Below are positions 1 through 64,000 of a stretch of 64,000 nt of DNA, piece after piece. The notes beneath the pieces were generated by a model, which made no database searches, was not told where the DNA came from, and saw nothing but the letters and a program-made list of their open reading frames with translations. A program made the translations under genes and the position numbers. The first letter of the stretch is position 1. Every line of letters begins with the position of its first letter. This stretch comes from Rothia sp. (in: high G+C Gram-positive bacteria) (GTDB lineage: Bacteria; Actinomycetota; Actinomycetes; Actinomycetales; Micrococcaceae): assembly GCA_030529845.1 (NCBI GenBank), contig JAUMWB010000001.1:124001-188000 (forward strand), read 5' to 3'.

Positions 1-41
1 CGCCCCTGACGCTAAGAACCTACCGGTTCAAAGCAGAATAT

Positions 42-425
42 TTAGATCTGGGGGTACTGCATGAAAACAGCGATAGCGATATTGATCAGAGCCAGGCCAC
101 CAACAGTGTGGGCCAGGGCAATATTCTTGCCGTTTTCGGGAGTGCCCAGGGCGCGAGCAGCTTTGTACTTCTTCTGACCCATGAAAGCAGCGACAGCAAT
201 AACCAGGGCGATGACCATCTTGATGCCGATCATCATGTGGTTCAGAGTCATGTTTTCTGACATCTGGATGAAGTAGAGGGCAAAACCGGTCACGACCTGA
301 AGAAGAGCTGCGTGGAACTGACCGGGCAGGACGATGCCCTGCTTAAAGGTCCCCAGCCAGAGACCGAAAACCATTGCTGCACCAATGATGTGCAAGAAAA
401 GAAGGATTGAAAATGCGATAGCCAT
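42..425 (-). CDS. Small integral membrane protein, function unknown
   Basis: A 127-residue protein that is almost entirely hydrophobic, with about four predicted membrane segments near residues 3-22, 37-53, 64-82 and 103-123. Polar loops carry His and Met residues (NHMM near the middle). No catalytic motif is visible. It is the last gene on the minus strand before the window edge and stands apart from the sucB-lpdA-pepA block, with a hairpin terminator between it and sucB. Similar four-helix proteins in actinobacteria are simply annotated as hypothetical membrane proteins. A heme- or copper-handling role is possible from the fold type but is not shown here. Confidence 0.75.
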   Translation of the reverse strand: MAIAFSILLFLHIIGAAMVFGLWLGTFKQGIVLPGQFHAALLQVVTGFALYFIQMSENMTLNHMMIGIKMVIALVIAVAAFMGQKKYKAARALGTPENGKNIALAHTVGGLALINIAIAVFMQYPQI

Positions 426-507
426 GATAACAAGTCTACGTAATACCTGTTTATTTAGCGACAGTTTGCCACCAAAACTAGTGTGGGAGTGCCCACGCCA
501 AGAAAAG

Positions 508-549
508 GGAGAAAGTAAAGTGCCCCGATAGCACTTGCTAGCGGGGCAC
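508..549 (-). terminator. Terminator of the sucB transcript
   Basis: Inverted repeat with GTGCCCCG (520-527) pairing with CGGGGCAC (542-549), plus an inner 4-bp TAGC/GCTA stem. Read on the minus strand it follows the sucB stop and runs into a T-rich stretch (TTTACTTTCT), as expected of an intrinsic terminator. Confidence 0.7.
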
Positions 550-584
550 CTGAGAACCTAGCTCACAGAACTAAGGCTCGCGGC

Positions 585-2282
585 TTAGAGACCAACCTCA
601 GCTTCAAAGGCTGCTTCTTCAAGACGCTGCTTGAGGAAGGCCAGGAAGCGGCCGGCGTCCGCACCGTCTACAACGCGGTGGTCGTAGGTCAGTGAGAAGT
701 AAGCCAGTGAACGGATAGCGATAACATCGTTACCTTCGGCATCCTGGATAACAGCAGGACGCTTGTTGGTGGAACCGATGCCCAGGATCGCTACGTTGGG
801 CTGGTTGATGATCGGGGTGAAGAAGACACCGCCGGTCTGACCGGTGGAGGAGATGGTGAAGGTGGAACCTGACAGTTCCTCGGGGCCGACCTGGCCGTCG
901 CGGGCACGCTTGGCAACGTCGTTGATCTTCTTGGCGATACCTGCGATGTTGAGATCGCCGGCGTCCTTGACAACGGGAACCAGCAGGCCCTTGGGGGTGT
1001 CAACTGCCAGGCCGATGTTCTCGGAGCCGTGGTAGGTGATTTCCTTGAAGTCATCGCTCATGGATGAGTTGAACTGGGGGAACTGCTGCAGAGCTTCGGT
1101 GACTGCCTTGGTGAAGAAGGGCAGGAAGGTCAGCTTGGTACCCTCACGAGCCTCGAAACCGGCCTTAGCCTTGTTGCGCAGGGCAACCAGGCGAGTCAGG
1201 TCGATTTCCTGAACAGTGGTCAGCTGAGCTGAAACTGCCAGGGACTCAACCATGCGCTTAGCAACGGTCTGGCGGATGCGGGGAGCCTTTTCGGTGGTGC
1301 CACGCTTAGAAGAAGCAGCAGCCTTGGGGGCTTCCTTCTTGGCAGGAGCCGCAGTTGCGGGAGCTTCAGCAGCGGGTGCTGACGCTACGGGAGCAGCGCC
1401 CTTCTTGGCTTCAGCGGCGGCCAGGACGTCCTGCTTGCGGATACGACCGCCGACACCGGTGCCCTTGATGGTGGACAGGTCGATGCCTTCCTGCTTGGCC
1501 AGCTTGCGCACCAGGGGAGTGACGTAGGCTTCGCCGTTGTCGCCGGAGGGCAGTTCAACAGCGGGAGCTTCAGCAGCTTCGTCGGTTGAAGAAACAGCAG
1601 GTGCTTCCTCTTCCTTCTTTTCTTCAGCTGCGGGGGCTTCTTCCTTCTTCTCTTCTGCGGGGGCAGAAGCGGCTGCGGCGTCACCGATGATAGCCAGAAC
1701 CTGGCCTACCTCGGCGTCCTCATCTTCCTGAATGCGGATTTCGAGCAGGGTACCGGCTACGGGTGAGGGAACCTCGGTATCAACCTTGTCGGTGGAAACC
1801 TCAACGAGGGGCTCGTCAACAGCTACCTCTTCGCCAACTTCCTTGAGCCAGCGGGTGATGGTGCCTTCGGTGACGGATTCGCCAAGTGCAGGCAGGGTAA
1901 CCTCGGTGCCAGAAGCTGAACCTGAGGACGCGGGAGCGGCAGTGGGTGCCTCTTCCTTCTTTTCCTCAGCTGCGGGAGCTTCTTCCTTCTCTTCAGCCTT
2001 GGGGGCCTCTTCGGCGGGCGCATCGTCAGAGGAACCTGCACCGGAGCCATCGCCAATAATGATGAGGGGAGCGCCGACCTCGACGTCCTCGTCCTCTTCA
2101 ACGAGAATCTTCTCAACAACACCGGCTACGGGTGAGGGAACCTCGGTGTCAACCTTGTCGGTGGAAACCTCAACGATGGGCTGGTCAACCTCAACGGTTT
2201 CGCCAACCTCAACGAGCCAGCGGGTAACGGTACCCTCGGTTACGGATTCGCCCAGTGCGGGCAGTTCTACGGTGGTGGACAT
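585..2282 (-). CDS. sucB: Dihydrolipoamide succinyltransferase/acyltransferase (E2 component)
   Basis: E2 core of a 2-oxo acid dehydrogenase complex, moving the acyl group from lipoamide to CoA. The protein has 565 residues. Two lipoyl domains (about 1-78 and 127-205) each carry the lipoylated lysine in a TDKVDTEVPSP motif (first Lys at 43). They are followed by Ala/Pro/Glu-rich linkers, a peripheral subunit-binding domain (about 250-290) and the catalytic domain (about 335-565) with the DHRVVDG active-site motif near the C-terminus. In actinobacteria this two-lipoyl type commonly serves both pyruvate and 2-oxoglutarate dehydrogenase, so the substrate is inferred. It lies 97 bp downstream of lpdA, which encodes the E3 partner. 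The ATG start is preceded by an AAGGAGAG-type ribosome site. Confidence 0.95.
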   Translation of the reverse strand: MSTTVELPALGESVTEGTVTRWLVEVGETVEVDQPIVEVSTDKVDTEVPSPVAGVVEKILVEEDEDVEVGAPLIIIGDGSGAGSSDDAPAEEAPKAEEKEEAPAAEEKKEEAPTAAPASSGSASGTEVTLPALGESVTEGTITRWLKEVGEEVAVDEPLVEVSTDKVDTEVPSPVAGTLLEIRIQEDEDAEVGQVLAIIGDAAAASAPAEEKKEEAPAAEEKKEEEAPAVSSTDEAAEAPAVELPSGDNGEAYVTPLVRKLAKQEGIDLSTIKGTGVGGRIRKQDVLAAAEAKKGAAPVASAPAAEAPATAAPAKKEAPKAAASSKRGTTEKAPRIRQTVAKRMVESLAVSAQLTTVQEIDLTRLVALRNKAKAGFEAREGTKLTFLPFFTKAVTEALQQFPQFNSSMSDDFKEITYHGSENIGLAVDTPKGLLVPVVKDAGDLNIAGIAKKINDVAKRARDGQVGPEELSGSTFTISSTGQTGGVFFTPIINQPNVAILGIGSTNKRPAVIQDAEGNDVIAIRSLAYFSLTYDHRVVDGADAGRFLAFLKQRLEEAAFEAEVGL

Positions 2283-2379
2283 AGTCCTTCGTGCTCTCCT
2301 TGTGAGTGATAAAAATCTGTGGGGTAGGCGCCGGCTATAACCAGCGGTGACGGCCAGCGCCTACCGCAGGGGGCTTTGC

Positions 2380-3756
2380 TTAGCCGTGCAGGGGGGCGCC
2401 TGCCAGAGCCATTGCAGCTTCACCCAGTGATTCGTTCTGGGTGGGGTGGGCGTGGATGAACTGGGCGACGTCCTCGGGGAAGGCCTCCCAGACAACCCAC
2501 ATCTGGGCCTCACCGATCTGCTCGCCCATGCGCTTACCAACGGCGTGAACACCGATGATGGGGCCGTTCTTTTCGCGAACAACCTTGACCAGACCGCCGG
2601 TGCCCAGGATGGAGGACTTGCCGTTACCGGCCAGGTTGTACTCGGCAACCTCAACGTTTTCCTTACCGAACTTCTCTTCAGCCTTGGGCTGGGAGTAGCC
2701 GATGGAAGCGATTTCAGGCTCGCAGAAGGTGACCTTGGGGATGTTGATGTCTTCAACGACCTGGGGGTTGAGGCCAGCGATTTCTTCGGCAACGAAGCGA
2801 CCCTGCTGGTAGCCGCGGTGAGCCAGCTGGACACCGGGGACGATGTCACCGATGGCGTAGATGTTACCGACACCGGTGTGCAGACGCTCGTTGGTGATGA
2901 CAAAGCCGCGGTCCATGGTCAGGCCCTGCTCGTCGTAGCCGAAGCCCTCGGTGTTGGGGCCACGGCCCACAGCTACGAGAACGATGTCAGCTTCGAATAC
3001 GGTGCCGTCTTCAAGGGTGACCTTGGCGCCGTTGGCGTCCTGCTCAACGGTCTTGAAGAACTTGCCCAGTGAGGACTTGATGCCGCGCTTCTTGAACTCG
3101 CGCTCGACGACCTTGATGATGGAGGGGTCTTCGTTGGGGACCAGGTGGGGCAGGCCCTCGATGATGGTCACCTCAACACCCATGGAGTTCCACATGGATG
3201 CGAACTCGGAGCCGATGACGCCGCCGCCCAGAACGATTGCGCTCTTGGGCAGGTAGTCCATCTGCAGGGCTTCGGTGGAGGTGAGGACGCGGTCGCGAAT
3301 CTCGATACCGAAGGTCTTGGAGACAGAACCTGAGGCCAGGATGATGTGCTTGCCCTTGTATTCGGTGCCAGCGACGGTGATGGTGTCCTTGCCGGTGAGC
3401 TTGCCTTCACCCTCAATGATGGTGACCTTCTTCATCTTAAGAAGGCCGGTCAGGCCCTTGAACTTGCCGGCGACGATGCCGTCCTTGTAGTCACGAACCT
3501 TAGCCATGTCGATGGACTCGAGGGTGGTGTTTACGCCGTACTTTGAAGCGTGCTGAGCCTCGGATGCGAGTTCAGCAGCGTGCAGGTAAGCCTTGGTGGG
3601 AATGCAACCGGTGTGCAGGCAGGTGCCGCCCAGGTTGCTCTTTTCGATGAGACCTACGGTGAAGCCCAGCTGTACTGCGCGTAGAGCTGCGGAGTAACCG
3701 GCGCTACCGCCACCGAGGATAAGGATATCGAATTCTGTTGTTGCCGAATCGGCCAC
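2380..3756 (-). CDS. lpdA: Dihydrolipoyl dehydrogenase (E3)
   Basis: FAD- and NAD-dependent disulfide oxidoreductase that re-oxidises the lipoyl arms of the E2 protein. An N-terminal GGGSAGY FAD motif is followed by the redox-active pair in GGTCLHTGCIPTK, then an internal GGGVIGSE NAD-binding motif. A C-terminal HAHPTQNE segment supplies the catalytic His and Glu. An upstream ATG at 3774 gives 464 residues, but AAGGGAGC sits 6-7 bp before a GTG at 3756, so I place the start there (458 residues), which also puts the FAD motif at the usual distance from the N-terminus. It lies between pepA and sucB on the same strand and is probably co-transcribed with sucB. Confidence 0.95.
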   Translation of the reverse strand: MADSATTEFDILILGGGSAGYSAALRAVQLGFTVGLIEKSNLGGTCLHTGCIPTKAYLHAAELASEAQHASKYGVNTTLESIDMAKVRDYKDGIVAGKFKGLTGLLKMKKVTIIEGEGKLTGKDTITVAGTEYKGKHIILASGSVSKTFGIEIRDRVLTSTEALQMDYLPKSAIVLGGGVIGSEFASMWNSMGVEVTIIEGLPHLVPNEDPSIIKVVEREFKKRGIKSSLGKFFKTVEQDANGAKVTLEDGTVFEADIVLVAVGRGPNTEGFGYDEQGLTMDRGFVITNERLHTGVGNIYAIGDIVPGVQLAHRGYQQGRFVAEEIAGLNPQVVEDINIPKVTFCEPEIASIGYSQPKAEEKFGKENVEVAEYNLAGNGKSSILGTGGLVKVVREKNGPIIGVHAVGKRMGEQIGEAQMWVVWEAFPEDVAQFIHAHPTQNESLGEAAMALAGAPLHG

Positions 3757-3837
3757 GTTGACGCTCCCTTGCATGGGTCGCGGAGGCGTAAGCCCCCTTA
3801 TGTACTGTCGTTTTCTAGCTTATCCCTTGAACGCGTC

Positions 3838-3864
3838 CACCTGCCACTATTGGCAGGTGTTTTG
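3838..3864. terminator. Hairpin between pepA and lpdA
   Basis: Perfect 9-bp inverted repeat CACCTGCCA/TGGCAGGTG with a CTAT loop. The T-rich tail (TTTTGTT) lies on the plus-strand side, which is the wrong side for ending pepA, so it may instead be an attenuator or a block to antisense transcription. Confidence 0.45.
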
Positions 3865-3953
3865 TTACTCGGGTGGGCATGATTACACCCCGTTACCCGC
3901 TAGAACACAGGCAACAGGGTGTCATCGTAAAAGTTCTCTGGAAAACAACCGGC

Positions 3954-5468
3954 TTAGGCGTAGGCCTCGATGAACTTGATCAGGGTTGCGATAGAGTGGC
4001 CGGTTCCCTCCTTGGGAGTGTAGCCGTAGGGGCCTTCCTCGTTGAATGAGGGGCCCGCGAAATCAAGGTGGGCCCAGGGAATCTTGGCTCCGTCCTTCTC
4101 TCCCACAAACTCTTCAAGGAACTGGCCTGCTACCAGCATGCCGCCGTAGCGGGAGCCAATGTTCTGCAGGTCAGCCACGGGGGACTTGAGGCTCTTGCGC
4201 AGGTGTTCGGGCATGGGCATGGGCCAGTAGTCTTCACCGGCTTCGGTGGCTGCATCGACAACCTGCTGGCGCACGGTATCGTTGCCCATGACCGCTGCGG
4301 TGCGCACGCCCAGAGCCACCAGCTGGGCGCCGGTGAGGGTTGCGATGTCGAGCAGGACGTCGGGTTCACTCTCGGAGGCCAGGGCCAGACCGTCGGCCAT
4401 AACCAGGCGGCCTTCGGCGTCGGTGTTCATGACCTCTACGGTGTGGCCGCTGCGCATGGTGAGCACGTCCTCGGGGCGAATCGAGTTGCCACCGGGCATA
4501 TTTTCGGCCAGGCAGAGGTAGCCGTGGACGGCAACCGGCAGCTTGAGTTCGGAGGCTGCTGCCACAACGTTAAGGACGGTCGCCGCACCCGCCATATCGG
4601 ACTTCATGGTGGTCATGGAGCCAGCAGGCTTCAGAGAGATGCCGCCGGTGTCAAAGGTGATGCCCTTACCCACGATAGCGACGGTCTTTTCGGCATTATC
4701 AGGGGTGTATTTGACCTCTACCAAGCGGGGCTTACGTTCTGACCCCTGGCCAACACCAGCGATACCACCGAAGCCTTCGGTGACCAGCTCATCGTAGTCC
4801 CAGACCTTAGTTTCAATCTTCTCAAGGCCTTCTACTCGAGCTAGAGCACGCTCTGCAAAAGTCTCGGGGTAGAGGTGGGAGGGAGGAGTATTGACCAGGC
4901 GACGGGTGTGGTCAACGGCCTCACCCAGAATCAGAGCGCGGGTGAGAGCCCCTTCTGTTTCAGCGGGGGTGAGATCACTGACAATCAGTACCTCAGCAAC
5001 AGGAGCCTTAACCGAATCGGCGGTCTTAGCGCGCAGCTGAGTATCGGCAAAGGCGCCATAGGCAGCGCCCTCAGCCAGAGCAGCAACATCTTCTACAGAC
5101 TCTGCACCCAGAGCCAGAGCAACAGTTTCAACACCGGCAAGCTGGCGGACGGCTGAGCCTGCTGCGTAGCGCAGGGCAAGACGGTTGGCGGCTGCATTCT
5201 CTTTCTGTGCGCCCAGGCCGATGAGGGCAACTACATCAGCACCAGCTTCGTCAAAGCCGGGAAGTCGGACGAGCTCGTCCTGCCCACCGCTGACTCCCAA
5301 ATCCTCCAAAATAGCCTCAAGGCCCTCGGCTGTTTCGGCGTCGAGGGGGCTGCTGGCCAGCGAGGGGCCTTCCTTGCCGGAATAAACGCCGAGTACCAGC
5401 ACGTCGGCTTCGAGGGCCTCAAGGTCGGGGGGCGTTACAGAGAATGACAGGTCGTGAGAATCGCTCAC
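3954..5468 (-). CDS. pepA: Leucyl aminopeptidase (M17 family)
   Basis: Cytosolic dinuclear-metal aminopeptidase that removes N-terminal residues from peptides, 504 residues as usual for the family. The C-terminal catalytic half contains VGKGITFDTGGISLKP with the metal-binding Lys and Asp, and the family signature NTDAEGRL with its Asp/Glu ligands and catalytic Arg. The N-terminal half is the variable macro-like domain. The start is GTG at 5468, preceded by GAAGGGAG. A plausible promoter lies 60-90 bp upstream. pepA is transcribed divergently from the PAC2 gene. Another role of PepA in some bacteria is DNA binding (XerCD cofactor, carAB repressor); nothing here tests that. Confidence 0.95.
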   Translation of the reverse strand: MSDSHDLSFSVTPPDLEALEADVLVLGVYSGKEGPSLASSPLDAETAEGLEAILEDLGVSGGQDELVRLPGFDEAGADVVALIGLGAQKENAAANRLALRYAAGSAVRQLAGVETVALALGAESVEDVAALAEGAAYGAFADTQLRAKTADSVKAPVAEVLIVSDLTPAETEGALTRALILGEAVDHTRRLVNTPPSHLYPETFAERALARVEGLEKIETKVWDYDELVTEGFGGIAGVGQGSERKPRLVEVKYTPDNAEKTVAIVGKGITFDTGGISLKPAGSMTTMKSDMAGAATVLNVVAAASELKLPVAVHGYLCLAENMPGGNSIRPEDVLTMRSGHTVEVMNTDAEGRLVMADGLALASESEPDVLLDIATLTGAQLVALGVRTAAVMGNDTVRQQVVDAATEAGEDYWPMPMPEHLRKSLKSPVADLQNIGSRYGGMLVAGQFLEEFVGEKDGAKIPWAHLDFAGPSFNEEGPYGYTPKEGTGHSIATLIKFIEAYA

Positions 5469-5529
5469 AGGTTTCTCCCTTCACAACAGAAATAAGAGGG
5501 GCGGGCATAGATAGGTGACCGCGCTATCG

Positions 5530-5559
5530 TGTATAAGCGTAGGCCAAAACCGCGGCCAA
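5530..5559 (-). promoter_or_regulatory. Candidate pepA promoter
   Basis: Minus-strand TTGGCC (5559-5554) and TATACA (5535-5530) are separated by 18 bp and sit about 60 bp upstream of the pepA GTG. It matches a SigA-type promoter moderately well; prediction only. Confidence 0.4.
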
Positions 5560-5619
5560 ATGTAACCTGTACAACGTTGATGAGCCTAAATAACCCCAGA
5601 GCGAACAGCAAAAGATGCC

Positions 5620-5666
5620 GGGGCTAGAGTTTAAGCCCCACTGGGAATAGCTCTGCATATTCCCAG
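5620..5666. repeat. Two inverted repeats upstream of the PAC2 gene
   Basis: First, GGGGCT (5620-5625) and AGCCCC (5634-5639). Second, a perfect 9-bp pair CTGGGAATA (5641-5649) and TATTCCCAG (5658-5666) with an 8-bp centre. The second lies just upstream of a TACACT -10-like element (5689-5694), where a transcription factor operator would be expected. Confidence 0.5.
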
Positions 5667-5760
5667 CGTTATACCCGCGACATTAGGCTACACTGTGCCC
5701 ATACCCTGGAGTACTATAGAGACTCACAGAAGACGGGAACTAAAGAAGGGGGCTAAGAAG

Positions 5761-6726
5761 ATGACGCAGGAAGATCGGCTGTATATCGCTCATGCCGGGG
5801 CGTTTGAAAACAATCGGCTGCGAGGTTTGCCCCTCGTCATTGCTCTCTCCCATCCACAGGACGCTGGTGGAACCGCCGGGCACCTCGGTGAAGTGCTCTT
5901 GCGCGAACTTGAGAATGTGCCGGTCATCGAGTTTGACGCTGACCGCCTGCACGATTACCGTTCCCGTAAGCCCCGCATTACTTTCAAAAAGGACCACTAC
6001 ACTAATCCGGTCCTCCCTGAGCTCAAGCTGTATGCGGTAGAAGACCGCCTGGGCAAGCCTTTCTTACTCCTTACTGGCGCTGAGCCTGATTTGTTATGGC
6101 AGCGGTTTACGGCAGATGTTGTTGATATCGCCCAACGTCTTGAGGTCTCGGTGGCGCTGACGGTGACTGGTTTCCCCATGCCGGTACCACACACCCGTCC
6201 TATTCCTGTCACCGCTCACGGGTCCCGGAAGGATCTGACGGTCGGTATTTCTTCTTTCCAGCCCGAGGCTCTGGTTCCCGGTTCGGTGTCGAGCCTGTTG
6301 GAGGTGCGCCTGACCGAGGCCGGTATTGGAACGGCCGGATTTGCGGTGAACGTGCCCCAGTATCTTTCGGAGTCGGAGCTACCTCAAACAGCCCTGGTAG
6401 CCATGGAACACCTATCGCTGGCAGCCAAGCTGAGCCTGCCCTCGGATCGCCTGCGTGAGCTCTCCGAGAATGTTCAGCTACAGATTGACGAGCAGGCGAG
6501 TGCTAGCCCTGAAATTCAGATGATGATTCAGAGGCTCGAAGAGTCCTACGACGCCAATGCGGCCCAGGGCTTTGGTAGCCTGCCCCTTTCCCAACGCGCA
6601 GCTGGCAAGGTGCCGAGCCGGGATGAAATTGGGGATGAAGTTGAGGCGTTTTTGGCTCAGCTTGATCACCGGACCCGGGAAGCGGACGAGGACGGCCCCC
6701 GTGGGCTTGGGCCATCCCTCTCCTAG
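5761..6726 (+). CDS. PAC2 family protein (proteasome-assembly-chaperone-like)
   Basis: A 321-residue member of the actinobacterial PAC2 family (proteins related to archaeal and eukaryotic proteasome assembly chaperone 2). The N-terminal half shows the Rossmann-like pattern of the fold: LPLVIALSHPQDAGG, then VIEFDADRLHDYRSRKP, then LLTGAEPDLLW. The C-terminal about 80 residues are helical and charged. The frame is open from 5695, but that codon overlaps the probable -10 region; the ATG at 5761 follows a GGGGGC/AAGAAG stretch and begins the conserved part. It is divergent from pepA and upstream of the DUF4192 and sigA genes, an order common in relatives. Its molecular function is not established. 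Confidence 0.85.
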   Translation: MTQEDRLYIAHAGAFENNRLRGLPLVIALSHPQDAGGTAGHLGEVLLRELENVPVIEFDADRLHDYRSRKPRITFKKDHYTNPVLPELKLYAVEDRLGKPFLLLTGAEPDLLWQRFTADVVDIAQRLEVSVALTVTGFPMPVPHTRPIPVTAHGSRKDLTVGISSFQPEALVPGSVSSLLEVRLTEAGIGTAGFAVNVPQYLSESELPQTALVAMEHLSLAAKLSLPSDRLRELSENVQLQIDEQASASPEIQMMIQRLEESYDANAAQGFGSLPLSQRAAGKVPSRDEIGDEVEAFLAQLDHRTREADEDGPRGLGPSLS

Positions 6727-6764
6727 ACTGTGAGAAGTGGTGAGCCGTGCTTGTGGAAATCTGC

Positions 6765-6791
6765 CTGTGACCTGTCATAAGCGCGTCACAG
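6765..6791. repeat. Inverted repeat between PAC2 and DUF4192 genes
   Basis: Perfect 7-bp arms CTGTGAC (6765-6771) and GTCACAG (6785-6791) separated by 13 bp. There is no T-tract directly after it, so an operator is as likely as a terminator for the PAC2 gene that ends at 6726. Confidence 0.4.
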
Positions 6792-6938
6792 CTGCACCGC
6801 AGTTAGGTATTTTTTAGGCGGTTAGTACGATGAAAAGCTCCTTTGATGTGGGCGGGCGTCGGAGTTCCAGCGGGTCGGAAGCATCCACAGGTTTACTTGA
6901 GCTAGCATGAGGCCCTGCCTTCTACCAGCCTGGTGGGT

Positions 6939-8348
6939 ATGACAGAGATTTATCCCACTCCACACCAAGAACCCGTCACTGTTCATCTCAGCTCGGAGCG
7001 CGACGTCCTTGCCCTTGCCTTGCACCTTCTAGGGTATTGGCCTGAAAAGTCCATTATGGTTCTGGCCCTGAGCAGCGGGGGAGTAGGGCCACTCTTGCGG
7101 GTTGACATGCCTGACATGTCGGATGTTGCCCCGGATGACTTCCTCACCTATATTTTCGATGCCTTCCCTACCCACACACCCGAGGGGGAGCTGATCACCA
7201 GTGTATTTTTGCTCCTCTTTGCATCTGGCGCGGCCTCCGGAAAGGTGGATATCTCTGTAGAGAGAACCTTTCTAGAAACAGCTCAGCGCTACGCTGAGCT
7301 AGCGTCAGCTCATGCAACCCAACATGGGGTAATCCTACTGGACGTGCTGGCGGTGGGGCAGGAAGCCTACTGGGCGGTGAACCCCGAAGAGGGGAAGCTA
7401 TCACCTGCGGGCTTTCTAGAAGAGGTCGTGACAAGCCCTCTGTACACTGAACTGGTTGCTCATGGATCCTGTGTTGCAAGAGATTCCCATCAAGCACATG
7501 AGTTTAAGAACCATGCTGTTGTGGATACTTCGGACCCTGAAGAGCAAGAATACTGGCGGGTTTATTCAGAGGCCTCTAGTGCTCTCTACCTGAAGGAGAA
7601 GCAGGAAGAACGGCCCCATGAGGCTCAGCAAATTTCCGGTGAACTGGAGCTGTGGGAGCGCGCTATAGATGCTGTGGCGTCCCTCTTAGATGGCTCACAC
7701 CGTCGCAACGGTACGGGTGAGCAGACACTAGCTGACTCCATACGTGGAGCGGTGATTCCCGATGCTGCTGGTTTTCTCATTGCGTCTCTCGATAGCTTTG
7801 CTACCCTCCAGCTCGTGATTTTTCAGGCCTGCCGTGACCTCAAAGGCTCTTTAGCAGCCTTGAGCGCTTTAGAAAGTGGTGGCGAAGAGCTAGGGCTAAG
7901 CTCCTGCTCGCAAGGTAATCGAGTATTGCCCTTGCCATCAACTCTTCATAGATACGGGCTGGAGCACCTGAGCCAGTCCGGAAGACCTGCACAGCATCAG
8001 GAAGAAAGGGTGGAGGGCTACCTTAAGGAACTAGCCGAAACTCTCTTTGGTCTGGCGGTAGAACCGCCGAACTGGAAGCGGCTCGAAGCCCTGGAATATC
8101 TAGGTGCTGTGCTGGAAGCTTCAGCTACCGGTAAAGCTGAGGTGGCCCTTATTGCCGCACAGGCCTGGCTCAAATGGTTGCGGGGGAACTCTACACAAGC
8201 CGTCCACCTACTGGAGGCCATCGACAGTACCTACTGTGACGGGGTTTCTTTACCTCTGCACTATCTCTTGAACGTCAGTGCTTTCCCTGCCTGGCTCACC
8301 CTGCCCGGGGGCGCCCCGGAGCCCTACGTGACCAAGAACAGCAGATAA
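6939..8348 (+). CDS. DUF4192 domain protein
   Basis: A 469-residue cytoplasmic protein that opens with the features of the actinobacterial DUF4192 family: an LSSERDVLALALHLLGYWPEKS segment followed by beta strands such as IMVLAL and a conserved LLRVDMPD. The middle is less conserved and the C-terminal third is helical with tetratricopeptide-like Ala/Leu spacing (about 370-440). No catalytic residues are recognisable and the family has no proven function. An upstream GTG (6933) is in frame, but ATG at 6939 with GGTGGG just before it is preferred. It lies upstream of sigA on the same strand but is separated from it by about 245 bp, so probably has its own transcript. Confidence 0.85.
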   Translation: MTEIYPTPHQEPVTVHLSSERDVLALALHLLGYWPEKSIMVLALSSGGVGPLLRVDMPDMSDVAPDDFLTYIFDAFPTHTPEGELITSVFLLLFASGAASGKVDISVERTFLETAQRYAELASAHATQHGVILLDVLAVGQEAYWAVNPEEGKLSPAGFLEEVVTSPLYTELVAHGSCVARDSHQAHEFKNHAVVDTSDPEEQEYWRVYSEASSALYLKEKQEERPHEAQQISGELELWERAIDAVASLLDGSHRRNGTGEQTLADSIRGAVIPDAAGFLIASLDSFATLQLVIFQACRDLKGSLAALSALESGGEELGLSSCSQGNRVLPLPSTLHRYGLEHLSQSGRPAQHQEERVEGYLKELAETLFGLAVEPPNWKRLEALEYLGAVLEASATGKAEVALIAAQAWLKWLRGNSTQAVHLLEAIDSTYCDGVSLPLHYLLNVSAFPAWLTLPGGAPEPYVTKNSR

Positions 8349-8594
8349 GCGGCCGTGCCTGCTTCGCCAGAAAACCTAAAACATGTCATACTTGACTATT
8401 GACCCCGCTCAAAGTGTCTCTCAAACACTGCATTTCATCATCGGGAATAGATGCCTCCACCCGGGCGTTATACTCACCGATAGATACACCTGAAACTGTA
8501 GTGTGCGAATCGATCACTTGACAGGGTCTTAGGTGTTTTGACCGCGAACACCGCATCACACTCGCTACGGTCAACTAGCTCAGAAAGGTTTTCT
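8349..8594 (+). promoter_or_regulatory. sigA upstream region with candidate promoters
   Basis: This gap of about 245 bp contains a TATACT hexamer (8469-8474) that fits a -10 box, and a TTGACA hexamer (8518-8523) that fits a -35 box but lacks a convincing partner. AGAAAGG (8582-8588) is the ribosome site for sigA. The exact promoter cannot be assigned by eye. Confidence 0.4.
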
Positions 8595-9938
8595 GTGTCA
8601 CCAGCCGCACGCAAGAAAGCAGCCAGCGAAACCGCTGCAACCAAAGCCACCGCTAAAAAAACCTCAACTCGCGCCAAAGCAAAAAAGGCTGACGAGACAG
8701 CAGACGCCGTAGAAGCAGAGGACGACGAAAGCGCCGCGCCTCAGCGAGCTCCCAAGAAGACCGCAGCTAAGAAGGCTGCCCCCAAGAAGAGCCGCAAGGC
8801 TAAGGACGAGGACGAAGAATTCGTCGACGACGATATTGATCTGGACGATGAAGACCTCGACGCTGATGACATCGAAGATATCGATGAAGACGATGATGAG
8901 GACGAGGCGGACTCCGTCACCAAGGAGGAGAAGAAGGAAGCCGAAGCTGTAGCAGCAAAGGGCTCCGGCTTCGTTCTAACAACTAACGACGAGGATGACG
9001 CCCCCGCCGTCCGCGTGGTTACCCCCGGTGCTACCGCAGACCCCGTCAAGGACTACCTCAAGCAGATTGGTAAGGTTGCCCTGCTGAACGCTGAGCAGGA
9101 AGTTGATCTGGCCATGCGTATCGAGGCAGGCCTCTATGCTGAGCACAAACTCAAAGAGAACCCCGATATGGATCCCCAGCTCAAGAAGGAACTGCGCTGG
9201 GTTATTCACGACGGCCGTCGCGCAAAGAACCACCTGCTGGAAGCTAACCTGCGTCTGGTGGTTTCACTGGCTAAGCGTTACACTGGCCGCGGTATGCTCT
9301 TCCTCGACCTGATTCAGGAAGGTAACCTGGGCCTAATCCGTGCTGTTGAGAAGTTCGACTACTCAAAGGGCTTCAAGTTCTCAACCTATGCAACCTGGTG
9401 GATTCGTCAGGCGATCACCCGTGCAATGGCTGACCAGGCCCGTACCATCCGCATCCCCGTGCACATGGTTGAAGTTATCAACAAGCTGGCTCGCGTCCAG
9501 CGTCAGATGCTGCAGGATCTGGGCCGCGAACCTACCCCTGAAGAGCTCGCTAAGGAACTCGATATGACCCCTGAAAAGGTCATTGAGGTTCAGAAGTACG
9601 GCCGTGAGCCGATCTCCCTGCACACCCCTCTGGGCGAGGACGGCGACTCTGAGTTCGGCGATTTGATTGAGGACTCTGAGGCGGTTGTTCCTGCTGATGC
9701 CGTCTCATTCACTCTGCTTCAGGAGCAGCTGCACTCGGTTCTCGATACTCTCTCGGAGCGTGAAGCCGGTGTAGTTGCCATGCGCTTTGGCATGACCGAT
9801 GGCCAGCCTAAGACCCTCGATGAAATCGGCAAGGTCTACGGCGTTACCCGTGAGCGTATCCGCCAGATTGAATCAAAGACTATGTCTAAGCTGCGTCATC
9901 CCAGCCGCTCCCAGGTACTACGCGACTACCTGGACTAA
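8595..9938 (+). CDS. sigA: Primary RNA polymerase sigma factor SigA
   Basis: Housekeeping sigma-70 factor. Residues 1-60 are Lys/Ala-rich and 80-120 are strongly acidic, the usual unconserved extension of actinobacterial SigA. Conserved regions then follow: 1.2 ([11 protein letters not shown]), 2.1-2.4 ([44 protein letters not shown]), 3 ([14 protein letters not shown]) and 4 ([22 protein letters not shown]). The open frame reaches back to a TTG at 8538, but GTG at 8595 has AGAAAGG 6 bp upstream and begins a typical SPAARKKA N-terminus, giving 447 residues. The gene ends in a strong terminator, so it is transcribed alone or with upstream readthrough. Confidence 0.97.
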
Positions 9939-9963
9939 GAAGCCTTCTCTGTCGATACAACAC

Positions 9964-10008
9964 GGCGGGTGCCCCGAGCCAATTAGCTCAGGGGCACCCG
10001 CCTTTTTG
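9964..10008 (+). terminator. sigA terminator
   Basis: Twelve-bp stem GGCGGGTGCCCC/GGGGCACCCGCC extended by an inner GAGC/GCTC, followed by five T residues. A textbook intrinsic terminator 25 bp after the sigA stop. Confidence 0.9.
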
Positions 10009-10070
10009 TAGGGCTACACATATAGGCGACAGTAAATCTGTTTCCTGATTATGGGGGCGCTGGTTTTGGG

Positions 10071-10574
10071 TTAGGCGATAGCTAGGGTCGCAATCTTCCA
10101 TCTGCCCCGTTTGCGCTCTGCCCGCAGGGCTATAGCGCGTGTGCGGACGTCGTCAGTTACCAGCAGGCTCATTTCATAGGCAGTATCTGCAACTTTCTGG
10201 ACGATGATACGTCGTGGGCGGATGGAGGCCGGAGGCTTACGCGGGTGTGCAGCCTGGGGGTAGTGAAGCTGCCGATAGCGTATGGCTGCTTTCGCCTGCT
10301 CAAGTTGCTTCTCTAGGGTGCGGTAACAGCCAGTAGTCATCCAGGGAGCGAGATGGTGCTGGGGCCTGCGCCCCATGAATACTTCAATGGCGGCGGTTCC
10401 GATGCGAACTCCTAGCTGTTCCAGAGCCTGCTCTTCTTGATCGATAAAGGAGAGATTGACAGTGGGTTCTGTGGGTTGGCTCTTTTCAAAGTAGGGGGCA
10501 TACCTTTCGGCGTATTCGGTAGCTTCTACGATGATGTATCTGCGGTCATCGCGTTCTGGGAAAGCGGTTTTCAC
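10071..10574 (-). CDS. Rv3235-family protein (DUF6459-type)
   Basis: A 167-residue cytoplasmic protein. The C-terminal half fits the actinobacterial Rv3235 family: a helix with YRTLEKQLEQAKA, then strands carrying VADTAYEMSLLVTDD, RTRAIALRAERKRGRWKIATLAI. These basic, NTF2-like or SMC-adjacent small proteins have no proven function. It starts with GTG behind AAAGGAG and lies 20 bp downstream of the LysM gene, so the two form an operon. In relatives this gene is also found beside LysM proteins and secA/pdtaS neighbourhoods, which supports the family call. Confidence 0.75.
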   Translation of the reverse strand: MKTAFPERDDRRYIIVEATEYAERYAPYFEKSQPTEPTVNLSFIDQEEQALEQLGVRIGTAAIEVFMGRRPQHHLAPWMTTGCYRTLEKQLEQAKAAIRYRQLHYPQAAHPRKPPASIRPRRIIVQKVADTAYEMSLLVTDDVRTRAIALRAERKRGRWKIATLAIA

Positions 10575-10594
10575 TGTGTGCTCCTTTGCAAAAC

Positions 10595-11506
10595 CTAACG
10601 GGGTAGGGTGATGATCTGACCTGGGAAAATCAGGGTGTCTAAGGTGGGGATAGTGTCTTGATTGAGCTGCCAGATTGTGTGTACGAGCTCTAGTACGTCA
10701 GTGCCTGAGGCCTCAGCGGGCAGTCTGTCTTCTGCGATACTCCATAGCGAGTCACCGGGGGCCACCGTGTAGGTGTTCGCTGAGCCTCCATCCGGCATTG
10801 CCCTACTGGGTGCCACCACCTCTGAGTGATCTTGCTCCGTCGCGGGACTCTGTGGAGCGGTGGCTTTCTGCTGATTGCTATCCAGGGGCTCTTGCTGAAA
10901 TCGGCTACCGCCACTAAAAAGAGGCGAGATAGGGTGGTAACTTGTCGATGAAACGGAAAGAACCGTGACTCCTGTCTGCTCCTTGGTCTGCGTGAAGAAG
11001 GGTGAAACAGCTGATGCTAGGGGAGGGGTATCTGGTGCTGTCTTTAGCTTCTCACCAGCTTGAGAAGTCTGAGGGTAGAGAGGTGAACCGGTTTCTCCGG
11101 TATGAATCGTAGCTGAAACCGAGATGGTACCCTCAGCAGGTGGGGCATAGGCCTGGGCGGGGGCTAAGGCCCCTAATCCTAAGGAAGCGCCTGCGAGCGT
11201 TTTGAGGAGGCTCGGTACCCAGGTTGGAAGCTGTATGTGAGTTTCAGCCTGGCGGGAGCGAGCCAGCGCCCCATAGTAGATTGCCAAGCTCGCTAACCAC
11301 CAAAGAGCGATACCGAGACAGAATATGCCGGTGATAGCACAGGCCAGAATACTCATCCAAGTGCCCGGTGCATAAGTTGCTAACCCGAGGCTCTGCCTGC
11401 TTCCTTCATGAAGTGAGTGAATCAGCAGGGCGGAGGTTCCAGCTCCGCCTAGTGCCAGGAGGGGAACTAGATTTGCTACACACAGAGCAAAAAGTCTTGA
11501 TTTCAC
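10595..11506 (-). CDS. LysM-domain membrane protein
   Basis: About 303 residues. Two N-terminal membrane segments (roughly 8-30 and 52-80) are followed by another hydrophobic Ala/Leu stretch (about 105-125, resembling a signal anchor ending in AQAYA). A long Ser/Thr/Pro-rich linker leads to a C-terminal LysM domain (about 250-303: YTVAPGDSLWSIAE ... NQDTIPTLDTLIFPGQIITLP). LysM binds peptidoglycan, so the C-terminus should lie outside the membrane. The longest frame starts at GTG 11515; GAGGTG is placed 6 bp before GTG 11506, which I prefer. It is likely co-transcribed with the Rv3235-family gene. Confidence 0.8.
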   Translation of the reverse strand: MKSRLFALCVANLVPLLALGGAGTSALLIHSLHEGSRQSLGLATYAPGTWMSILACAITGIFCLGIALWWLASLAIYYGALARSRQAETHIQLPTWVPSLLKTLAGASLGLGALAPAQAYAPPAEGTISVSATIHTGETGSPLYPQTSQAGEKLKTAPDTPPLASAVSPFFTQTKEQTGVTVLSVSSTSYHPISPLFSGGSRFQQEPLDSNQQKATAPQSPATEQDHSEVVAPSRAMPDGGSANTYTVAPGDSLWSIAEDRLPAEASGTDVLELVHTIWQLNQDTIPTLDTLIFPGQIITLPR

Positions 11507-11519
11507 TTCTTTCACCTCA

Positions 11520-11558
11520 AATCATGTCATTTGATGTAGTTTGATGATTTACGCATCA
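11520..11558. promoter_or_regulatory. TTTGATG direct repeats between divergent genes
   Basis: The heptamer TTTGATG occurs at 11530-11536 and again at 11540-11546, exactly 10 bp (one helical turn) apart, followed by an inverted CATCA at 11554-11558 and preceded by AATCAT. It lies between the LysM gene and the plus-strand gene at 11639. A protein bound to one face of the DNA could use such a layout. Confidence 0.4.
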
Positions 11559-11638
11559 TATTACTTCTCTTTGGGGTGAATTCAAGGGGATGTCTAAAAT
11601 TTTCAACAAATATTTTGTGGGCGGGGTATCCTCAATGC

Positions 11639-12196
11639 ATGGCACACCTAGATTTGCTCTTCCGTGATTACGAAATACAGATGGAGGCACAAAAGCATCG
11701 AGACTACGAGGCAGATGCGCGTGAGCTCCGTCAGCTAGAACTTTCTCGAGTTACCGCAGCCGACCGATTAGCAGCCCAACTGGGGCAGTCCCTGACAATT
11801 CACGGGGCGACTGGAGATATCTGGCGGGGACGCTTAGCGACACTTGGACTCGGCTGGCTCCAATTGACAACGGATGCTGGCGACCTGATTCTGCCACTGA
11901 CCGAAATTCTTTACTGGGAAGGTGGAAATCATCAGGCAATAGGTGAAGCTCAGGAAGTATCACGCAAACTCACACTGGGTTCAGCCCTGCGAGCGCTGAG
12001 CTCTGCCCAGCGTCATATCCATATTCACCATAGTGGAGGGCAAGGCCTCACCAGCTCAGGGCAGGTGCGGTCCGTCGGTGCTGACTACTGTGAAATTGTG
12101 GTCATGAAGGCACAAAAAGAGGATGCCCGCGGAGTGCGAGTAGCTCCACGCTGCATCCTTTTTTCCTCAATTGCCGCTATCAGGGTAGCGGGGTAA
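11639..12196 (+). CDS. Conserved hypothetical cytoplasmic protein
   Basis: About 185 residues, no membrane segment. The N-terminal 50 residues are charged and helical (LFRDYEIQMEAQ ... ARELRQLELSR). A beta-rich remainder follows, with LTIHGATGDIWRGRLATLGLGWLQL and a second similar strand set near HIHHSGGQGLTSSGQVRSVGADYCEIVV, suggesting two small SH3-like barrels. I do not recognise a family. The frame is open from 11576, but the 21 extra residues look like leader; ATG at 11639 is chosen. It sits between the LysM pair and the BldC-like gene, a clustering seen in Micrococcaceae. Confidence 0.7.
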   Translation: MAHLDLLFRDYEIQMEAQKHRDYEADARELRQLELSRVTAADRLAAQLGQSLTIHGATGDIWRGRLATLGLGWLQLTTDAGDLILPLTEILYWEGGNHQAIGEAQEVSRKLTLGSALRALSSAQRHIHIHHSGGQGLTSSGQVRSVGADYCEIVVMKAQKEDARGVRVAPRCILFSSIAAIRVAG

Positions 12197-12204
12197 AGCC
12201 TGCC

Positions 12205-12435
12205 TTAGGAAATTTCAGCTCGCTCGGTCTGTTCGGCTCGAATGGCTTCTTCGGTCATGGCATAACGGTCGCTGATATAGGCTTCGAGCATGCTCTTTTC
12301 AACTCGCCACTGGTTTCTCCCACCAATTTGAATGGCCTTGAGCTCTCCTGAGCGCACCAGTGCGCGAGTCTGGCTGGGGGAGATATTGAGGATTTCACCA
12401 ACATCGGTCAGTGTGAGAAAACGCTGTTCAACCAT
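12205..12435 (-). CDS. BldC/excisionase-like helix-turn-helix protein
   Basis: A 76-residue DNA-binding protein with a MerR/BldC-type winged HTH: FLTLTDVGEILNISPSQTRALVRSGELKAIQIGG followed by the wing NQWRVEKSMLEAYI. This matches the size and pattern of actinobacterial BldC-like regulators, though phage-type excisionases share the fold. No integrase is nearby, which argues for a chromosomal regulator. It converges with the gene at 11639 and diverges from the CpaB/CpaE genes, sharing a gap of about 210 bp with them. Targets are unknown; the TTTGATG repeats at 11530 are a candidate. Confidence 0.8.
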   Translation of the reverse strand: MVEQRFLTLTDVGEILNISPSQTRALVRSGELKAIQIGGRNQWRVEKSMLEAYISDRYAMTEEAIRAEQTERAEIS

Positions 12436-12524
12436 ACCTGGTTCCTTTTATAGACGGGGGATATGAGGGGGACTTTGCTTCAGTTTAGTGTATTTTGAAC
12501 CATCTTGATAGAAGAAGCAAGGCT

Positions 12525-12533
12525 TGTGGATAA
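12525..12533 (-). promoter_or_regulatory. Perfect DnaA-box sequence upstream of cpaB/cpaE
   Basis: TGTGGATAA, the reverse complement of the consensus DnaA box TTATCCACA, lies in the gap between the BldC-like gene and the pilus genes, about 115 bp before the CpaB-like start. A match of this kind also precedes tadA. Confidence 0.35.
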
Positions 12534-12645
12534 CTTGCTCGATGTTGCGTAACCTTGGTCAAAAATACCTAGAAACTTTGAAATTGATGTGCTCATTAGG
12601 GAAACTGCTATCAATGAGGAAAACTTCCTGACTCAAAGAGGTGTC

Positions 12646-13293
12646 ATGATGGCTCAAGAAAATCTTGCTCCCCGCTTCAGAAAGCCAGGGTTTCGCGACC
12701 CTAAGCTGCTCGCGGGCGTCCTAATTATCCTTCTCTCGGTTCTTGGCGTTGTTGGTCTCGTGCGAGCTACCAACCAGACCCAGCCCTACTACATTGCCAG
12801 TAAAAATATCGGTATCGGGGAAAAAATTACTACCGATAACGTGACAACTACCCAGGTTAAGCTGGGGGAATCGGCTGACCTCTACCTTTCTGCTGAACAG
12901 GCAATCGCAGACGGGGCGGTAGCCACTCGTCCGTTAGCTGCCGGGGAGTTTCTGTCTCCCCGGGCGCTATCGACTGAGGTAAGCGACGGCCGACGGCTCG
13001 TCACCCTACTCCTTGATCATTATGCGGTAGCTGAATATGATGCCGGAGCCAGGGTAGATATTTGGGTTGCCTATAAGACAGAGGGGGCCAACTCTTACGG
13101 GGACCCTGTAGTTATCACAGAATCAGCAGAGGTGCATTCAGTAACCGCCCAGGAGTCAGTGATCGGTGGTACGGGACGTTCAGCTGTTGAGCTCTGGGTC
13201 AGCCAGGATGTCCTCCCCTCAGTGCTCGGCGCAACAAGTAAGGGTGCCATTATCAGCCTTGTTCCATCGGTTTACACCGAAGGAGGGAACTAA
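12646..13293 (+). CDS. CpaB/RcpC-like SAF-domain protein
   Basis: A 215-residue protein with one N-terminal membrane segment (about 21-43) followed by an SAF domain (IASKNIGIGEKITTDNV ... RPLAAGEFLSPRAL), as in the Tad pilus assembly proteins CpaB/RcpC. The rest is a beta-rich extracytoplasmic region (VTLLLDHYAVAEYDAGARVDIWV). In Gram-negative Tad systems this protein works with the outer-membrane secretin; Gram-positive species keep it without a secretin. The start is ATG 12646 or the next codon, with AAAGAGGTG upstream. Its stop overlaps the start of the CpaE-like gene (TAATG), so they are translationally coupled. The main Tad operon lies 13 kb downstream. Confidence 0.8.
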   Translation: MMAQENLAPRFRKPGFRDPKLLAGVLIILLSVLGVVGLVRATNQTQPYYIASKNIGIGEKITTDNVTTTQVKLGESADLYLSAEQAIADGAVATRPLAAGEFLSPRALSTEVSDGRRLVTLLLDHYAVAEYDAGARVDIWVAYKTEGANSYGDPVVITESAEVHSVTAQESVIGGTGRSAVELWVSQDVLPSVLGATSKGAIISLVPSVYTEGGN

Positions 13294-14672
13294 TGCAGAT
13301 CCCTATTGTTGTCGTTGGAGATGAAGGTGGACGCTTCGTCTCGGCCATAGAATCCCAACGTGGGCAGGTGAGCGTGGTGAGGCATGTCCACGAGATTGGT
13401 GAGATGCTGGGGCTTGCCCAAAGCGGTATTGCCCGTGCCGTTCTAATTGTGACCGGGGGAGAGAACCTCACCTATTCCATGGTTAAATCCCTGCACCATC
13501 TTGAGGTGGCAGTGTGCTTGGTAACGGACCAAGGAGACCAGCCAGCGCTTGAAGGTGTACACCCAATCGACTCGCTAGCCGATACAGCAGAGATTGTGCG
13601 TGAGATAGAAAAGGCGCTCGATACTCTCTTGAATTCAGAGCAGGACGGCGCCCCCAGCCAAATACCGGACGGTCAGCCGCTACCGTCCGCCCCGGAAGAG
13701 ACCAGGCTATCAGGGGCAGAGGACATACAGGACGCCCCAGCCCAACCCCAAGCGGACGGAAAGATAGTGGCGGTGTGGGGGCCCTATGGCTCCCCGGGGC
13801 GTACCACCCTAGCCATCAACCTGGCAGCAGCCTATACAGAAGCAGGGTACTCGGTCTGCCTGATGGATGCAGATACCTACGGCGCATCCGTTGGAGCAGC
13901 TCTGGGCCTCACCGACGACTACTCAAGCCTGGCCCAACTGTGCCACCATGCAGACCGAGGCAGCTTGACTCCGCAACAGCTCAAAGAACTTACCCACACC
14001 GTCGCTCATCATTCCTACTACCTCGATATCATCACCGGCATTAACCGATCTGACCGCTGGGTGGAACTGCGTTCAAGCGCCTTAGACCTTGTCCTCAATC
14101 AGCTAGCGACAACCTATGATGTAGTAGTCATTGATACCTCATTCTGTTTGGAAGAAGACCCGGCTTTGAGCTTCGATGGGCTGACTCCCCAGCGAAACGA
14201 CGCAACCCTGACCAGCCTTGCACGAGCTGATCACTTGGTAGCTGTTGGCCTAGCAGATGTGGTGGGTGTACCGCGTCTCATCAAAGCCTATGACAGTCTC
14301 AGCGCAGTTCTTGGGCCGGCCTCGCCCGAAAAAATTAGTATCGTCTTTAACCGCCTGCGCACCGAAGCCCTAGGCCCAGCTACCCAGGCGGCCCTCGAAC
14401 ATTCCTGGGAACGATTCGGGCCCGACCTGCCTATCGCAGCCCAACTACCTGAAGACAGCGCAACCGCTGATAAAGCACGCCTGCAAGGAACAACAATTCT
14501 TGAGTCAGCGCCGAATACAGAACTTGCCCAGCAGATTCGAGCGCTCGCCCACACTAGCCAGGAGGCGCTAGGCCTTGGAAAACCTATCCCGCCTCTAAAA
14601 CACACGCAGAGCCCAAACATGGTAGAAAAGAAGAAGCCCTGGTTGCGCTTCAGCCGCCGCCATAGCTCCTAA
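13293..14672 (+). CDS. CpaE-like MinD/ParA-family ATPase
   Basis: 459 residues. Residues 1-100 form a receiver-like pseudo domain, then a Pro/Gln-rich linker (about 115-150), then a MinD/ParA-type domain. The P-loop reads WGPYGSPGRTTLAINLA: an Arg sits where the catalytic P-loop Lys normally is, a feature of this actinobacterial CpaE-like subfamily. VCLMDADTYGASVG and VVIDTSFCLEED provide the other switch motifs. In Tad systems CpaE localises the pilus machine to a pole. The C-terminus is basic (KKKPWLRFSRRH), which could bind membrane or DNA. The start overlaps the cpaB-like stop, and pdtaS follows after 30 bp. Confidence 0.8.
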   Translation: MQIPIVVVGDEGGRFVSAIESQRGQVSVVRHVHEIGEMLGLAQSGIARAVLIVTGGENLTYSMVKSLHHLEVAVCLVTDQGDQPALEGVHPIDSLADTAEIVREIEKALDTLLNSEQDGAPSQIPDGQPLPSAPEETRLSGAEDIQDAPAQPQADGKIVAVWGPYGSPGRTTLAINLAAAYTEAGYSVCLMDADTYGASVGAALGLTDDYSSLAQLCHHADRGSLTPQQLKELTHTVAHHSYYLDIITGINRSDRWVELRSSALDLVLNQLATTYDVVVIDTSFCLEEDPALSFDGLTPQRNDATLTSLARADHLVAVGLADVVGVPRLIKAYDSLSAVLGPASPEKISIVFNRLRTEALGPATQAALEHSWERFGPDLPIAAQLPEDSATADKARLQGTTILESAPNTELAQQIRALAHTSQEALGLGKPIPPLKHTQSPNMVEKKKPWLRFSRRHSS

Positions 14673-14702
14673 AACGCCCCGCCCAGATTACCAGGAGGCC
14701 CC

Positions 14703-16244
14703 TTGTCACTCACCGAAATCCTCATGCGCACCGGTGCTTACGGGCCAGGCGATATTGAGTGGCTCCACCTCCTCACCAACGAATGGCAAATCATCGCCGA
14801 TACCGGCTACTGCGACCTTATGCTGTGGACCCCCCACACCGAAACTATCCAAGGTTACTTCTCCCTGTCTCAGCCGCTACCGGCGTCCGCTGGGTTCATC
14901 AACCTTGCCCAAATTCGCCCCTCCACCACCCATACCGTTTTTCACACCGACTGGGTCGGTAAAGAACTCGACCCGGCCCTGTGCGAGCGGGCTGTCGCAA
15001 GCTGGAATAGCCAAACACCTAAGACCCTCAACGACGAACATAATCTGACCGACATCGTCCTTGATACAGAATTCATTCCACTCATACGGAATGATAGGCC
15101 GGTAGCCTTGCTTTCTGTTCACCGAGAGAGCCTGGGCACCCGAAAACGTCAGAAAGCTGAACGAGTCTACCGCGATGTCTCCCACCACCTCCTACAGATG
15201 GTTTCACGAGGGGCCTGGCCAGAGTTCTCAGCGCCTGTGGGTACAGCACACGGCAACCCCCGCGTCAGCGACGGGCTGGTCATGCTCGATACGGACGGCA
15301 GGGTTACCTATGCTTCCCCCAATGCCCTCTCCATTTATAAGCGCCTCAACTACGCAGGTGATATGCTCGGGGCAAGCTTGCTTGATATTACTCGGGCGCT
15401 GTTGCCTGCCGGTGAAAAAGCGGACGAGACCCTTCCCCTGGTCCTGACAGGACGCATGCCTTGGCGTGCAGAAATCAAAGCCAACCGTAAAAACGTCACC
15501 TTCAGAGCCATTCCCCTACGTCACTTTTCACGGTTAGGTGAAGAACGGTACGGAGCTCTACTGCTCTGCCGGGATGTCACCGAGCTGCGTCGTCGCGAAC
15601 AAGAGATGATGTCTAAGGACGCTACTATCCGCGAAATCCACCACCGGGTTAAAAACAATCTCCAGACCGTCTCAGCCCTGCTACGTCTACAGTCGAGGCG
15701 CATGACTACCCCCGAGGCGAAAGAGGGCCTTGAACAGGCAATGCGGCGAGTCTCAACTATCGCACTCGTGCATGATGCCCTCTCACAGGGACTCACACAG
15801 GACGTAGACTTCGACGATCTCATTAGCCGCCAGTTTAGACTCGCAGCAGAACTTGCTTCACCCGGCCAGCACGTGGCGACCCGTATTGAGGGGGCTTTCG
15901 GGAAACTGCCCAGCCAAATCGCCACACCACTTGCTTTGGTCATCAACGAGGTTGTAGCGAACGCAGTAGAACATGGCTTAGCTGGTGAAACCGGAACAGT
16001 AATCCTTGGGTGCCAGCATCACTACTCAGAGGGGCAAGAGCACAGCATCGTTGTGACGGTGCACGACAGCGGCGCTGGCATCAGCCCCGAAAAGATCAGA
16101 GAATTAGAAGGAAATGGCGCCGGAACCGGTCTCGGGACTCAAATTGTTAAAACTCTGGTTGCCAGCGAACTCAACGGTACTATTCATTGGAACCGTGCTC
16201 CTGAAGGTGGAACCCTGGTTACCATCGAGGCTGCGATCGTTTAA
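14703..16244 (+). CDS. pdtaS: PdtaS-type sensor histidine kinase
   Basis: A 513-residue cytosolic kinase. An N-terminal GAF-like domain (about 1-150) is followed by a PAS-like domain (about 195-300: VMLDTDGRVTYASPNALSIY). Next is the HisKA_2 dimerisation domain with the phosphorylated His in REIHHRVKNNLQ (His 313/314), then the ATPase domain with N box (VINEVVANAVEHG) and G boxes (DSGAGIS, GTGLGTQIV). It matches M. tuberculosis PdtaS (Rv3220c), which phosphorylates the RNA-binding antiterminator PdtaR and senses metals and nitric oxide. The partner is not in the window. The start is TTG preceded by AGGAGG. Its position beside whiB1 is the same as in Mycobacterium. Confidence 0.9.
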   Translation: MSLTEILMRTGAYGPGDIEWLHLLTNEWQIIADTGYCDLMLWTPHTETIQGYFSLSQPLPASAGFINLAQIRPSTTHTVFHTDWVGKELDPALCERAVASWNSQTPKTLNDEHNLTDIVLDTEFIPLIRNDRPVALLSVHRESLGTRKRQKAERVYRDVSHHLLQMVSRGAWPEFSAPVGTAHGNPRVSDGLVMLDTDGRVTYASPNALSIYKRLNYAGDMLGASLLDITRALLPAGEKADETLPLVLTGRMPWRAEIKANRKNVTFRAIPLRHFSRLGEERYGALLLCRDVTELRRREQEMMSKDATIREIHHRVKNNLQTVSALLRLQSRRMTTPEAKEGLEQAMRRVSTIALVHDALSQGLTQDVDFDDLISRQFRLAAELASPGQHVATRIEGAFGKLPSQIATPLALVINEVVANAVEHGLAGETGTVILGCQHHYSEGQEHSIVVTVHDSGAGISPEKIRELEGNGAGTGLGTQIVKTLVASELNGTIHWNRAPEGGTLVTIEAAIV

Positions 16245-16266
16245 GCATCGGAATAAGAGATAAGAA

Positions 16267-16298
16267 GAGGGGCGAACCGGTATTCCGGTTCGCCCCTC
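16267..16298. terminator. Hairpin between convergent pdtaS and whiB1
   Basis: Perfect 14-bp stem GAGGGGCGAACCGG/CCGGTTCGCCCCTC around a TATT loop, between two genes that face each other. No strong T-tract on either side, but position and stability suggest a shared terminator. Confidence 0.7.
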
Positions 16299-16325
16299 CG
16301 TAAGAACACTAACGTGAAGTTGCTA

Positions 16326-16574
16326 CTACGAGGCCCTGCGGGCTCGAGCGGCACGTCGCTTCATGGCGCGACGTTCGTCTTCACTCATACCGCCCCACAC
16401 GCCAGAATCCTGGCCAGTTTCGATAGCCCACTGCAAGCAGGTATCCATCACAGTGCAGCTGCGGCAGACATTCTTAGCCTCTTCAATTTGAAGAAGGGCA
16501 GGCCCGGTGTTTCCTACGGGGAAAAAGAGTTCAGGGTCTTTCTCAAGACAAGCAGCACGGCTACGCCAATCCAT
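16326..16574 (-). CDS. whiB1: WhiB1 iron-sulfur transcription regulator
   Basis: An 82-residue WhiB protein. Starting at the conserved MDWR, the four cluster-binding cysteines fall at 9, 37, 40 and 46, the same positions as M. tuberculosis WhiB1, followed by the GVWGG turn and a basic C-terminal DNA-contact tail (RRAMKRRAARARR). WhiB1 carries a nitric-oxide-sensitive [4Fe-4S] cluster and binds region 4 of SigA. An ATG two codons earlier (16580) is closer to the AGGAG site but gives a non-standard N-terminus. Convergent with pdtaS, itself a nitric-oxide-responsive kinase in Mycobacterium. Confidence 0.93.
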   Translation of the reverse strand: MDWRSRAACLEKDPELFFPVGNTGPALLQIEEAKNVCRSCTVMDTCLQWAIETGQDSGVWGGMSEDERRAMKRRAARARRAS

Positions 16575-16862
16575 TAGCATGCTCTCCTATAGGGTTACCG
16601 GATTTAAAGCTGAGGCAAAAATAGCTCAGCAACTAACAAAAAAATCTGGCTCCTTTCCTAGAAGGAGCCAAACTTGAACCTCAATAACTTTCCCACGATA
16701 TGGGGCGTCATACAAGGGGGTTGTGAGTGAAAATCTATGTGTAAGCCTGAGGTAAATGTCACAGGTGGGCACGTAAAGGGGTGCCGGGGTGAGAGGTGAC
16801 ACTCCCGGGTGCCTATTCTAGATAGGAGAACTTTTCTTAGTGCAGAGAGAAATGAGACAGAA

Positions 16863-17243
16863 GTGGCATTTTCCAAAGCTTCAGCCATTCCAGGCCCGGT
16901 GAAAATCTTAGTTGGGCTTAGCCTGCTCCAGGCCCTGTACCTGGCAGTCACTGCTCTCATAGGAACTTTCACTTCTGCCGATATCGGGACGGCCTCAGTA
17001 ATAGCCTCCTTTTACTTCATTATTGCTCTAGCTCTCGCCGTGGGGGCGATCGCAATCTGGAAGGCTCAGCGCTTTGGCCAGCCTCTTGTGCTTGTCTGGC
17101 AGCTTTTTGCCGTCATTATTGGCGTTCAAACTGCTTTGGGCGGAGATCACTTTTTAGGGTTAGCGACAGTGGGCATCAGCGGCGCAGTTATCATGCTGCT
17201 TTTTACTCGCTCTACTCTCGGTTATCTGGCTCCCTCCTCGTAG
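16863..17243 (+). CDS. Small four-helix membrane protein, unknown
   Basis: About 126 residues with four predicted membrane segments (near 12-35, 43-70, 76-95 and 97-118 from this start) and very short loops. The frame is open from GTG 16809, but the first 18 residues are polar; GTG 16863 begins just before the first helix. Neither start has a strong ribosome site. Its 3' end overlaps the 3' end of the EssC-like gene by about 30 bp on the opposite strand. No recognised family; tail-to-tail overlap says nothing about function. Confidence 0.65.
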   Translation: MAFSKASAIPGPVKILVGLSLLQALYLAVTALIGTFTSADIGTASVIASFYFIIALALAVGAIAIWKAQRFGQPLVLVWQLFAVIIGVQTALGGDHFLGLATVGISGAVIMLLFTRSTLGYLAPSS

Positions 17244-20200
17244 CCAGGTCTTCTGGCAAAGCCGTCTGGAAGGCCGTAACAGATGCATGGTTGATGATGA
17301 CTCCTCGTCCAGGCGGAAGCTGGCCGTGGGTACGGAGGTCATGGGGGAGAGCCACCCCAGGGTAGAAGGACATGTCTGCTGGGCTGCACGGATTAAGTAG
17401 GATGCCGGTAGCCGTTCCGTTAAGAGCGGCAAGAATTGGTGAGGTGCTCCACCGTGGCCAAGGAGTGTAGGTGACAATAACTGCATCAAAAGCATCTTTC
17501 TGAGCGAGTATTGTCTGCTGTAGGTTATGGCTGAGCTGATCAATATCGTCGATGAGCAATATCGGGCGTATTGCTTGGTTTTCGATTTTTGCAAGCACCT
17601 GGTAGATATCTTCTGCTTTGGTGTTTGCGCTTGATGAGAGAACAATAAAGAAACGCTCTGGATTAGCTTGGACGAGGCTTCTGAGAAGCCATGTTTTGCC
17701 AGAACCTCGAGGGCCACTAATACTCATAAACCCTCCTCTCAGCGGCGGAGTGAAAGCGGTAGAGCCGTCTTTGAATACGCCACAGGCCAGAGCACCAGCA
17801 TGGGGCTTGGCTATTGTCGGCAGGGCGCTCACAGGGACCACCAACGGTAGCGGACGCCAGGACAGCCAGCGCTGGTTAAAACCCTCTATCTGGTCAGAGC
17901 GGTGGACTGGACCGGTGGTGGATGGCACATCAACTGGTCTACTATCAGGTTCTGCCCACACTAGTGTGCCTGCACGTATCTTGCCCTGGGAAGAGTCATA
18001 GATGGCTTTCCCCTCTAGCGCAAACTGCCCGCTACCCGGCAACGTGTAGTCCTTACTATGGGTACGGACGGGGTCATTTTCAACAACAGTACGAGTTACG
18101 ATTGTGTGCTCAAAAGCTTGCTGATACTTGCCGCGTACCCCTGTTATAGACGTGCAGAAAACCTGTATTTTAGGACGCTCGCTGAGAGCAAGAACTTGAT
18201 GCAGGTGGGTCTCTGCTTCTGGATATCGTTGCAGATGATCGAGCATTGTTTCCAGGGTATCTACTATAAGGAGTTGGCCTGGGCCTGAAGAATCAGCGCA
18301 GCAGGCTAGGAGGTACTGAACATAGTTGAAGTCCTGGTAGGTGAAGACTTCAAGTTGCTGTGGATAATCTTTACCCCAGAGCCGCATTTCTCGTGCACGT
18401 TGCTCCGACGGCGTAAGACATAAGACGGCATACCCTTTATCGAGGGCCTGGAGAATAGTTACACGTAGCGTTGGTATCCATTCGGTGCTAGCCCCCTGGA
18501 ACAGAATTGGGCCGTTCTCGGCAGACCAAAGCAAGGGTGCTTGAAGCCCTAACTCCGGTAACTCGTATTGACCTAGTAGCAAAGAATAGGGTTGATCTGA
18601 ATTAGGAACATCGGTAAGGCAAGGGGGTGCGGGCATAGGCGGGATAGGCCTATAGGATGGAAGCTGATTTGCATCTCGATAAGCCCGATAGATTGATGCA
18701 TTAGCGGCATCTAGTTCTACATCGCTCCAGGGTCTGCTCTCGGTAAGCTGCTGAGAATCTTGTGAATTGAGCACAAAACGGGCTCGACAGTAACCATTGG
18801 GATCAGCCTTATAGGGGCCCGTAATTAAAGGAGCTTGAAATTCAATCAGGTTATTGTCTGGGCTTCGAAGAAGGCCTCGGCCTGGGAAGCGTGCAGAGAT
18901 AAGAGAGGCGTCCTCTGAGCCCAAAACGTTAAAAGATTCTTGAGCGGAACTTACTCTAAGACACAGAACCGTAGAAATATTAGCTCTGATATCGGGAGAA
19001 ATTGCTCCCTGTGGGCGTTGGGTCGCCAGAATCAGGTGGTAACCCAGGGACCTGCCAATCGTAGCTATTTTCATGATTTCATTCATGATGTCTGGATGTT
19101 CATCGACCAGCATACGAAATTCATCGATACAGATTATTAGCTCTGGGTAATCAGGCATCGTTCGAGCAGCTTCGCAGAGAGCAATGTAATCGTCATAGGA
19201 GCTAACACCCATGCTCTTCCATACCTGCTTACGATGCGTTATATCTGCTCGTAAGAATTTCATAGTTCGCATGAGCTGAGACGTATCTAGATCGGAAATT
19301 AAGGAAGAACAGTGGGGGAGAGAAGCAAGGGGGCCTAAGCCAGCTCCACCCTTGAAGTCGATAAGGACGAAAGTAAGGCGTTGGGGCGGGTAGGCAAGCG
19401 CAGCAGACCACAAGAGAGACCGAATCAAATGGGACTTCCCCGAGCCAGTGGTCCCTGCACAGAGGAAATGTGGACCGTCGCTCATCAATCCGAGTTGAAG
19501 TTGCCCCTTACCTTCACAGGACTTCCCTACATGTAAAAAGATTTCTGTTGCCCATAGATTCTTAAGCTGGGTTGCTTCCTCAACATCAGGTAGAGCGTAC
19601 AGCGGTATCTGAGATGTATGGGTTGCGGGAACACCTAGAGTTTTTGACTGGAAAGAAGCTATGTGTTGGGGCAGGTTTGCTAGCAGAGTGCAGTAACGCT
19701 CTTCGCTGATTCCGTCTAAAACAAGGTTCTGCCAGGTAGATGATTGAAAAATGAGGCCAGCTGCATTCTGCTGTGCACCCGAATCTGCCAGTGGTAAAGC
19801 GAGAAGCTGGGGCGGTACTGACACAGGCAGAGACGAACACACCACTAATCCGGCGGGTAGGTTTGTGAGTTCTGCCAAAGCGACCGTACACACGTTATCT
19901 GCAGCAAGAAGCGGGTCAACAAGACCTAAAAACCAGGTTTCTTCTTTCTCCTGTAGAAGAACATAGACCGGCTGATCCTCAGCTAAGAGCTGGTAAAGGG
20001 CTAACCGTTGGGTCGAGATCGGGAGCCTAGGTAGCGTTTTGGCAAGCTCATCCGCACCTATTACATAAGGAGCTCCCTGTACCTCAGGGATTCTCCTTAC
20101 CTCACGCTGTTTTCCCTTAATCCGTAGAGGCCGTGTGCCGCGTCCTATCACAACGCCTATAGCCGCCTGCTTCTTATCAGCTCCTCGATAATGACCTATA

Positions 20201-20973
20201 GCCTCTTCTTCCATGTGAGCACACTGTTCTATGTGACGACGGAGTGAAGCATTTTCATTCCCCCTCGCAAAAGCGTGAAGACCCATCAAGAGCGAAGATC
20301 CACAGGCCATCAGTAAGACAAGCCATAGCTGCGTAAACCAGGCAATGACCAAGCCCAAGACGAGAGGAAGAGCCACCGTGGCTACTATAAGCACTTTAGA
20401 CTTGGGGGCCGGAACATCAATCTCTTGAACTGTGGGGTCGCAATAGAGGGGAGCGCAGTATTCCTCCCTGTCAAGGACCAGTACGCTGTCGCCCACCATA
20501 AATTTCTTCCCTATCTCAAGCTCGTGACGTGAACCTTCGCTCACAAAGTAGACGCCGCTACCTGCCACCTCAATGAAGCCTTCAAGGGGTGCAAGGGCTG
20601 GATCATCGATCTTAAGAAGAGAAGCTTGCCGTCCAATCTCCCAGCTTCCACGCGCCAGCGGGAAGCGCACATGAGAATCTGGCCCGTGGATCACTGATAG
20701 GGTAAATAAGGCTTGTTCTTCTAGCGAGGAACTATCAGGCACATTCGAAACAAGGGATGATACTGACAACAAAGCACCACTCTTCCAGGGCCCATAACCT
20801 GGCGTGAGCTCTCTGATGTCTCGTCCCTGGATAGTCCAGGCATAATCGTCGCTACCCCAGATTCTGCACAGCTCTCGGTGGAAATCTAGCCCTCGTGTGC
20901 CGGGTGAGTAGTCAAACTCGACTGTTTGATATGGTCCTGCCAGCGGCTGCTGGACACGCGCTAAAAGCTTCAT
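17212..20973 (-). CDS. EssC/EccC-like FtsK-SpoIIIE ATPase of a type VII secretion system
   Basis: Large membrane ATPase of about 1253 residues. From this start it shows two beta-rich N-terminal modules, the second resembling an FHA domain (about 95-175), two adjacent membrane helices (about 190-230), and a first FtsK/SpoIIIE domain. That domain has Walker A GTTGSGKS (507-514), a VLIDFKGG motif and Walker B LIICIDEF (about 612-619). A second, C-terminal ATPase domain has GPRGSGKTW and LLIDDIDQL. The FHA-helix-helix-ATPase order is that of EssC. The frame is open to 21207, but GGTGG lies 5 bp before ATG 20973 and the extension would place a hydrophobic stretch before the FHA region. No WXG100 substrate or other Ess/Ecc gene is in the window. 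Confidence 0.85.
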   Translation of the reverse strand: MKLLARVQQPLAGPYQTVEFDYSPGTRGLDFHRELCRIWGSDDYAWTIQGRDIRELTPGYGPWKSGALLSVSSLVSNVPDSSSLEEQALFTLSVIHGPDSHVRFPLARGSWEIGRQASLLKIDDPALAPLEGFIEVAGSGVYFVSEGSRHELEIGKKFMVGDSVLVLDREEYCAPLYCDPTVQEIDVPAPKSKVLIVATVALPLVLGLVIAWFTQLWLVLLMACGSSLLMGLHAFARGNENASLRRHIEQCAHMEEEAIGHYRGADKKQAAIGVVIGRGTRPLRIKGKQREVRRIPEVQGAPYVIGADELAKTLPRLPISTQRLALYQLLAEDQPVYVLLQEKEETWFLGLVDPLLAADNVCTVALAELTNLPAGLVVCSSLPVSVPPQLLALPLADSGAQQNAAGLIFQSSTWQNLVLDGISEERYCTLLANLPQHIASFQSKTLGVPATHTSQIPLYALPDVEEATQLKNLWATEIFLHVGKSCEGKGQLQLGLMSDGPHFLCAGTTGSGKSHLIRSLLWSAALAYPPQRLTFVLIDFKGGAGLGPLASLPHCSSLISDLDTSQLMRTMKFLRADITHRKQVWKSMGVSSYDDYIALCEAARTMPDYPELIICIDEFRMLVDEHPDIMNEIMKIATIGRSLGYHLILATQRPQGAISPDIRANISTVLCLRVSSAQESFNVLGSEDASLISARFPGRGLLRSPDNNLIEFQAPLITGPYKADPNGYCRARFVLNSQDSQQLTESRPWSDVELDAANASIYRAYRDANQLPSYRPIPPMPAPPCLTDVPNSDQPYSLLLGQYELPELGLQAPLLWSAENGPILFQGASTEWIPTLRVTILQALDKGYAVLCLTPSEQRAREMRLWGKDYPQQLEVFTYQDFNYVQYLLACCADSSGPGQLLIVDTLETMLDHLQRYPEAETHLHQVLALSERPKIQVFCTSITGVRGKYQQAFEHTIVTRTVVENDPVRTHSKDYTLPGSGQFALEGKAIYDSSQGKIRAGTLVWAEPDSRPVDVPSTTGPVHRSDQIEGFNQRWLSWRPLPLVVPVSALPTIAKPHAGALACGVFKDGSTAFTPPLRGGFMSISGPRGSGKTWLLRSLVQANPERFFIVLSSSANTKAEDIYQVLAKIENQAIRPILLIDDIDQLSHNLQQTILAQKDAFDAVIVTYTPWPRWSTSPILAALNGTATGILLNPCSPADMSFYPGVALPHDLRTHGQLPPGRGVIINHASVTAFQTALPEDLATRREPDNRE

Positions 20974-21297
20974 AGAGCCACCTAAGACCTGGAAACCTGC
21001 CAAGGCAAGGGCGCAAAACGTAAAAACAAACTTTCGCCGTTGTTTTTCGGCTGAGATACGAAAAAGTCGAAATTCTTTCTTAAAAATCACTACTACAGGG
21101 GTGACCGGGGAATAATCACACGATCTTTGCAGCCTGTTAGCGGGTAGCCGCCGACTATATCCGGTACTTTTGTTATTGACCGTGTTTGCCTTGCCGTCAA
21201 GGAACACACCGAAGTTAAGCTTCTACGCTGTAGTAGCAGAGCATGGTTGCCAGATTTCCCACAATCGCTGTGCAACCCCTAACAAGGAGTAAGTTAA
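20974..21297. promoter_or_regulatory. Divergent promoter region, EssC-like gene and glf
   Basis: This 324-bp gap separates the two genes. A minus-strand TATAGT (21159-21154) is a good -10 candidate for the EssC-like gene but its -35 partner is weak. AAGGAG (21284-21289) is the glf ribosome site. The plus-strand TTGACC at 21176 has no clear -10. No small gene or structured element was recognised. Confidence 0.35.
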
Positions 21298-22485
<1,188 letters not shown>

Positions 22486-22487
22486 AG

Positions 22488-24494
22488 ATGATGAAGAAAA
22501 CCCAAGAGACCCCCATGAAAACCCTGCAGCGAGTAATCTTCCCCGAACGCGCTCAGATGGACACTGTATCGCTCTATGTTGATTCCGGTATTGCAACCGG
22601 CGTGCAGCTTTCCACCATGAACGGTTCGCTGAGCCAGAATGACTCCTTAAAGGACGAGAAAGCACCTGCAAAGAGTAGCGGTGGGGCAGCGAGTGAGGCC
22701 CATACAGAAGACTTTATTGGACGCCGCTCCACTCTTGTACGCCCCGGCACTCGTCTTTCTTTTGGTACTTACTTCAATGCCTTCCCTGCATCCTACTGGA
22801 AGCGCTGGACCGACCTAACCTCCGTCCGTCTGCACATTCAGACCCACGGCGAAGGTACTGTCATTGTGTATAAGTCAAATGCGCGCGGTTCCCTGCAGAG
22901 AGTAGATTCCAAACGAGTAGAAGGCAGTGCAACCACCCAGTTTGACCTCTCGCTGAAACCCTTCGGCGATGGCGGATGGTACTGGTTCGAGCTCGCCGCA
23001 GGTTCCGAGGAGCTGGTTCTAGAGTCAGCAGAGTGGCAGGGCGCCGATAATGGGAAGACTCCCGGCCGTATCACCCTGGAAATTACCACTATGAACAAGC
23101 AGGAATTCTGCCTGAATAACCTGCGTTCTTTGGCTGCTAACCCCGAGGTTCTGGAACATCTGCAAGAGGTCCTCATCGTTGACCAGGGCTCCCAGAAGCT
23201 ACAAGACGAGCCAGATTTTGAAGAAGTCGCTGCTACCCTACAGGGCAAGCTACGTATCATTAACCAGGCAAACTTGGGCGGTTCAGGTGGCTTCGCTCGC
23301 GGTATGTACGAGGCTGTAGAAAACGGTTCTGACTACGCCCTTCTGCTCGATGATGACGTGGTTGTTGAGCCGGAATCTATTATCCGACTGCTCACCTTCG
23401 CTGATATGTGCCGTAAGCCTACTATCGTAGGTGGCCACATGTTTGATCTGTACAACCGTACTGTCCTTCACACCTTCGGCGAGGTCGTTAACACTTACCG
23501 TTTCCAGCCCGATCTGCCCCACCAGGACCAGTCCCTGGGCCACGACTTCCTGCACTCCAATCTGCGTAGCACCCCTTGGTTGCATCGCCGGACTGACGTA
23601 GACTACAACGGCTGGTGGATGGACCTAATCCCTACCCAGGTCATTCGTGAGATTGGTCTGTCTCTGCCCGTCTTTATCAAGTGGGATGACGTTGAATTTG
23701 GCCTGCGCGCGAAAAAGGCTGGCTACCACACCGTCTCACTTCCCGGTGCCGCTGTTTGGCACGTATCGTGGATTGATAAGGACGACCTCGTAGGTTGGCA
23801 GGCTTACTTCCACATCCGTAACCGCATCATAGCTTCGCTGATTCACTCACCCTATGAGCGAGGCGGACGCCTGCTACGCGAATCGCTCTATGCAGATGTC
23901 AAGCACCTTATCTCGATGCAGTACTTTACGGAGCACGGTCGCATTATGGCGCTGAAGGACGTCCTTGCTGGCCCTGATCAGCTACATGACCTCCTTGCCC
24001 AGCGCCTGCCGGAAATCCGTGCTCTGACTAAGGAGTACACTGACGCCCAGTTCAAGGAAGACGTCGAGTCCTTCCCTGAGCCGCGGATGGCAAAGCCCCC
24101 TCGCAATGGCCGTGGTTTTGCTGCTCCGTCTTACCGCACTCTTGCTCCCTGGGCATTGAAGACTGTCACCAAACAGCTGGTCAAGCCTGTGCGCGATGAA
24201 TACAAGCAGAATCCGCAGGCACATATTGCTCACCAGGACAACCGCTGGTGGCGAATGTCCCAGTACGATTCAGCACTGGTCTCTAACGCTGAAGGTACCG
24301 CAGTTTCGTGGTATCGCCGTGACCCTGAGCAGCTTCGTTCTAAACTGATTGAGTCATCCAAATTGACTGCTCAGATTCTGCGTGAGTGGCCGACCCTGCG
24401 CAAGCAGTATGCTGAGGCAGCAGAGCGTATTTCTTCTATTGAAGAATGGAAGAAGACATTCGATAAGCATACGGAGTCAGAACTTACTCGATGA
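22488..24494 (+). CDS. glfT2: Galactofuranosyltransferase, GlfT2-like (GT2)
   Basis: A 668-residue polymerising galactofuranosyltransferase, close in size and layout to mycobacterial GlfT2. The N-terminal beta-sandwich domain (about 1-185) precedes the GT-A domain. The metal-binding motif is LLLDDDVVVEP (Asp 288-290), and the catalytic-base region is IKWDDVEFGLRAKKAGYHTVSLPGAA with His 425 in VWHVSW, aligning with Asp372 and His396 of GlfT2. A C-terminal helical region (about 520-668) fits the membrane-associated part. It uses UDP-Galf from Glf. The tail overlaps the permease start by 4 bp. The acceptor in this organism, which is not expected to have mycolic acids, is unknown. Confidence 0.85.
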   Translation: MMKKTQETPMKTLQRVIFPERAQMDTVSLYVDSGIATGVQLSTMNGSLSQNDSLKDEKAPAKSSGGAASEAHTEDFIGRRSTLVRPGTRLSFGTYFNAFPASYWKRWTDLTSVRLHIQTHGEGTVIVYKSNARGSLQRVDSKRVEGSATTQFDLSLKPFGDGGWYWFELAAGSEELVLESAEWQGADNGKTPGRITLEITTMNKQEFCLNNLRSLAANPEVLEHLQEVLIVDQGSQKLQDEPDFEEVAATLQGKLRIINQANLGGSGGFARGMYEAVENGSDYALLLDDDVVVEPESIIRLLTFADMCRKPTIVGGHMFDLYNRTVLHTFGEVVNTYRFQPDLPHQDQSLGHDFLHSNLRSTPWLHRRTDVDYNGWWMDLIPTQVIREIGLSLPVFIKWDDVEFGLRAKKAGYHTVSLPGAAVWHVSWIDKDDLVGWQAYFHIRNRIIASLIHSPYERGGRLLRESLYADVKHLISMQYFTEHGRIMALKDVLAGPDQLHDLLAQRLPEIRALTKEYTDAQFKEDVESFPEPRMAKPPRNGRGFAAPSYRTLAPWALKTVTKQLVKPVRDEYKQNPQAHIAHQDNRWWRMSQYDSALVSNAEGTAVSWYRRDPEQLRSKLIESSKLTAQILREWPTLRKQYAEAAERISSIEEWKKTFDKHTESELTR

Positions 24495-25372
24495 ATGATT
24501 CGATGAATAAACAACTCGTAGCCCCCGGTAAGGGCCGTGGGCTACGGGATGTTTTTGCCAATAGATTTTTGTTGAAACTTCTGGTTGATAAGGAGATACA
24601 GGTAAGATACCGGGGATCGGTACTCGGTATTCTCTGGTCCTATATCAAACCGGGTGTGCAGTTCGCTGTCTTTTACATCGCTTTAGGTCTCTTTCTGGGG
24701 CTAGAGCGTGGTATGCAGAACTATGCTATCTACCTGTTCTCTGGGATGATCGTTATTAACTTCTTCTCTGAAGGATTTAGTAACGGGGCTAAAGCCATGG
24801 TGGTTAACGGGGCATTGATTAAGAAAATTTATCTGCCCCGTGAGCTGTTCTCAGTCTCAACGATCTGGGTGGCTCTTATCCACTTTCTTCCGCAGATATT
24901 GGTGCTCCTTGGTGCATGTTTTGTAGCTGGCTGGAGCCCCGACTTGAAGCAGCTGGGCGCTGCCTTCGTGGCTATGGTTATTGTGATGATTTTCTCTGCT
25001 GGCTTGGGCCTCATCTTCGGTGTAGCTAACGTATTTTTCCGCGATTCAGAGAATATTGTCGATATGCTCCTCATGGTCGCTACCTGGTTCTCACCTGTTC
25101 TGTATTCATGGACGATGGTACGTGACACTCTTTACCCCTGGGTAATGAATGTATACATGATGAACCCATTAACGGTGGCTGTTGAGCTGTTTCACTATGC
25201 CTTCTGGATGCCTACTCTTTCAGCTGAGTCCGCGGTCCTACCTGTGTCACAGATTCCCCCGCACCTTCTTACCTTTTGGGTCCCGGTCGCTTTGGGAATC
25301 TCGCTAGTAACCTTGTTCCTCGGTGACTTACTCTTCCGTAAGCTTGAGGGCAACTTTGCCCAGGAGCTCTGA
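24491..25372 (+). CDS. ABC-2 type polysaccharide export permease (Wzm-like)
   Basis: A 293-residue permease with six predicted membrane helices and the ABC-2 signature region (ILWSYIKPGVQFAVFYIALG ... FSEGFSNGAKAMVVNGALIKKIYLPRELF). This is the Wzm/RfbD type that exports lipid-linked glycans; M. tuberculosis Rv3783, proposed for galactan export, is the nearest known analogue. ATG overlaps the stop of the GlfT2-like gene (ATGA), indicating translational coupling. The partner ATPase follows after 5 bp. It probably moves the undecaprenyl-linked galactan across the membrane. Confidence 0.88.
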   Translation: MNDSMNKQLVAPGKGRGLRDVFANRFLLKLLVDKEIQVRYRGSVLGILWSYIKPGVQFAVFYIALGLFLGLERGMQNYAIYLFSGMIVINFFSEGFSNGAKAMVVNGALIKKIYLPRELFSVSTIWVALIHFLPQILVLLGACFVAGWSPDLKQLGAAFVAMVIVMIFSAGLGLIFGVANVFFRDSENIVDMLLMVATWFSPVLYSWTMVRDTLYPWVMNVYMMNPLTVAVELFHYAFWMPTLSAESAVLPVSQIPPHLLTFWVPVALGISLVTLFLGDLLFRKLEGNFAQEL

Positions 25373-25377
25373 TAAGC

Positions 25378-26154
25378 GTGGATATCAAGAAATTTGATTT
25401 ACCCCCCGTAGCAGAAAACGCTCCTGTGGTGATTAGGGTTGAGTCTTTGGTGAAGCGCTTCGTGCTACGCCATACTCGCTCGATGAAGGAAGCTTTCGTC
25501 TGGTTGGTGAAGGGCCGGAAGGGGGACCTGAACGAGAAGTTCAATGCTCTCAACGGCGTTTCTCTGGATATCCGAGAAGGCGAACGTGTTGCCCTGCTGG
25601 GTTATAACGGGTCCGGTAAGTCGACCCTGCTCAAGCTGATTTCGGGTGTGATGCATCCGGACGAAGGTAGAGTGCTTACCGGCGGACGTATCGCGGGGCT
25701 TATCGAGGTGGGGGCGGGCTTCCACCCCGACTTGACCGGGCGTGACAATGTCTACCTGAATGCCGCCATCCTTGGTATGAGCAAAGAGCAGATTGAGGCG
25801 AAGTTCGACGAAATCGTTGAATTCTCTGAGATTGGCAACTTTATCGATACCGAGGTTAAGTTCTACTCATCGGGTATGTACCTGCGCCTGGCGTTTGCTG
25901 TAGCTGTTCATACTGATCCAGAGATTTTCTTGGTAGATGAGATTTTGGCAGTTGGTGATGAGCCTTTCCAGAAGAAATGTATCGCTAAGATTCGGGATCT
26001 GAGCGCCGAGGGTAAAACCCTTGTCGTGGTGAGCCACGACCTTGATTTGGTGGCAAAAATCTGTGAACGCGGAGTTGTCTTGGACCATGGGTCTAAGCAG
26101 TTCGATGGCCCTATTGACGAAGCGATTGAATTCATGAGGGCAAAATCCCACTAA
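25378..26154 (+). CDS. ABC polysaccharide export ATPase (Wzt-like)
   Basis: A 258-residue ATPase with Walker A LLGYNGSGKSTLLK, a degenerate signature region (VKFYSSGMYLRLAFAVA) typical of Wzt/TagH-type exporters, Walker B EIFLVDEILAVGDE and the switch His in VVVSHD. It lacks the extra C-terminal carbohydrate-binding domain of some Wzt proteins, so the substrate is probably recognised without a cap sugar. Start GTG. It is the last gene of the glf operon and is followed by a strong terminator. Confidence 0.9.
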   Translation: MDIKKFDLPPVAENAPVVIRVESLVKRFVLRHTRSMKEAFVWLVKGRKGDLNEKFNALNGVSLDIREGERVALLGYNGSGKSTLLKLISGVMHPDEGRVLTGGRIAGLIEVGAGFHPDLTGRDNVYLNAAILGMSKEQIEAKFDEIVEFSEIGNFIDTEVKFYSSGMYLRLAFAVAVHTDPEIFLVDEILAVGDEPFQKKCIAKIRDLSAEGKTLVVVSHDLDLVAKICERGVVLDHGSKQFDGPIDEAIEFMRAKSH

Positions 26155-26167
26155 AGAATCCTTCCCC

Positions 26168-26205
26168 AAAAATGCCCACAAGCTAGATAGCTTGTGGGCA
26201 TTTTT
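26168..26205. terminator. Terminator of the glf operon
   Basis: Perfect 17-bp stem AAAAATGCCCACAAGCT/AGCTTGTGGGCATTTTT with an AGAT loop, 13 bp after the Wzt-like stop; runs of A and T on both sides make it bidirectional. Confidence 0.92.
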
Positions 26206-26469
26206 GTGCGTTGTTACTAGTCAGTAACTAGTTGTGTGTCAAAAAATTACGATTGACCGTATCGGGTCTAAGGCGCTGTGGAAAAACTCTGGCCTTCATG
26301 TGTTATGGCTTGTCAGATGTAACTTCATTGCATTCTTGTTGGCTGGATAAGGGGGTGCGGGACACTGTTATCCACAGGGCAGCCCTGGGGTGTTTGATTG
26401 TTTTTCCTAATCAGATGTATCTTATTGGATAATTCATCAACTAATCGCAACGGAGCGTAAGGGGGACAG
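26206..26469 (+). promoter_or_regulatory. Upstream region of the Tad operon with promoter and DnaA box
   Basis: A perfect DnaA-box sequence TTATCCACA lies at 26368-26376. A promoter candidate follows: TTGATT (26394-26399), 18-bp spacer, TATCTT (26418-26423), about 45 bp before tadA. AAGGGGG is the tadA ribosome site. No reading frame of interest. Confidence 0.45.
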
Positions 26470-27714
26470 ATGTCTGTAGCGCAAGCAGAAATGCTCATTG
26501 AGGCGGACGTGCGGGACTTAATCCGACGAAGCAGCATTGACCCGCTTGTCCAGCAGGGTGAAGCTAAAGAGCTCATTCAGCAGGCAATCGCGGAGTACGA
26601 ACGCCAGATGCTGCGCGGTGCAGTGCCTCGACTGGATAACGCAGATGCGCTTGTTAGTTCTCTTTTTGACAAAGTGTGTGGTTTTGGCGAGATTCAGCAG
26701 TATCTTGACGATAGCTCTGTTGAAGAGATCTGGATTAACGCTCCGGATGAGATTTTTGTTGCTCGTGCTGGAGAGTCTGAGCTCACCGGACTTATTCTGA
26801 GCGAGGAACAGATTCGTGCGCTGGTGGAGCGCATGCTCAAAACGTCTGGGCGCCGTCTTGATCTGAGTACACCCTTTGTTGATAGTTCACTCCCTGATGG
26901 CTCCAGACTTCATGTAGCTATTCCAGATGTTACCCGCCGTCATTGGGCCATCAATATCCGTAAATTTATTGCGCGAGCAACTCGTTTGAATGACCTGGTC
27001 AAGCTGGGATCTCTCAGCCCGGAGGCGGCAAAATTTCTGGATGCAGCTGTCGCCAGTGGGCTCAACTGCCTTGTCTCCGGAGCTACGCAGGCAGGTAAGA
27101 CAACCATGCTGAATTGCTTATCGGCTTCCATCGGTATGCGGGAGCGCGTTATTACCTGCGAGGAGATTTTTGAGCTCAAAATTCCCCTCCGCGATGTTGT
27201 GAATTTGCAGTGTAGGCAACCTAATTTGGAAGGTCATGGTGAGATTCCCCTTCGGCGCCTGGTGAAAGAGGCCCTGCGTATGAGACCTGACCGTCTGATT
27301 ATTGGAGAGGTGCGTGAAGCCGAGTCTCTTGATATGCTCATCGCTCTAAATTCCGGGCTGCCAGGTCTGTGTACTATCCATGCTAATTCTGCCCGTGACG
27401 CTATTACCAAGATGTGCACCTTGCCTCTCTTGGCGGGTGACAATATCTCTAGCTCTTTCGTTGTTCCTACGGTGGCTTCTTGCTTTGATCTGGTGATTCA
27501 TTGTGACCGTAACCTTCGAGGTAAACGTCAGGTACGGGAGATTCTTGCTGTGGGAAACAGAGTCGAAAATGGGGTAATTGAAACCAGTACACTGTTTAGG
27601 CGTGAGGGGGATCAGCTAGTATGCGTTGCGGCAGAGGTTCCATCCCCTGAGAAATTTGTTCGGACTGGTTATGCCCCTGAGACGCTCCTTAACTGCGAGG
27701 GGGCTCTATCATGA
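26470..27714 (+). CDS. tadA: TadA/CpaF-type secretion ATPase
   Basis: Hexameric ATPase that powers Flp/Tad pilus assembly, 414 residues. An N-terminal helical domain (about 1-95) is followed by the secretion ATPase domain: Walker [13 protein letters not shown], the Asp box EEIFELKI, Walker [17 protein letters not shown] and the His box [13 protein letters not shown]. This is the only motor in the locus, as usual for Tad systems. It is first in a run of seven closely packed genes and overlaps tadB by 4 bp. Promoter and DnaA-box sequences lie upstream. Confidence 0.93.
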
Positions 27715-28565
27715 GTGCTTTACTCGGGCTCATGTTTGGCATAGGGGCGCTTTTGGTCTATATGTCTTTCTGGGAGCTTCCTGCTAAAACGAGGAAGGAA
27801 CGAAAAGTCCCAGCTATTCAACAGCTACTTCGCCAGGCAGACCTGGAAAAGTTTACTGTGGCTATGTTCTACATGGTTTCTGCTGTAGTCGGTCTTGTCT
27901 CGATGATATTGACTTTTGCCCTCACCTCACTGGTACCTCTGGCTGGGCTTGCAGGCGGCGTTGGGTTTTTTGCTCCCCGCATACTTGTCAAGCACAGGGC
28001 TGCTCAGCGTCAGGCTCAGCTTCGGGATTTGTGGCCGGACGCCGTGGACCACCTAAGATCGGCTATTCGTGCTGGTTTGTCACTTCCGGACGCCCTCATG
28101 CAGCTGCAGTACCGCGGTCCGGAACCCCTGCGTCCGGCTTTCGCTAGCTTTGCCGCAGATTACCGGGCTAGTGGGGAGTTCCTTCCTGCTCTCAACCGCC
28201 TTAAGAACCGTTTGAGTGACCCCACCGCCGACAACATTATTGAGGCACTTAAAGTTACCCGAGAGGTAGGTGGTACGGATTTAGGCCGTCTTCTAGGAAC
28301 CTTGAGCACTTTCTTGCGTGAGAACAGTAGGACGAGGTCTGAGCTTGAGGCCCGACAGTCGTGGACAGTCAATGCCGCTCGGCTTGCCTGCGTTGCGCCT
28401 TGGGTTGTTCTGGGTCTGATGGCGACTCAGCCAAGCACAATCAGGATTTATAACAGTGTCGCCGGTTTCCTTGTTTTGTCCAGCGGCTTAGCTCTAACTG
28501 TTATTGCCTACCGGCTGATGATGCGAATTGGTGCCCTCCCTGAGGAGAAGAGGGTACTAGCATGA
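27711..28565 (+). CDS. tadB: TadB-like inner-membrane platform protein
   Basis: A 284-residue type II secretion F-domain protein with two membrane helices near the N-terminus (about 3-22 and 52-85), a cytoplasmic four-helix F domain (RDLWPDAVDHLRSAIRAGLSLPDAL ... TREVGGTDLGRLLGTLSTFLREN) and two C-terminal helices. It forms the platform on which TadA acts. Overlaps both neighbours by 4 bp (ATGA). Confidence 0.88.
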   Translation: MSALLGLMFGIGALLVYMSFWELPAKTRKERKVPAIQQLLRQADLEKFTVAMFYMVSAVVGLVSMILTFALTSLVPLAGLAGGVGFFAPRILVKHRAAQRQAQLRDLWPDAVDHLRSAIRAGLSLPDALMQLQYRGPEPLRPAFASFAADYRASGEFLPALNRLKNRLSDPTADNIIEALKVTREVGGTDLGRLLGTLSTFLRENSRTRSELEARQSWTVNAARLACVAPWVVLGLMATQPSTIRIYNSVAGFLVLSSGLALTVIAYRLMMRIGALPEEKRVLA

Positions 28566-29497
28566 ACTTTTCGTTGCTTCTTGGTCTTAGCCTAGCCGCA
28601 GGGCTTTGGCTTGTTCTCTCGAGTATCTGGCATCAACGCCGTGAGACTTTTGCTGACCGCATAGCGCCGCAGCTTCGCGCGGCAGAACTAAAGAAGAACC
28701 GGCCTGACACCCCGTATAGCACTTTGCCCGAGGGTATCTATGGGGCTAGTACTGCTGTGCTTGAGCCGTGGGTTGAAAAAGTTTACCGGAGTCTGGGCAG
28801 ATCTAGTTTCGATACTGTAGCCCTCGAAAAACGTCTCATTCAGCTAGGAAGCGGCCTCACTGTAGCTGAGTATCGGGTGCAACAGGTACTCTGGAGTCTT
28901 TTGTCTGCTGCCCTCTCTATCTGTTTGGTGGCTGTGGGTCTGGCCCAGGGAACTGTGGCTTTCATACCGGGGTGCCTGTTGATTGCTCTAGCTGCTTGTG
29001 CTGGTTTCCTTGCCCGTGACTACTGGCTATCTCAACAGATAGCTCGACGGGAGAAAGCTATGCTCGCTGAGTTTCCTGCCCTAGCAGAGCTCATGGCTCT
29101 TTCTGTTACCGCAGGGGAGTCAGCTATCGGATCGCTTGAACGGGTAGTTCGCTGTTCTCAAGGAGAACTATCCCGCGAATTTCAAAGCATCCTTGCGATG
29201 ACGCGGTCCGGAGAATCTCTCGTGGTCGCTTTGCAAAGTTTTTCTCAACGCACCTCGGTAGCAGCCCTATCCCGTTTTGTGGATGGCCTGGTCGTTGCTA
29301 TTGAACGCGGGACACCCCTAGCAGATGTCTTGCGTGCACAGGCGCAAGATGTGCGTGATAACGCTAAGCGAGAGCTCATGGAAACTGCTGGAAAGAAGGA
29401 AATTGGGATGATGGCCCCCGTCGTTTTCCTGATACTTCCTCTCACCGTGCTATTTGCAATGTTCCCCGGTCTTTCCTTGCTGAATCTCAATTTCTAA
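28562..29497 (+). CDS. tadC: TadC-like inner-membrane platform protein
   Basis: A 311-residue second F-domain protein with two membrane helices (about 112-150), the F domain (LAEFPALAELMALSVTAGESAIGSLERV ... FVDGLVVAIERGTPLADVL) and a C-terminal helix (VVFLILPLTVLFAMFPGLSLL). It pairs with TadB. Overlaps tadB by 4 bp and is followed after 54 bp by the pilin-like gene, which has its own AAGGAG ribosome site. Confidence 0.88.
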   Translation: MNFSLLLGLSLAAGLWLVLSSIWHQRRETFADRIAPQLRAAELKKNRPDTPYSTLPEGIYGASTAVLEPWVEKVYRSLGRSSFDTVALEKRLIQLGSGLTVAEYRVQQVLWSLLSAALSICLVAVGLAQGTVAFIPGCLLIALAACAGFLARDYWLSQQIARREKAMLAEFPALAELMALSVTAGESAIGSLERVVRCSQGELSREFQSILAMTRSGESLVVALQSFSQRTSVAALSRFVDGLVVAIERGTPLADVLRAQAQDVRDNAKRELMETAGKKEIGMMAPVVFLILPLTVLFAMFPGLSLLNLNF

Positions 29498-29551
29498 TCC
29501 TGCCCGCTTGCGGGCACCGTCTATCACATTCATATTCAAAGGAGAATCCCC

Positions 29552-29761
29552 ATGAAGAAGTTCATGACTGACACCTACCTCAAGGCCCTGCTTAGCATTA
29601 TTGCGCCTCTAACACGTTCAGATGATTCTGAACGTGGGGATGTGCCTGGCTGGGTAATGATCACCATGATGTCGGCGATACTCGTAGCAGCTATCTTGGT
29701 GGTTGCTCAGGACGCCCTCGTCAACATGTTCAATAACGCGATGGCAATGATCAACCGCTAG
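29552..29761 (+). CDS. Flp-pilin-like small protein
   Basis: A 69-residue protein with a charged leader of about 35 residues, then RGDVPGW and one hydrophobic helix (VMITMMSAILVAAILVVA) and a short polar tail. Size, position after tadC and the single helix suit the major pilin. It lacks the usual Flp processing motif (Gly before a helix with Glu at +5 and Tyr at +6), so cleavage may occur at another site or not at all. Good ribosome site AAGGAG. Probably the most abundant product of the operon if it is the pilin. Confidence 0.7.
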   Translation: MKKFMTDTYLKALLSIIAPLTRSDDSERGDVPGWVMITMMSAILVAAILVVAQDALVNMFNNAMAMINR

Positions 29762-29771
29762 GAGAATTCCC

Positions 29772-30158
29772 GTGAGAGCTGAGCTCCCTGAGAAGGAAAG
29801 AGGAAACGCAACGGCAGAGTTCGTCATGGTTTCTGCCTTAGTGGTCCTGCTTTTTCTGGGCGTGTTACAGGTTGCATTCGCCCTGTTTACCCATAACGTG
29901 TTGCAAGATGCGGCTTCTCAGGGGGCCCGCTACGGGGCCATGCTCGATAAAACACCGGCCGATGGTGAAGAACGTACTTACGACCTCTTGTACTCGGTGC
30001 TCCCACGCCACTACTCGGCAACGGTTACTAGTTCTGTTACTCAGTGGAAGGGGGTGGACGCTGTGCAGGTCACCGTGGCCGCCCCGGTCCCTCTCTTCGG
30101 GCCCTTTGGCATTGCTGCCCAGTGGGAGGTGAGCGGTCATGCTGTGGTTCAGCGGTAA
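29772..30158 (+). CDS. TadE-like pseudopilin
   Basis: A 128-residue protein with a TadE N-terminus: ERGNATAEFVMVSALVVLLFLGVLQVA, where the acidic residue in the helix (AEF) marks TadE/TadF proteins. A short extracytoplasmic domain follows, with alternating strands (YSATVTSSV, VDAVQVTVAAPVPLFG). GTG start 10 bp after the pilin stop, in an AGGAG context. Minor component of the Tad pilus. Confidence 0.82.
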   Translation: MRAELPEKERGNATAEFVMVSALVVLLFLGVLQVAFALFTHNVLQDAASQGARYGAMLDKTPADGEERTYDLLYSVLPRHYSATVTSSVTQWKGVDAVQVTVAAPVPLFGPFGIAAQWEVSGHAVVQR

Positions 30159-30597
30159 GTCCAATGGTAAAGCTGAAGAAGCGCAACGTACAGATCACTC
30201 TGAACAGGGCAGCGCTCTTGTTGAGTTTATCGGGCTGGGTGCCCTATTGATGGTACCCACCGTCTATTTTCTGTTATCAGTCTTTTCGATGCAGTCGGCT
30301 GCTTTCGCGGCTTCTAACGCTAGTGCCCACGCGCTCCAGATGATTCAGGTATTACCACCGGAGCAACGCAGCCAATCTGCTGTACAAGCAGTTGCTGACC
30401 TGACAGCCAGCGACTTTGGCTTAGAAGCTGATGTCGTCACTGCTACGCTAGGCTGCGAGGACATATGTGCCCCGGGTGAACGGATAACTGTGGATGTGAC
30501 CGTTGAGGTGGGCTTGCCTCTGGTCCCCTGGCCTGGTGCGCCTACTCTGGCCACAATGACTTCACAGGCTGTGAGCTGGGGAGGCAATTACTCATGA
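30139..30597 (+). CDS. TadE/TadF-like pseudopilin
   Basis: A 152-residue protein with a charged N-terminus, a hydrophobic helix containing the acidic pseudopilin residue (GSALVEFIGLGALLMVPTVYFLL) and an extracytoplasmic domain with a Cys pair (LGCEDICAPGE) that could form a disulfide. Overlaps the previous gene by 20 bp in another frame. Second minor pilin of the operon. Confidence 0.8.
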   Translation: MLWFSGKSNGKAEEAQRTDHSEQGSALVEFIGLGALLMVPTVYFLLSVFSMQSAAFAASNASAHALQMIQVLPPEQRSQSAVQAVADLTASDFGLEADVVTATLGCEDICAPGERITVDVTVEVGLPLVPWPGAPTLATMTSQAVSWGGNYS

Positions 30598-31133
30598 TGA
30601 TAGCTAAGCGAATGATAGCCTCTGAGCAGGAGCAATATGGTGAAGCCATAAGGAGAGAGAAAGCGCAGCACACGGCTCAACCCCGTCGAAATCTAGATAG
30701 CGAGGACGAGCGGGGTAGCGTTCTGCCCCTCATCGTGGGCTTGTGTCTCGTGCTTCTTCTGGTTGCCTCCACCGTCATTGGAGTAAGTTCCGTCTACCTG
30801 GAGAGACAACGCTTGCAAGCTTTAGCTGACCAAGCTGCGACCTCAGCTGCCCAGCGGGTTGAAGGCATTAGAGCGGTGGGAGAATCCCAAGCGCAGGTCA
30901 TACTCACCAGTGGCGGGGTGCAGGCGTCCGCTCAAAACTTTCTGCAAGAAAGCGGTGCCGGGGCAGAATTCTCCCACCTCGCCCTGAATCCTAGTACCGG
31001 GGCATCGGGGAATAGCACAGCGGTTATCGTCCTCTCTGCCCGCGCCCACCCGCCCCTGCTTTCCCTTGTGCTACCTGATGGTATCGACATCACTGTCACC
31101 GGGCGGGCTCGCGTTATCACCACCCAAGAGTAA
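30594..31133 (+). CDS. TadG-like protein with N-terminal Tad helix
   Basis: A 179-residue protein with about 38 polar residues, then the putative Tad-like motif [37 protein letters not shown], typical of TadG proteins and related Flp-system proteins, then an Ala/Ser-rich domain. ATG at 30594 overlaps the upstream stop (an ATG follows at 30597). Last gene of the operon; the vWA domain of long TadG proteins is absent. Confidence 0.78.
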
Positions 31134-31225
31134 AACAGGGCAGGAACCAAAGCATACTGCCCCCTCAGCGCAAAACAGGGGCAAAATCGGGCGCTTATTC
31201 CTGTTTTCAGTTAGGGTTAATAGTC

Positions 31226-32350
31226 ATGGCTACTTTAGATTTTTCTGCCCAGATTAAAACCCTGCGCTCAACCTACGCCTCCATCGAAGAGGTCAGCGAT
31301 GTTGAGCAGCTGCGTGCCACCATCGCAGAACTCTCTGAAGCAGCCGGTGCTCCCGACCTCTGGGATGACCCCGACGCCGCCCAAAAAGTAACCTCCCAGC
31401 TCTCCCACAAGCAGGCTGAACTCGATAAACTCGTCAAACTAAGTCAAGCTATCGACGACCTTGAGGCTCTGGTAGAACTAGCCGATGAAGAGGACGACGC
31501 TGCTACCCTTGCCGAAGCAGAAATAGAACTGCACGCTATTGAAAAGCGTCTAGCAGAGCTTGAAGTCATAACCCTACTCTCGGGAGAATATGACCAGCGG
31601 GACGCCGTCGTCACCATCCGCGCAGGAGCCGGTGGCGTAGACGCCGCCGACTTTGCCGAAATGCTCCTGCGTATGTATCTGCGCTGGGCAGAGAAAAACG
31701 GCTTTAACACAACGGTCATGGATACCTCCTACGCCGAGGAAGCCGGCCTCAAATCGGCTACCTTTGAGGTTAAGGCTCCCTACGCTTTCGGGCGCTTATC
31801 AATTGAAGCGGGAACCCACCGTCTGGTGCGTATCTCTCCCTTCAACAGCCAGGGCAAACGTATGACCTCCTTCGCTGCGGTAGAGGTAATCCCCCTCATC
31901 GAGCAGACAGATCACATCGAAATCCCAGAATCCGAACTCAAGGTCGATGTCTTCCGCTCATCGGGGCCCGGTGGCCAGTCCGTCAACACCACAGACTCCG
32001 CCGTCCGTATGACCCACGTCCCCACCGGCATTGTGGTCTCGATGCAGAACGAAAAGTCGCAGCTCCAGAACCGAGCCGCGGCACTGCGCGTCCTACAGTC
32101 CCGCCTGCTCCTGCTCCGCAAAGAGCAAGAAGATGCCAAGAAGAAAGAGCTTGCCGGCGACGTCAAGGCCTCCTGGGGCGACCAAATGCGTTCCTACGTG
32201 CTCAACCCCTACCAGATGGTCAAAGACCTACGAACCAACTACGAAGAGGGAAACCCAAGCGCTGTGTTCGACGGTGCTCTCGACGGTTTCATCGATGCAG
32301 GCGTGCGATGGCGCGCTGCCGAACGACAGAAGAGAAAGAACGAAGAATAA
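31226..32350 (+). CDS. prfB: Peptide chain release factor 2
   Basis: Recognises UGA and UAA stop codons. 374 residues with the SPF codon-recognition tripeptide region ([13 protein letters not shown]) and the catalytic GGQ ([13 protein letters not shown]). The frame is continuous from ATG with no internal UGA, so the autoregulatory +1 frameshift known in many bacteria is absent. A TAGGGT -10-like element ends 8 bp before the ATG and no ribosome site is seen, which suggests a leaderless mRNA. smpB follows after 2 bp; the ftsEX pair often found between these genes is missing. Confidence 0.95.
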
Positions 32351-32352
32351 TC

Positions 32353-32841
32353 GTGGCTAAGAAAAAAGTAACGAAAGAAGACCCGAATAACCACACCATA
32401 GCGTCCAACCGCCGCGCTCGCCATAACTACAACATCGTAGAAACCTGGGAGGCAGGCCTGGTACTCATGGGCACCGAGGTTAAGTCCTTACGCGATGGGG
32501 GAGCCTCAATTACCGATGGTTTCTGCCAGATGTACGGCAATGAGCTGTGGCTGGAGGGTATCCATATTGCTGAGTACGGTCGTGGCTCCTGGACTAACCA
32601 CGCTGCCCGACGCCGTCGCAAACTGCTCATGCACCGCAGTGAGATTAACAAGATTGCTCAGAAGCTTAAGGAAAGCGGCTACACCGTCGTGCCCCTCAAG
32701 CTTTATTTCAGTAAGGGTCGCGCCAAGGTAGAAATTGCCTTGGCCACCGGTAAACGCGACTACGACAAACGCCAGGCCCTACGCGAGCGTCAGGATAACC
32801 TCGAAGCCCAGCGTGCCATGCGCTATAAGAACCTGGGCTAA
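32353..32841 (+). CDS. smpB: SsrA-binding protein SmpB
   Basis: Partner of tmRNA in rescuing stalled ribosomes. With GTG 32353 the product has 163 residues; the conserved start of the fold is NHTIASNRRARHNYNIVETWEAG, then MGTEVKSLRDG, and the basic tail KRDYDKRQALRERQDN. An upstream in-frame start inside prfB would add 15 unlikely residues. The gene lies about 900 bp upstream of ssrA, so both halves of trans-translation are near each other. Confidence 0.95.
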   Translation: MAKKKVTKEDPNNHTIASNRRARHNYNIVETWEAGLVLMGTEVKSLRDGGASITDGFCQMYGNELWLEGIHIAEYGRGSWTNHAARRRRKLLMHRSEINKIAQKLKESGYTVVPLKLYFSKGRAKVEIALATGKRDYDKRQALRERQDNLEAQRAMRYKNLG

Positions 32842-32862
32842 GAACCTACTCGAAGGAGAGAG

Positions 32863-33594
32863 ATGACAACCGGAAATAATAAGGAAAACCCCTACGGCGA
32901 CTACGTTCCTGGGCAGTATAGCTCTGGCAACACCTCTGGCCAGGTCCAGTCCAGCCAGAGCCAGCAGGACGCCGCCACCAGCTATTCAGCTGATGGGCAG
33001 CAAGGCACGGGGCAGGTACCTGAAACGAACCCCTACGCCAACGAGAACACACAGGGCTACAACGGCTCCCAGCAGGCCTACGGGGACTACAGCCAGCAGA
33101 ATAACGCCGCTCATTCGGCGCCGACTTACTCCCAGCCCCAGTACTCTCAGCAGGAGTATGGCCAGCAGAGCTACGGTCAGCCCGACTATAGCCAGCAGTC
33201 TGCCAGCTACCCGTCCTACGGATATGACGCCTACGGCCAGCAAGTAGCTTCGGCTCCCAAGGGTCTGGCTATTGCTTCCCTGATTCTGGGTGTTCTGTCC
33301 TTCCTAGGCGGTTGGATTGTTCTGGGCGGCATCCTGGGTATCGTTGGCCTGGTGCTGGGCATTGTGGCCCTGCGCAAGACCAAGACCGGCGGTGGCGGCA
33401 AGGGCCTGGCTATCACCGGCATTGTTTTCAGCTCCCTGGGCATTCTGATTTCCCTGGCAATGTTGGTGTTCTTCGGCTGGATTTTCTCAGCTTTCGGTGA
33501 CTGCATGGCTTACGCTGAGAACGAGGTTCTCATGGAACAGTGCATCAACCAGCAGATGGGCCTTGACATCACAGAATCAAACAGTAACGTCTAA
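32863..33594 (+). CDS. DUF4190 membrane protein with Gln/Tyr-rich N-terminus
   Basis: A 243-residue protein. Residues 1-130 are a low-complexity tail rich in Gln, Tyr, Ser and Gly, with repeats such as YSQPQYSQQEYGQQSYGQPDYSQQ. Two membrane helices of the DUF4190 type follow (GLAIASLILGVLSFLGGWI and LVLGIVALRKTK ... KGLAITGIVFSSLGIL), then a short Cys-containing tail. The function of these actinobacterial proteins is unknown; the disordered tail may interact with other proteins. ATG behind AAGGAGAG, 21 bp after smpB. A second DUF4190 protein occurs at 35215. Confidence 0.8.
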   Translation: MTTGNNKENPYGDYVPGQYSSGNTSGQVQSSQSQQDAATSYSADGQQGTGQVPETNPYANENTQGYNGSQQAYGDYSQQNNAAHSAPTYSQPQYSQQEYGQQSYGQPDYSQQSASYPSYGYDAYGQQVASAPKGLAIASLILGVLSFLGGWIVLGGILGIVGLVLGIVALRKTKTGGGGKGLAITGIVFSSLGILISLAMLVFFGWIFSAFGDCMAYAENEVLMEQCINQQMGLDITESNSNV

Positions 33595-33602
33595 TCCACC
33601 TG

Positions 33603-33637
33603 CCAGCTGGCTCTTTACAGTAAGGTGAGCCAGCTGG
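33603..33637 (+). terminator. Hairpin after the DUF4190 gene
   Basis: Perfect 11-bp stem CCAGCTGGCTC/GAGCCAGCTGG with a 13-base loop, 8 bp after the stop. No T-tract, so termination strength is uncertain. Confidence 0.5.
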
Positions 33638-33744
33638 TAGAGTGGTGCATCCGAGCTAATTGGGCCGGTGCCTTTCACAAATGAGTTGCGACTCGAAAGA
33701 GTATTGGAAAACGCTTAGCTTGGCGTTCTTTGATAAAAGAATAT

Positions 33745-34117
33745 GGGGATGATCGGTTTCGACGATGTGAGTTGAGATGGATGAAGCGTGCCGAGGACGC
33801 AGGGTTATCTCGTAAACGCCCTCTGCAAAAAAATAAGTGCAGAATCTAAGCGCACTGACTTCGCACTCGCTGCCTAATAATCCCAGCGATGCAGTCTGGT
33901 AGCCTGAGCTGGCCTTTGGCTCAGCCCCTACCATCAGTTTAAAAGGCCACTGCTGCCCGTCCTTGTCGTAGGGCCGGGTGGGACTTTTATACGGCTAGGT
34001 TAGGCCTTGTAAGTGTTTGCGCAAGCAAGGTAGCCGAAAACACCGCTTTCACAAACTGCGCACGGAGAAGACCCGTTGACGCCACATCGGACCGGGGTTC
34101 GATTCCCCGCATCTCCA
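33745..34117 (+). ncRNA. ssrA: Transfer-messenger RNA (tmRNA)
   Basis: Begins GGGGATGATCGGTTTCGACG and ends GGTTCGATTCCCCGCATCTCC plus a discriminator A, the two halves of the tRNA-like domain; GGGGATG pairs with CATCTCC. The tag frame opens after AATAAGT with GCA at 33839 and reads AESKRTDFALAA, then TAA at 33875. The LAA ending targets tagged proteins for proteolysis. The CCA end is not encoded (CAG follows the discriminator), so it must be added afterwards. It works with SmpB encoded just upstream. Confidence 0.95.
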
Positions 34118-34125
34118 CAGTATTG

Positions 34126-34165
34126 AGGCCCTCCGCCCGGGTAATCCGGGTGGAGGGCCTTTTCT
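34126..34165 (+). terminator. ssrA terminator
   Basis: Fifteen-bp stem AGGCCCTCCGCCCGG/CCGGGTGGAGGGCCT (one G-T pair) with a 5-base loop, followed by TTTTCT, 9 bp after the tmRNA. Confidence 0.9.
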
Positions 34166-34183
34166 GTGTTTTCTGAACAGGTG

Positions 34184-34560
34184 TTACTTCTTAGGCTCTA
34201 CCGTGGGGATATAGGAGGTTGCCACCTTTTCCATCAGGTCAGCATCGGCTTCACGAACCCGCTGATAGTTCTTCTGAGTGGTGAAGGCAGCCGCCAGGAA
34301 TGAGAGAACCGTGCACCCAATGAAGAAGTGCATGGGAGAGGTAATATCACCGGTCGCATTGACCAGGTAGGTGGCGATAAAGGGAGCTGAGCCACCAAAG
34401 ACAGCGACCGGAATGTTGTAGCCCATGGAAATGCCGGTGGCACGAATAGACGTGGGGGATCAGGTTGCTCATCACCGCGTAAGGGGTTGAGGAGTAGAGC
34501 CCGAAGAGCACGCAAATCACCATGAGGGGGGGAGAGATTTCGGACGGCGTTGCCTGATTC
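34184..34560 (-). pseudogene. Remnant of an MHS-type major facilitator transporter
   Basis: Two overlapping minus-strand frames join into the C-terminal part of a metabolite:H+ symporter: PLMVICVLFGLYSSTPYAVMSNLIP in one, then TSIRATGISMGYNIPVAVFGGSAPFIATYLV in the next, ending SYIPTVEPKK. The switch lies at a run of five Gs (34454-34458), where one base is extra. The N-terminal about 300 residues are gone; similarity stops near 34560, beside another truncated gene on the plus strand. The family call (proline/betaine or shikimate-type transporter) is from the VFGGSAPF and RATG motifs. Confidence 0.75.
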
Positions 34561-34608
34561 TTAGGAGTATCGGGCGGTGTTGGGGCGAGGGGTGTCTTCG
34601 CTATCGTT

Positions 34609-35055
34609 ATGTTCATCGGGGGTGCTACTGTGTGGGCTACTGTCAGCAATCAGCTTGCCGAAGAACGCATTAGCGTACCTGCTGACTCTGAATTTATGGG
34701 TGGCGCTTTTGCTGGTAAAGAGGTCAAGGGGGCCCTAACCGCCTATGCCCAGGCAGATACTATCCGTCAGCATGCAACAGCGGGTGCGGAGGGCACCGTC
34801 TATGAAGATAAAACCTACGTTGAGCTTGGTACTATGGTGCGCGAAGCCCAGGGCGCAGGTGATGAAGCCTTAGCAGAAGAGCTTCAGACCTGCCGAAATC
34901 TCGTCATGGACGCTTCCTTCCTGCGTGCTTCCCTCTTTACCTCGGTTGTCTCCTTCGGTGTTTCTGCCCTGGTGATGGGCCTGGGTGTCGTTCTCGCCTT
35001 TATCGGCGCAGCCTTCCTCAAGCTGGCATCAAAGAAAGTAGTTGCAACCGCCTAA
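34609..35055 (+). CDS. Two-helix membrane protein, probably 5'-truncated
   Basis: A 148-residue frame. Residues 1-12 complete a membrane helix whose beginning (VFAIVMFIGGATVW) lies upstream of the first ATG, in the same open frame but without a start codon. An extracytoplasmic segment follows (SNQLAEERISVP ... GALTAYAQADTIRQHA), then RASLFTSVVSFGVSALVMGLGVVLAFIGAAFL. Proteins of this shape in actinobacteria are often mislabelled as LigA-like; the true function is unknown. There is no ribosome site. The break coincides with the transporter remnant, so both genes probably lost their 5' ends in one deletion. Confidence 0.5.
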   Translation: MFIGGATVWATVSNQLAEERISVPADSEFMGGAFAGKEVKGALTAYAQADTIRQHATAGAEGTVYEDKTYVELGTMVREAQGAGDEALAEELQTCRNLVMDASFLRASLFTSVVSFGVSALVMGLGVVLAFIGAAFLKLASKKVVATA

Positions 35056-35079
35056 TAGCGTTGCCATAGATGAGTAAAC

Positions 35080-35124
35080 CCCACTTCTGTAAACCACTTG
35101 AAAAGGGCTATGGAAGTGGGTTTT
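35080..35124 (+). terminator. Weak terminator after the truncated membrane gene
   Basis: CCCACTTC (35080-35087) pairs with GAAGTGGG (35113-35120) across a 25-base loop and is followed by TTTTCT. Confidence 0.45.
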
Positions 35125-35214
35125 CTATGCCCGATAGGGTTCAGTGCTGCTGGTATGCTGGCCATAAGATGTAGCCCGCAGTGGTTCTAGAAGTTTAGAA
35201 AGAAAGAGGACGTC

Positions 35215-35736
35215 GTGAGTACCCAACCCCCTGCTTTCTCCCAGTCACAGGCAACCGTGGGCGCTGGCGTCCTCGTGCCCCCTGCCTTTGATCACGCGAC
35301 CCCCGGTGAGCCTGCCCAGTATCGGGTACCTCAGGAATATCGCCGTCCCTACGGTGAAGCTGTACGCGATAAGCGCGGTCGGGGCTACTACCAGGCCGTT
35401 ATGGCACTGTCCGTGGGCATTGCCAGCTGGCTTGTGGTACTGATGGCGGGTGTCTTTGCCCTGCTAGCGCTTATCCCGGCCGTAGGGGCTATTGTTCTTG
35501 GTACCAAGGCCCTGCGGGCTCGCAAGCGAAACCCACGTACCGGCCTTCACGGGCAAACAGCAGGTTTGGCCTGGGGCGGGATCGCGCTGGGAGTAACCTG
35601 CATTCCGATGGCGGTCTTTTTCTACTTCATGGCCAGCTGGTTTCTCAATGGTGCAGAAACAGCAAACTGCGAAATCACCCATGCTGGGGATGAAGAAGCC
35701 ATTGCCCGCTGCATCGAGAGCAACACAAGCTACTAG
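35215..35736 (+). CDS. DUF4190 membrane protein
   Basis: A 173-residue protein with about 60 polar residues (KRGRGYYQAV at the membrane edge), then two helices (ALSVGIASWLVVLMAGVFALLALIPAVGAIVLGTKAL and AGLAWGGIALGVTCIPMAVFFYFMASWF) and a short acidic tail with two Cys (ANCEITHAGDEEAIARCIE). Its tail resembles that of the DUF4190 protein at 32863 (short, Cys-containing, ending in I-x-S-N), so the two may be distant paralogues. GTG start behind AAAGAGG. Function unknown. Confidence 0.75.
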   Translation: MSTQPPAFSQSQATVGAGVLVPPAFDHATPGEPAQYRVPQEYRRPYGEAVRDKRGRGYYQAVMALSVGIASWLVVLMAGVFALLALIPAVGAIVLGTKALRARKRNPRTGLHGQTAGLAWGGIALGVTCIPMAVFFYFMASWFLNGAETANCEITHAGDEEAIARCIESNTSY

Positions 35737-35753
35737 CCCCACGGCTAAGGAGG

Positions 35754-36230
35754 GTGGAGATGCAATACCCCAACCCCGATAACCATATTGCGGTTCTGAT
35801 CGATGCTGAAAATGTTAGCCCCAGCAATATCGAAGGCGTACTTCAAGAACTTTCAAAATATGGCACCACCTCGGTGCGACGAATCTACGGGGACTGGAGC
35901 TCCCCGCAGCTTGCAGAGTGGAGGGGGAAGATTCAGCAGCACTCCCTTAAACCTCAGCAGCAATTTTCCTTCACCAAGGGTAAGAATTCGAGCGATATTG
36001 CCCTGGTAAACCTGCTGCGCAGCGTGATCGTGGCAAGCGAGGATGAGGACGGCTGGGCTCAACTCTCATCAATCGGGGCAACCTTGCGTAATCGTTCCCC
36101 TGAATTTGATTCCCGCAACTGGGGATATGTCAAGCTAAAAGACTTGACCAAGGCTGTAGACCTCTTTGAAATGGGGCGGGTTCAGACCGTTAGCGGGCAC
36201 ACAAATATTCGTGTGCGCATTAAGAAGTAA
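35754..36230 (+). CDS. NYN-LOTUS protein with an internal deletion
   Basis: 158 residues. Residues 8-85 are the first half of a NYN nuclease domain: HIAVLIDAENVSPSNIEGVL, then VRRIYGDWSSPQLAEW and FTKGKNSSDIAL. At about residue 85 the sequence jumps directly to a C-terminal LOTUS/OST-HTH domain (DGWAQLSSIGATLRNRSPEF ... NWGYVKLKDLTKAVDLFEM). The second half of the NYN domain, with the SSDSDF-type acidic residues, and the usual linker are missing, yet the frame is intact. Full family members are about 100 residues longer. Any RNase activity is therefore doubtful; the LOTUS domain could still bind RNA. Confidence 0.8.
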   Translation: MEMQYPNPDNHIAVLIDAENVSPSNIEGVLQELSKYGTTSVRRIYGDWSSPQLAEWRGKIQQHSLKPQQQFSFTKGKNSSDIALVNLLRSVIVASEDEDGWAQLSSIGATLRNRSPEFDSRNWGYVKLKDLTKAVDLFEMGRVQTVSGHTNIRVRIKK

Positions 36231-36319
36231 AACTTGATAGGAACAATCAGTCTGTGAGCTGTACCTCAATCGCGTTATGATGGGATAAAAGCTCAATCAG
36301 TACTGCCCAGGAGTACCCC

Positions 36320-39148
36320 GTGACTGAACCAGAAGCACCCGCAGACAGCTACGAAGAGGACGGCCACGCCCCCCGTTTCACCCCGGCAGACCCGGCCCAC
36401 CCTACGACCGCCGAGATTCCTTTCATCTACCCGGCCCACTGGGAGGCTGATGTTGTATTGCGCGATGGGGCCACTGCAAACCTGCGGCCTGTTGTCCCTA
36501 CCGACCGGGCAGCCCTGGAAAAAATGTACGCGGGCCAATCAGAACGCACCATCTACCTGCGCTTCTTTACCCACAAACCAACCCTAAGCGATAAGGAACT
36601 CACCCGGTTCACCACCGTGGACCACAACAACCGGGTGGCCTTTGTGATCATGCTGGGGGAGGAAATGATCGGTATCGGCCGCTATGACCGAACCCACAAC
36701 CCTAACGAGGCCGAAGTTGCCTTTATGATTTCCGATGCCCACCAGGGGCGTGGCATCGGATCAATTCTGCTTGAACATCTTGCAGCGGCAGCGAATGAGC
36801 GGGGTATCGATAGATTCAGCGCCGAAGTGCTGCCCCAGAACCGGAAAATGCTCAATGTCTTTACCGATGCAGGCTACGAAATCTCCCGGGAATTCGAAGA
36901 TGGTCTGGTGATGGTTTACTTCAATATCGACCCCACCGACCGCTCCCGCGGAGTGATGGAAGCCCGCGAGCACCGCGCTGAGGCTAAATCAATCGCAGAG
37001 CTGCTGGCTCCCGACACGGTCGCCGTTATCGGTACAGCCCCCCGCTGGGAAACCAACGGGCATAAGGTCCTCAAAACCCTGGTCGCCGGTGGTTTTACAG
37101 GAACCCTCTACGGGGTTAACGAAGAAAAGCTAGAAGCCGGAGAAGTGCCTATCTACTCCAGCATCGCTGAAGTGCCAGCCCGCGTAGATCTTGCAATTAT
37201 TGCTGTACCCATTGCCGACGTGGCAGCCGCCGTTGACGCCTGCGGTGAGGCGGGCGTCCGCGGCGTCCTGATTTACACCTCCGGCTACGCGGACGACGGT
37301 GCCCGCGGCCGCGCTCGTCAAAAGGCCCTGGTGAAATCGGCACGCAGCCACGGCATGCGAGTCATCGGGCCTGCTTCCTTTGGCCTGCTGAACAATAACC
37401 CTGGCGTCCGCCTCGATGCCACCATCAGCGCCCAAGACCCCAAGCCCGGTGCCCTGGGGCTCTTTAGCCAGTCCTCGGCTATCGGGGCCATGTTCTCCAA
37501 CACCGCCGTCAAACGCAACATCGGGGTATCGTCCCTGGTCTCAGCGGGTAACCGCGCCGATGTGTCGGGTAACGACATCATGCAGTACTGGGAAGACGAC
37601 GACGCTACCCGCGTCTGCGCCCTCTACCTCGAATCTATCGGCAACCCCCGAAAGTTCTCCCGTATCGCCCGCAGACTTTCCCGCGTCAAACCCGTGCTGG
37701 TCGCCAAAAACGCGGTCACTGGCCAGCAACTCCCACCGGGGCATTCGGGGCGAACCTCCATCGCCCCCACCGAAGCTCTGGACGCCATGTTCAAGCAAGC
37801 CGGTGTCATCAGCGCTGAAACCTTCGACCAGGTACTCGACGTTGCCCAGGTGCTGGTCTCCCAGCCCCTACCTGCGGGCCGCCGCGTGGCTATCCTCTCC
37901 AACGCCTCAGCCCTGGGGCAGATTATTGCCGATAAATCTGGGGGCCTAAACATCGATGTGCGGGTGACCGAGTCCATGCTCAGACTCACCGACGACGGCA
38001 TTGATGGCCTTGAAGTCTTGGAAGATGTGGCAACCAGTGCCCTCGAAGCATCAGATATTGATGCAGCCATCGGCGTCTTCCTCACCGGTGACTCGGTTGA
38101 CCCCAAGGATGTTGCCCGCGTGCTCTACCGAGCAGGGCAAAAGGCGGGTAAACCTGTAGTGGCCTCCTTCCCCGGCACCCTGAGCTTCGATGCAACCATG
38201 CGGGGTATCTGGGAGGACCCGGAGGCGCGGACGTCCGCCCCGGCAGAGAACGATACAGCGGGGGAGAGCGCCCCCGTCCTGCAACATGGGTTGCCCTGCT
38301 TCGAATCCCCGGGTGCCTCTATCTTGGCCCTGGCCAGCGTCATGGACTATATGGAGTGGCGTGAAAAGGAAACCGGTGCGCTCGCCACCCCCGAGAACGT
38401 CAGCCCCAAGGCAGCGGCGGCCGAGATAGCCCAGCACCTGACCCAGGTGACCGGCGAGAACCTGCTTGACCTGTCAGCTGCGGCCACCGAAGAGCTCCTT
38501 GCCCACTACGGTATTAGCCTGCTACCCGAATACGGTTTTGACGCCGCAGACGAAGCGGTTGAGGCTGCTGCCCGGGCAGGTGGCTACCCGGTTGTTCTGA
38601 AAACCACCGATGACTTCCTGCGCCATCGCATAGACCTGGGTGGTGTGCGCCTGGGTATTGAGAGCGATGCCGAGCTCATCAGCGAAATAGCCCAAATGCA
38701 CCGCGTGCTCGAACCCTACGGAAGGTTCGACCTCACCGTGCAGAAGCAGGCTCCGGCCGGTCAAACAGCGGTGCTCACCGGCATCGAAGACCCCCTGATT
38801 GGCCCCGTCGTCTCCTTCGGTATGGCGGGTGATGCCACCAGCCTGCTCGAAGATTGGGCCCACCGAGTACCGCCTTTGACCGAGCGAGATATCTACAAGA
38901 TGGTGCGCTCGCCCAAAGCCGCTACAAAGCTCTTTGCCGACGGCGACCTGCCCCAGGTGCGGGTGGACCTGCTGGAAGATCTCTGCGCCAGGGTCGCCCT
39001 GATGAAGGACAATCACCCGGAAATCGCCTACCTCGAACTCAACCCCGTGCTGCTCTCGCAGGATACCCTCACCGTAGTGGGGGCCAAGATCCGGCTGGGC
39101 AACCCCCAACAACGCACCGACTCCGCCCGACGAACCATGAGCAGCTAG
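36320..39148 (+). CDS. GNAT acetyltransferase fused to NDP-forming acyl-CoA synthetase
   Basis: 942 residues. An N-terminal GNAT domain (about 45-205) has the acetyl-CoA loop HQGRGIGSILLEHL. A CoA-binding Rossmann domain (about 225-320: VAVIGTAPRWETNGHKVLK) and succinyl-CoA-ligase-like domains (about 330-640; SQSSAIGAMFSNTAV) follow. The C-terminal ATP-grasp domain (about 700-935) contains AGGYPVVLKTTDDFLRHRIDLGGV. The architecture is that of Pat-type protein acetyltransferases with an acetate-CoA ligase (ADP-forming)-like body, which acetylate lysines, for example of acetyl-CoA synthetase. Whether the ligase half is active is not evident. GTG start behind AGGAG; the reading frame is unbroken. 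Confidence 0.85.
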   Translation: MTEPEAPADSYEEDGHAPRFTPADPAHPTTAEIPFIYPAHWEADVVLRDGATANLRPVVPTDRAALEKMYAGQSERTIYLRFFTHKPTLSDKELTRFTTVDHNNRVAFVIMLGEEMIGIGRYDRTHNPNEAEVAFMISDAHQGRGIGSILLEHLAAAANERGIDRFSAEVLPQNRKMLNVFTDAGYEISREFEDGLVMVYFNIDPTDRSRGVMEAREHRAEAKSIAELLAPDTVAVIGTAPRWETNGHKVLKTLVAGGFTGTLYGVNEEKLEAGEVPIYSSIAEVPARVDLAIIAVPIADVAAAVDACGEAGVRGVLIYTSGYADDGARGRARQKALVKSARSHGMRVIGPASFGLLNNNPGVRLDATISAQDPKPGALGLFSQSSAIGAMFSNTAVKRNIGVSSLVSAGNRADVSGNDIMQYWEDDDATRVCALYLESIGNPRKFSRIARRLSRVKPVLVAKNAVTGQQLPPGHSGRTSIAPTEALDAMFKQAGVISAETFDQVLDVAQVLVSQPLPAGRRVAILSNASALGQIIADKSGGLNIDVRVTESMLRLTDDGIDGLEVLEDVATSALEASDIDAAIGVFLTGDSVDPKDVARVLYRAGQKAGKPVVASFPGTLSFDATMRGIWEDPEARTSAPAENDTAGESAPVLQHGLPCFESPGASILALASVMDYMEWREKETGALATPENVSPKAAAAEIAQHLTQVTGENLLDLSAAATEELLAHYGISLLPEYGFDAADEAVEAAARAGGYPVVLKTTDDFLRHRIDLGGVRLGIESDAELISEIAQMHRVLEPYGRFDLTVQKQAPAGQTAVLTGIEDPLIGPVVSFGMAGDATSLLEDWAHRVPPLTERDIYKMVRSPKAATKLFADGDLPQVRVDLLEDLCARVALMKDNHPEIAYLELNPVLLSQDTLTVVGAKIRLGNPQQRTDSARRTMSS

Positions 39149-39218
39149 GTAGAGCCCGGCCATGACCTAAGATGGAGGGTAAGCAAACCAGCCAGTTCTA
39201 CAACCAGCGAAGGACGAG

Positions 39219-39845
39219 ATGACCAACCTCAGCGCAGCCGAAGCTCTCACCAGAGACATCCAGCAGGCAGGCTTCTACCCCGACCTCGTTCTCGATACGG
39301 TAGATGAAGCCCTGGCCGGGCTGGTCCCTACCTCCCACCTGGTACAGGTCGAAACCCACTTTGACCAGAACGAGGTACACCGCCACATCACTGTGCTGGT
39401 CTTGGCCGGCCAGATGTTACTCGTTGCCCACCTCGATGACCAGAACCTAGATGAAAAGGGCCAGCAGGTTCTAGCCCATGTATCGGTGGAAACCCTGCAC
39501 GTAAGCCGTATCCGAACCCTCACCATCAGTTATACCTACCCCCAACCCCAGCATTATCGAGCAGGTAGCTCCGTCTCAGAAGTCTCTCTGCTTATTGCCT
39601 GGACGGGCTCCCAGCGCCTCGACGTGCAACCGGCTGACTGTCCCGACCCGTCCTGCGATGCCGACCACGGCTATACCGGTATGGGCCCGCGTGAAGATAT
39701 GCTCCTTCGGGTTAGCACACAGGCCGACGGCGAGAATGCTACTGCCCAGGCCCGTAGCTTTGCCCGGGCGCTCCGCTCAGCTCACATGGCTGCGATGAAT
39801 CAGACGGCCACTCTAGCTTCCGGTGCCGCGCAGGCAGGAGCCTAA
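39219..39845 (+). CDS. DUF5998 family protein
   Basis: A 208-residue cytoplasmic protein with a beta-rich core (LVQVETHFDQNEVHRHITVLVLAGQMLLVAHLDDQ, VETLHVSRIRTLTISYTYPQ) and a conserved CPDPSCDADHGYTG segment containing two Cys and a His that could bind metal. It matches the actinobacterial DUF5998 family, which is regularly followed by an alkaline-phosphatase-family gene, as here. Function unknown; the pairing implies a shared process. ATG 6 bp behind GGACGAG. Confidence 0.8.
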   Translation: MTNLSAAEALTRDIQQAGFYPDLVLDTVDEALAGLVPTSHLVQVETHFDQNEVHRHITVLVLAGQMLLVAHLDDQNLDEKGQQVLAHVSVETLHVSRIRTLTISYTYPQPQHYRAGSSVSEVSLLIAWTGSQRLDVQPADCPDPSCDADHGYTGMGPREDMLLRVSTQADGENATAQARSFARALRSAHMAAMNQTATLASGAAQAGA

Positions 39846-39846
39846 G

Positions 39847-41079
39847 ATGAGCGTCCTGACCGATCACTGCGGCACCGCCCTACCCACCGAACCTGGCTAT
39901 GGCGGTAACAACCTAGCTGACCTCTTTGAATCCTGCGGCACCCTGGTAGCCCAAGGTTCTATCACCCCCGACCCCCACCCCCTGCACGGGGCAGGACGCC
40001 ACGATTTGCTCGGCCTGGCTGATCGTCTTCGTGCCGCTGGGGTTGACCCTACCCGCTACCGCAGTGTTTGCCTGGTGATGGTCGATGGCCTGGGTCAGAG
40101 CCTACTCACTGCATACGGCTCCTACGCGCCTTTCTTGAAGAAGGCCATCCAGTTGGGCCCTATCCACTCAGCTGTCCCCTCAACCACGGTTGCATCGCTG
40201 AGTAGCCTGGGAACAGCAACCCCGCCGGGCTACCACGGCATGGCGGGGTACGAGGTGAGAAACCCGGCTACTGGAACCGTGATGAATCAGCTCTCGGGCT
40301 GGGACAAAGCCGTCGACCCCCACCAGTGGCAGCCCCACCCCACGGTTTTTGAGCGCTACCAAAACCACCTGGATGTAGCGATGGTATCGCTGAGCAAATA
40401 CGCGGGCACCGGCCTGAGTGAAGCAGGTTTGAGGGGCGGGCGTTTCGTCCACGCCGCCGGGTACGCCGCCCGCACAACGCTGGCAGCTAGCCTGCTGAAC
40501 TCCCGCAAGCCCTCCCTGGTCTACCTCTACTGGGGAGAGATTGACCAGGCCGGGCACAAGTTCGGTACCCGCTCTGACCAGTGGCTTGAACAACTTGAAG
40601 AGCTCAACCTTGCCCTCAAGTCGCTTGCTCGTAGGCTGCCACCCCACGTGCTATTACTGGTAACGGCTGACCACGGCATGGTCGATATCGCCCCCGAGAA
40701 CCGCATTGACTACTCGGGCGATACAGCCCTGCTTGAGAATATTGAGCTGACAGCAGGGGAGCCCCGCATGGTACAGCTCTACTTGAAGGACACCAGCCCT
40801 TCCGCCCGCCAGGACGCCCTGGGCCGGTGGGCGGACGCCTGGGGTGACCAGGCCTGGGTCTTTGACTCAGAAGAACTTTTTGAGGCCGGCTATTTTGGCC
40901 AGCCGGTAACCGATGAAGCTCGCCGCCGGATCGGCGATATTATCGTGGCTGCCCGTGAACCTGTCGCCCTTTACGATATGCGACATTACAAGCCCCATGC
41001 CCTGCAGATGGTGGGTCAGCACGGGTCACTCACCCTGGACGAAACCCAGGTGCCGCTACTCATGCTACCGACCGGTTAG
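39847..41079 (+). CDS. Alkaline-phosphatase-superfamily phosphodiesterase
   Basis: 410 residues of the nucleotide pyrophosphatase/phosphodiesterase type. The metal-site motifs are visible in order: VCLVMVDGLGQSLL (first Asp), SAVPSTTVASLSSL (nucleophile Thr), LYWGEIDQAGHKFG (Asp and His) and LVTADHGMVDI (Asp-His). The C-terminal His sits in LQMVGQHGSLTLDE. No signal peptide, so a cytoplasmic hydrolase of phosphodiester or pyrophosphate bonds; the substrate is unknown. ATG 39847, with CAGGAG upstream, is chosen over an in-frame codon inside the DUF5998 gene. Confidence 0.85.
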   Translation: MSVLTDHCGTALPTEPGYGGNNLADLFESCGTLVAQGSITPDPHPLHGAGRHDLLGLADRLRAAGVDPTRYRSVCLVMVDGLGQSLLTAYGSYAPFLKKAIQLGPIHSAVPSTTVASLSSLGTATPPGYHGMAGYEVRNPATGTVMNQLSGWDKAVDPHQWQPHPTVFERYQNHLDVAMVSLSKYAGTGLSEAGLRGGRFVHAAGYAARTTLAASLLNSRKPSLVYLYWGEIDQAGHKFGTRSDQWLEQLEELNLALKSLARRLPPHVLLLVTADHGMVDIAPENRIDYSGDTALLENIELTAGEPRMVQLYLKDTSPSARQDALGRWADAWGDQAWVFDSEELFEAGYFGQPVTDEARRRIGDIIVAAREPVALYDMRHYKPHALQMVGQHGSLTLDETQVPLLMLPTG

Positions 41080-41110
41080 ATAGGAGTGGACGTCCGCCCC
41101 AGCTTCTTGG

Positions 41111-42118
41111 CTAGGGGCCGGTAGTTGCTTCCACCATTGGTCCCAGGCTACCGGTATCGGCAACAGGGGCGGTGGGGACGCTTGCAACGCCACCGGTTTC
41201 TGCTGAGGTAGTGGTTTCAATGGGGCGGCTGGGTTCCTCAATGGGAGCAGCTTCGGTGGGGGCCACAATCTCTACCGGAGCAGTTTCAGTAGGAGTTGGC
41301 TCAAGCGTCAGTGTTTCTTCTGACAGCGGGGTCTCATCCGGGGCAGGCTCAGGCTGGATTTCCTCGACCGTTTCCTCAGGCAGGGCAGTCTCAAGGGTTT
41401 GCTCAACCACCGGTGCCTCCGGGGTTGGGGCGTAGAGGACGTTGCCAGGGGCTACGGGCTCTTCTATGCCGCCGTCCTGTTCAGTGATGGTGGGAGCCTT
41501 GGTGTTAAAGCTTGGGGTAGGTACAGCCACAGAGCTTTCTGCCGCCGGTGAACTGGTTTCAGTTACGGTGGGTGTTGGAGGTGCCTCAACGGTTGTGGTT
41601 TGGCTTGCGGTATCGTCCTGGAGAGGAAGTAGGAAGGCCGCAACCAGAGCAATTGCCGCCGCCGTTAGAACCGCGGAACCTACGAAAAGGGCCTTTGATC
41701 CGGTCTTTTCTTCTTCCTGTTCAGGGGTAGCGCTGGGAGGGGCCAACCGGTCACGTTCTGCCGCTGCGGCAGCCGCCGCCACTAGAGCTGCCTGTCTGCG
41801 TGCCTCTTCAGCTCGCTCAGCTTCTTTAGCCGCAGCTTTCTCTGCGGCCCGATCCGCTCGTCGTTCTTCTCGAGTGCGTTTTTCCACAACATCACCATTG
41901 CGCATGAGGCCAAAGGTGAGGGAATCATCGTCCGTATCAACTACCGCACGGGTGCTCCCACTATCGGCAGTGACGTACTCGTAGCCGTTAGCCAGGGGCA
42001 GGGTTTCGGTTGCGTCTTGAGCTGAGCTTTCAGAAGCGGGTAGGGCTTCGGTGGCATCGTCGGGGGCGGGCAGCTGATCTTCAGAGTGCGATGACTTGTG
42101 GGAACGGGGCGTGGTCAC
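41111..42118 (-). CDS. Single-pass membrane protein with Pro/Glu/Thr-rich tail
   Basis: 335 residues. The cytoplasmic N-terminal half has an acidic start and a basic coiled-coil-like stretch (KRTREERRADRAAEKAAAKEAERAEEARRQ). One membrane helix follows (about 147-168) and then a long extracellular tail of Pro, Glu, Thr and Val repeats (PTPTETAPVEIVAPTEAAPI). No domain recognised. It lies downstream of sepH on the same strand after sepH's hairpin. The shape suits a wall-spanning or divisome-associated protein, but that is inference only. Confidence 0.7.
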   Translation of the reverse strand: MTTPRSHKSSHSEDQLPAPDDATEALPASESSAQDATETLPLANGYEYVTADSGSTRAVVDTDDDSLTFGLMRNGDVVEKRTREERRADRAAEKAAAKEAERAEEARRQAALVAAAAAAAERDRLAPPSATPEQEEEKTGSKALFVGSAVLTAAAIALVAAFLLPLQDDTASQTTTVEAPPTPTVTETSSPAAESSVAVPTPSFNTKAPTITEQDGGIEEPVAPGNVLYAPTPEAPVVEQTLETALPEETVEEIQPEPAPDETPLSEETLTLEPTPTETAPVEIVAPTEAAPIEEPSRPIETTTSAETGGVASVPTAPVADTGSLGPMVEATTGP

Positions 42119-42312
42119 ATTTTCCTTATCAAATATTTCTCAGCCCTCTACCCGTGTGCGAAACGGTTACGACGTGGGCCGGTGCAGCGAAAAGAAGAGA
42201 GATTACTGTACCCAGTGTACGCGCTGAAAGCTTGCCGGTGCTGTGGTGCCTCTAACGAAATGCCCGTAATGTCGGCGAACTTTCACCCGCTATGGCCGGG
42301 TGCACATAGCGC

Positions 42313-42357
42313 CCAAAGGCCCCGCGCCTTCCCATCTAAGGGGCGGACGCGGGGCCT
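42313..42357 (-). terminator. Terminator of sepH
   Basis: Ten-bp stem AGGCCCCGCG (42317-42326)/CGCGGGGCCT (42348-42357) with a 21-base loop, followed on the minus strand by TTT; 25 bp beyond the sepH stop. Confidence 0.6.
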
Positions 42358-42381
42358 GGGTTTGTGCCACTTGTGGCGATT

Positions 42382-43704
42382 CTAGCGGCGCTGGTTGCCG
42401 AAAATAATGTCGTCCCAGCTCGGTACGCTGGTGCGCTTGGCTCGGTTGGGTTTGGGTTGCTGGGTCTTAGGCTCTTGGTCTTCTACCTGCTCGGTATCCG
42501 CCGCAGGGGTGTCTTCTGTTGCGTCGGTCAGGGGAGCTTCAGCGTCCTGGGAATCATCATCACCCAGGGAGTCCACAGCACCATGAGATTCATCGGGTTC
42601 CTGATCCTGGTCAGACGGGGAACTCTGGGTAGCTGGTGCCTCCACGGCTGAGGGAGTTACTTCTACAGGTGCCGGGGTCTCACCGCCCACCTCGGTTTCT
42701 TGCCCAGAATCCTGCTGTTCTACAGTATTTTCGTCAGCTGCCTCGTACAGGTCGGTTACTTCATCAGATACCGGTGCAGTGAGCTCGCTGGTTTCGGGCT
42801 CAGGCTCTGCCTGCGCCTGGGTAAGGGGGGCAGGACGGGAGCTGCGGCGGGCCCGCTCTAGTAGGTCAGCTAGTTTGCGTTCGCTGGCCGGGTCAAAGGA
42901 GCGGACGCCGCGGCGGGCGGTGAGCTCATCGAGTAGCTCGTTCTGTTCCTTTTGTTCGGGGATGGTCACCCGGGTAATGCGGGGTTCACCTACCGGGATA
43001 CCTGCGGAAGGGGCTGTAATCTGCGCTGGGGCTTCGCTATCTGCCTCTTGCTGGGACGCTGTTGCCTGCTTGGCTGGTCCGGGGATCGGGGCGTCGTGGG
43101 AGTGGTCGCGGCCCATGAGGAAGTAGGCTGCCTCGTTGGAGGCATAGATGCTTTGGTTGGCAGGGTTGAAGTTCCATCGGGCGGGGAACATGACGCCGCG
43201 TGGTAGGTTCGCCTGAGCGTCCTCACCCAGCTCAATATCAACCGACACCGTCCACTGACCTGACTCCTGCTGCCAGGTATTCCAGTCCATGGTGGCAGAC
43301 ACGAAACCGTAGCGTTCAGCGACAGCGTCGATGTGCTGGTTGAGGCTCTGGGCTGAACCCCCCTGGCCTGGTGCGGGGGAGATAACCACGGTTCGGGCTG
43401 TCTGAATGATGTTGGCTCGTTCAGCGACGATGGGCCATTCATAGCGGCGTACGCGCTCGGGCTCCCACCCTGATTCCGCGGCAATTTCTTCAACCGTTGC
43501 CCCCTGACGGAAACGGGTCTGAATATCGCGGGGACCAAAGGCTCCGCTGGAACTACCACCGCGAAGAGGGCTGATGCGGCGTGCACGGGCGATGCTCTGC
43601 CTGAGATTTTGGTCGATGGGCAAGAGATAGGTAGCGCCGTCAGATGATTCGAGGACGAGATTTTCACCGTCGTCGTGAATTCCAGCTAGTCGCAGTTCTC
43701 GCAC
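42382..43704 (-). CDS. sepH: Septation protein SepH (DUF3071)
   Basis: A 440-residue actinobacterial cell-division protein that in Streptomyces and Mycobacterium binds FtsZ and promotes its assembly. The N-terminal DUF3071 domain is clear: MRELRLAGIHDDGENLVLES, then FGPRDIQTRFRQGATVEEIAAESGWEPERVRRYEWP with its helix-turn-helix. The tail from about 200 is Glu/Pro/Thr-rich and disordered and ends in a short conserved KRTSVPSWDDIIFGN motif. GTG start behind AAGGAG. Its position beside DUF4193 and DUF3093 genes is typical. Confidence 0.9.
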   Translation of the reverse strand: MRELRLAGIHDDGENLVLESSDGATYLLPIDQNLRQSIARARRISPLRGGSSSGAFGPRDIQTRFRQGATVEEIAAESGWEPERVRRYEWPIVAERANIIQTARTVVISPAPGQGGSAQSLNQHIDAVAERYGFVSATMDWNTWQQESGQWTVSVDIELGEDAQANLPRGVMFPARWNFNPANQSIYASNEAAYFLMGRDHSHDAPIPGPAKQATASQQEADSEAPAQITAPSAGIPVGEPRITRVTIPEQKEQNELLDELTARRGVRSFDPASERKLADLLERARRSSRPAPLTQAQAEPEPETSELTAPVSDEVTDLYEAADENTVEQQDSGQETEVGGETPAPVEVTPSAVEAPATQSSPSDQDQEPDESHGAVDSLGDDDSQDAEAPLTDATEDTPAADTEQVEDQEPKTQQPKPNRAKRTSVPSWDDIIFGNQRR

Positions 43705-44128
43705 TGCTCGGTCTCCTTTAGTGGGCCAGGTACCGCCTCCTACCGGAGGGGTGCTTACTTCAATCTTTACACTTACTTGAAAGACTACCGGCTCAAGCTG
43801 TGCTTGAAAGCTAAAGTAACTGGGGCAGGGGCTGTTGTTTTGAGAAAACCCGGTTTTACAGGGGAATTTAGCTCAAGTTCAGCAAGAGATTGAAATATTT
43901 CTTCCGACTTCTGCGAGCGCACCTTGAGCCTTTGTGACTCGCTGAGAGAGAACATGAAGTTTCCACTTGCATTATTGGGGGCAATGGTGAACAATTCTAC
44001 CCGTCACCTCAACACAGTTGGAGCCCCTGACCCGCTCAGGGCCCGACGATACAAAGCCCCGAGGTGCAGGTGCCCCAGACCAGACAGAGGGGGTATCTAC
44101 CCTTCGCACACTTAATACGGAGAAAACC
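43705..44128. promoter_or_regulatory. Divergent gap, sepH and DUF4193 gene
   Basis: A 424-bp region with no convincing gene. It is AT-richer than its surroundings and includes a short repeat CTTGAAAG (43777-43784 and 43803-43810) near sepH. It should hold both promoters; none can be assigned with confidence. GGAG just before 44129 is the ribosome site of the DUF4193 gene. Confidence 0.35.
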
Positions 44129-44428
44129 ATGGCAACCGATTACGATGCACCTCGCAAGCAGGATGAAGAGAGCAAGGACCAGTCCTTTGAGGAGCTGCGT
44201 TCACGCCCCTCAGAAATGCAGTCAGGTGCAGTGGACGAGGACGAAAACGCAGCGGCCGAAAGTTTTGAGCTACCCGGTGCTGACCTCTCCAACGAAGAGC
44301 TAAACGTTGTGGTGCTCCCTGCTCAGGAAGACGAATTTACCTGTGCTTCTTGCTTCCTGGTGCGTCACCGCTCCCAGATTGCCCGCGAAGAGGGCGACCT
44401 AAAGTTCTGCATCGAGTGCGAGAGCTAA
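44129..44428 (+). CDS. DUF4193 family zinc-ribbon-like protein
   Basis: A 99-residue, highly acidic cytoplasmic protein. The C-terminus has the DUF4193 pattern of four cysteines, CASCFLVRHRSQIA ... FCIEC, arranged like a zinc ribbon, preceded by LNVVVLPAQEDEFT. Found in nearly all actinobacteria, function unproven. The frame is open from 44018, but MATDYDAPRK at 44129 with a ribosome site is the family start. A strong terminator follows. Confidence 0.9.
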   Translation: MATDYDAPRKQDEESKDQSFEELRSRPSEMQSGAVDEDENAAAESFELPGADLSNEELNVVVLPAQEDEFTCASCFLVRHRSQIAREEGDLKFCIECES

Positions 44429-44445
44429 ATAGTAGAGACTTGATT

Positions 44446-44485
44446 AAAGGGCGGGCCCGCGTTGAAGTACGCGGGCCCGCCCTTT
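44446..44485. terminator. Bidirectional terminator, DUF4193 and DUF3093 genes
   Basis: Perfect 16-bp stem AAAGGGCGGGCCCGCG/CGCGGGCCCGCCCTTT with an 8-base loop between convergent genes. Confidence 0.9.
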
Positions 44486-44520
44486 GCATGCGGAGAAAGA
44501 TATTTAGACTCGGATTTTTT

Positions 44521-44988
44521 CTAGTCTTCTTCGGGTAAACCCGCATTGAGAATGGCAGCGATTTTTTCGGGGTGGCGGGAGGAGGCAATCCAATAGGGGG
44601 TGGGGTCTGCCGGGTCTGTAATCTGCACGCGAATCACGGATGTGATCCAGCCACGAAAGCACATGTAGGCGCGGCCATCGAGTGCGGGGCCGGTGGCTAA
44701 ACGGGCTTCTTCACCCTTGAAGGCGTAGGCCCGGCCAACATAGTTCCGCTCGATGCGGGCCCGGCCAAAGCGGACGGTGGTTTCGGTGATTTCCAGGGTG
44801 GGGGAGCTGCCGTAGAGAATCCCGCCGACCAGAAGGAACATGACGATACCGGCGATGATGCCCGCCGTGATATTGATGGGCGCACCTACGAGGAATGAAG
44901 CTAGGCCAACCCCCAGGCAACCTATCCACAGGCCAATGCCGGGGGCTAGTCGTTCGCGGTAGAGCACAGTGGGGGCGGTAGCAGGCAT
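44521..44988 (-). CDS. DUF3093 membrane protein
   Basis: A 155-residue protein with two adjacent N-terminal helices (about 16-60), then a PH-like beta domain: YGSSPTLEITETTVRFGRARIE, DGRAYMCFRGWITSVIRVQI, YWIASSRHPEKIAAIL. This is the actinobacterial DUF3093 family, located beside dut and DUF4193 as in M. tuberculosis Rv2698. Function unknown. Divergent from dut. Confidence 0.88.
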   Translation of the reverse strand: MPATAPTVLYRERLAPGIGLWIGCLGVGLASFLVGAPINITAGIIAGIVMFLLVGGILYGSSPTLEITETTVRFGRARIERNYVGRAYAFKGEEARLATGPALDGRAYMCFRGWITSVIRVQITDPADPTPYWIASSRHPEKIAAILNAGLPEED

Positions 44989-45104
44989 AGCTTCCTTCGG
45001 AGAGGGACAAATCTAGGTGGGCGCTAGGAGAAAACTTGGCGCACAGGTTCTAGTCTAAGCGGTTTTGGCTGCCGATGTGAGCGGCAGAGGGCTGCTTAAG
45101 CCGG

Positions 45105-45120
45105 TACAGTAAAGAGGGTG
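45105..45120 (+). promoter_or_regulatory. Candidate leaderless promoter of dut
   Basis: TACAGT (45105-45110) ends 7 bp before the GTG at 45118. With normal -10 spacing transcription would begin at or next to the start codon. No recognisable -35. Confidence 0.35.
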
Positions 45121-45564
45121 ATGAACCAGCTAAAGATTGATATTAAGATGCTCGATCAGGGGATTGAGCCCCCCACCTACGCCCAGCCCGGGGACGCTGG
45201 CGCTGATTTACGTTCACGCGTGGACCTGACCCTCGAACCCGGGGAACGTGCCCTGGTGCCGACTGGCGTGGCGATTGCCCTGCCTGAGGGCTTTGTGGGG
45301 CTGGTGCACCCGCGTTCGGGTCTGGCTGCTAAGCACGGTATTACTATCGTGAACGCTCCGGGCACCGTTGATTCGGGTTACCGGGGTGAGTTGATGGTCT
45401 GCCTGCTTAATACAGATCGCAGCCAACCTTTTGTGATTCAGCGTGGGGACCGCATTGCCCAGCTGGTGATTCAGAAGTTTGAGGCAGCTAGTTTCAATGT
45501 AGTGGAGAGCCTGGGTGAAACTGAGCGTGGGACTGCCGGGTTCGGTTCAACTGGCGTACAGTAA
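45118..45564 (+). CDS. dut: dUTP diphosphatase
   Basis: Hydrolyses dUTP to dUMP, keeping uracil out of DNA and supplying dTMP synthesis. 148 residues, homotrimeric type, with all five motifs: PGDAGADLRS, PRSGLAAKHG, NAPGTVDSGYRGEL, QRGDRIAQLVIQ and the C-terminal arm RGTAGFGSTG. The start is GTG 45118 or the next codon, ATG 45121. It heads a probable operon with the DUF3710 and OB-fold genes. Confidence 0.96.
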   Translation: MMNQLKIDIKMLDQGIEPPTYAQPGDAGADLRSRVDLTLEPGERALVPTGVAIALPEGFVGLVHPRSGLAAKHGITIVNAPGTVDSGYRGELMVCLLNTDRSQPFVIQRGDRIAQLVIQKFEAASFNVVESLGETERGTAGFGSTGVQ

Positions 45565-45598
45565 GAGCAGTAGATAGGCGAGGGCCCAAGGAGGCATC

Positions 45599-46381
45599 AT
45601 GTTTGGTTTTGGTAAGAAAAAGAAGGACGCGGACGCCGCAGCTGAGGCTGAGCAGGGCACGCTGGCGGTAGCTGTAGAGAGCGACGAGAAAGAAGCTGCC
45701 GCTGACGATGCGCCTGCTGAGGCGTCCTTTGCGGAATTCACCCGTGAGAACGGCCCCTTTGACATTACCGAGCAGCGTACAGGCTCTAGCTATATAGATT
45801 TGGGTGGCCTGATGGTTAAGAGCAACCCGGGGCTAAACCTGCGTCTTGAGGCTGACCAGAAAACCCAGCAGGTTATCGCTGTGACCCTGCAGCTGGGTGA
45901 GGGAACCTTGCAGGTGCAGGCTTTTGCTGCTCCTAAGAGCCGGGGTATCTGGGATGAGATTCGCAAGGAACTCTCTGAGAGTGTCCGCCGTCAGGGTGGT
46001 CAGGTAGATATTAATGATGGCCCCTTTGGTCGTCAGCTCATCTCTCGTGTACCTGCTGAACTTCCCGATGGCCGTAAGGGCTTCCGTATTGCCCGCTTTG
46101 TGGGCGTAGATGGGCCCCGCTGGTTTGTGCGCGGAGTCTTTTCGGGCAAGGCTGTGTTGCCCGGAGAGAGCGCTACCGCCCTTGAAGAGGTCTTCCGTTC
46201 TATCGTGGTGAACCGTGGTTCCGATCCCATGCCGCCGCGTGACCTGCTGCCCATGCGGGTGCCTCAGAGTATTCAGGATGCCGCAGCCGCCCAGGCCGCA
46301 GCCGCAGCTGCTGCCCAAGCTGAGAAGAAGCCTACTCTTGAGGTGCCCCGCCGCGGCCCCGAGATTACCGAAATTGGCTAG
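45599..46381 (+). CDS. DUF3710 family protein
   Basis: 260 residues. An acidic Ala/Glu-rich N-terminus (about 1-45) precedes the conserved domain, with NGPFDI, IDLGGLMVKSNPGLNLRLE, VQAFAAPKSRGIWDEIRKELSESVRRQGG and FVGVDGPRWFVRGVFSGKA. It matches the actinobacterial DUF3710 family (M. tuberculosis Rv2696c), always beside dut. Function unknown. ATG behind AAGGAGG. Confidence 0.9.
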   Translation: MFGFGKKKKDADAAAEAEQGTLAVAVESDEKEAAADDAPAEASFAEFTRENGPFDITEQRTGSSYIDLGGLMVKSNPGLNLRLEADQKTQQVIAVTLQLGEGTLQVQAFAAPKSRGIWDEIRKELSESVRRQGGQVDINDGPFGRQLISRVPAELPDGRKGFRIARFVGVDGPRWFVRGVFSGKAVLPGESATALEEVFRSIVVNRGSDPMPPRDLLPMRVPQSIQDAAAAQAAAAAAAQAEKKPTLEVPRRGPEITEIG

Positions 46382-46386
46382 AGGCC

Positions 46387-46923
46387 ATGCCAGAGACTGA
46401 GTCGCCCTTTACCCAGCAGCAGGTTGCCGGCCCTGCCACTCGCCTGGAAGAGTACCCCGAGAGGTTTCGGGCGCGAGCTGCCGGGCGGGTGACCCGCGTG
46501 CACATGTCGCATATGGGGGCTAACCCCCGTTTCGAGGTGACCTTGGTGGTCGAGAAGTCTAAGCCGCTGCCTCCCGCCAAGACTCACCCCATGACGGGTA
46601 TGCCGATTGCAGAAACAGGCGAGGACCTGGACGACACCACTGATGTGAGCACCAGCGAAGATACATCAACCGGCCAGTTTTCTGTACTCGATGAGGAGAC
46701 CGGCTTCACCAGCAGGTTTAGCGTCAAGCGTGCGGCTCCCCGCCTGCTCTACCCGGAATTCCCTCCCTTGAACCCAGGTGCGGTGCTGACCTTGATTTGG
46801 CAGGGGCAACGCCAGGTACCGGGAATTGAGGCCGGGGGCTACCTGCGAGTCTCGGGTATGCTGAGCACCCGCGAGAAGCCCCTGATGTACAACCCGCGCT
46901 ACGAGATTGTGCCAGCTCTTTAG
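46387..46923 (+). CDS. OB-fold nucleic-acid-binding-like protein
   Basis: A 178-residue protein with an OB-fold-like beta pattern: FRARAAGRVTRVHMSHMGANPRFEVTLVVEK ... LYPEFPPLNPGAVLTLIWQGQRQVPGIEAGGYLRVSGML. A polar, acidic insertion (about 65-95) is specific to this protein. Orthologues lie after DUF3710 in many actinobacteria (Rv2694c). Nucleic acid binding is inferred from the fold only. Five bp after the DUF3710 stop. Confidence 0.8.
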   Translation: MPETESPFTQQQVAGPATRLEEYPERFRARAAGRVTRVHMSHMGANPRFEVTLVVEKSKPLPPAKTHPMTGMPIAETGEDLDDTTDVSTSEDTSTGQFSVLDEETGFTSRFSVKRAAPRLLYPEFPPLNPGAVLTLIWQGQRQVPGIEAGGYLRVSGMLSTREKPLMYNPRYEIVPAL

Positions 46924-46933
46924 CAGGGACCAT

Positions 46934-46985
46934 ATAAGGACGCCGGCCCCACCTTCTGCGCAGAAGGTGGGGCCGGCGTCCTTAT
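46934..46985. terminator. Perfect 52-bp palindrome between OB-fold gene and ceoC
   Basis: Positions 46934-46959 are the exact reverse complement of 46960-46985 with no spacer: ATAAGGACGCCGGCCCC... mirrored, centre CTGCGCAG. It ends 16 bp before the ceoC stop, between convergent genes, so it can act as a terminator in both directions. The outer arm AAGGACGCCGG recurs in the hairpin at 63326. Confidence 0.85.
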
Positions 46986-47000
46986 GGTGTAGGGCAGGTG

Positions 47001-47654
47001 CTAGCTGAAGAGGGCTCGGATGTCGTCCTCACCGCTGGGGGTGGTGATGAAGAAGAGCTCGTCGCCACCCTCAATCACATCGTCGCCGCTGGGGGTAATG
47101 GGGATCCCGTCGCGCAAGATAGCGGTGAGGGTGGTTTCGTAGGGCCACTGCACATTATCGACGGTGTGCCCAATAACAGGATGGTCTGCTGGTACGGTGT
47201 ACTCCACCAGGGTGGCGCTACCGGTCTTGAGAGTAAGCAGGCGGACAACGTCACCCACCTCCACAGCTTCCTCCACCAGGGCAGTCATGAGACGGGGGGT
47301 CGATACCGCAACATCCACGCCCCAGGAGTCGTCAAAGAGCCACTCGTTCTTGGGGTTGTTCACGCGGGCAACAGTGCGGGGCACACCGAATTCGCTGCGG
47401 GCTAGCAGGGAGACGACCAGGTTAGTTTTGTCGTCGCCCGAGGCAGCAACGATGACATCGGCGTTCTCAGGCTTGGCCTGCCGCAGGACGGATAGCTCGC
47501 AGGCATCGCCAATCACCCAGTGAGCATGCTGGACATCGCTGCGGGAGATAGCCTCTGGCTTGATGTCGATGATGGTGACCGTGTGGCCGTGGGAGAGGAG
47601 CTCGCGGGCGCTGGATGAGCCCACCGAACCTGCACCGATAACGATTACTTCCAT
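47001..47654 (-). CDS. ceoC: TrkA-family potassium uptake regulator CeoC
   Basis: 217-residue RCK protein. The N-terminal Rossmann fold has GAGSVGSSSARELLSHGH and the acidic ribose-binding strand TIIDIKPEA. The C-terminal TrkA-C domain is ATLVEYTVPADHPVIGHTV ... GGDELFFITTPSGED. Such subunits gate potassium transporters in response to NAD(H) or nucleotides. It overlaps the downstream end of ceoB by 10 bp, and the KimA-like transporter is divergent from the pair, matching M. tuberculosis Rv2690c-Rv2692. Confidence 0.9.
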   Translation of the reverse strand: MEVIVIGAGSVGSSSARELLSHGHTVTIIDIKPEAISRSDVQHAHWVIGDACELSVLRQAKPENADVIVAASGDDKTNLVVSLLARSEFGVPRTVARVNNPKNEWLFDDSWGVDVAVSTPRLMTALVEEAVEVGDVVRLLTLKTGSATLVEYTVPADHPVIGHTVDNVQWPYETTLTAILRDGIPITPSGDDVIEGGDELFFITTPSGEDDIRALFS

Positions 47655-48337
47655 TCCAGATCCCCCTCAGCGTTACGTGCCGGGGGAGCGCCCAGCACCC
47701 TGGCAATCTCGTTGATGTCCTCGGTACGCATCATGGCGTGTACCGTATCGCCCTGCTGGTAGGAGGTGTCCTTGGTGGGTAGCATACCCTCCCCAAAACG
47801 AGTCAGGTAGGCCACGCGAACACCCGCTGCCTGTTCAATCTCGGTGAGGGCGTGACCGGCCCAATCCTCATGTAGCTGGAGCTCTCCCAGCATCAGACGG
47901 CCCGAGGCCTCACGGAAGTCACCGGCCATGGCCTGCTCCGGCAAAATTCGGCGCAGCACCTGATCGGTGGACCAGCGCACTGCCGCTACCGTCGGAATAC
48001 CAAGACGCTGGTAGAACTCGGCCCTGTTGGGGTCATAGATGCGGGCCACCACGTGCTGCACCCCAAAAGTCTCGCGGGCCACACGGGAGGCAATGATGTT
48101 GGAGTTATCCCCGGACGATACAGCAGCAAAGGCGTAGGCCTGCTCAATACCGGCCCGTTTGAGGGTCTCACGGTCAAACCCCACACCGGTGACTTTCTTG
48201 CCCGCAAAATCCTTGCGTAGCCTGCGGAAAGACCTATCATCCTGGTCAATGACCGCGACCGTATGGCCAGCATCTTCAAGAGTATGAGCCAGCATGACTC
48301 CCACACGACCGGCACCCATAATCACAAAATGGGGCAC
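47645..48337 (-). CDS. ceoB: TrkA-family potassium uptake regulator CeoB
   Basis: 230-residue RCK protein, with GAGRVGVMLAHTLEDAGH and VAVIDQDDRSFRRL in the Rossmann domain and a TrkA-C domain (LMLGELQLHEDWAGHALTEIEQAAGVRVAYLTRFGEGM). Paralogue of CeoC; the two probably assemble as a mixed ring. Divergent from the permease gene with a 188-bp gap. Confidence 0.9.
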   Translation of the reverse strand: MPHFVIMGAGRVGVMLAHTLEDAGHTVAVIDQDDRSFRRLRKDFAGKKVTGVGFDRETLKRAGIEQAYAFAAVSSGDNSNIIASRVARETFGVQHVVARIYDPNRAEFYQRLGIPTVAAVRWSTDQVLRRILPEQAMAGDFREASGRLMLGELQLHEDWAGHALTEIEQAAGVRVAYLTRFGEGMLPTKDTSYQQGDTVHAMMRTEDINEIARVLGAPPARNAEGDLEWK

Positions 48338-48511
48338 TTAGCACCTCACCAAAGCACAGCAATAAGAAACATGAACCCTGCTGGGCAGGGCTGACACTAG
48401 TCTACGCCCGGTAGCCCCACCACCCAACCGGCGCGCCCGAGCCGTGCGGGAGCGTCCTGACCCACAGCCAAAATGTGGTGTGTGTAGCTGTGTTTTCTCT
48501 GCGCTAGCGAC

Positions 48512-48526
48512 TACGGTTAGAGCCTG
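48512..48526 (+). promoter_or_regulatory. Candidate leaderless promoter of the KimA-like gene
   Basis: TACGGT (48512-48517) ends 8 bp before GTG 48526 and there is no ribosome site, suggesting the transcript starts at the GTG. The -35 match is poor. Confidence 0.35.
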
Positions 48527-50478
48527 TGAGAAATATTAGGAGCGCGGCCACCCGCCTGATCTTTGGTGCCCCCGTCACCAGCAGGCATGCCAAAAAAGGC
48601 AACCTGCCCAAGCGCCGTGCCCTGCCCCTCTTTGGGGCCGACGGGTTCTCATCGGTCGCCTATGCCCCCGACGAAATTCTGCTCACCCTTCTGGTCGCTG
48701 GCCACGGGGCACTAGCCTATTCCCCCCTGGTGGGCCTGGGCATTGCCCTGATCCTGCTGGTTGTGGTGGGAGCCTACCGCTACAACATTCAGCACGTGGG
48801 CGAGCGCGGCGATTTTGCCCTGGTGCACCAGAACCTGGGAATCACCGCCGCTATCGTGCTGGGCGCGGCCCTGATGGTGGACTTTATGCTCACCGTAGCG
48901 GTGTCCCTGTCGTCTGCTGCCCAGTACCTGGAGTCGATTACCCCGGTACTGCTAGGGCACCAGAGACTGATTGCCTGTTCCCTCATTGGCCTGGTGACCT
49001 TTATCTGCCTGCGTGGTCTAAAAGTAATGCTGCCGGTCTCCCACCTGCCTTCTTATGTTTTTTTGGTGCTGCTGGCTGCTACCGTGGTGTGCGGGCTGAT
49101 TGCGGACGCCACCGGCCAGCTAGGGCAGGCGGTGTCGGCTGACTACACGGTGGTGGTACCGGACGGGGCAACCGAGGTGCTGACCACCCAGCTCGGCGTG
49201 GGTCTGCTCTTGGTCAGGGCTTTTGCCTCTGGCTCTGTGGCTTTGACAGGTGTTAATACCGTCAGTAACGCGGTCAAGGCGTTCGCCCCGCCGCGTCAGC
49301 GCAATGCGGCCATTAGTCTGATGGTGATTGGCGGGCTTTCGGCGCTCTCCCTGCTGGGAGTGCTTTATCTTGCTCAGCAAACCGGGGTGGTCAGCGTCCT
49401 TGACCCGGCCCAGGGGCTGCTTGTCAATGGCCAGCCGGTGGGGGAGGACTTCCACCAGGTACCCGTACTCCTGCAAATTACTGATGCTATCTTTGGCCTG
49501 CCTTTAGCCAGTATTCTGCTCGGTGCTGCCACCATCGGGGTGCTGATGGTCGCGGCCATGACCGCTTTTACCGGCTTCCCCATGCTCGCTACCACCATTG
49601 CCGCTAAACAGTACCTACCGGTACACCTGTCGGCCCGAAGCTCAGCCTCCCTCTACGCTAACGGTGTGCTGGCCCTGGGCATGAGCTCCATGCTGCTAGT
49701 TGCTATCGTCGGGCCCAACGTGCATGCCCTGGTACAGATGTATATCGTGGGCGTCTTTACCGCTATGGCCCTCACCCAGTATGCGGTGCTTCGCAACCGC
49801 TGGCGGGCCCAGCGCATCACCCTCGACACAAAAAAACGCCGCACCCTCTGGCGCGATATCGGTATCAGCGCCATCGGTACCGGCGCCTCGGTCACGGTGC
49901 TCGTCGTTATCATCCTTACCAAGTTCACCCACGGTGCCTGGTTCACCGTACTCCTCATACTTCTTCTGACCTGGCTCATGATAAAAACCAACACACACTA
50001 CAGCGCCATCGACCGGCAGCTGGCTCTCTCAGCCGACCCCGACCAACTGGCCGCAGACCGGGCCCTGCCCTCACGCGTCCACGCCCTCATCTATGTCGAG
50101 CGGGTACGCAAACCTGTGCTCCGGGCCCTGGCCTACGCGCGAGCCTCCCGCCCTTCCTCCATCGAAGCTCTGGTGGTGAATGTCGATGAAGCCCGCACCC
50201 GCGAAAACATCGACACCTGGGAAGCCCTCGAACTGCCCGTCGACCTGACCGTGCTCGACTCGCCCTACCGCAACCCGTCCGCCAGCGTGCTGGACTACGT
50301 GCAGCAGATGCGCCAAAAATCCCCCCGCGACGTGCTGGTGGTCTACCTGCCCGAATACGTGGTGCCCCACTGGTGGCAGGGCATCTTCCACCGCCGCACC
50401 GTGCACAAGCTCAAAGCCCGCCTGCGCCATGAACCCGGTGTGGTTGTAGCCTCCGTGCCCTGGCAAATCGACCGCTAA
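48526..50478 (+). CDS. KimA-like APC-family potassium transporter
   Basis: A 650-residue permease with about 12 membrane helices (residues 40-480) and a C-terminal cytoplasmic domain (about 500-650) with VHALIYVERVRKPVLRALAYARA. The N-terminus KGNLPKRRALPLFGADGFSSVAYAPDEILL strongly resembles Bacillus KimA (YdaO), a high-affinity potassium importer controlled by c-di-AMP. In actinobacteria it is annotated as APC or amino-acid permease. The divergent ceoB/ceoC regulators support potassium as substrate. GTG start, possibly leaderless. The RNA methyltransferase gene follows 34 bp later. Confidence 0.8.
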   Translation: MRNIRSAATRLIFGAPVTSRHAKKGNLPKRRALPLFGADGFSSVAYAPDEILLTLLVAGHGALAYSPLVGLGIALILLVVVGAYRYNIQHVGERGDFALVHQNLGITAAIVLGAALMVDFMLTVAVSLSSAAQYLESITPVLLGHQRLIACSLIGLVTFICLRGLKVMLPVSHLPSYVFLVLLAATVVCGLIADATGQLGQAVSADYTVVVPDGATEVLTTQLGVGLLLVRAFASGSVALTGVNTVSNAVKAFAPPRQRNAAISLMVIGGLSALSLLGVLYLAQQTGVVSVLDPAQGLLVNGQPVGEDFHQVPVLLQITDAIFGLPLASILLGAATIGVLMVAAMTAFTGFPMLATTIAAKQYLPVHLSARSSASLYANGVLALGMSSMLLVAIVGPNVHALVQMYIVGVFTAMALTQYAVLRNRWRAQRITLDTKKRRTLWRDIGISAIGTGASVTVLVVIILTKFTHGAWFTVLLILLLTWLMIKTNTHYSAIDRQLALSADPDQLAADRALPSRVHALIYVERVRKPVLRALAYARASRPSSIEALVVNVDEARTRENIDTWEALELPVDLTVLDSPYRNPSASVLDYVQQMRQKSPRDVLVVYLPEYVVPHWWQGIFHRRTVHKLKARLRHEPGVVVASVPWQIDR

Positions 50479-50512
50479 CACCCACCCAAGCCCTACCCCA
50501 AGCGAGAATCAC

Positions 50513-51973
50513 ATGACCACTACCCCCACCTCACCCGAACCCGCTATCGGTGACCTCCTAGACGTCACCCCCGAACGCCCCGCCCACGGTGGTGCCCTGG
50601 TTGCCCGGGCGGGGGAGCGGGTCATCTTCGTCCGCCACGGCGTCGTGGGGGAGCGAGCCACCGCCCGCATTACCGGACGCGGACCCAAGGGCCGCTTCTT
50701 CTTTGCGGATGTCGTCTCAGTGGATGCCCCCTCACCACAGCGCCGCCCCCACCCCTGGGCACCTGCGGACGCGCTCGCGTCCGCCCAGCCTCTTGGCGGT
50801 ATGGAATACGGCCACCTGGCTCCTGCCACCCAGCTGGCCTACAAGCAGCAGATTGTGACTGAACAGCTGGTGCGCCTGGGCGGGATGCCCGCTGACCACC
50901 CGCTACTGGCTAACCTGCCGGTCCATGCTCTACCCGGCAACGAGCAGGGGCTGCACTGGCGCACCCGAGTGCATTTTGCGGTGGAGCGCGAGAGCCAGCA
51001 GATCGCCATGTTCCCGCACTCTAGCTCGGTGCCTGTACCTGTCCCGGGTTTTCCCCTGGCCGATGAGCGCATCGAGGCCCTAGAGCTGCACCGGCTCAAG
51101 CTAGCCGGTATTACCCGGGTTGATGTGGCGATCTCTGCCACCGATATGGTGGCCGTGGTCTTTACCGTATCTGCCCGCACCACGCCTGCGGCGGTCGCTG
51201 AGAATATTGAGACTCAGGCCCGATCCTTGTGGGGTTCTCTGGAAGAACGCATGATCACCCTGGTCTTTACCCCCGAGAAAAAAGGCGGACGCCGCCGCGG
51301 CAGCAAACCCGCCGACATCATCGCCGGGGCCGCCACCCCCAACCTACTGGAGACAGCCACCGTCTACACCCAGGACTTCTACTGGAACGTGGGCGTCACC
51401 GGCTTCTGGCAGATTCACCGGGCCGCTCCCGAGGTGCTGGGTAACGCTGTGCTTGAAGCTGCCCACCTGTCGCAGGGCATGACGGTCTACGACCTCTACG
51501 CCGGTGCCGGCTTCTTCACCGCGCTCGCGGCGGACGCCGTAGGCGACAGGGGCACGGTTTTGTCGGTTGAGGGATCTCCAGTGACCAGCCGCAATGCGTC
51601 CGAGAACTTTGGTGACGAGGGGCCCTCCCGCACCCACAGATCTGAGCGGACGCGCGTGCGCGTGGAACGCGGGGACGTGGGGCAGATGCTTGAGCAGGTT
51701 TCTGCAGAAGTCTCTGCCGGGCGCTTTGCCGCCCCGGACGTCGTCATTTGTGACCCCTCGCGTGAGGGCGCTGGTCGGGCGGTGATGGAACAGGTTTCTG
51801 CCCTGGCCCCCCAGCGGATTGTCTATGTTGCCTGCGACCCGGCTGCCCTGGGCCGCGACACCGGCTACCTGCGGGCAGCAGGCTGGCGGCTGGAGTCGGT
51901 TGAAGCGTTTGATATGTACCCCAACACCCACCACGTCGAAGCGGTGGCGGTGTTTAGCCGGTACGGGGCATAA
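50513..51973 (+). CDS. TRAM-domain class I RNA methyltransferase (RumA/TrmA family)
   Basis: 486 residues. The N-terminal TRAM domain (about 5-70: AHGGALVARAGERVIFVRHGVVGERATARI) binds RNA. The C-terminal Rossmann fold has YDLYAGAGFFTALAADAVG for SAM, DVVICDPSREGAGRAVMEQV and the catalytic Cys in RIVYVACDPAALGRD. This is the 5-methyluridine methyltransferase family (M. tuberculosis Rv2689c). An iron-sulfur cluster Cys set seen in RumA is absent. Whether rRNA or tRNA is the target cannot be told. Confidence 0.9.
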   Translation: MTTTPTSPEPAIGDLLDVTPERPAHGGALVARAGERVIFVRHGVVGERATARITGRGPKGRFFFADVVSVDAPSPQRRPHPWAPADALASAQPLGGMEYGHLAPATQLAYKQQIVTEQLVRLGGMPADHPLLANLPVHALPGNEQGLHWRTRVHFAVERESQQIAMFPHSSSVPVPVPGFPLADERIEALELHRLKLAGITRVDVAISATDMVAVVFTVSARTTPAAVAENIETQARSLWGSLEERMITLVFTPEKKGGRRRGSKPADIIAGAATPNLLETATVYTQDFYWNVGVTGFWQIHRAAPEVLGNAVLEAAHLSQGMTVYDLYAGAGFFTALAADAVGDRGTVLSVEGSPVTSRNASENFGDEGPSRTHRSERTRVRVERGDVGQMLEQVSAEVSAGRFAAPDVVICDPSREGAGRAVMEQVSALAPQRIVYVACDPAALGRDTGYLRAAGWRLESVEAFDMYPNTHHVEAVAVFSRYGA

Positions 51974-51980
51974 AGGTTCC

Positions 51981-52012
51981 CAGAAAAGACCAGCTAACTC
52001 AGAAAAGACCAG
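51981..52012 (+). repeat. Direct repeat CAGAAAAGACCAG
   Basis: The 13-mer occurs at 51981-51993 and 52000-52012, immediately before a terminator hairpin that itself begins with a related CAGAAAAACC. Probably slippage-derived. Confidence 0.6.
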
Positions 52013-52013
52013 A

Positions 52014-52054
52014 AAATCAGAAAAACCCACCTAGTTCGTGGGTTTTTCTGATTT
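52014..52054. terminator. Bidirectional terminator after the RNA methyltransferase gene
   Basis: Perfect 17-bp stem AAATCAGAAAAACCCAC/GTGGGTTTTTCTGATTT with a 7-base loop, between convergent genes. Confidence 0.85.
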
Positions 52055-52096
52055 AAATGGTACCTACCCCTGTGGGGCGCGGCGGGGTGGTGACTG

Positions 52097-52294
52097 CTAG
52101 CTGAGGCGGTCGGTCTGGTCGTCCCACTCCACAGCTACAGCGCGCAGGGCCTCCTCCTTGGCACGAGCGTGGTGGCCGCAGAAAAGCAGGTCTAAACCTG
52201 ACTCCATCACCACACGCACATAGGCCTGGGCGCCGCAGGCATCGCACCGGTCAGCAGCTGTCAGTTCGCGGCGGGTCTCAAGAGTTGCACTCAC
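52097..52294 (-). CDS. DUF7455 small zinc-finger-like protein
   Basis: 65 residues, with DRCDACGAQAYVRVVMESGLDLLFCGHHA: two Cys followed by Cys-Gly-His-His, the pattern of an actinobacterial DUF7455 protein and probably a zinc site. An acidic tail follows (VEWDDQTDRLS). Function unknown. It is divergent from the topoisomerase gene, and the pairing is common in relatives. ATG, or GTG in context, behind AAGGAG. Confidence 0.85.
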   Translation of the reverse strand: MSATLETRRELTAADRCDACGAQAYVRVVMESGLDLLFCGHHARAKEEALRAVAVEWDDQTDRLS

Positions 52295-52518
52295 GATAGG
52301 CTCCTTTCAAAAGCTTTCTTTCTTACCCTCCATACAATCACTGACCGAGCCGCCCCGCACGTCCTTTCGCCCACAGCGCTAAACCCCCTGGTGTCAGCCC
52401 AAACCGATCGCGGACGTCCGCGCCGCCACAGTTCAGGCACAGCAGCGCCAGGCCCCGCCAACCCGAACACATGTACTAGACTAGATAGGCGTCCCGTCCA
52501 TACCTGCAGGAGAGTTTC

Positions 52519-54612
52519 GTGGCAGCAAACAACTACACCGCCCGCAACCTATCGGTGCTCGAAGGCCTCGAAGCCGTGCGCAAACGCCCCGGCATGTATA
52601 TTGGCTCCACCGACTCGCGCGGCCTCATGCACTGCCTCTGGGAAATTATCGACAACTCGGTCGATGAAGCCCTGGCAGGGTTCGGCCAGTCCATCCAGGT
52701 CATTCTCTACAAGGACGGCTCGGTTGAGGTGCAGGACGATGGCCGCGGCGTGCCCACCGACATCGAACCCCGCACCGGCCTCTCCGGCGTTGAGGTGGTC
52801 TACACCAAGTTGCACGCCGGCGGTAAGTTCGGCGGTGGCTCCTACAACGCTTCGGGCGGTCTACACGGTGTGGGCGCCTCGGTTGTTAACGCCCTGTCCT
52901 CCCGCCTGGATGTGCAGGTAGACCGCGGCGGCAAAACCTACCAGATGAGTTTCCGCCACGGTGTTCCCGGCATCTTCGACGACGCCCGCACCCCCAAGCC
53001 CGATGCCCCCTTCACCGCCTCCTCGGACGCCCTGCAGGTGGTTGGTAAGGCCAAGCGCGGGGTCACCGGCACCCGGGTGCGTTACTGGGCTGACCCCATG
53101 ATTTTCACCCCGGACGCCCGGTTCAGCTACGAGAACCTGGCAGCCCGAGCCCGCCAGACCGCCTTCCTTATTCCCGGCCTGCGCATTGCCGTGCGCGACG
53201 AACGCCGCCTACCCGGCACCCCCGGCGAATTTGAGACCGTTGAGGAGGTCTTCCAGCACGACGGTGGTATCTCTGAGTTCGTGGACTACCTGGCCCACGA
53301 CCAGGCGGTAACCGACATCTGGCGCTTCACCGGCACCGATACCTTCACCGAGACCGTCCCCGTGCTCGATGCCGAGGGCCACTCCCAGCTCACAGAAGTT
53401 GAGCGCGAGTGTGAAGTGGATGTTGCCCTGCGCTGGGGGACCGGCTACGAAACCAAGTTGCGTACCTTCGTCAATATCATTTCCACACCCAAGGGCGGTA
53501 CCCACCAGACCGGCTTTGAACAGGGCCTGCTCAAGACCTTCCGCAAGCACATTGCCGATAATGCGCGAAAGTTCAAGGCGGGCACCGACAAGATTGAAAA
53601 GGACGACGTGCTGGCAGGGCTCACTGCCGTGCTCACTGTGCGCCTGGCTGAGCCCCAGTTTGAGGGCCAGACTAAGGAGATTCTGGGTACCCCGGCGGTG
53701 CGGCAGATTGTCTCTAAGGTGGTTGCCAAGCAGCTAGCTGCCAAGCTGACCTCTACGGCCCGGGGAGAGAAGACCCAGGCGGCGGCTGTTTCTGAGAAGG
53801 TTGTTGCTGAGATGAAGTCGCGTATCTCAGCGCGGGTTCACAAGGAAACCCAGCGTCGTAAGAACGCCCTGGAAACCTCGTCCATGCCCGCCAAGCTGGT
53901 GGACTGCCGGTCTACCGATGTTGAGAAGTCTGAGCTTTTTATTGTGGAGGGTGACTCGGCACTGGGCACAGCGCGTTTGGCTCGTTCTTCGACCTACCAG
54001 GCCCTTTTGCCCATTCGCGGCAAGATTCTAAACGTGCAGAAGGCCTCCCTGACCGACATGCTGGCTAACGCCGAGTGCGCCGCCATTATTCAGGTCATTG
54101 GCGCCGGTTCTGGCCGCACCTTCGATCTAGAGCAGAAGCGCTACAACAAGATCATCATGATGACGGACGCGGACGTGGACGGCGCCCACATCCGCACCCT
54201 ACTGCTGACCCTCTTCTACCGCTACATGCGTCCGCTGGTTGAGGCAGGCCACGTTTACGCTGCCGTGCCGCCCCTGCACCGGGTTGAGGTGGTCAACCGG
54301 GGTAAGGCTAATGAGATGGTCTATACCTATTCTGAGAAGGAGCTCCACGAGCTTTTGGATAGGTTGGAAGCTGAGGGCAAGAGTTATAAGGAGCCAATCC
54401 AACGCTATAAGGGTCTGGGTGAGATGGACGCTGACCAGTTGGCTGAGACCACTATGGATCCCCGTCACCGGATGCTCCGCCGCGTGCGGGTGGAGGACGC
54501 CGAGGCTGCCGAGCGGGCCTTTACCCTGCTGATGGGCTCAGAGGTTGCCCCGCGTAAGGACTTCATTATTCGCGGTGCGACCAAGCTGGACCACACAGCA
54601 ATTGATGCCTAA
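52519..54612 (+). CDS. parE: Type IIA DNA topoisomerase subunit B (ParE/GyrB-like)
   Basis: 697 residues. GHKL ATPase domain ([38 protein letters not shown]), transducer domain with the QTK-type loop (GRERMINI-equivalent STARGEKTQ), then TOPRIM ([27 protein letters not shown]) and the C-terminal [19 protein letters not shown]. GyrB is normally at the replication origin in actinobacteria, so this copy near sigA is probably the topoisomerase IV-like ParE subunit; the A subunit is not in the window. GTG start behind AGGAG. Confidence 0.88.
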
Positions 54613-54698
54613 CAACAATCAGGTGGACTGCGATTTGCGATATGCAGGTGCGGCGTGCCGGAATCTGTGCGACCTAGCAGCTGAGTAAAATGTTGTGC

Positions 54699-55715
54699 AT
54701 GACACATGCAATGAAGCACCCTGTTACTGTGACCGTGACCGGCGCTGCCGGGCAGATTGGCTACGCCTCCCTTTTTCGCATTGCTGCGGGTGAAATGCTG
54801 GGGCCGGATACCCCCGTCCGTCTGCGTCTGCTAGAAATTCCTGCTGGCATGAAAGCTGCTGAGGGCACCGCCCTGGAGCTGACTGACTGTGCCTTCCCCC
54901 TGCTGGAGTCTGTTGAGATGACGGACGACCCGGCGGTTGGGTTTGAGGGGGCAAATATTGCTCTGCTGATTGGCTCCCGTCCTCGCACCAAGGGGATGGA
55001 GCGGGCTGACCTGCTTGAGGCCAACGGGGGTATTTTCTCGGTGCAGGGCCGGGCTATTAATGATCATGCGGCTGATGATGTGAAGATCGCTGTGGTGGGC
55101 AACCCTGCCAATACCAATGCCTTGATTGCGGCTTCTCATGCTCCTGATGTTCCCCTGGAGCGTTTTACGGCCCTGACCCGGCTGGACCACCACCGGGCTG
55201 TTGGCCAGCTGGCCCAGGCTACCGGGGCGTCAGTTTCTGAGATTGAGGGCCTGGCGATTTGGGGTAACCATTCAGCTAGCCAGTACCCCGATGTTTTCCA
55301 TGCGACGGTGGGCGGACGCCCGGCCTGGGAGGTTTTGACGGAGAAGGGTTTGGGCCAGGAATGGCTTGAACAGACTTTTATTCCGACCGTTGCTAACCGG
55401 GGTGCTGAGATTATTGCGGTGCGCGGGGGCTCTTCGGTTGCCTCCGCAGCCCATGCAGCCCTCTGCCATGTCAGGGATTGGGTTCTGGGAACGGGGGAGC
55501 GAACCACCTCTATGGCGGTTCCTTCTGATGGTTCCTACGGGGTGCCCGAGGGACTGATTTCTTCTTTCCCCGTGCGCTGTGCTGATGGTAGCTATAACAT
55601 TGTTCAGGGGCTGGACCATGGGGGCTTTGCCCACCAGCGCATTGAACGCTCTGTTTCTGAGTTAGCAGAAGAATGCCAGGCCGTGGCAAGCCTAGGTCTA
55701 ACGGGTAAGCGATAG
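54699..55715 (+). CDS. mdh: Malate dehydrogenase
   Basis: NAD-dependent malate/oxaloacetate interconversion in the TCA cycle. NAD fold [24 protein letters not shown], then [12 protein letters not shown], the catalytic region [14 protein letters not shown] with Asp and [11 protein letters not shown] with the active His. In-frame ATGs occur at 54690, 54699 and 54711; family alignments start a few residues before VTVTGAAG, so 54699 or 54711 is likely. The C-terminus (LGLTGKR) is intact. A diverged second copy of the last 60 codons lies 4.5 kb downstream. Confidence 0.93.
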
Positions 55716-55726
55716 GAAAAAATTTC

Positions 55727-55779
55727 TTGACATGAGAGGCTTGGAAATCCTAATGTGATTTATATCAACTCTTGTTGAT
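55727..55779 (+). promoter_or_regulatory. Promoter and inverted repeat before the I36-like gene
   Basis: Consensus TTGACA (55727-55732), 18-bp spacer, TAATGT (55751-55756): the best promoter match in the window. ATCAAC (55764-55769) and GTTGAT (55774-55779) form an inverted repeat at the expected transcription start, an operator-like position. Confidence 0.7.
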
Positions 55780-55819
55780 TTCCCCTCCGGGGGTCTCCCC
55801 TTGCAGAAAGGAGGAGGCA

Positions 55820-56239
55820 ATGAAGCCTTCGAAGATTACTGCTCTACTTGCGAGTTTTGCCATTGGATCATGTCTATTGGTTCCTGTTAGCAATGCAGAA
55901 GCTGCTGTGCGAGATTCTGGTTGTGTAAACGATAAGGTATGCGTTTGGGATCATCGCGCATTTGGGCAAGGTGGGTCTAGTGGTGTATTTCGGTTTAGGA
56001 CACCGTGGATTGGAAATACACTCAATGACAAGATTTCCTCTTATCGTATTGGATATAGCAATACGCGGTACAAGTATGTAATGTTCTATGAGCATTCCTA
56101 TAATGCTAATGCTGCAACTGGATATGGCCCGAGTTTCTATGACCGTCATAATCATGGCATACCTTATCTTCATGAGATTCGACATCTATATGGTGGAACC
56201 TGGGGAGATAAAATTTCATCGTTTGATGAGGCAAGCTAG
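55820..56239 (+). CDS. Secreted beta/gamma-crystallin-like protein (peptidase inhibitor I36 type)
   Basis: 139 residues from ATG 55820, which has a perfect AAGGAGG site. Residues 1-28 are a signal peptide (cleavage after AEA). The mature 111 residues contain two Greek-key-like motifs: CVWDHRAFGQGG ... LNDKISSYRIG and VMFYEHSYNANA ... WGDKISSFD, as in Streptomyces metalloproteinase inhibitor and Streptomyces killer-toxin-like proteins. Two Cys near the mature N-terminus (35 and 41) may pair. The gene is AT-rich relative to the genome. Inhibitor or toxin activity is inferred from fold only; it leads the cassette and has the strong promoter. Confidence 0.75.
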   Translation: MKPSKITALLASFAIGSCLLVPVSNAEAAVRDSGCVNDKVCVWDHRAFGQGGSSGVFRFRTPWIGNTLNDKISSYRIGYSNTRYKYVMFYEHSYNANAATGYGPSFYDRHNHGIPYLHEIRHLYGGTWGDKISSFDEAS

Positions 56240-56244
56240 AATAA

Positions 56245-57150
56245 ATGTTTAAGAAAGTAACCACCTCATTGATGATAATCGGTTGCTTGTGCCTGGTTGC
56301 CTGTGGAAACACGGGCAACCAGGCTTCACAAGAACCCGAGTCTAGCAACCTAGCTTCTACTCTAGATATCCCAGAGGTAGATAGAAGTGCCTATCAAAAT
56401 ATTCACGCCGTATTTGATGAGCAGAAACAAATTGTAGAAACTCCCCTCAACCGTTATGTTCATTCTGAGGACGAATTTACAATGATTGTCACTGCAAACT
56501 TTTTCCCTTTTAAACAATGCGTGAATAATGCTGGGTATGAAACCAGCCGTCACACCTACCAAACTGAGTACAGGCCACATATTCCCTTTGCTGTCTGGTC
56601 ATATCCCTTTGCTGAAAAATATGGATATGAAATCAACCCGGTACAAGGCAAGGTTTACCTTGATCAGGGTGAAACTGATGAAAATCCTGAGCGAGATAAA
56701 GTGCAAACAGATTGCCTAGAAAAGACCCAAGGAAATGAAATACCCGTCATCATGGGTGGCGTTTCTGCAAGACCAGTCGGAGACATGGTTATTTTGAGCG
56801 AGGTAGGTAACCAGGTCCAGACCCTGATATCTCAAGACCAGGATGTACACACTGCAATCCAGGAGTGGATTCAGTGCCTAGAGGGACAGGGCATCTCATT
56901 GGATACCAACTATGAGCAGCCCATACCGGTTATTCCAGAAGGAAAGGAAGCCAACATCAAGCAGGCTATCACCGACGTCCAGTGTAAAAAGGACGTGCGA
57001 CTGATGGAACGGTACTATGACGCCCAAGCCCAGTACGAGCAGGCCCTCATTGAAAAGAACCAGGCAGCCTTTAACACCCTTGCCGAGCGCAAGGAAGAAT
57101 ATATTACTCAGGCCAAGCAAGTTCTCCTGCAGAATGGAATCACCCCGTGA
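56245..57150 (+). CDS. Unrecognised lipoprotein
   Basis: 301 residues with a lipoprotein signal: MFKKVTT, a hydrophobic core and lipobox LVAC with Cys 20. The mature part has Cys at about 93, 155, 213 and 247, likely two disulfides, in FKQCVNNAGYE, TDCLEKTQ, IQCLEGQGI and VQCKKDVRL. The C-terminal 60 residues form a charged helix (ERYYDAQAQYEQALIEKNQ). Starts 5 bp after the I36-like gene and overlaps the next gene by 4 bp, so part of one operon. It may be a substrate-binding, immunity or chaperone partner of the exporter. No known family recognised. Confidence 0.75.
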   Translation: MFKKVTTSLMIIGCLCLVACGNTGNQASQEPESSNLASTLDIPEVDRSAYQNIHAVFDEQKQIVETPLNRYVHSEDEFTMIVTANFFPFKQCVNNAGYETSRHTYQTEYRPHIPFAVWSYPFAEKYGYEINPVQGKVYLDQGETDENPERDKVQTDCLEKTQGNEIPVIMGGVSARPVGDMVILSEVGNQVQTLISQDQDVHTAIQEWIQCLEGQGISLDTNYEQPIPVIPEGKEANIKQAITDVQCKKDVRLMERYYDAQAQYEQALIEKNQAAFNTLAERKEEYITQAKQVLLQNGITP

Positions 57151-58217
57151 ACCCAACCCGCAGGGTGGATAACCCCCGCCTCGTCCTCGGCTTCGTGCTC
57201 GCCTGCCTGCTGGTAGCAGTTACCAGCTTCATCATCGGCAAAAACAGCTCCAGCAGCCAGGACGAGGCGCTCGCCTCCGCCCAAACAACCCTAGTCGTCA
57301 ACGCCCCCGCAGAACGCCGCACCCTGGGCACCACCGCCACCTACCAGGGCAGTGTCCAAGTACCCCCGTCCCAAGACATCACCTACAAGGGCACCGGAGT
57401 CGTTACCACCGTTGCCGTCAAACCCGGCGACACCGTACGCCCCGGAACCCTCGTCGCTACCGTAGACAGCAACCCCGTCATCGCAGTCACCGGTTCCAAC
57501 AAACCCATCTACCGTGACGTCCATCCAGGGGACGCAGGCTACGATATCGAAGCAATCCAAGAAATCCTCAACCAACTCGGCTACCCACTCACCATCACCG
57601 GAAAATTCGACGAACCTACAGAAAAAGCCGCAGAAAGACTCTTCGCCAACATCGGCTACACCAGCCCCTGCGGCGAAAAAATCTGCTTCCACACCGGCAC
57701 CTTCCTCCCTATCCCCGCAGACCTACCCCCGGTCAGTACCGTCACCACACCCGGCACCAACACCGCAGAAAATGCCGTACTCTTCCAAACCAACAGCGGC
57801 ACCCGCAACATCACCGCCCGCATAGGCGTCGCCCAAAAAACTGACTTCGACGAACAGCCCGAAGTAACCGTCACCGGCCCCAACGGCGAAATCACCCGCA
57901 CCACCGACTACAGCTTCAGTGACTTCAAAGAAGGCACCGACAGCCTCCTACCCGGCTACGACCTCACCGTCAACCTTCCCCCAGACCTGCCAACAATCCC
58001 CGACAATAAAACCATCGTCACCCTCAGCCTCAACGCTTCCACCAAAGAATACCTAGCCGTACCCGCCGTCGCTATCCGCCAAGAAGGAACCACCACCTAC
58101 GTCCTCACCGAAGACGGCACCCGCATCAACGTCACCGTCCTCACCCAGGTACAAGGCTGGGCCGGTATTGAAGACGTAGAGGGAATCAGCGAAGGTGCCC
58201 GCGTCCGCGTTTCCTAG
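57147..58217 (+). CDS. MacA/HlyD-like adaptor with peptidoglycan-binding domain
   Basis: 356 residues. One N-terminal membrane helix (about 11-30), a lipoyl/barrel-sandwich region (VTTVAVKPGDTVRPGTLVATVDS), and an inserted peptidoglycan-binding fold (about 125-170: GDAGYDIEAIQEILNQLGYPLTITGKFDEPT). The beta-barrel and membrane-proximal half ends in SEGARVRVS. This adaptor type accompanies MacB-like ABC transporters in actinobacteria and probably anchors the complex to the wall. GTG start overlaps the lipoprotein stop (GTGA). Confidence 0.82.
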   Translation: MNPTRRVDNPRLVLGFVLACLLVAVTSFIIGKNSSSSQDEALASAQTTLVVNAPAERRTLGTTATYQGSVQVPPSQDITYKGTGVVTTVAVKPGDTVRPGTLVATVDSNPVIAVTGSNKPIYRDVHPGDAGYDIEAIQEILNQLGYPLTITGKFDEPTEKAAERLFANIGYTSPCGEKICFHTGTFLPIPADLPPVSTVTTPGTNTAENAVLFQTNSGTRNITARIGVAQKTDFDEQPEVTVTGPNGEITRTTDYSFSDFKEGTDSLLPGYDLTVNLPPDLPTIPDNKTIVTLSLNASTKEYLAVPAVAIRQEGTTTYVLTEDGTRINVTVLTQVQGWAGIEDVEGISEGARVRVS

Positions 58218-58227
58218 GAGAAACCCC

Positions 58228-60156
58228 GTGCAACCACTCATCACACTCCGAGGAATCACCAAGGAATACAAGAACCAAGATATTCCCGCGTTGTCCTCCA
58301 TAGACCTCGACATACACGCCGGAGAGTTCATCGCCATCACCGGGCTCTCCGGCTCCGGCAAATCCACCCTCCTCAACATTCTCGGCCTACTCACCAGCGC
58401 AGACAGCGGCACCTACACCATCGACGGCGAAAACCTTAAGGACGTCAGCGCCCGCGAACGCGACACCCTCCGCTCCCACTACTTCGGTTTCATCTTCCAA
58501 GCCTCCCACGTGCTCGGCTACGAAACCGTCACCAAAAATTCCATGCTCGGGCTCCGCACCCAAAACCGGCCCCTCACCGACCGCGCTACGGGAGCCGCCA
58601 CCTGGATCAAAAAAACAGGGCTCACCCACCGCGCCAACGCCAAAGGCAACGAACTCTCCGGCGGCGAACGCCAACGCCTCGCCATCGCCCGCGCCATGGC
58701 AACCCAACCCAGAGTCCTCCTCGCCGACGAACCCACCGGCAATCTAGACTCCAACAACGCCCAGCGCGTCTTCAACCACCTCAAAGACATCAACGCCACC
58801 GGCACCACCGTCATACTCATCACCCACGACCCCACCCTCGCCAGTCAGGTACCCCGCCAAATCACCCTCCACGACGGAAAAATCATCAAAGACACCGGGG
58901 CCACCCAACCCAGACCCGGCACCACCGCACCCAGCACACCAACCCCCAACACCACAGCAGAAGGAAACACTCGCCCCTGGGTAGACGACGCCCTCGACGC
59001 CCTCAACTACATCTCCATCACCCCCATCAAGGCCCTCACCCTCATCTTCGCCTTCATGCTCGGAGTCGGTGGACTCATAGCCGCCCAAGGACTCTCCGCC
59101 ACCGCCTCCCAACAAGTCTCCCAAACCCTTGCCACTGCAGCCCTCGACGACGTCAAAGCCACTATCACACCGTCCGACGCCACTACCGCCTACGACGGCA
59201 AAACCATCAACACCCTCACCCAAGACATCGCCAGCTACCCCGGCGCGAAAACCGTCACAGCTTCCCGTTACCTCCCAACCCGTGACCTCGCGCCCAGTGC
59301 CCTCCCCAACCTCCCCAGCGGATTCAGCGGCACCGCCTACGCCGTAGACTCACACCACTTCACCTACCTCGACGCAACCGTCAGCCACGCCCACGCTCTC
59401 TGGCAACTCGACGGAAACCACCCCGTAGCCTTCGTCGGAACCAAAGCCGCCGAAGAACTCGGCATAGGCAACCCCAACAGCGGCAACGGAATCATCTGGC
59501 TTGCCGGCAAACCCGTCACCGTCCTCGGACTGGTAAAAGATAGCCCCAGGGACGTAACCGCTAGCTCCAACATCTACACCAACTTCAGCTACGGCCTGTC
59601 TCCTGAACAGGCAAGCAAAGTGGTAGAAAGCGAGATTTTCATACGCACAGAACCGGGCTACCCTGCTCCCCTCGCCGAAGCCCTGCCTCTCATCATCAAC
59701 CCCGTAGCCCCCGAAACCATCAGTGTCAGCACCGTAGCCGACCTGCGCAATATCCAACGTGGCGTATCCTCCAATCTCGCCACCCTCGTCACCGGAATCT
59801 CCTGGCTCCTTATCTTCCTTGCCAGCCTCACCAGCGCCACCACCCTCTACACCTCAGTGCAATCCAGACGCACCGAAATAGCTCTGCGCCGCGCCATCGG
59901 AGCAAGCAAAGCCTCAATCCTCAGAATCTTCCTGCTCGAAGGAACCTTCGTCGGTCTAGCGGGCGGAATCGCAGGAGCCAGCCTCGGCACCCTCGGCATA
60001 GTTATTACAAGCCTCAATCTGGGCTGGACCCCTGTCATGTCTACCGGCTGGATCTGGATCGGCCTCGCCATCGGCGCCCTCACCGGTATGCTCTCCGCCG
60101 CCTACCCCGCCTACTTAGCAGCCCAGGCCCAACCTGCTGAAGCAATGAGGGCCTAG
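58228..60156 (+). CDS. MacB-like ABC transporter, fused ATPase and permease
   Basis: 642 residues from GTG 58228 (AGGAG 8 bp upstream). The ATPase domain (1-225) has GLSGSGKSTLLN, the ABC signature ELSGGERQRLAIARAMA, Walker B VLLADEPTGNLDS and the switch His (THD). A Pro/Thr linker (about 228-250) leads to a MacB permease: helix 1 near 275, a large extracytoplasmic domain (about 300-510) and three C-terminal helices with the FtsX signature around SRRTEIALRRAIGASK. MacB proteins drive export of peptides or confer self-resistance without the substrate crossing the membrane through the pump. The Ala/Leu-rich tail ends in QPAEAMRA as in the family. Confidence 0.88.
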   Translation: MQPLITLRGITKEYKNQDIPALSSIDLDIHAGEFIAITGLSGSGKSTLLNILGLLTSADSGTYTIDGENLKDVSARERDTLRSHYFGFIFQASHVLGYETVTKNSMLGLRTQNRPLTDRATGAATWIKKTGLTHRANAKGNELSGGERQRLAIARAMATQPRVLLADEPTGNLDSNNAQRVFNHLKDINATGTTVILITHDPTLASQVPRQITLHDGKIIKDTGATQPRPGTTAPSTPTPNTTAEGNTRPWVDDALDALNYISITPIKALTLIFAFMLGVGGLIAAQGLSATASQQVSQTLATAALDDVKATITPSDATTAYDGKTINTLTQDIASYPGAKTVTASRYLPTRDLAPSALPNLPSGFSGTAYAVDSHHFTYLDATVSHAHALWQLDGNHPVAFVGTKAAEELGIGNPNSGNGIIWLAGKPVTVLGLVKDSPRDVTASSNIYTNFSYGLSPEQASKVVESEIFIRTEPGYPAPLAEALPLIINPVAPETISVSTVADLRNIQRGVSSNLATLVTGISWLLIFLASLTSATTLYTSVQSRRTEIALRRAIGASKASILRIFLLEGTFVGLAGGIAGASLGTLGIVITSLNLGWTPVMSTGWIWIGLAIGALTGMLSAAYPAYLAAQAQPAEAMRA

Positions 60157-60167
60157 ATAGGTATCTG

Positions 60168-60347
60168 CCCCTCATTGCCCTGGGTAGTATTCGCTTGCCA
60201 GATGGGGATAGTCCACCCATTGGATATGAGATTGTTCACGGTTTAGAGCACTCAGATTTTGCCCGCCAGCACATTGCCGCCTCTGTGGCAGAGCTGGTTG
60301 AAGAGAAGGACGCTGTCGCCCAGCTCGGTCTGTTCGGCCCCCGCTAA
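60168..60347 (+). pseudogene. Diverged 3' fragment of mdh
   Basis: Sixty in-frame codons ending in TAA, without start or ribosome site. The translation matches the last part of malate dehydrogenase: PDGDSPPIGYEIVHGLEH, SDFARQHIAASVAELVEE, LGLFGPR, against [38 protein letters not shown] of the intact gene at 54699. About half the residues agree, so it is from a different mdh lineage rather than a recent local duplication. Confidence 0.75.
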
Positions 60348-60411
60348 GTTGCCCGCCCCGGTGTGACTAGACAAAGTGTCACTAACTGGGCACCCGGTGC
60401 AAAAATAAGCA

Positions 60412-60450
60412 AAGACTCCCGCACAACCCCAGTAGGGTAGCGGGAGTCTT
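60412..60450 (+). terminator. Hairpin after the mdh fragment
   Basis: Eleven-bp stem AAGACTCCCGC/GCGGGAGTCTT with a 17-base loop. Only a short T-run follows. It may end the cassette transcript before cydA, or once have been the mdh terminator. Confidence 0.6.
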
Positions 60451-60482
60451 AGCGTTTAAGTGACCTTTAGTGAACCGTCAAA

Positions 60483-60606
60483 TCACCTGGTGAAGGGGTC
60501 AAAACCACCCTAAGGGCACGCTCATACAAGCCCGCTATCCTAGAGCACAACACACCCGCACCGTTGCGCCGGGCAGTCGGTAGAGCTGCCAGCCCGCAGA
60601 CGGTGC
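60483..60606 (+). promoter_or_regulatory. cydA upstream region with palindrome and 5' hairpin
   Basis: Contains TCACCTGGTGA (60483-60493), a TATCCT -10-like element (60536-60541), then a large stem-loop: GCACCGT (60558-60564) pairs with ACGGTGC (60600-60606) and encloses a second stem CGGGC (60570-60574)/GCCCG (60592-60596). The structure would sit in the mRNA leader 16 bp before the AAGG ribosome site of cydA. Confidence 0.4.
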
Positions 60607-60631
60607 ATCACTTTAACTCTCAAGGATGTCA

Positions 60632-62203
60632 ATGGATCCCCTCGAACTAGCGCGGTGGCAATTCGGTATCACCACCGTCTACCACTTCATGATGGTTCCG
60701 CTGACCCTAGGCCTGGGCGCCGTCGTATCTGGCTTCTACATCGCCTACGTGCGAACCAAGAAGCATGAATACAAGCGCATGACCAAGTTCTGGGGCAAGC
60801 TCTACCTCATCAACTTCATCATGGGCGTTGCAACCGGCCTCGTCCAAGAATTCCAGTTCGGCATGGCCTGGAGCGAATACTCCCGTTTCGTCGGTGACGT
60901 ATTCGGGGCGCCCCTGGCCATGGAAGGTCTGCTGGCCTTCTTCATCGAGTCCACCTTCCTAGGCCTCTTCATCTTCGGTTGGGACAAGCTGGCTCCCAAG
61001 GTACACGCAGCCTGCCTGGTTATTGCGGTTGCGGCCTCCTGGCTCTCGGCCTACTTCATCATCGTGGCTAACTCCTGGATGCAGCACCCCGTAGGTGTTG
61101 AAATGATCGACGGCCGCCCCGTCATGACCGACGTCTGGGCCGTGCTCACTAACAACACCGCCTTGGTGGCCTACCCCCATGCTATCTTTGGTGCTTTGCA
61201 GGTAGCCGGTGGCTTCCTGGTAGGTATCGCCTGGTACAAGCTCTGGAAGCGTCGCTGCGATGGTATCGACACCATCGGCGAAGACGGTAAGGTTATCGTC
61301 GGTGAAACCACCGAAGGTGCCCGCGACAAGACCGACTTTAATGTCTGGTTCAAGTCCCTGCGCATTGGTGCTATCGTCGGCCTGCTGGCTTTTGTTGGAA
61401 CCGCCTTTACCGGCCACCACCAGGCCCAGCTCATGATTGAGCAGCAGCCCATGAAGATGGCAGCGGCCGAAGCAGCCTGCCACGACGGTACCGGTTTCTC
61501 TGTTCTCTCCCTCTCATCACCTGGTGCCCAGAACTGTGACGAGGTTCAGGCCGTTATTGAAATCCCCGGTCTGCTCTCCTTCCTGGCCTACAACAACTTC
61601 ACCACCGACGTCCCCGGCATCACCACCCTGCTGCCCCAGTACGAGGAAACCTACGGCACCACCATCCCCGATAACCCTGAACTCTACGGGGAACGTGCCG
61701 GAACCGAGGTTGAATATCTGCCCCTCATGGAAGTGACCTACTACGGCTTCCGCGGCATGATTACCTTCGGCGGCATCAGCGCCCTCTCCTTCCTCTACGT
61801 TTTGTGGGTGACCCGCAAGAAGGGTGAAGGCACAGTCCCCGAGGCCAAGTGGATTTCCAACCTGGCTATTGCAGGTATCCTAGCCCCCTTCGGCGCTAAC
61901 GCCACCGGCTGGATCTTTACCGAAATGGGCCGCCAGCCTTTCGTTGTTGCCCCCAACCCCGACGGCAACCCCGCCATCATGATGTTTACCGCCGCCGCTG
62001 TCTCACCCGGTGTATCTGGCTATGAGATCCTCTTCTCACTGATTTCACTGGGGCTGGTCTACGGTGTGCTCATGATTGTTGAGGTCTACCTGCTGGCCAA
62101 GTACGTCAAGGCCGGTGTGGCAGCGGCCATGCCCGAGCTAGTTGAAGACCCACACGATACCGACGAGAAGAACGACCGCGACGTGCTCGCGTTCGCCTAC
62201 TAA
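60632..62203 (+). CDS. cydA: Cytochrome bd ubiquinol/menaquinol oxidase subunit I
   Basis: High-affinity terminal oxidase subunit carrying the hemes. About 523 residues with nine predicted membrane helices. Heme ligand His 18 (TTVYHFMMVPLTLGLG) and the second His and Met ligands lie in the expected helices. The Q loop is the short type, with GWIFTEMGRQPF following. The longest frame starts at ATG 60626, directly against AAGG; ATG 60632 has correct spacing and is chosen. cydB follows after 17 bp. Confidence 0.95.
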   Translation: MDPLELARWQFGITTVYHFMMVPLTLGLGAVVSGFYIAYVRTKKHEYKRMTKFWGKLYLINFIMGVATGLVQEFQFGMAWSEYSRFVGDVFGAPLAMEGLLAFFIESTFLGLFIFGWDKLAPKVHAACLVIAVAASWLSAYFIIVANSWMQHPVGVEMIDGRPVMTDVWAVLTNNTALVAYPHAIFGALQVAGGFLVGIAWYKLWKRRCDGIDTIGEDGKVIVGETTEGARDKTDFNVWFKSLRIGAIVGLLAFVGTAFTGHHQAQLMIEQQPMKMAAAEAACHDGTGFSVLSLSSPGAQNCDEVQAVIEIPGLLSFLAYNNFTTDVPGITTLLPQYEETYGTTIPDNPELYGERAGTEVEYLPLMEVTYYGFRGMITFGGISALSFLYVLWVTRKKGEGTVPEAKWISNLAIAGILAPFGANATGWIFTEMGRQPFVVAPNPDGNPAIMMFTAAAVSPGVSGYEILFSLISLGLVYGVLMIVEVYLLAKYVKAGVAAAMPELVEDPHDTDEKNDRDVLAFAY

Positions 62204-62220
62204 GAAAGGGGCTTATACAC

Positions 62221-63300
62221 ATGTTTGAGCTTTTTGCTGATCAGCCTCTTCTGCCGACTCTCTGGTTCGCCGTCATCGGCTTCTTCTGGGTGGGTTACAT
62301 TATCCTCGACGGCTTCGACCTGGGCGTAGGCATGCTCATGAGCCGAATCTTTGCCAAGAATGAGAAAGAACGCCGTCTGCTGCTGAACACCATCGGCCCG
62401 GTCTGGGACGGCAACGAGGTCTGGGTTGTGACCGGTGGCGCTGCCACCTTCGCCGCCTTCCCCCTCTGGTACGCCTCCCTCTTCTCAGCCCTCTACATTC
62501 CCTTGACCCTAGCCCTACTGGCCCTGATTTTCCGTGCGGTCGCTATCGAGTACCGCGGTAAGAAGGACTCTGAGCGCTGGATCGCCGGCTGGACGCTTGC
62601 CATCTCGCTGGGTTCTTTCTTCATCGCCTTCCTGATCGGTGCCCTACTGGCGCTGACCTCCACCGGTCTACCCATCAACGCCAACGGTGACCGCGTAGGC
62701 GGTGCCTTCGCCTGGCTCACCCCCGCTGTCTTCCTGGGCGGCCTCTCCATGGTGGGAGTTTCCCTGGTCATGGGCCTGGCCTTCATCGCGTTGAAGACCG
62801 ACGGCGAGGTGCGCCACCGTGCCGGGGCCGCCCTGGTCAAGTTCTCGCCTCTACTGGTGCTCCCCGTTGTGGCCTGGGTGGTCTACATGCAGGTGACCAC
62901 CGGCAACGGTATCTCCTACGCTTTGACCGTTCTGGCTGTGCTGGCTCTGGCTGTTGCCTGGTTCTTCGCCAGCCGCAAGAGCGAAGGTAAGGCCTTTTCG
63001 GGATTTGCGGTTTTCGTTACCTTCGGCGTGCTGGCTATCTTCCTAGCTCTGTACCCCAACGTCCTGCCCTCAACCCTCGATGAGGCCTACAACCTCACCA
63101 TCGCTAACGCCTCAAGCTCCGAATACACCCTGAGTGTGATGAGCTGGGTTGGTCTCTTCGGTATTCCGATCCTGCTGGTCTACCAGAGCTGGACCTACTG
63201 GGTCTTCCGTAAACGCCTGCATGTGGAGAGCATCCCCGATGCCCACGACGCCACCGAGTTAGCCGCCCGCACCACCCGCGCAGGCGTCCACAACGCCTAG
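62221..63300 (+). CDS. cydB: Cytochrome bd oxidase subunit II
   Basis: Partner of CydA, 359 residues with eight or nine helices and the family N-terminus LWFAVIGFFWVGYIILDGFDLGVGML, then GPVWDGNEVWVVTGGAATFAAFP. Same operon as cydA, with AAAGGGGC as ribosome site. The C-terminus is short and polar. Confidence 0.95.
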   Translation: MFELFADQPLLPTLWFAVIGFFWVGYIILDGFDLGVGMLMSRIFAKNEKERRLLLNTIGPVWDGNEVWVVTGGAATFAAFPLWYASLFSALYIPLTLALLALIFRAVAIEYRGKKDSERWIAGWTLAISLGSFFIAFLIGALLALTSTGLPINANGDRVGGAFAWLTPAVFLGGLSMVGVSLVMGLAFIALKTDGEVRHRAGAALVKFSPLLVLPVVAWVVYMQVTTGNGISYALTVLAVLALAVAWFFASRKSEGKAFSGFAVFVTFGVLAIFLALYPNVLPSTLDEAYNLTIANASSSEYTLSVMSWVGLFGIPILLVYQSWTYWVFRKRLHVESIPDAHDATELAARTTRAGVHNA

Positions 63301-63325
63301 TAGCTAGCTCAAGGCTGAAGCTGAC

Positions 63326-63357
63326 AAGGACGCCGGGAGCAGCTCCCGGCGTCCTTT
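63326..63357. terminator. Terminator after cydB
   Basis: Fifteen-bp stem AAGGACGCCGGGAGC/GCTCCCGGCGTCCTT around a single A, followed by one further T and TCGC. The arm AAGGACGCCGG is shared with the 52-bp palindrome at 46934. Confidence 0.75.
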
Positions 63358-63438
63358 CGCCTACCCGGGGTGGGTAGGTGTGCTCATACCCACGGCCCAG
63401 CCATTGACCAGGCGTCTACCCGGCTGGAAAGTTCCCAC

Positions 63439-63460
63439 TAGAATAGTGAACAAACTGTTC
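63439..63460 (+). promoter_or_regulatory. Candidate cydD -10 and inverted repeat
   Basis: TAGAAT (63439-63444) is a -10-like hexamer and GAACA-AAC-TGTTC (63448-63460) a 13-bp inverted repeat just downstream, 25 bp before the cydD start. Operator-like position. Confidence 0.4.
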
Positions 63461-63484
63461 GCGGCACCAAGGACACAATCGAGA

Positions 63485-64000
63485 ATGACCGCTCCTACAC
63501 CGAGCAAGCGGCCCCCGCTGGGGCCCCACGCCAAGAGAAACCTCACCGTTTTTGCTGTGCTCACCGCGCTCAAAACGCTGGCGCTCATTGTCTTTGCCGC
63601 GGTGCTGGGCACCGCCATCACCCTGCTGGCCCGCATGACATACGCGGTGCTGTACGAGGGCAAAACCTACGAGTCAGCCCATGCCGAGCAGTTGGCTGTC
63701 TTTGCCGGCAACGGTCAGGCCCAGCTGACCGGTATCTTTTTTGCCACCCCCTTCATGCAGCCGGGCCTGCTCTCGCTGGCCGTCACCGGTGTCATCGCAC
63801 TACTCGTGCGCGCCGTTGCCGACTGGTCACTGGGCTTCTACGCCCAGCAGGCAGCGACAGGCGCCAAAACCACCATTCGCCGCAAGCTCATTCGCCGCGT
63901 CCTTGCAACCGGCGGCATCGACACCCCAGACGGCACCGGTGCCACCGCCGTCCTGCTGTCCCGCGGTCTAAACGCTCTCGATGACTACTACACCAAGACC
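63485..64000 (+). CDS. cydD: Thiol reductant ABC exporter subunit CydD (partial)
   Basis: The first 172 codons of a frame that runs off the window. The product has a polar N-terminus, then two membrane helices (about 20-48 and 88-112) separated by a periplasmic-type loop, and the cytoplasmic helix QQAATGAKTTIRRKLIRRVLA, matching the start of a type 1 ABC exporter membrane domain. Directly after cydAB this is CydD, half of CydDC, which exports cysteine/glutathione and is needed to assemble cytochrome bd. The preceding hairpin suggests a separate transcript or attenuated readthrough. ATPase motifs lie beyond the window. Confidence 0.85.
   Translation, partial: MTAPTPSKRPPLGPHAKRNLTVFAVLTALKTLALIVFAAVLGTAITLLARMTYAVLYEGKTYESAHAEQLAVFAGNGQAQLTGIFFATPFMQPGLLSLAVTGVIALLVRAVADWSLGFYAQQAATGAKTTIRRKLIRRVLATGGIDTPDGTGATAVLLSRGLNALDDYYTKT

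Follow-up and report, generated by a model that had tools for sequence, protein, structure and literature searches.

A four-gene cassette at mdh in Rothia, with a crystallin-type secreted protein, a lipoprotein and a MacAB-like pump: a possible mobile secreted-protein/immunity module

The window, a stretch of 64,000 nucleotides from a Rothia genome (G000), carries four genes on one strand (55820-60156) between an intact mdh and a fragment of an mdh 3' end. The features are as follows, with the basis of each assignment in brackets.

54690..55715, plus strand: intact mdh (malate dehydrogenase), the left homology arm (NCBIfam PRK05442, 1.5e-149)
from roughly 55556, plus strand: atypical 3' part of mdh (placed by comparison with the other carriers, whose breakpoints lie at nt 851-884)
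55727..55756, plus strand: promoter-like hexamers TTGACA-18-TAATGT (sequence inspection)
55764..55779, plus strand: perfect palindrome ATCAAC-N4-GTTGAT just 3' of these hexamers
55820..56239, plus strand: P0001, cargo of 139 aa with a Sec-like signal, beta/gamma-crystallin (I36) type (Pfam Inhibitor_I36, 1e-5)
56245..57150, plus strand: P0002, lipoprotein of 301 aa, proposed immunity protein (lipobox Cys20, by eye)
57147..58217, plus strand: P0003, MacA/HlyD-like membrane adaptor with a peptidoglycan-binding domain (PG_binding_1, 7.2e-5; RND_mfp, 1.2e-7)
58228..60156, plus strand: P0004, MacB-like fusion of ABC ATPase and permease (ABC_tran and FtsX)
60157..60221, plus strand: non-mdh linker of 65 nt that separates macB from the displaced mdh tail (junction stretch 95% identical in G017 and G020)
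60222..60347, plus strand: displaced native mdh 3' end, the right homology arm, 41 codons and a stop (nucleotide identity to cassette-free mdh ends)

Of the identities proposed in an earlier note on this DNA, those of the intact mdh, the crystallin-like protein, the adaptor and the transporter are upheld by Pfam, NCBIfam and PDB matches, and that of the lipoprotein by its lipobox. The note had also described a promoter close to consensus, which holds for the perfect TTGACA at 55727 but not for TAATGT, which lies 18 nt on and matches TATAAT at three of six positions; a consensus promoter scan does not list the pair. The palindrome is present once in the window and is possibly an operator. A scan of the 1000 nt upstream of the lipoprotein gene in each of 94 loci picked up the core of this palindrome, TCAAC-N4-GTTGA, in three (the window, G020 and G004), and G017 has a copy that is degenerate by eye. 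An operator shared across related modules was rejected, the core being found only in cassettes at the mdh site. The macB gene begins with GTG at 58228 after AGGAGA, and the same reading frame also opens at 58195. GC content is 42% in the cargo gene, 46% in the lipoprotein gene, 59% in macA and 61% in macB.

The calcium-type signature of beta/gamma-crystallins consists of two motifs of the form [N/D][N/D]-X-X-[S/T]-S. P0001 has NDKISS, which fits, and GDKISS, which departs at the first position. Inhibitor_I36 is matched by 16 of 17 aligned cargos, whose profile (A3) finds Clostrillin (4.6e-12), spherulin 3a (9.3e-11) and protein S (1.1e-10) in the PDB. These matches assign the cargo, at the level of sequence, to the I36 branch (Pfam) of the beta/gamma-crystallin superfamily, and neither P0001 nor the 17 aligned cargos match the lactococcin 972 family in Pfam or NCBIfam. 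The calls of signal peptides follow a simple criterion of hydrophobicity. The lipoprotein family has four conserved cysteines (C92, C157, C211 and C247; alignment A4, 26 relatives). No family could be assigned to P0002: Pfam at E<=0.01 matches 1 of the 26 family members, which is not the window's, no curated family name was found, and no PDB relative scores below 0.19. At E<=1e-10 the lipoprotein turns up in 44 of the 297 genomes sampled from the order and in 55 of 296 from the class. Compared with its G004 counterpart, dN is 0.53-0.54 in the first two thirds and 0.16 in the last third, a difference that is absent in close pairs.

In the adaptor P0003 the RND_mfp match is below the model's cut-off. 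ARAGORN calls a tRNA-Pro on the minus strand inside macA, most likely spuriously. P0004 combines the ATPase (8.5e-31), a MacB-like core and the FtsX permease (5e-14) in one chain, as MacB-type proteins do, and its residues 2-640 align with residues 2-645 of MacB 5nik (1.2e-59, phmmer). Its score against PRK10535 is 229.6 where the equivalog cut-off is 966, so it is not MacB proper; against TIGR03608 it scores 192.6 bits, below the cut-off of 254.85. An anti-phage defence system was considered and rejected: P0004 is the sole protein with PADLOC matches, led by mad3 (4.1e-32, strongest over residues 137-207) and followed by mad8, AriA and a Toprim ATPase, all of them read as ATPase similarity.

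The earlier note had read the sequence after macB as 60 codons of a foreign, donor mdh end beginning 11 bp after macB. The relationship to mdh stands in the profile search (PRK05442, 1.2e-6, residues 20-54 only), the extent is reduced to the 41 codons behind the linker, and the direction has to be reversed. The fragment has 50% amino acid identity to the window's own mdh. In nucleotides, the fragments of the window genome and of G020 are 88-92% identical to the mdh 3' ends of five cassette-free sister species (G005, G019, G016, G018 and G029), against 60-62% to the end of the intact mdh of the same genome (60% in the window). Those five and G021, G031, G008 and G007, nine of nine in the close comparison, are nearer the window's fragment than its intact tail, and G024 (64 vs 62%) and G034 (57 vs 53%) are barely so; the comparison covers 15 of 40 planned rows, and the mdh trees leave out L093, in which mdh is split. 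The fragment of G017 reaches only 70-72% identity with the native ends of the five sister species, and 61% with G017's own tail. Against cassette-free G005, max-chi2 analysis places mdh breakpoints at nt 866 in G020 (88% to 57%), nt 851 in G004 (89% to 64%) and nt 884 in G017 (82% to 54%), with 0 of 1000 shuffles as extreme in each; in the window's own mdh the best split is at nt 524 (83% to 68%, 0/1000), away from the tail. Cassette-free pairs likewise diverge faster in the tail of mdh than before it (G031, 77 to 63%, 40/1000; G008, 76 to 66%, 144/1000), which makes part of the drop in the carriers ordinary. On these identities and breakpoints the fragment after macB is the native, displaced mdh 3' end, and the intact mdh of the carriers bears an atypical tail.

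A replacement tail together with a displaced native tail is the classic footprint of integration into the 3' end of a gene, and this footprint is present at mdh. The four genes could therefore be the leftover cargo of a degenerate integrative element whose site-specific integrase once targeted mdh and brought the replacement end, and the right junction GGATATGAGATT, common to all four carriers, would agree with this. The ORF list, however, has no free frame between mdh and cydA besides those overlapping the cassette genes, which leaves no room for an integrase, and a search for repeats of length 14 or more reports none pairing mdh with the fragment. The mdh breakpoints also vary (nt 524-884), which fits homologous recombination, and we regard such an element as rather unlikely. 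A dispersed repeat at the right junction was also rejected: in 35 genus genomes the further matches to the junction stretch are only short (E 9.8e-4 or weaker), and those that could be placed were read as chance coding similarity.

Related modules were compared in 60 loci selected by the lipoprotein only, which are mostly the strongest of about 165 listed rows, some of them cut by contig ends. The slot just upstream of the lipoprotein, 6.7% of the sequence, holds 39 of 43 rows matching the crystallin profile. A cargo was found in 32 of the 60 loci in the first round and in 45 after profile iteration, a count that is less independent since the iterated profile includes sequences from those loci. 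Both macA and macB lie downstream in 21, while 31 have a cargo and no detected pump. The same four-gene order, again with a lower GC in the first two genes, is seen in distant actinobacteria, one case being on a Leifsonia plasmid. In every one of the 22 modules listed the lipoprotein gene has less GC than either pump gene, the gap being about 1 to 16 points. The AT-rich first half that the earlier note saw is thus real, but its recurrence speaks against the suggested assembly from several sources.

In 30 loci with a pump the cargo is damaged (L051, L100, L103, L105, L120, L124) or undetected (L101, L102, L122, L123, L125) in 11, the lipoprotein in none, and macB is split in one. A script scored 13 cargos as not intact, of which L109 (0.68 profile coverage) and L110 (0.98) were counted as intact. 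Close relatives are among the 30 loci, which the Fisher value takes as independent, and 26 of the loci were chosen by macA, so that loss of macA could not show; the 26 family loci are 26 of about 100 listed adaptor places. The 11 include G017 at the mdh site itself, where the lipoprotein is kept. At the level of genes this is the pattern of a toxin-immunity locus, a dedicated partner and a toxin lost more often than that partner. The pairing and the unequal loss lend indirect support to the antimicrobial-plus-immunity layout with a crystallin cargo that had been suggested before. Cargo loss with a kept partner is also expected of any cargo with fast turnover; the five of the 11 cases without a detectable crystallin may carry another cargo, and frameshifts may be sequencing errors. 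Distances between proteins were correlated over 21 of 94 loci with all four genes intact (L052, a near copy of the window, was dropped). Raw correlations are 0.52 for cargo and macB, 0.48 for cargo and lipoprotein, and 0.63 and 0.65 for the lipoprotein and the pump genes; the cargo thus tracks macB as well as it does the lipoprotein, which tracks the pump more closely than the cargo, and this counts against a toxin. Beyond macB, the cargo still correlates with the lipoprotein (partial 0.21, 7/999) but not with macA (0.03, 361/999), and the lipoprotein correlates with macA (0.38).

I36 members are named for peptidase inhibition, which is a further point against a toxin. The crystallin may instead be a secreted inhibitor of the I36 type that guards the envelope, with the lipoprotein as its receptor or anchor and the MacAB-like pump aiding its release, all in a protective role. 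The I36 matches of the aligned cargos and the annotation of the Leifsonia cargo as a peptidase inhibitor of family I36 favour this. Loss of the cargo with lipoprotein and pump intact would be odd for an inhibitor, however; some cargo slots are occupied by different small proteins of Sec type, one of which matches PG_binding_1 (2.5e-11), and lipoproteins also form arrays, five each in L159 and L177, with no crystallin detected in L159. We consider an inhibitor unlikely. Slightly more doubtful still is an envelope-stress or drug-efflux module, in which pump and lipoprotein would act on foreign antimicrobials and the crystallin would bind them as sensor or decoy. The similarity of P0004 to macrolide exporters over nearly its full length, the retention of pump and lipoprotein where the cargo is lost, and the lipoprotein-pump correlations, which are the highest, are in keeping with efflux, but in the lipoprotein-selected loci the cargo is commoner than the pump, and about half have a cargo and no detected pump.

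Within the genus, compared with one genome per species, the cassette is at the mdh site in 4 of 26 mdh-bearing genomes (G000, G017, G020 and G004), and in 19 of the other 22 mdh is closely followed by cydA. The gene order is thus not genus-wide; an order ancestral across the genus is what the earlier note had named as fatal to its model. Among G000, G017 and G020, dS is 0.07-0.12 in macA/macB and, in the flanks, 0.24-0.36 in parE, 0.345-0.473 in cydA and 0.62-1.41 in mdh. Since macA/macB are below the flanking parE in these three carriers, most of the cassette has moved between species. G000 and G017 share mostly 92-100% identity between 57120 and about 60230; in the fragment this falls to 68-69%, and in the intergenic DNA after it to 49-63%. 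The lipoprotein dS to G017, 0.43-0.50, is as high as that of the flanks, which makes the cassette a mosaic in its own right. Together with the mdh breakpoints, these comparisons support horizontal acquisition with recombination in mdh, as the earlier note had proposed. Vertical inheritance of an ancient duplicate of mdh along with a housekeeping ABC operon could draw on the four genomes, including the G004 cassette with 54-79% amino acid identity and a decayed fragment, but is highly improbable with macA/macB dS two- to fivefold below parE and mdh so often followed by cydA. A phage or virus as vehicle was rejected: 50,697 phage records gave no match to the lipoprotein, and viral contigs no confirmed adaptor relative. 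For natural transformation, a possible route in Rothia, the only gene found is of the ComEC family, which is present in 10 of 14 control genomes.

We therefore give about an even chance to a mobile chromosomal secreted-protein/immunity cassette that spreads by recombination in mdh and consists of a Sec-secreted crystallin toxin, an immunity lipoprotein and an accessory pump. The comparisons support a history in which the cassette and an atypical mdh 3' tail entered the mdh of a Rothia and pushed the resident 3' end to the right. With mdh sequence on both sides, carrier DNA is able to recombine with a relative's single mdh copy; this would insert the cassette, leave mdh whole and, judging from where the G017 identity stops, turn the recipient's own 3' end into the new right fragment. 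The two-motif crystallin would be exported by Sec and act against Gram-positive competitors, probably at their cell wall, and the lipoprotein would bind and neutralise it on the producer's surface. The peptidoglycan-binding adaptor and the MacB-like ATPase may expel the cargo from the membrane or wall zone, aiding release or immunity, with the pump accessory, as many pairs are found without one. The best reading of the sequences is a cargo that is a crystallin-fold or other small antibacterial protein, with a pump for MacAB-like export or immunity, and across actinobacteria the pair may serve as a weapon of bacteriocin type together with the matching immunity. Somewhat more tentatively, the modules could form an undescribed class of actinobacterial antagonism with an exchangeable secreted head (mostly beta/gamma-crystallin, sometimes peptidoglycan-binding or SH3-like), constant four-cysteine immunity lipoproteins and an optional peptidoglycan-binding MacAB pump, the Rothia copy being homing-like through its two-sided mdh homology. 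Among the matches listed from titles and abstract openings of open-access PMC papers the system is not described; most subscription journals, bioRxiv and mdh as an integration site were outside this search. Vaguely named I36 'peptidase inhibitors' are now linked to a dedicated lipoprotein family. If the pair is a toxin and its immunity, it would be a new family of protein antimicrobials in commensal and soil actinobacteria, with immunity genes ready-made, and the mdh arrangement suggests a route by which a small cassette without a recombinase may pass between species with its target gene kept whole.

In lactococcin 972-type loci a multi-membrane protein takes the place of the cassette's lipoprotein. 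Like the cassette, the loci of lactococcin 972 and streptococcin B (scbABC) begin with a small, beta-rich, Sec-exported protein and continue with predicted immunity and transporter genes. According to a passage of PMC4055356, lipid II is bound by Lcn972, and the two genes that accompany it may encode an ABC transporter for immunity; a passage of PMC11796350 reports strains that are without the functional bacteriocin and yet keep the locus and its immunity genes. The cassette differs in its beta/gamma-crystallin-type cargo, its peptidoglycan-binding MacA-like adaptor and its fused MacB-like exporter, and although it probably works like these loci it is not one of them (no family match, TIGR03608 cut-off missed). 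NisI and NisFEG are a surface lipoprotein and an ABC exporter that serve as two layers of self-protection. The cassette has the same pair of components, with no sequence relation shown (Pfam matches 1 of 26 lipoproteins) and no lantibiotic synthesis gene among the four; nisI and nisFEG are named in a passage of PMC4055356. The cargo resembles SMPI and the Streptomyces killer-toxin-like protein in being a secreted protein of crystallin type with an I36 match, and differs in its pairing with a lipoprotein family, any inhibitory or killing activity being putative. SMPI (family I36) and the killer-toxin-like protein represent the secreted actinobacterial crystallin type. The pump resembles exporters of the MacAB and YknWXYZ type in its single chain of ABC ATPase plus FtsX permease and its lipoyl-type adaptor, and the cassette is set apart from them by the peptidoglycan-binding domain on the adaptor, the linked secreted crystallin and dedicated lipoprotein, and the Gram-positive host.

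The ORF analysis of the window places four genes, all on one common strand, between mdh and cydA:

54690-55715, intact mdh, left neighbour of the cassette
Gene 1, cargo, 139 aa with a Sec-like signal; Pfam Inhibitor_I36, 1e-5
Gene 2, lipoprotein, 301 aa; 0 Pfam matches, one sub-threshold NCBIfam match (0.047)
Gene 3, MacA-like adaptor (macA), 356 aa; Pfam PG_binding_1, 7.2e-5; NCBIfam RND_mfp, 1.2e-7, under its cut-off
Gene 4, MacB-like ATPase-permease (macB), 642 aa; Pfam ABC_tran and FtsX
60222-60347, mdh-related 3' fragment
From 60626, cydA, right neighbour of the cassette interval

The ATPase-permease has many ABC exporter matches in NCBIfam, and none of the best 25 of 212 passes the curated cut-off. 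Downstream of macB, 65 nt of non-mdh sequence are followed by 41 mdh codons, which match NCBIfam PRK05442 at 1.2e-6 and have 50% amino acid identity to the window's mdh. The 60-codon mdh end described in an earlier note is thus related to mdh by profile, but only these 41 codons are mdh; the count of 60 also took in 18 extraneous residues and the stop codon. A perfect palindrome, ATCAAC-N4-GTTGAT (55764-55779), lies 3' of the cassette promoter; its core is retained in G020 and G004, and it is a possible operator. The tRNA-Pro(ggg) called by ARAGORN within macA (57835-57918, minus strand) is most likely spurious.

In the genus search mdh was present in 26 of 35 genomes. The cassette occupies the mdh site in four: the window's genome (G000), G017 and G020, whose contigs correspond to Rothia nasimurium 136RC1 and 64QC2CO, and, as a diverged copy, the Candidatus Rothia avicola MAG G004. 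It was not found in the fetched stretches around mdh of the remaining 22, so the gene order is not genus-wide, and this comparison of the mdh-cydA interval supports the proposal that the cassette was acquired. Among the 22 cassette-free stretches cydA lies close behind mdh in 19 and is shortened in G027, and no cydA was found in the fetched stretches of G030 and G032. The G027 cydA match (locus L070, near 8626-8709) ends at about 28 residues and is followed by unrelated sequence; the gene appears to be broken or replaced. The window type of mdh is unmatched in nine of the 35 genomes, each at least 95% complete. Two Rothia without it (L122 in G013, L123 in G028) have a related lipoprotein-adaptor-MacB set directly behind cydB, in the same neighbourhood as the cassette site (parE, cydA and cydB named by eye); no crystallin was detected at either locus.

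Across the last 123 nt of mdh, the fragment in the window shares 88-92% of its bases with the ends of five cassette-free genomes (G005, G019, G016, G018 and G029). Its identity to the intact ends of the carriers is lower, at 60% for the window's own mdh, 56-62% for G017 and G020 and 68% for G004. The G020 fragment is likewise 88-92% identical to the same five ends and 62% to its own intact end; the G017 fragment shares 70-72% with the five and 61% with the tail of its own intact mdh. When the intact ends of G000, G017 and G020 are compared with one another, identity is 74-76%, and against the five it is 53-61%. In a tree of the tails these intact ends form one clade (0.948), separate from the G000 and G020 fragments, which group with the cassette-free species; the G017 fragment clusters weakly with G008 and G007 (0.530). 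The tree of mdh minus its tail places G020 inside the G005 group. The matches and clustering of the G000 and G020 fragments argue against the earlier suggestion that the fragment is the foreign mdh end. In maximum chi-squared comparisons with G005, identity splits at nt 866 in G020 (88% before, 57% after), nt 851 in G004 (89%, 64%), nt 884 in G017 (82%, 54%) and nt 524 in G000 (83%, 68%), each with 0/1000 shuffles. For cassette-free genomes the shuffle counts were 530/1000 (G019 against G005), 53/1000 (G021, split at nt 71), 40/1000 (G031, 77% to 63% at nt 920) and 144/1000 (G008, 76% to 66%). Since identity falls in cassette-free pairs too, the mdh tail is somewhat faster in general; the drop at the tail is larger in G020, G004 and G017 than in these pairs. 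In G004 the fragment is reduced to a short remnant, which begins at the same GGATATGAGATTGTTCA.

Among the three close carriers (G000, G017 and G020), Nei-Gojobori dS is 0.070-0.107 for macA and 0.072-0.122 for macB, and 0.044 for the cargo in the single available pair (G017 being without it). The flanks give 0.24-0.36 (parE), 0.345-0.473 (cydA), 0.20-0.70 (cydB) and 0.62-1.41 (mdh). The lipoprotein dS is 0.098 between G000 and G020 but 0.43-0.50 against G017, which indicates that the cassette is a mosaic. Between 57120 and about 60230, G000 and G017 are for the most part 92-100% identical, dropping to 86-89% at 58140 and 59460-59520; further on, identity is 68-69% within the fragment, and the intergenic DNA past it shows 49-63%. 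From this fall inside the fragment, the same cassette seems in G017 to adjoin the mdh end of another lineage. With mdh sequence on both sides of the cassette, homologous recombination would suffice for its entry into the mdh of a relative, and would leave the gene whole. The one ComEC-family gene in the window's genome is weak support for this step, because 10 of 14 control genomes also contain the family.

Of 295 family genomes, 57 contain relatives of the adaptor, with many weak or partial matches among them. From the roughly 100 adaptor places listed, 26 were read with 5 kb on either side. Each of these has a complete lipoprotein and a complete adaptor, 25 have a complete MacB, and an intact crystallin cargo lies upstream in 14, or 16 if two doubtful cases are counted. 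All four genes are also present on a Leifsonia plasmid, where the annotation of the first is peptidase inhibitor family I36. A second module lies elsewhere in the window's genome (contig C3, L119, G000:C3:17814-28791, genes 3739-8014). This is a diverged crystallin-lipoprotein-adaptor-MacB set, and its G017 counterpart on C7 (L121) adjoins a similar downstream gene. On a large plasmid of Arthrobacter sp. StoSoilB13 (L097) there are a lipoprotein, an adaptor in two frames and a MacB with its reading frame cut; no crystallin was detected there. Lipoprotein GC is below that of both pump genes in 22 of the 22 modules listed, so the AT-rich first half of the cassette, previously read as patchwork, is no sign of it. 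The values for cargo, lipoprotein, adaptor and MacB are 64/66/76/76 in module L111 and just 55/55/56/58 in L108.

On the evidence of sequence, the core unit is the cargo and lipoprotein. A lipoprotein profile was built from 26 members, in whose alignment the lipobox Cys, C92, C157, W208, C211 and C247 are invariant. At E<=1e-10 it finds relatives in 44 genomes out of 297 sampled from the order, and in 55 out of 296 sampled from the class. We fetched 60 loci by the lipoprotein alone, about one third of the matches listed and mostly the strongest. A crystallin profile aligned before these loci were examined gave 43 matches at E<=0.01, 39 of them in the slot upstream of the lipoprotein, which makes up 6.7% of the strand-nucleotides. 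Crystallin loci numbered 32 of 60 in the first round and 45 after one iteration, the iterated profile using sequences of the same 60 loci. Adaptor and MacB lie downstream in 21 of the 60, and in 31 the cargo is present with no pump detected. Five of the 15 crystallin-less loci have another small Sec-type protein near the lipoprotein at similar spacing: L181 matches PG_binding_1 (2.5e-11), L170 is SH3-like by eye (SH3_3, 0.02, below cut-off), L176 and L204 match no family and resemble L170 by eye, and L162 has no convincing family. No convincing cargo was found in the remaining 10. Six of the 60 loci have two to five lipoprotein genes; L159 (G386:C5) and L177 (G406:C1), with five of the cassette's family in tandem, resemble arrays of spare immunity genes.

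Decay is one-sided. In a scripted count of 30 pump loci (the window, G020, G017, G004 and the 26 adaptor-chosen loci), the cargo is intact in 17, damaged in seven and undetected in six; every locus has a complete lipoprotein and a complete adaptor, and MacB is split in one. With the two doubtful cargos counted as intact, 11/30 cargos are not intact against 0/30 lipoproteins (Fisher 0.0003, loci taken as independent). The cargo is the shortest gene of the module, yet most often not intact; at the mdh site of G017 it is reduced to about 28 codons. Its distances correlate with those of MacB (0.52 raw) and the lipoprotein (0.48 raw); after removing MacB, 0.21 (7/999) is left with the lipoprotein and none with the adaptor (0.03, 361/999). 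Lipoprotein distances track the pump best (0.63 and 0.65 raw; 0.38 with the adaptor once MacB is removed). Between G000 and G004 identity is 54% for the cargo, 55% for the lipoprotein, 75% for the adaptor and 78% for MacB, and lipoprotein dN is 0.53-0.54 in the first two thirds and 0.16 in the final part; in close carrier pairs the lipoprotein end is not slower than the remainder.

Gene order, pairing, decay pattern and spread are supported by the sequence data. We propose that the cargo would leave the producer via Sec and target the wall or surface of competitors, that the lipoprotein on the producer would neutralise it, and that the peptidoglycan-binding adaptor and MacB-like engine may clear or release it. 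In the titles and abstract openings listed for open-access papers we found no description of the cargo-lipoprotein pairing, which does not imply its absence from print. Lactococcin 972, according to two papers (PMC11796350, PMC4055356), is a Sec-exported beta-sandwich that binds lipid II and has predicted immunity and transporter genes, and strains are reported that have no functional bacteriocin yet retain the immunity genes. Its loci and the cassette have a similar pattern of Sec-exported protein, putative immunity, transporter and toxin-less loci. The cassette differs, however, in having no lactococcin 972 match and a TIGR03608 score below the cut-off, and is therefore not a member of that family. 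We regard it as akin to known systems of a secreted bacteriocin-like protein with immunity, and there is a fair chance that it forms a separate class.
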